From assembly GCA_030765605.1 (NCBI GenBank), contig JAVCCG010000131.1, forward strand, positions 1 to 6,521: a DNA stretch of 6,521 nt. Direction: 5' to 3'. Made by a program: the position numbers and the translations under genes. How positions within the stretch are numbered: position 1 is the stretch's first letter; every line of letters begins with the position of its first letter. Below are positions 1-6,521 of the stretch, one piece after another. The notes beneath the pieces were generated by a model that was given only the letters and a program-made list of their open reading frames with translations, was not told the DNA's origin and did not search any database. This DNA is from Candidatus Alcyoniella australis. GTDB lineage: Bacteria > Lernaellota > Lernaellaia > JAVCCG01 > Alcyoniellaceae.

Positions 1-1
1 G

Positions 2-571
2 AGCACCGATTTGGGCCTGCGCTCGGCGATCATCAGCCTGTTGCAAAGCTCGTTTCTGGGGTTCCCGGTCTGGGGCTCGGACACCGGCGGCTACCACCAT
101 TTCATCGACCGCGAGGTCTTTGCGCGCTGGATCGAGTTCTCCTGCTTCTGCCCGCTGATGGAGATCGGCGGGCGCGGCGACCAGGCGCCGTGGAACATGC
201 CCACGCAGCCGCACTACGACGAACAGATGATCGAGATCTACCGCGACTACGTCACGCTGCATCACGAGTTGCAGGATTACTCGTACCAATACGCGCAGCG
301 CGCGCACCAAAGCGGCGCGCCAATCGCCCGGCCGTTGGTCTTCGACTGGCCCGACGATCCGCAGGTGCGCGAGATCTGGGATGAGTACCTGTACGGCGAC
401 GAGATTTTAGTGGCGCCGGTCTGGCGCGTGGGGCAGCGCTCGCGCAGCGTGTATTTGCCCCAGGGGGAGTGGACCGATTATTGGGACCGCGATACGACCT
501 ACAGTGGGCCGCTGTGGATCGAGGCCGACGCGCCCCTGGAGCGGATCCCGCTCTACCTGCGCGATCAGTAA
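2..571 (+). CDS. GH31-family glycoside hydrolase (alpha-glucosidase/alpha-xylosidase type), C-terminal fragment
   Basis: Partial: the reading frame is open to the left edge (first whole codon at 2) and 189 residues are visible. It matches the back half of a GH31 TIM barrel plus the proximal beta domain. Visible motifs are GLRSAI (residues 5-10), the substrate-pocket motif GSDTGGY (25-31, equivalent to the family's HDIGGF), a CPLMEIGG stretch (50-57), RPLVFDWP (110-117), the GDEILVAPV strand (132-140) and the closing VYLPQGEW...YW and PLERIPLYLRD segments. The catalytic nucleophile and acid/base aspartates of the family lie upstream and are not visible, so activity cannot be judged. Family members hydrolyse alpha-linked glucosides, xylosides or sulfoquinovosides; the substrate here is undetermined. 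The protein stops right after IPLYLRDQ, where many GH31 enzymes continue into a distal beta domain. It converges on the minus-strand operon and is probably unrelated to it. Family call sure; specificity unknown. Confidence 0.88.
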   Translation, partial: STDLGLRSAIISLLQSSFLGFPVWGSDTGGYHHFIDREVFARWIEFSCFCPLMEIGGRGDQAPWNMPTQPHYDEQMIEIYRDYVTLHHELQDYSYQYAQRAHQSGAPIARPLVFDWPDDPQVREIWDEYLYGDEILVAPVWRVGQRSRSVYLPQGEWTDYWDRDTTYSGPLWIEADAPLERIPLYLRDQ

Positions 572-591
572 AGATCGTAAAAACGATCTTT
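570..591 (+). terminator. Hairpin overlapping the GH31 stop codon, putative terminator
   Basis: A perfect 9-bp inverted repeat, AAAGATCGT / ACGATCTTT with an AAAA loop, begins inside the TAA stop codon (569-571) of the plus-strand gene. On the plus strand it is followed by TGTGTAT rather than a clean T tract, and the stem is AT-rich, so it is not a textbook intrinsic terminator. Its place between two converging genes supports a terminating role, possibly in both directions. Confidence 0.5.
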
Positions 592-613
592 GTGTATAGG
601 GCTCGCGAGTTTT

Positions 614-634
614 GCCGCGGCTCGAAGCCGGGGC
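614..634 (-). terminator. GC-rich hairpin just after the operon's last stop codon
   Basis: CGGCT (618-622) and AGCCG (626-630) pair around a 3-nt loop. The stem is extended, after one G-G mismatch, by GCC (614-616) with GGC (632-634). On the minus strand it starts one base after the TAG stop (638-636) of the last operon gene. It is followed by AAAACTCG, not a U tract, so it may be an mRNA-stabilising 3' hairpin or a weak terminator acting together with the 570-591 stem. Confidence 0.35.
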
Positions 635-635
635 T

Positions 636-1262
636 CTACTGTCCGGCAGGGGCCGGGGGCGGCTTGAAGGGATCCTCTACGGGCCGGGCCGGGCGCTCGG
701 TGGGTTCGGTCGCCACCTCCAGGCATACGTCCCAGGCGTCTTTTCCCAAAATCCAACTCCAGTCGGGAAGCAGTACCCAGCGTTCGTTGCGGTATTCGTA
801 ATATTGCATCTGGCGATAGCTGGCCACATCGGAGCTGGGCAGCAGGCTGACGTTGAGGTAGCGCACGGACACGCGGCCCAGGCGACCCTCGAGGAGGTTG
901 CCGAGCTTTATATTCTCCTCGTAGGTCAGCTCGGGGTCGAGCTCGTAGGGCGCGACCTCGGCGTTGACGAAGGCAATGCTCTCGATGCTCAGGTTCGCGG
1001 CGAGCTTGTCAGTGCCGCAGATGTACGCCTCGCGGTACTCCTGGGCAACAAAGGCCATCGCCGAATCGTAGTCGCGCCACTGCAAAAAGCGGTTGAACTT
1101 CTCGGAAACCACACCGAGCTCCTCGATCGCCTTTGCCTGCCTGCGTTCCAGGCGCTTCTGGGCGCAGGAGGGGGCCAGCAGCGACAGGGCGAGCAGCGCA
1201 ATCAGGACCGCGGCGAGGCGGTTCAGTCTTCCTGCGGACGCATCGGCATGTAGGCGTACCAC
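636..1262 (-). CDS. Small predicted lipoprotein B, function unknown (possible NTF2-like fold)
   Basis: 208 residues from a GTG start. I do not recognise the family. The N-terminus is a signal peptide: Arg-containing n-region (residues 1-15), hydrophobic core LAAVLIALLALSLLA (16-30), then PSC with Cys33. The lipobox (A-P-S-C) is imperfect, so lipidation is likely but not certain. +2 is Ala, which does not favour inner-membrane retention under the E. coli rule. A Lys/Arg/Glu-rich helix follows, then a segment (FLQWRDYDSAM...) and late strands ending in an NERWVLLPDWSW stretch that resemble the NTF2-like cone fold (inference). The tail is proline-rich (PVEDPFKPPPAPAG). The GTG at 1262 was chosen because AGGAGG lies 4 nt upstream; it overlaps the preceding gene by 40 bp. 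A CTG at 1226-1224, overlapping that gene's stop, is an alternative giving a shorter n-region. It is the last gene of the operon. Confidence 0.75.
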   Translation of the reverse strand: MVRLHADASAGRLNRLAAVLIALLALSLLAPSCAQKRLERRQAKAIEELGVVSEKFNRFLQWRDYDSAMAFVAQEYREAYICGTDKLAANLSIESIAFVNAEVAPYELDPELTYEENIKLGNLLEGRLGRVSVRYLNVSLLPSSDVASYRQMQYYEYRNERWVLLPDWSWILGKDAWDVCLEVATEPTERPARPVEDPFKPPPAPAGQ

Positions 1263-1708
1263 GTACCCTCCTCTTTCTTCCAGGTGATCACCTGGCGCAC
1301 CTTGGCGTTCCAGATGAAGTAGAAGTGGCCCCAGTAGGTCACCTCGGCGTGGGCGATCACGCCGTTGGGCTCGATTAAAATTGTGCCGAGCTTAAAGCGG
1401 TCGATCTTCTGCCGCCGGAAGTCGGCCTCGCGCAGCAGGTCGGCCATCACGGCGATGAACGTGCTGCGCTGATCGTCGTCCGCAAAGAACTCGGCGATTT
1501 TGGCGTTGGTCAACTGGATCGTCATCTTGCCCTCGCACAGCTCGGTGAACAGGCCGTTCATCCGCTGCTCGAGCTGTACCAGGTCCAGTGCCGCAAGCTG
1601 CGGGTCGAGCTGTTGCGCCTCGAGCTGGTCGAGCTCGTAATGCGAACTGCGCAGGGAACAGCCGCCGACCATCAGTATCAGCAGCACAAGGGCAATCGTC
1701 CTTTTCAT
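1223..1708 (-). CDS. Small predicted lipoprotein A, function unknown
   Basis: 161 residues; I do not recognise the family. It has a clear lipoprotein signal peptide: MKR n-region, hydrophobic TIALVLLILMV, then GGC with Cys17 as the acceptor (V-G-G-C lipobox) and Ser at +2, consistent with outer-membrane sorting. The mature part starts with an acidic helical segment (residues 20-60), then a helix-rich middle with AKIAEFFADDDQR, then probable beta strands (GTILIEPN, AHAEVTYWGHFYF, KVRQVITWKKEEGTWYAYMP). This order of helices then antiparallel strands suggests an NTF2-like fold and resembles the gene that follows. The ATG is supported by AAGG 7 nt upstream and by the 4-bp ATGA overlap with lgt, which implies translational coupling. 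It sits directly after lgt and lspA, the enzymes that would process it. No catalytic motif is visible. Confidence 0.82.
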   Translation of the reverse strand: MKRTIALVLLILMVGGCSLRSSHYELDQLEAQQLDPQLAALDLVQLEQRMNGLFTELCEGKMTIQLTNAKIAEFFADDDQRSTFIAVMADLLREADFRRQKIDRFKLGTILIEPNGVIAHAEVTYWGHFYFIWNAKVRQVITWKKEEGTWYAYMPMRPQED

Positions 1709-2607
1709 TGCTCAGCCTTCGTAAGGGGATAACGTCGCCGCAGCACAAAGAACAGCACAACGGCCAAAACCAGCATCAGCACGCCGACCAGCTGGCTTTC
1801 CGAGATCCGCAGCACGGCGGTCGTACCGTCGGTCGCCAGGGTATCAAAGGCGATCAGCTTGTCAAACGTCCGCTCGACCCACTGCGGATGGTCGCGCAAG
1901 CGCGCGTCGGAGAAACGCAACAGCGTGTACATGCTCTCATCGCCCATCCGGTCGCGCAGCAGCTCGATCAGCCCGCGGGTGATCGCGTAGTAGCCCAGAA
2001 AAATCACGGTCTGCATACCCTCGAACACGCGGCGCTTGCGCGTGACGAACCACAGGATGCTAAACAGCAGCAGCGCGTTGAGGCTCGACATCGGCTGGGT
2101 CGGGTAAAGCGCAACGCCGGGGCGGCCCACGGTCCACTCGGGGAACACCAACGGGAACGGAAAGTCGGCCGGGCAGACCTTGCCGTAGCAACAGCCTGCC
2201 ATGGTGCAGCCGATGCGGCCGAAGACCAGACCCAGGGCCACGCCCGGGACCGCCATGTCGGCCACGCGCCAGAAGTTGTACCCCTTGCGCCGGATGTAGA
2301 TCCAGCTGACGATCACCGCGCCGATGAACCCGCCGTAAAATACCAGCCCGCCCTGCCAGATCTTGAGCAGGTCCAGCGGCCGACCGGAGTACTGATCGCC
2401 GAAGTGCACGATCACGTAGAACAGCCGCGAGCCCAGAATCCCGGAGAGCATCGCCCAAAACGCCAGGTTGTAGATGAAGTCTTCGGGAATCCGCAGCCGC
2501 CGTCCCTCGCGCAGGGTCAGCAGCAGCGCCAGCAGCAGCCCCGTGGCCAGCATCAGGCCGTAGCTGTGCAGGCTCAGACCAAACGGCAGATCAATCTGGG
2601 GGTGCAT
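1705..2607 (-). CDS. lgt: Prolipoprotein diacylglyceryl transferase
   Basis: 300 residues. Lgt is an inner-membrane enzyme that transfers diacylglycerol from phosphatidylglycerol to the lipobox cysteine of prolipoproteins, the first step of lipoprotein maturation. Supporting features: the typical start MHPQIDLPFG...SYGLMLA, several hydrophobic segments, GGLVFYGGFIGA (86-97), the Lgt signature FGRIGCTMAGCCYGK (129-143), YPTQPMSSL (168-176), YYAITRGLIELLRD (206-219) and a final membrane segment ending in an Arg/Lys-rich tail. Tyr91 stands where E. coli has an important His (FHGG); as I recall, Tyr is common here in other lineages. Between ELLRD and the ISESQ start of the last helix there are about 45 residues, much more than the usual short RGD-to-S-SQ linker. 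Start ATG at 2607 is supported by AGGA 4 nt upstream. It overlaps lspA by 17 bp and the next gene by 4 bp. Confidence 0.96.
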   Translation of the reverse strand: MHPQIDLPFGLSLHSYGLMLATGLLLALLLTLREGRRLRIPEDFIYNLAFWAMLSGILGSRLFYVIVHFGDQYSGRPLDLLKIWQGGLVFYGGFIGAVIVSWIYIRRKGYNFWRVADMAVPGVALGLVFGRIGCTMAGCCYGKVCPADFPFPLVFPEWTVGRPGVALYPTQPMSSLNALLLFSILWFVTRKRRVFEGMQTVIFLGYYAITRGLIELLRDRMGDESMYTLLRFSDARLRDHPQWVERTFDKLIAFDTLATDGTTAVLRISESQLVGVLMLVLAVVLFFVLRRRYPLTKAEQ

Positions 2608-3169
2608 CGGTTCCTGCGGGCGGCACGATCGGGGCGGACCCGTCGTCGGCCTGTCCGGCCTTGGAGCGGCGAATGCGGGCCGCGCGCTCCAGCTCGATGC
2701 GGGTCAGCCGATAGACCAGTACGACCACGCCGATGACGATAAAAATGTCGGCCACGTTGAAGATCGGCCAACGAAACTTGTCGAAGTAGTGCAGGTAGAT
2801 GAAGTCGACCACGTGATGGTCCGCGGTGGTCAGGCGGTCGATGGCGTTGCCCAGGGCGCCGCCCATTACTGAAGACAGCGCGAATACCATTGCGTATTGG
2901 CCGTGCTCGAGCTGCCAGAGGAAGCTTAAAATGAAGACCATGGCCAACGCGCCGACGATCATGAAGAACAGCAGCGGGTAGCCCGAGAACATCGAGAACG
3001 CGGCGCCCACGTTCTGGGCGTAGTTGATCTCGAGGATGTCGGGGATGATCTGGATCGCCATGCCGCGCGGGATGCGTGCGGTCCACAGCAGAGCGAAGTG
3101 CTTGGCCAGCTGATCCAGTCCGCAGGCCAGCGCTGCGCCGAATAAGAACAGTGGAAACTTGAGTTTCAT
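2591..3169 (-). CDS. lspA: Lipoprotein signal peptidase (signal peptidase II)
   Basis: 192 residues from the ATG at 3169. LspA is an aspartyl protease of the inner membrane that removes the signal peptide of diacylglyceryl-prolipoproteins just before the lipidated cysteine. Family motifs in order: LDQLAKHF (18-25), QNVGAAFSM (52-60), GGALGNAIDRL (103-113) with catalytic Asp111, VVDFIYLHY (120-128) and FNVADIFI (137-144) with catalytic Asp141. Four hydrophobic segments are visible. The C-terminal tail from about residue 158 is longer than usual: charged (ELERAARIRRSK), then Pro/Asp-rich, likely cytosolic. An in-frame GTG at 3190 would add seven residues and overlap ileS by 17 bp. I prefer the ATG because MKLKFPLFLF fits family N-termini and lies 4 nt after the ileS stop. 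No strong ribosome binding site precedes either start, suggesting coupling to ileS translation. Confidence 0.96.
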   Translation of the reverse strand: MKLKFPLFLFGAALACGLDQLAKHFALLWTARIPRGMAIQIIPDILEINYAQNVGAAFSMFSGYPLLFFMIVGALAMVFILSFLWQLEHGQYAMVFALSSVMGGALGNAIDRLTTADHHVVDFIYLHYFDKFRWPIFNVADIFIVIGVVVLVYRLTRIELERAARIRRSKAGQADDGSAPIVPPAGTDAPPD

Positions 3170-3173
3170 TGAA

Positions 3174-5963
3174 TCAAACCGCCGCGGCACACCTTGCGCA
3201 AAGCTCGGGATGCTCCGGCGAGGAACCGATGTCGGCCTTGTGCAGCCAGCAGCGCGGGCATTTGGTCAGGTCCGAGGGCTCGACGCGCACGCTGGCGCCC
3301 AGGGCCTCGTCCTGGGCCGTGGGCGACTCGACCGGCTGCGCGGCCAGCTCGACCTCGCTGACGATCAAGAGTTCGGGCAGCATCGGTTTCGCCTGCTCGA
3401 GCAGCTCGCCCAGCGCGCCCGGGGCGTGCATCGTCACCTTGGCGTCCACCGAATTGCCGAACAGCTTTTCGTTGCGCCCCAGTTCCAGAGCCTTGGTCGC
3501 CAGCGCGCGCAGCTCCAGCAGCTTCTGCCAGCGCTCGGTCAACTCGGGGTCGGCCCAGGCCGGATCGACGTCGGGCAGCAGCGCCAAGTGTACCGACTCC
3601 GGGTCGCCCGCAGCGTGGGCCAGGTGGTCCCAGACCTCCTCGGCGGTGAAGCTAAGGATCGGCGCCACCAGCCGCACGAGGCTGTGGGCGATGGTCCACA
3701 GTACGGTCTGCGATCCGCGCCGCAGCTCGCCCTCGCGCTGTTCGGCGTAGAGCCGGTCCTTGAGCACGTCAAGGTACAGCGAGCTTAGATCGACAACGCA
3801 GTAGTTGTGCAGGGCGTGGAAGATGCGGTGGAACTCGAACTGCTCATACCAACCGCGCACCTGTTCGATCAGCACGCCCAGGCGCTGCAGGGCCCAGCGG
3901 TCGATGTCGGTCATCTGCTCGATGGGCACGGCGTGCAGCTCCGGGTCGAAGTCCTGCAGGTTGCCCAGCATGAAGCGGAAGGTGTTGCGGATCCGGCGAT
4001 AGGCCTCGACCAGCCGTTTGAGGATCTCGTCGCTGATGCGAATGTCGTCGCGGTAGTCCTCGGCCGCGGTCCACAGTCGCAGAATCTCGGCGCCGTACCT
4101 TTTGATTACCTGCTCGGGCTGGATAACGTTGCCCAGCGACTTGCTCATCTTCTTGCCGTTGCCGTCGACCACAAAGCCGTGGGTCAGCACGGTGGCGTAC
4201 GGCGCGCATCCGCGAGTGCCCACAGAGGCCAGCAGCGAGGAATGGAACCAACCGCGGTGCTGGTCCGAGCCCTCGATGTACAGATCGACCGGCGAGCGCA
4301 GGTCGTCGCGCCGCTCGCAGACTGCGGCGTAGCTCACGCCGGAGTCGAACCAGACGTCGAGGATGTCGCGCTCTTTGACGAACTGCTCCGGGCCCGCTCC
4401 GCACTCGGGGCAGACGAAGCCCGCGGGGACCAGCGCGGGCGGATCGTAAATGAACCAAGCGTCCGAGCCCTCGCGCGCGAACAGCTCGGCCACGTGTTGG
4501 ACCACCTTGGCGTCGAGGATCGTGCTCTCGCAGCCCTTGCAGGTGAAGGCGAGGATCGGGATGCCCCACGAGCGCTGGCGCGACAAACACCAGTCGGGAC
4601 GGTTGGCGACCATGCCGTAGATCCGGTCCTTGCCCCAGCTCGGGATCCAGCGCGTGCGCTCGATCTGCTCCAGCGACTTGGCGCGCAGCTCGGCGTGCTC
4701 CATCGAGATAAACCACTGGGAGGTGGCGCGAAAGATGATCGGCTGCTTGCAGCGCCAGCAGTGCGGATACGAATGCTGCTGATCCTTTTGGGCGAGCAGC
4801 ATCCCCAGTTCCTGGAGCTTCTCGATCACCGCGCCGTTGGCGTCGAACACGAACTGCCCGGCAAAGAAATCGACGTCCTTTGTAAAGCGCCCCTGATCGT
4901 CCACGGGCGCGTAGACGTCCAGTCCGTAGGCCAGGCCGCTCTCGTAATCCTCCTGGCCGTGTCCCGGCGCGATGTGCACGATGCCCGTGCCGGTGTCGAG
5001 GGTCACGTAGTCGGCGTTGATCACCAGGCTCTCGCGCTGGATAAACGGATGCCGGGCCTTTTGCCCCTCCATCGCGCTGCCCGGGAAGCGGGCCAAGGTT
5101 TTGCCCGCGCTCAGTCCGGCCTCGTCGAACACCAATGCGGCCAAACGCTCGGCCATGATGTAGATCCGCTCGCCGCACTCGATGGCCACGTAGTCGTAGT
5201 CCGGGTGGAACGCCAGGGCCAGGTTGGCCGGCAGGGTCCAGGGCGTGGTGGTCCAGATCGCGATGTGGACGTTGTCGCGGCCGGCCAGCTCGGGCACGGC
5301 CTGCGAGAGGTCCGAGACCACCTTGAAGGCCACGGTGATGCTCGGCGTGAGGTGGTCGGCGTACTCGACCTCGGCCTCGGCCAGGGCGGTGACGCAGTGG
5401 GCACACCAGTAGACCGGCTTGCGTCCCTTGTACAGACTGCCCGCGGCCACGAAGCGTCCGAACTCGCGGGCGATGGTCGCCTCGTAGCCGTAGTCCATGG
5501 TCAGGTACGGGTTGTCCCAGTCGCCCAGGCCGCCCAGGCGCTTGAATTCCTCGCGCTGGATGTCGACGAATTTGGCGGCGTAGCTGCGGCAGCGCTTGCG
5601 CACGTCGGCCGCGCTCATCTGTTCCTTGGCCGCGCCCAGCTCCTTGTCGACCTGGTGCTCGATGGGCAGTCCGTGGCAATCCCAGCCCGGCACGTAGGGC
5701 GCGCGGAAACCGGCCATGGCCCGGGATTTGACGATTATGTCCTTGAGAATCTTGTTCAGCGCGGTGCCCAGGTGGATGTTGCCGTTGGCGTACGGCGGGC
5801 CGTCGTGGAGGATGTAGTCCGGCGCGTCGGCGCGGGCCTGGAGCAGTTGTTGATACAGGCGCATTTCGTACCAGCGCGCGAGGAACTCGGGCTCGCGCTG
5901 GCTGAGGTTGGCCCGCATCGGAAATTTGGTCTTGGGCAGATTCAGAGTGTCCTTGTAATTCAT
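3174..5963 (-). CDS. ileS: Isoleucyl-tRNA synthetase
   Basis: 929 residues, a normal full length for bacterial IleRS. This cytosolic class Ia synthetase charges tRNA-Ile with isoleucine using ATP and hydrolyses mischarged Val-tRNA. Domains in order: N-terminal MNYKDTLNLPKTKFPMRA, HIGH-type motif PYANGNIHLG (57-66), WDCHGLPIEHQV (94-105), CP1 editing domain with TTTPWTLPANLA (238-249) and the GTGIVHIAPGHGQEDY region (325-340), WCLSRQRSWGIPI (458-470), DVWFDSG (536-542), KMSKS (605-609), the anticodon-binding helical region and a C-terminal zinc finger CPRC...CARC (Cys902, 905, 922, 925). A second Cys pair set (C475/C478 and C518/C521) in the catalytic insertion likely binds another zinc, as in many non-enterobacterial IleRS. 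No key residue is missing. The ATG follows AAGG at a tight 2-nt spacing. First gene of the operon; no T-box leader, since no ~200-nt structured leader fits between the candidate promoter and the ATG. Confidence 0.98.
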   Translation of the reverse strand: MNYKDTLNLPKTKFPMRANLSQREPEFLARWYEMRLYQQLLQARADAPDYILHDGPPYANGNIHLGTALNKILKDIIVKSRAMAGFRAPYVPGWDCHGLPIEHQVDKELGAAKEQMSAADVRKRCRSYAAKFVDIQREEFKRLGGLGDWDNPYLTMDYGYEATIAREFGRFVAAGSLYKGRKPVYWCAHCVTALAEAEVEYADHLTPSITVAFKVVSDLSQAVPELAGRDNVHIAIWTTTPWTLPANLALAFHPDYDYVAIECGERIYIMAERLAALVFDEAGLSAGKTLARFPGSAMEGQKARHPFIQRESLVINADYVTLDTGTGIVHIAPGHGQEDYESGLAYGLDVYAPVDDQGRFTKDVDFFAGQFVFDANGAVIEKLQELGMLLAQKDQQHSYPHCWRCKQPIIFRATSQWFISMEHAELRAKSLEQIERTRWIPSWGKDRIYGMVANRPDWCLSRQRSWGIPILAFTCKGCESTILDAKVVQHVAELFAREGSDAWFIYDPPALVPAGFVCPECGAGPEQFVKERDILDVWFDSGVSYAAVCERRDDLRSPVDLYIEGSDQHRGWFHSSLLASVGTRGCAPYATVLTHGFVVDGNGKKMSKSLGNVIQPEQVIKRYGAEILRLWTAAEDYRDDIRISDEILKRLVEAYRRIRNTFRFMLGNLQDFDPELHAVPIEQMTDIDRWALQRLGVLIEQVRGWYEQFEFHRIFHALHNYCVVDLSSLYLDVLKDRLYAEQREGELRRGSQTVLWTIAHSLVRLVAPILSFTAEEVWDHLAHAAGDPESVHLALLPDVDPAWADPELTERWQKLLELRALATKALELGRNEKLFGNSVDAKVTMHAPGALGELLEQAKPMLPELLIVSEVELAAQPVESPTAQDEALGASVRVEPSDLTKCPRCWLHKADIGSSPEHPELCARCAAAV

Positions 5964-5999
5964 GGCCTTAATCTTGGTTTTGTCGTGAAAAACAGAGCC

Positions 6000-6016
6000 C
6001 GATGCTTAACGCATCG
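6000..6016. promoter_or_regulatory. 6-bp dyad overlapping the candidate -10 box
   Basis: CGATGC (6000-6005) and GCATCG (6011-6016) form a perfect inverted repeat with a 5-bp TTAAC spacer. It overlaps the putative -10 hexamer, so it could be an operator, or a small hairpin if transcription starts upstream. Only the dyad itself is seen; the role is inference. Confidence 0.3.
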
Positions 6017-6030
6017 CGGCGAAAAGTCAA
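6002..6030 (-). promoter_or_regulatory. Candidate sigma-70-type promoter for the ileS operon
   Basis: On the minus strand TTGACT (6030-6025, 5/6 of TTGACA) is followed after 17 bp by AAGCAT (6007-6002, 3/6 of TATAAT). Transcription would begin near 5995, giving a leader of about 30 nt. The -35 is good and the -10 poor. The position upstream of the first operon gene is the main support. Confidence 0.35.
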
Positions 6031-6119
6031 GGCAGCTTGGAGCCGCCGCAAAACACGCGAGCGAACCAGGGTCGTAGCTCAATGACCTTCTCCGCGTCGA
6101 AAGATTGGTGGAGTGGGAT
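6031..6119. other. Intergenic, no feature recognised
   Basis: I see no supported gene, RNA or clear signal in this stretch upstream of the ileS promoter. A short tRNA-like start (GGGTCGTAGCTCAAT at 6069-6083) does not continue into a tRNA. Confidence 0.5.
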
Positions 6120-6141
6120 AATAATGTTGAATAACATTATT
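6120..6141. repeat. AT-rich perfect 9-bp inverted repeat
   Basis: AATAATGTT (6120-6128) and AACATTATT (6133-6141) flank a 4-nt GAAT loop. There is no T tract after it on the plus strand, so it is not a standard terminator. It ends two bases before the left boundary of the 6144-6521 inverted-repeat region. It may be an operator, or an AT-rich site next to an inserted element. Confidence 0.6.
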
Positions 6142-6149
6142 GGGTAGGC

Positions 6150-6332
6150 GCGAGCAGCACATTGTCGAGTGGTTTTCATAAACTACTCACCTTGCCACCT
6201 TGATCAACACCTCTTCTCTCGGCATAAATCAGAGGTCAACTTTTAATCGAAATCGATTCGCTTCGTTGAACGAAAAACACGGCGCTGATCAGCCCCCTCC
6301 GGATGAAAACCACTCGACAACACCCTGCTCGC
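6150..6332. repeat. Inverted repeat 1 (30-bp arms)
   Basis: Arms 6150-6179 and 6303-6332 are reverse complements at 26 of 30 positions: 8 matching bases (GCGAGCAG), a 4-base mismatch block, then 18 perfect bases (TTGTCGAG... through ...TTTTCAT). The spacer is 123 bp and holds smaller dyads: ACCTCT/AGAGGT (6209-6214/6231-6236), AATCGA-AA-TCGATT (6245-6258), TTCGTT-G-AACGAA (6262-6274) and GCTGATCAGC (6284-6293). Confidence 0.85.
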
Positions 6333-6517
6333 CGGGAGTATTGGATCGAGATTCATTTGCGGAGTTGGGCTAAAAGACGTGCTATCCGTAGCGTCACTAA
6401 GCGACACCAGGCTCTTTAAAACCATTTGTCGCGTCTAAGACTCGAGGGTCGAAGGGAATGCCAAGGGTTGCATGGTGAATCGTTTTAGTTAATCTCGAGC
6501 CAATACTACCGGCGAGC
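6327..6517. repeat. Inverted repeat 2 (27-bp arms)
   Basis: Arms 6327-6353 and 6491-6517 are reverse complements at 25 of 27 positions, in perfect blocks of 9, 8 and 8 bases (GCTCGCCGG, AGTATTGG, TCGAGATT). The left arm overlaps the right arm of inverted repeat 1 by six bases (6327-6332), so the two long stems cannot both be complete in one strand. The 137-bp spacer contains a small hairpin with GCTA/TAGC around a TCCG loop (6381-6392) and GCGACA/TGTCGC (6401-6406/6427-6432). Confidence 0.85.
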
Positions 6518-6521
6518 CTAC

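Follow-up and report, generated by a model that had tools for sequence, protein, structure and literature searches.

Neisserial intergenic mosaic elements (NIME) are intergenic mosaics in which short palindromic modules alternate in orientation. Dimeric palindromes that are linked to RAYT genes, carry GTAG tags and lie in intergenic regions have been described (PMC3733652, PMC3116915). REPs measure 20-40 bp, with stems of 5-13 bp and loops of 2-20 nt (PMC3733652), and the way in which REPINs spread has been called 'a central, but unresolved issue' by the authors who defined them (PMC3116915). TIRYT-associated TIR repeats are moderately repeated and sometimes double-palindromic, and some of them contain a GGGGWSAS motif (PMC3733652).

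The repeat family described here from Candidatus Alcyoniella australis shares with REPINs and GTAG REP dimers (PMC3116915, PMC3733652) its high copy number, its intergenic location, its inverted palindromic dimers, a single-copy RAYT gene in the genome and the lack of a detectable target-site duplication. A tag located 5' of the stem (GTAG at 34 of 75 ends) resembles theirs by position only. In contrast to REPs, the domains are approximately 180-250 nt long with stems of about 25-36 bp and loops of more than 100 nt. Unlike REPINs, the family has end hairpins of two kinds and domains that can be swapped, and none of its repeats flank the RAYT gene. Membership in the GTAG REPs thus fails because of the size and because of a RAYT gene without flanking repeats. 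By analogy, however, its behaviour appears akin to that of mobile palindromes of the REPIN/BIME type.

As in BIMEs, short palindromic modules in alternating orientation form intergenic mosaics, but the module sequences are unrelated to those of BIMEs and NIME as far as tested, and neither of these has the fixed LE-domain-RE plan or the concentric orientation of flanking units (81:0) seen here. G-rich tracts are a feature in common with the TIRYT TIRs, where RAYT-like enzymes are linked to TIRs (PMC3733652), whereas no such repeats lie beside the RAYT gene in our genome. By their description, the mitochondrial double-hairpin elements (PMC5910586) also are intergenic hairpin modules that accumulate and behave as mobile DNA; they differ in being organellar. 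With regard to a derivation from IS200/IS605 (PATE), which would call for a full-length IS with TnpA/TnpB in the genome, no TnpB match was found among the IS families searched, and the only Y1 gene is the RAYT gene. Classical DDE MITEs differ in that the end hairpins of our family are unlike each other, the outer arms do not covary and a target-site duplication was not found.

The compound palindrome in the window

The window, i.e. the whole stretch of 6,521 nt that was analysed, represents the entire contig C131. In the original prediction a long, symmetric compound palindrome was placed at 6144-6521. Its outer 56-nt arms, said to match in inverted orientation at 34 of 56 positions and to start with GTAGGC on both sides, were reproduced exactly. 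The halves of the central segment, described as copied in inverted orientation beside the arms, were recovered as two pairings: the left arm with the centre-left (6150-6179 with 6303-6332, 87%) and the centre-right with the right arm (6327-6353 with 6491-6517, 93%). Both central copies share the 6 nt GCTCGC at 6327-6332. For 6144-6521 the best inverted-repeat score reached 21, whereas 60 shuffles gave 11 at most, which bears out the claim of an order beyond chance. Folding z-scores were about -5 on both strands, and none of 100 dinucleotide shuffles was equally stable. The existence of the compound palindrome was confirmed, and it far exceeds what chance would give. A lower GC content had also been noted, and it indeed drops from about 0.65 to about 0.50 across the feature.

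The extent and the symmetry had to be revised. The feature is present at 6144-6521 but is longer on both sides: on the left it also takes in a 64-nt repeat unit (6032-6096), followed by a G-rich tract (6107-6119) and a small hairpin (6120-6141), and on the right the contig stops inside the element, the true end being located further right. The symmetry was confirmed, although not as that of a single simple palindrome, since it is formed by hairpin domains A and B, which adjoin each other, have opposite orientations and appear to be diverged relatives. The following parts were assigned:

6032-6096, plus strand: R unit, a 64/65-nt repeat identified by nhmmer and a covariance model, pointing toward the element; of its two hairpins, the small one with the pattern GCxxCTTnGAGxxGC covaries and the other is conserved less well
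6107-6119, plus strand: G-rich terminal tract of the left end, where the similarity to the copy on contig C151 begins
6120-6141, plus strand: small LE hairpin AATAATGTTGAATAACATTATT, which has the core pattern and in complete elements faces the RE hairpin
6144-6147, plus strand: GTAG tag 5' of the domain stem, of the kind counted over 75 ends
6150-6332, plus strand: large hairpin domain A, arms 6150-6179 and 6303-6332, with compensatory stem changes
6327-6517, plus strand: large hairpin domain B, arms 6327-6353 and 6491-6517, with GCTCGC (6327-6332) common to domain A
6518-6521, minus strand: CTAC, which is the GTAG tag of the right end in inverted form and closes the contig
570-591, plus strand: solitary RE-type hairpin AAAGATCGTAAAAACGATCTTT, one of 45 copies in the genome, which overlaps the GH31 stop codon
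603-630, minus strand: fragment of an R unit adjoining the solitary RE hairpin

Complete copies run on past CTAC into an RE hairpin of the AAAGATCG type. The window copy is of the composition LE-A-B, with the RE missing because the contig ends inside the element. Whole or partial copies of domain A were found on contigs C151, C25, C5, C112, C119, C97, C1, C111 and C157. Copies of domain B were located on C36 (99%), on C4, C151 and C129 (97% each), on C126 (91%) and on C5 (74%).

At the other end of the window, the solitary RE hairpin (570-591) and the R fragment (603-630) make up a second, degenerate copy of the family. The minus-strand regions 636-1262 and 1223-1708 are adjoining genes without Pfam match next to lgt and lspA.

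Copies and distribution of the repeat family

A search of the organism's own genome (157 contigs, 4.29 Mb in total) with 6090-6521 gave 61 partial matches; copies with unrelated flanks reach identities of up to 99%. Genome-wide counts given here were derived from searches, and all other work was carried out on stretches totalling about 282 kb. That these sequences constitute a dispersed repeat family is practically certain. A MITE-like element or dispersed repeat family was among the options of the original prediction, together with a search for further copies as a check; these copies exist and have defined ends, and the arms did not prove to be parts of two genes. A recombination or replication site, also considered there, received no support. 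The location upstream of ileS is incidental, as other copies lie beside many different genes.

The family is non-coding and belongs to one uncultured bacterium, with dozens of copies between genes. No copy of the element was detected in 97 other genomes, including six of the same class. The core of domain A had no match in genome and viral collections, and 6020-6521 had none in plasmids, phages and E. coli; transfer from a phage, a plasmid or E. coli was rejected on these grounds. In 637,960 bases of relatives' loci, mostly ileS regions, only matches of chance length were found, and a 24-nt match in genome G017 likewise looks like chance. The R model yielded single, marginal matches (E above 1e-3) in four genomes of the same class. 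The nearest named relatives of the host IleS are MAGs labelled Deltaproteobacteria with at most 60% identity.

Almost all LE and RE ends (74 of 75) were located outside called genes, a few overlapping stop codons; genes were called by a simple codon-based caller, and 82% of the stretches examined were coding. Of the element-bearing intergenic regions, 18 of 39 were convergent, compared to 12 of 132 other neighbouring gene pairs.

Contigs C104 and C115 both open (positions 1-240 of each) with the same layout of an RE end and an R pair. Perhaps these starts are the two edges of one collapsed assembly repeat.

Ends, domains and tags

In 12 complete elements spanning about 210-640 bp, one LE lies opposite one RE. 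The order is a G-rich tract and an LE hairpin of the AATAATGTT type, one or two large hairpin domains, and an RE hairpin of the AAAGATCG type followed by a C-rich tract. LE has the form AATAATGTTGRATAACATTATT, with 30 occurrences of the core pattern in the genome, and RE has the form AAAGATCG-N6-CGATCTTT, with 45 occurrences; reversed controls gave 0 in both cases. The two hairpins differ in sequence. Over 75 ends, the outer 14 nt consisted of 59% G, and the tags were GTAG in 34, GTGG in 16 and other in 7 cases, none being recognised in 18.

Domain junctions carry GCGAGC or GCTCGC, and a GTAG or GTGG tag lies next to them. Domains swap partners and orientation among copies, e.g. domain A in the window, on C5 and on C112. 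Several copies have a short GC-rich hairpin between domains, and some elements also enclose two R units in inverted arrangement. In the C151 copy, a GC-rich hairpin of about 70 nt with CTGCTCGC on each side separates A from B, which the window copy lacks. The GCTCGC common to A and B at 6327-6332 may thus reflect recombinational loss between the CTGCTCGC direct repeats or, alternatively, an insertion in C151. The folds of the elements are modular and strong (z -4 to -11).

At four places an RE-type hairpin is fused directly to an R-unit hairpin without GTGTGTAG, namely L042 (C1:8112-8133), C45:12294, C126:7037 and L044 (C140:17926). This apparently is a recurrent junction.

Flanking R units

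At least 183 R units were found genome-wide by nhmmer and the covariance model, and they form arrays outside the element ends. Every R unit no more than 500 bp away from an end is directed toward the element (81:0); the orientation changes with the side on which the unit lies and does not follow the gene strand. Adjacent opposed R units were arranged tail-to-tail in 16 cases and head-to-head in none, and the halves of such pairs belong to different subtypes. The two halves of one locus were less alike (0.57) than left halves were to right halves across loci (0.64), a comparison that suggests that R dimers have spread as whole units rather than arisen by local copying.

Local growth without transposition, through slippage during replication or through snap-back copying at hairpins, would fit the near-perfect mirror symmetry of the loci and the tandem R arrays, which resemble products of slippage or unequal exchange, but it is highly improbable given the near-identical domains at unrelated loci and the dissimilarity of same-locus halves, on which a snap-back origin was rejected.

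Conservation of pairing

In eight aligned domain stems, both sides had changed in 13 of 23 pairs. The covariation score was 0.449 compared to 0.20 in shuffled stems and at most 0.12 when the partner was slid by 1-3 columns, in a test that leans toward structure, as the stems were hand-picked from folds and the arms joined by an artificial spacer. Domain stems keep their pairing through compensatory changes. In the R-unit hairpin, changes on both sides were seen in 20 and 13 of 41 sequences for two pairs, and nearly all cells were paired. The outer G-rich arms did not covary within elements (permutation p = 0.87). A co-evolving terminal stem was rejected, arm pairing being no better within than between elements.

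Transposases in the genome

The genome contains a single Y1 transposase, a RAYT (NCBIfam, 146 bits at a cut-off of 80), encoded at C95:13478-13834. Among the transposase families searched, DDE_Tnp_1, IS110 and TnpB had no match in the genome, and rve-type integrases gave three matches. LE, RE or R modules were not present in the flanks of the RAYT gene, nor was a long terminal inverted repeat in its neighbourhood. Six genomes of the same class possess Y1 genes and lack the repeats. The gene lies between the complete elements C95:4550-5146 and C95:17602-18223, several kb from each.

Target-site duplications, a further check proposed at the outset, were not found: the longest word shared by the two flanks was no longer than that of swapped flanks (5.3 compared to 5.6 nt).

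Origin and spread of the elements

Judged from one genome of its genus and family, this family probably represents non-autonomous mobile DNA. As to the kind of mobility, our leading reading, for and against which we see about equal weight, is that the window copy is a truncated member of a family of mobile palindromes that are modular and non-autonomous, behave like REPINs and BIMEs and move as a folded strand. The element would fold as single-stranded DNA, its tag and hairpin ends would be recognised by an HUH/Y1 enzyme, and this enzyme would excise or copy the folded strand. The preferred insertion site would be the middle of a palindrome already in place, which would lead to nesting. The enrichment between convergent genes might then arise because insertions that hit genes or promoters are selected against. 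The absence of a target-site duplication is as expected for Y1 transposition. With one Y1 transposase, no target-site duplication, no DDE_Tnp_1, IS110 or TnpB and three rve matches, a folded-strand mechanism driven by the RAYT is the best guess, and the single-copy RAYT would be the likeliest enzyme. Its assignment as the mover is tentative and attracts somewhat more doubt than trust, the link being weakened by a gene without flanking modules and by relatives of the class that bear Y1 genes without the repeats.

It is unlikely that the copies are MITEs belonging to a transposon of the DDE type or of another kind, with LE and RE as the sites of a lost or rare transposase and the inner hairpins as filler. 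Two defined inverted ends, G-rich termini, short non-coding interiors and the few rve-type matches are in line with this explanation. However, the LE and RE hairpins are unlike in sequence, the outer arms show no covariation, DDE_Tnp_1 and IS110 had no match in the genome, and conserved paired inner domains are unexpected of filler. A classical MITE that generates target-site duplications is not supported because none was found.

An equally unlikely explanation is that structured RNAs or structures of mRNA 3'-ends, such as bidirectional terminators or protective hairpins, were spread by duplication and kept their fold for an RNA function. A structured RNA was among the original options, and the compensatory changes in the stems speak for this part of it, but mobile palindromes covary too and no Rfam covariance model matched at its gathering score. 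The strong folds, the enrichment between convergent genes and terminator-like sites near ileS in excess of shuffles would also suit an RNA. On the other hand, the repeats are absent from every other genome searched, domains are freely swapped in either orientation, R units are oriented by element side rather than gene strand, and mirror symmetry fits DNA equally well. An Rfam RNA or T-box upstream of ileS was rejected for lack of a match, as was a tRNA gene, none being found.

Conclusions

Beyond the reading as a REPIN/BIME-like element that moves as a folded strand, the family might represent a new class of mobile palindromes with two unlike hairpin ends and exchangeable hairpin domains, travelling as folded single strands, inserting only at the centres of palindromes and thereby forming concentric, mirror-symmetric intergenic nests; we regard this as a doubtful proposition. 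Many contigs, that of the window among them, break off within a copy, and the family probably contributes to assembly fragmentation. Its large modular domains, two distinct ends, concentric orientation rule, one candidate enzyme and few other transposase matches make hairpin-targeted single-strand transposition directly testable.
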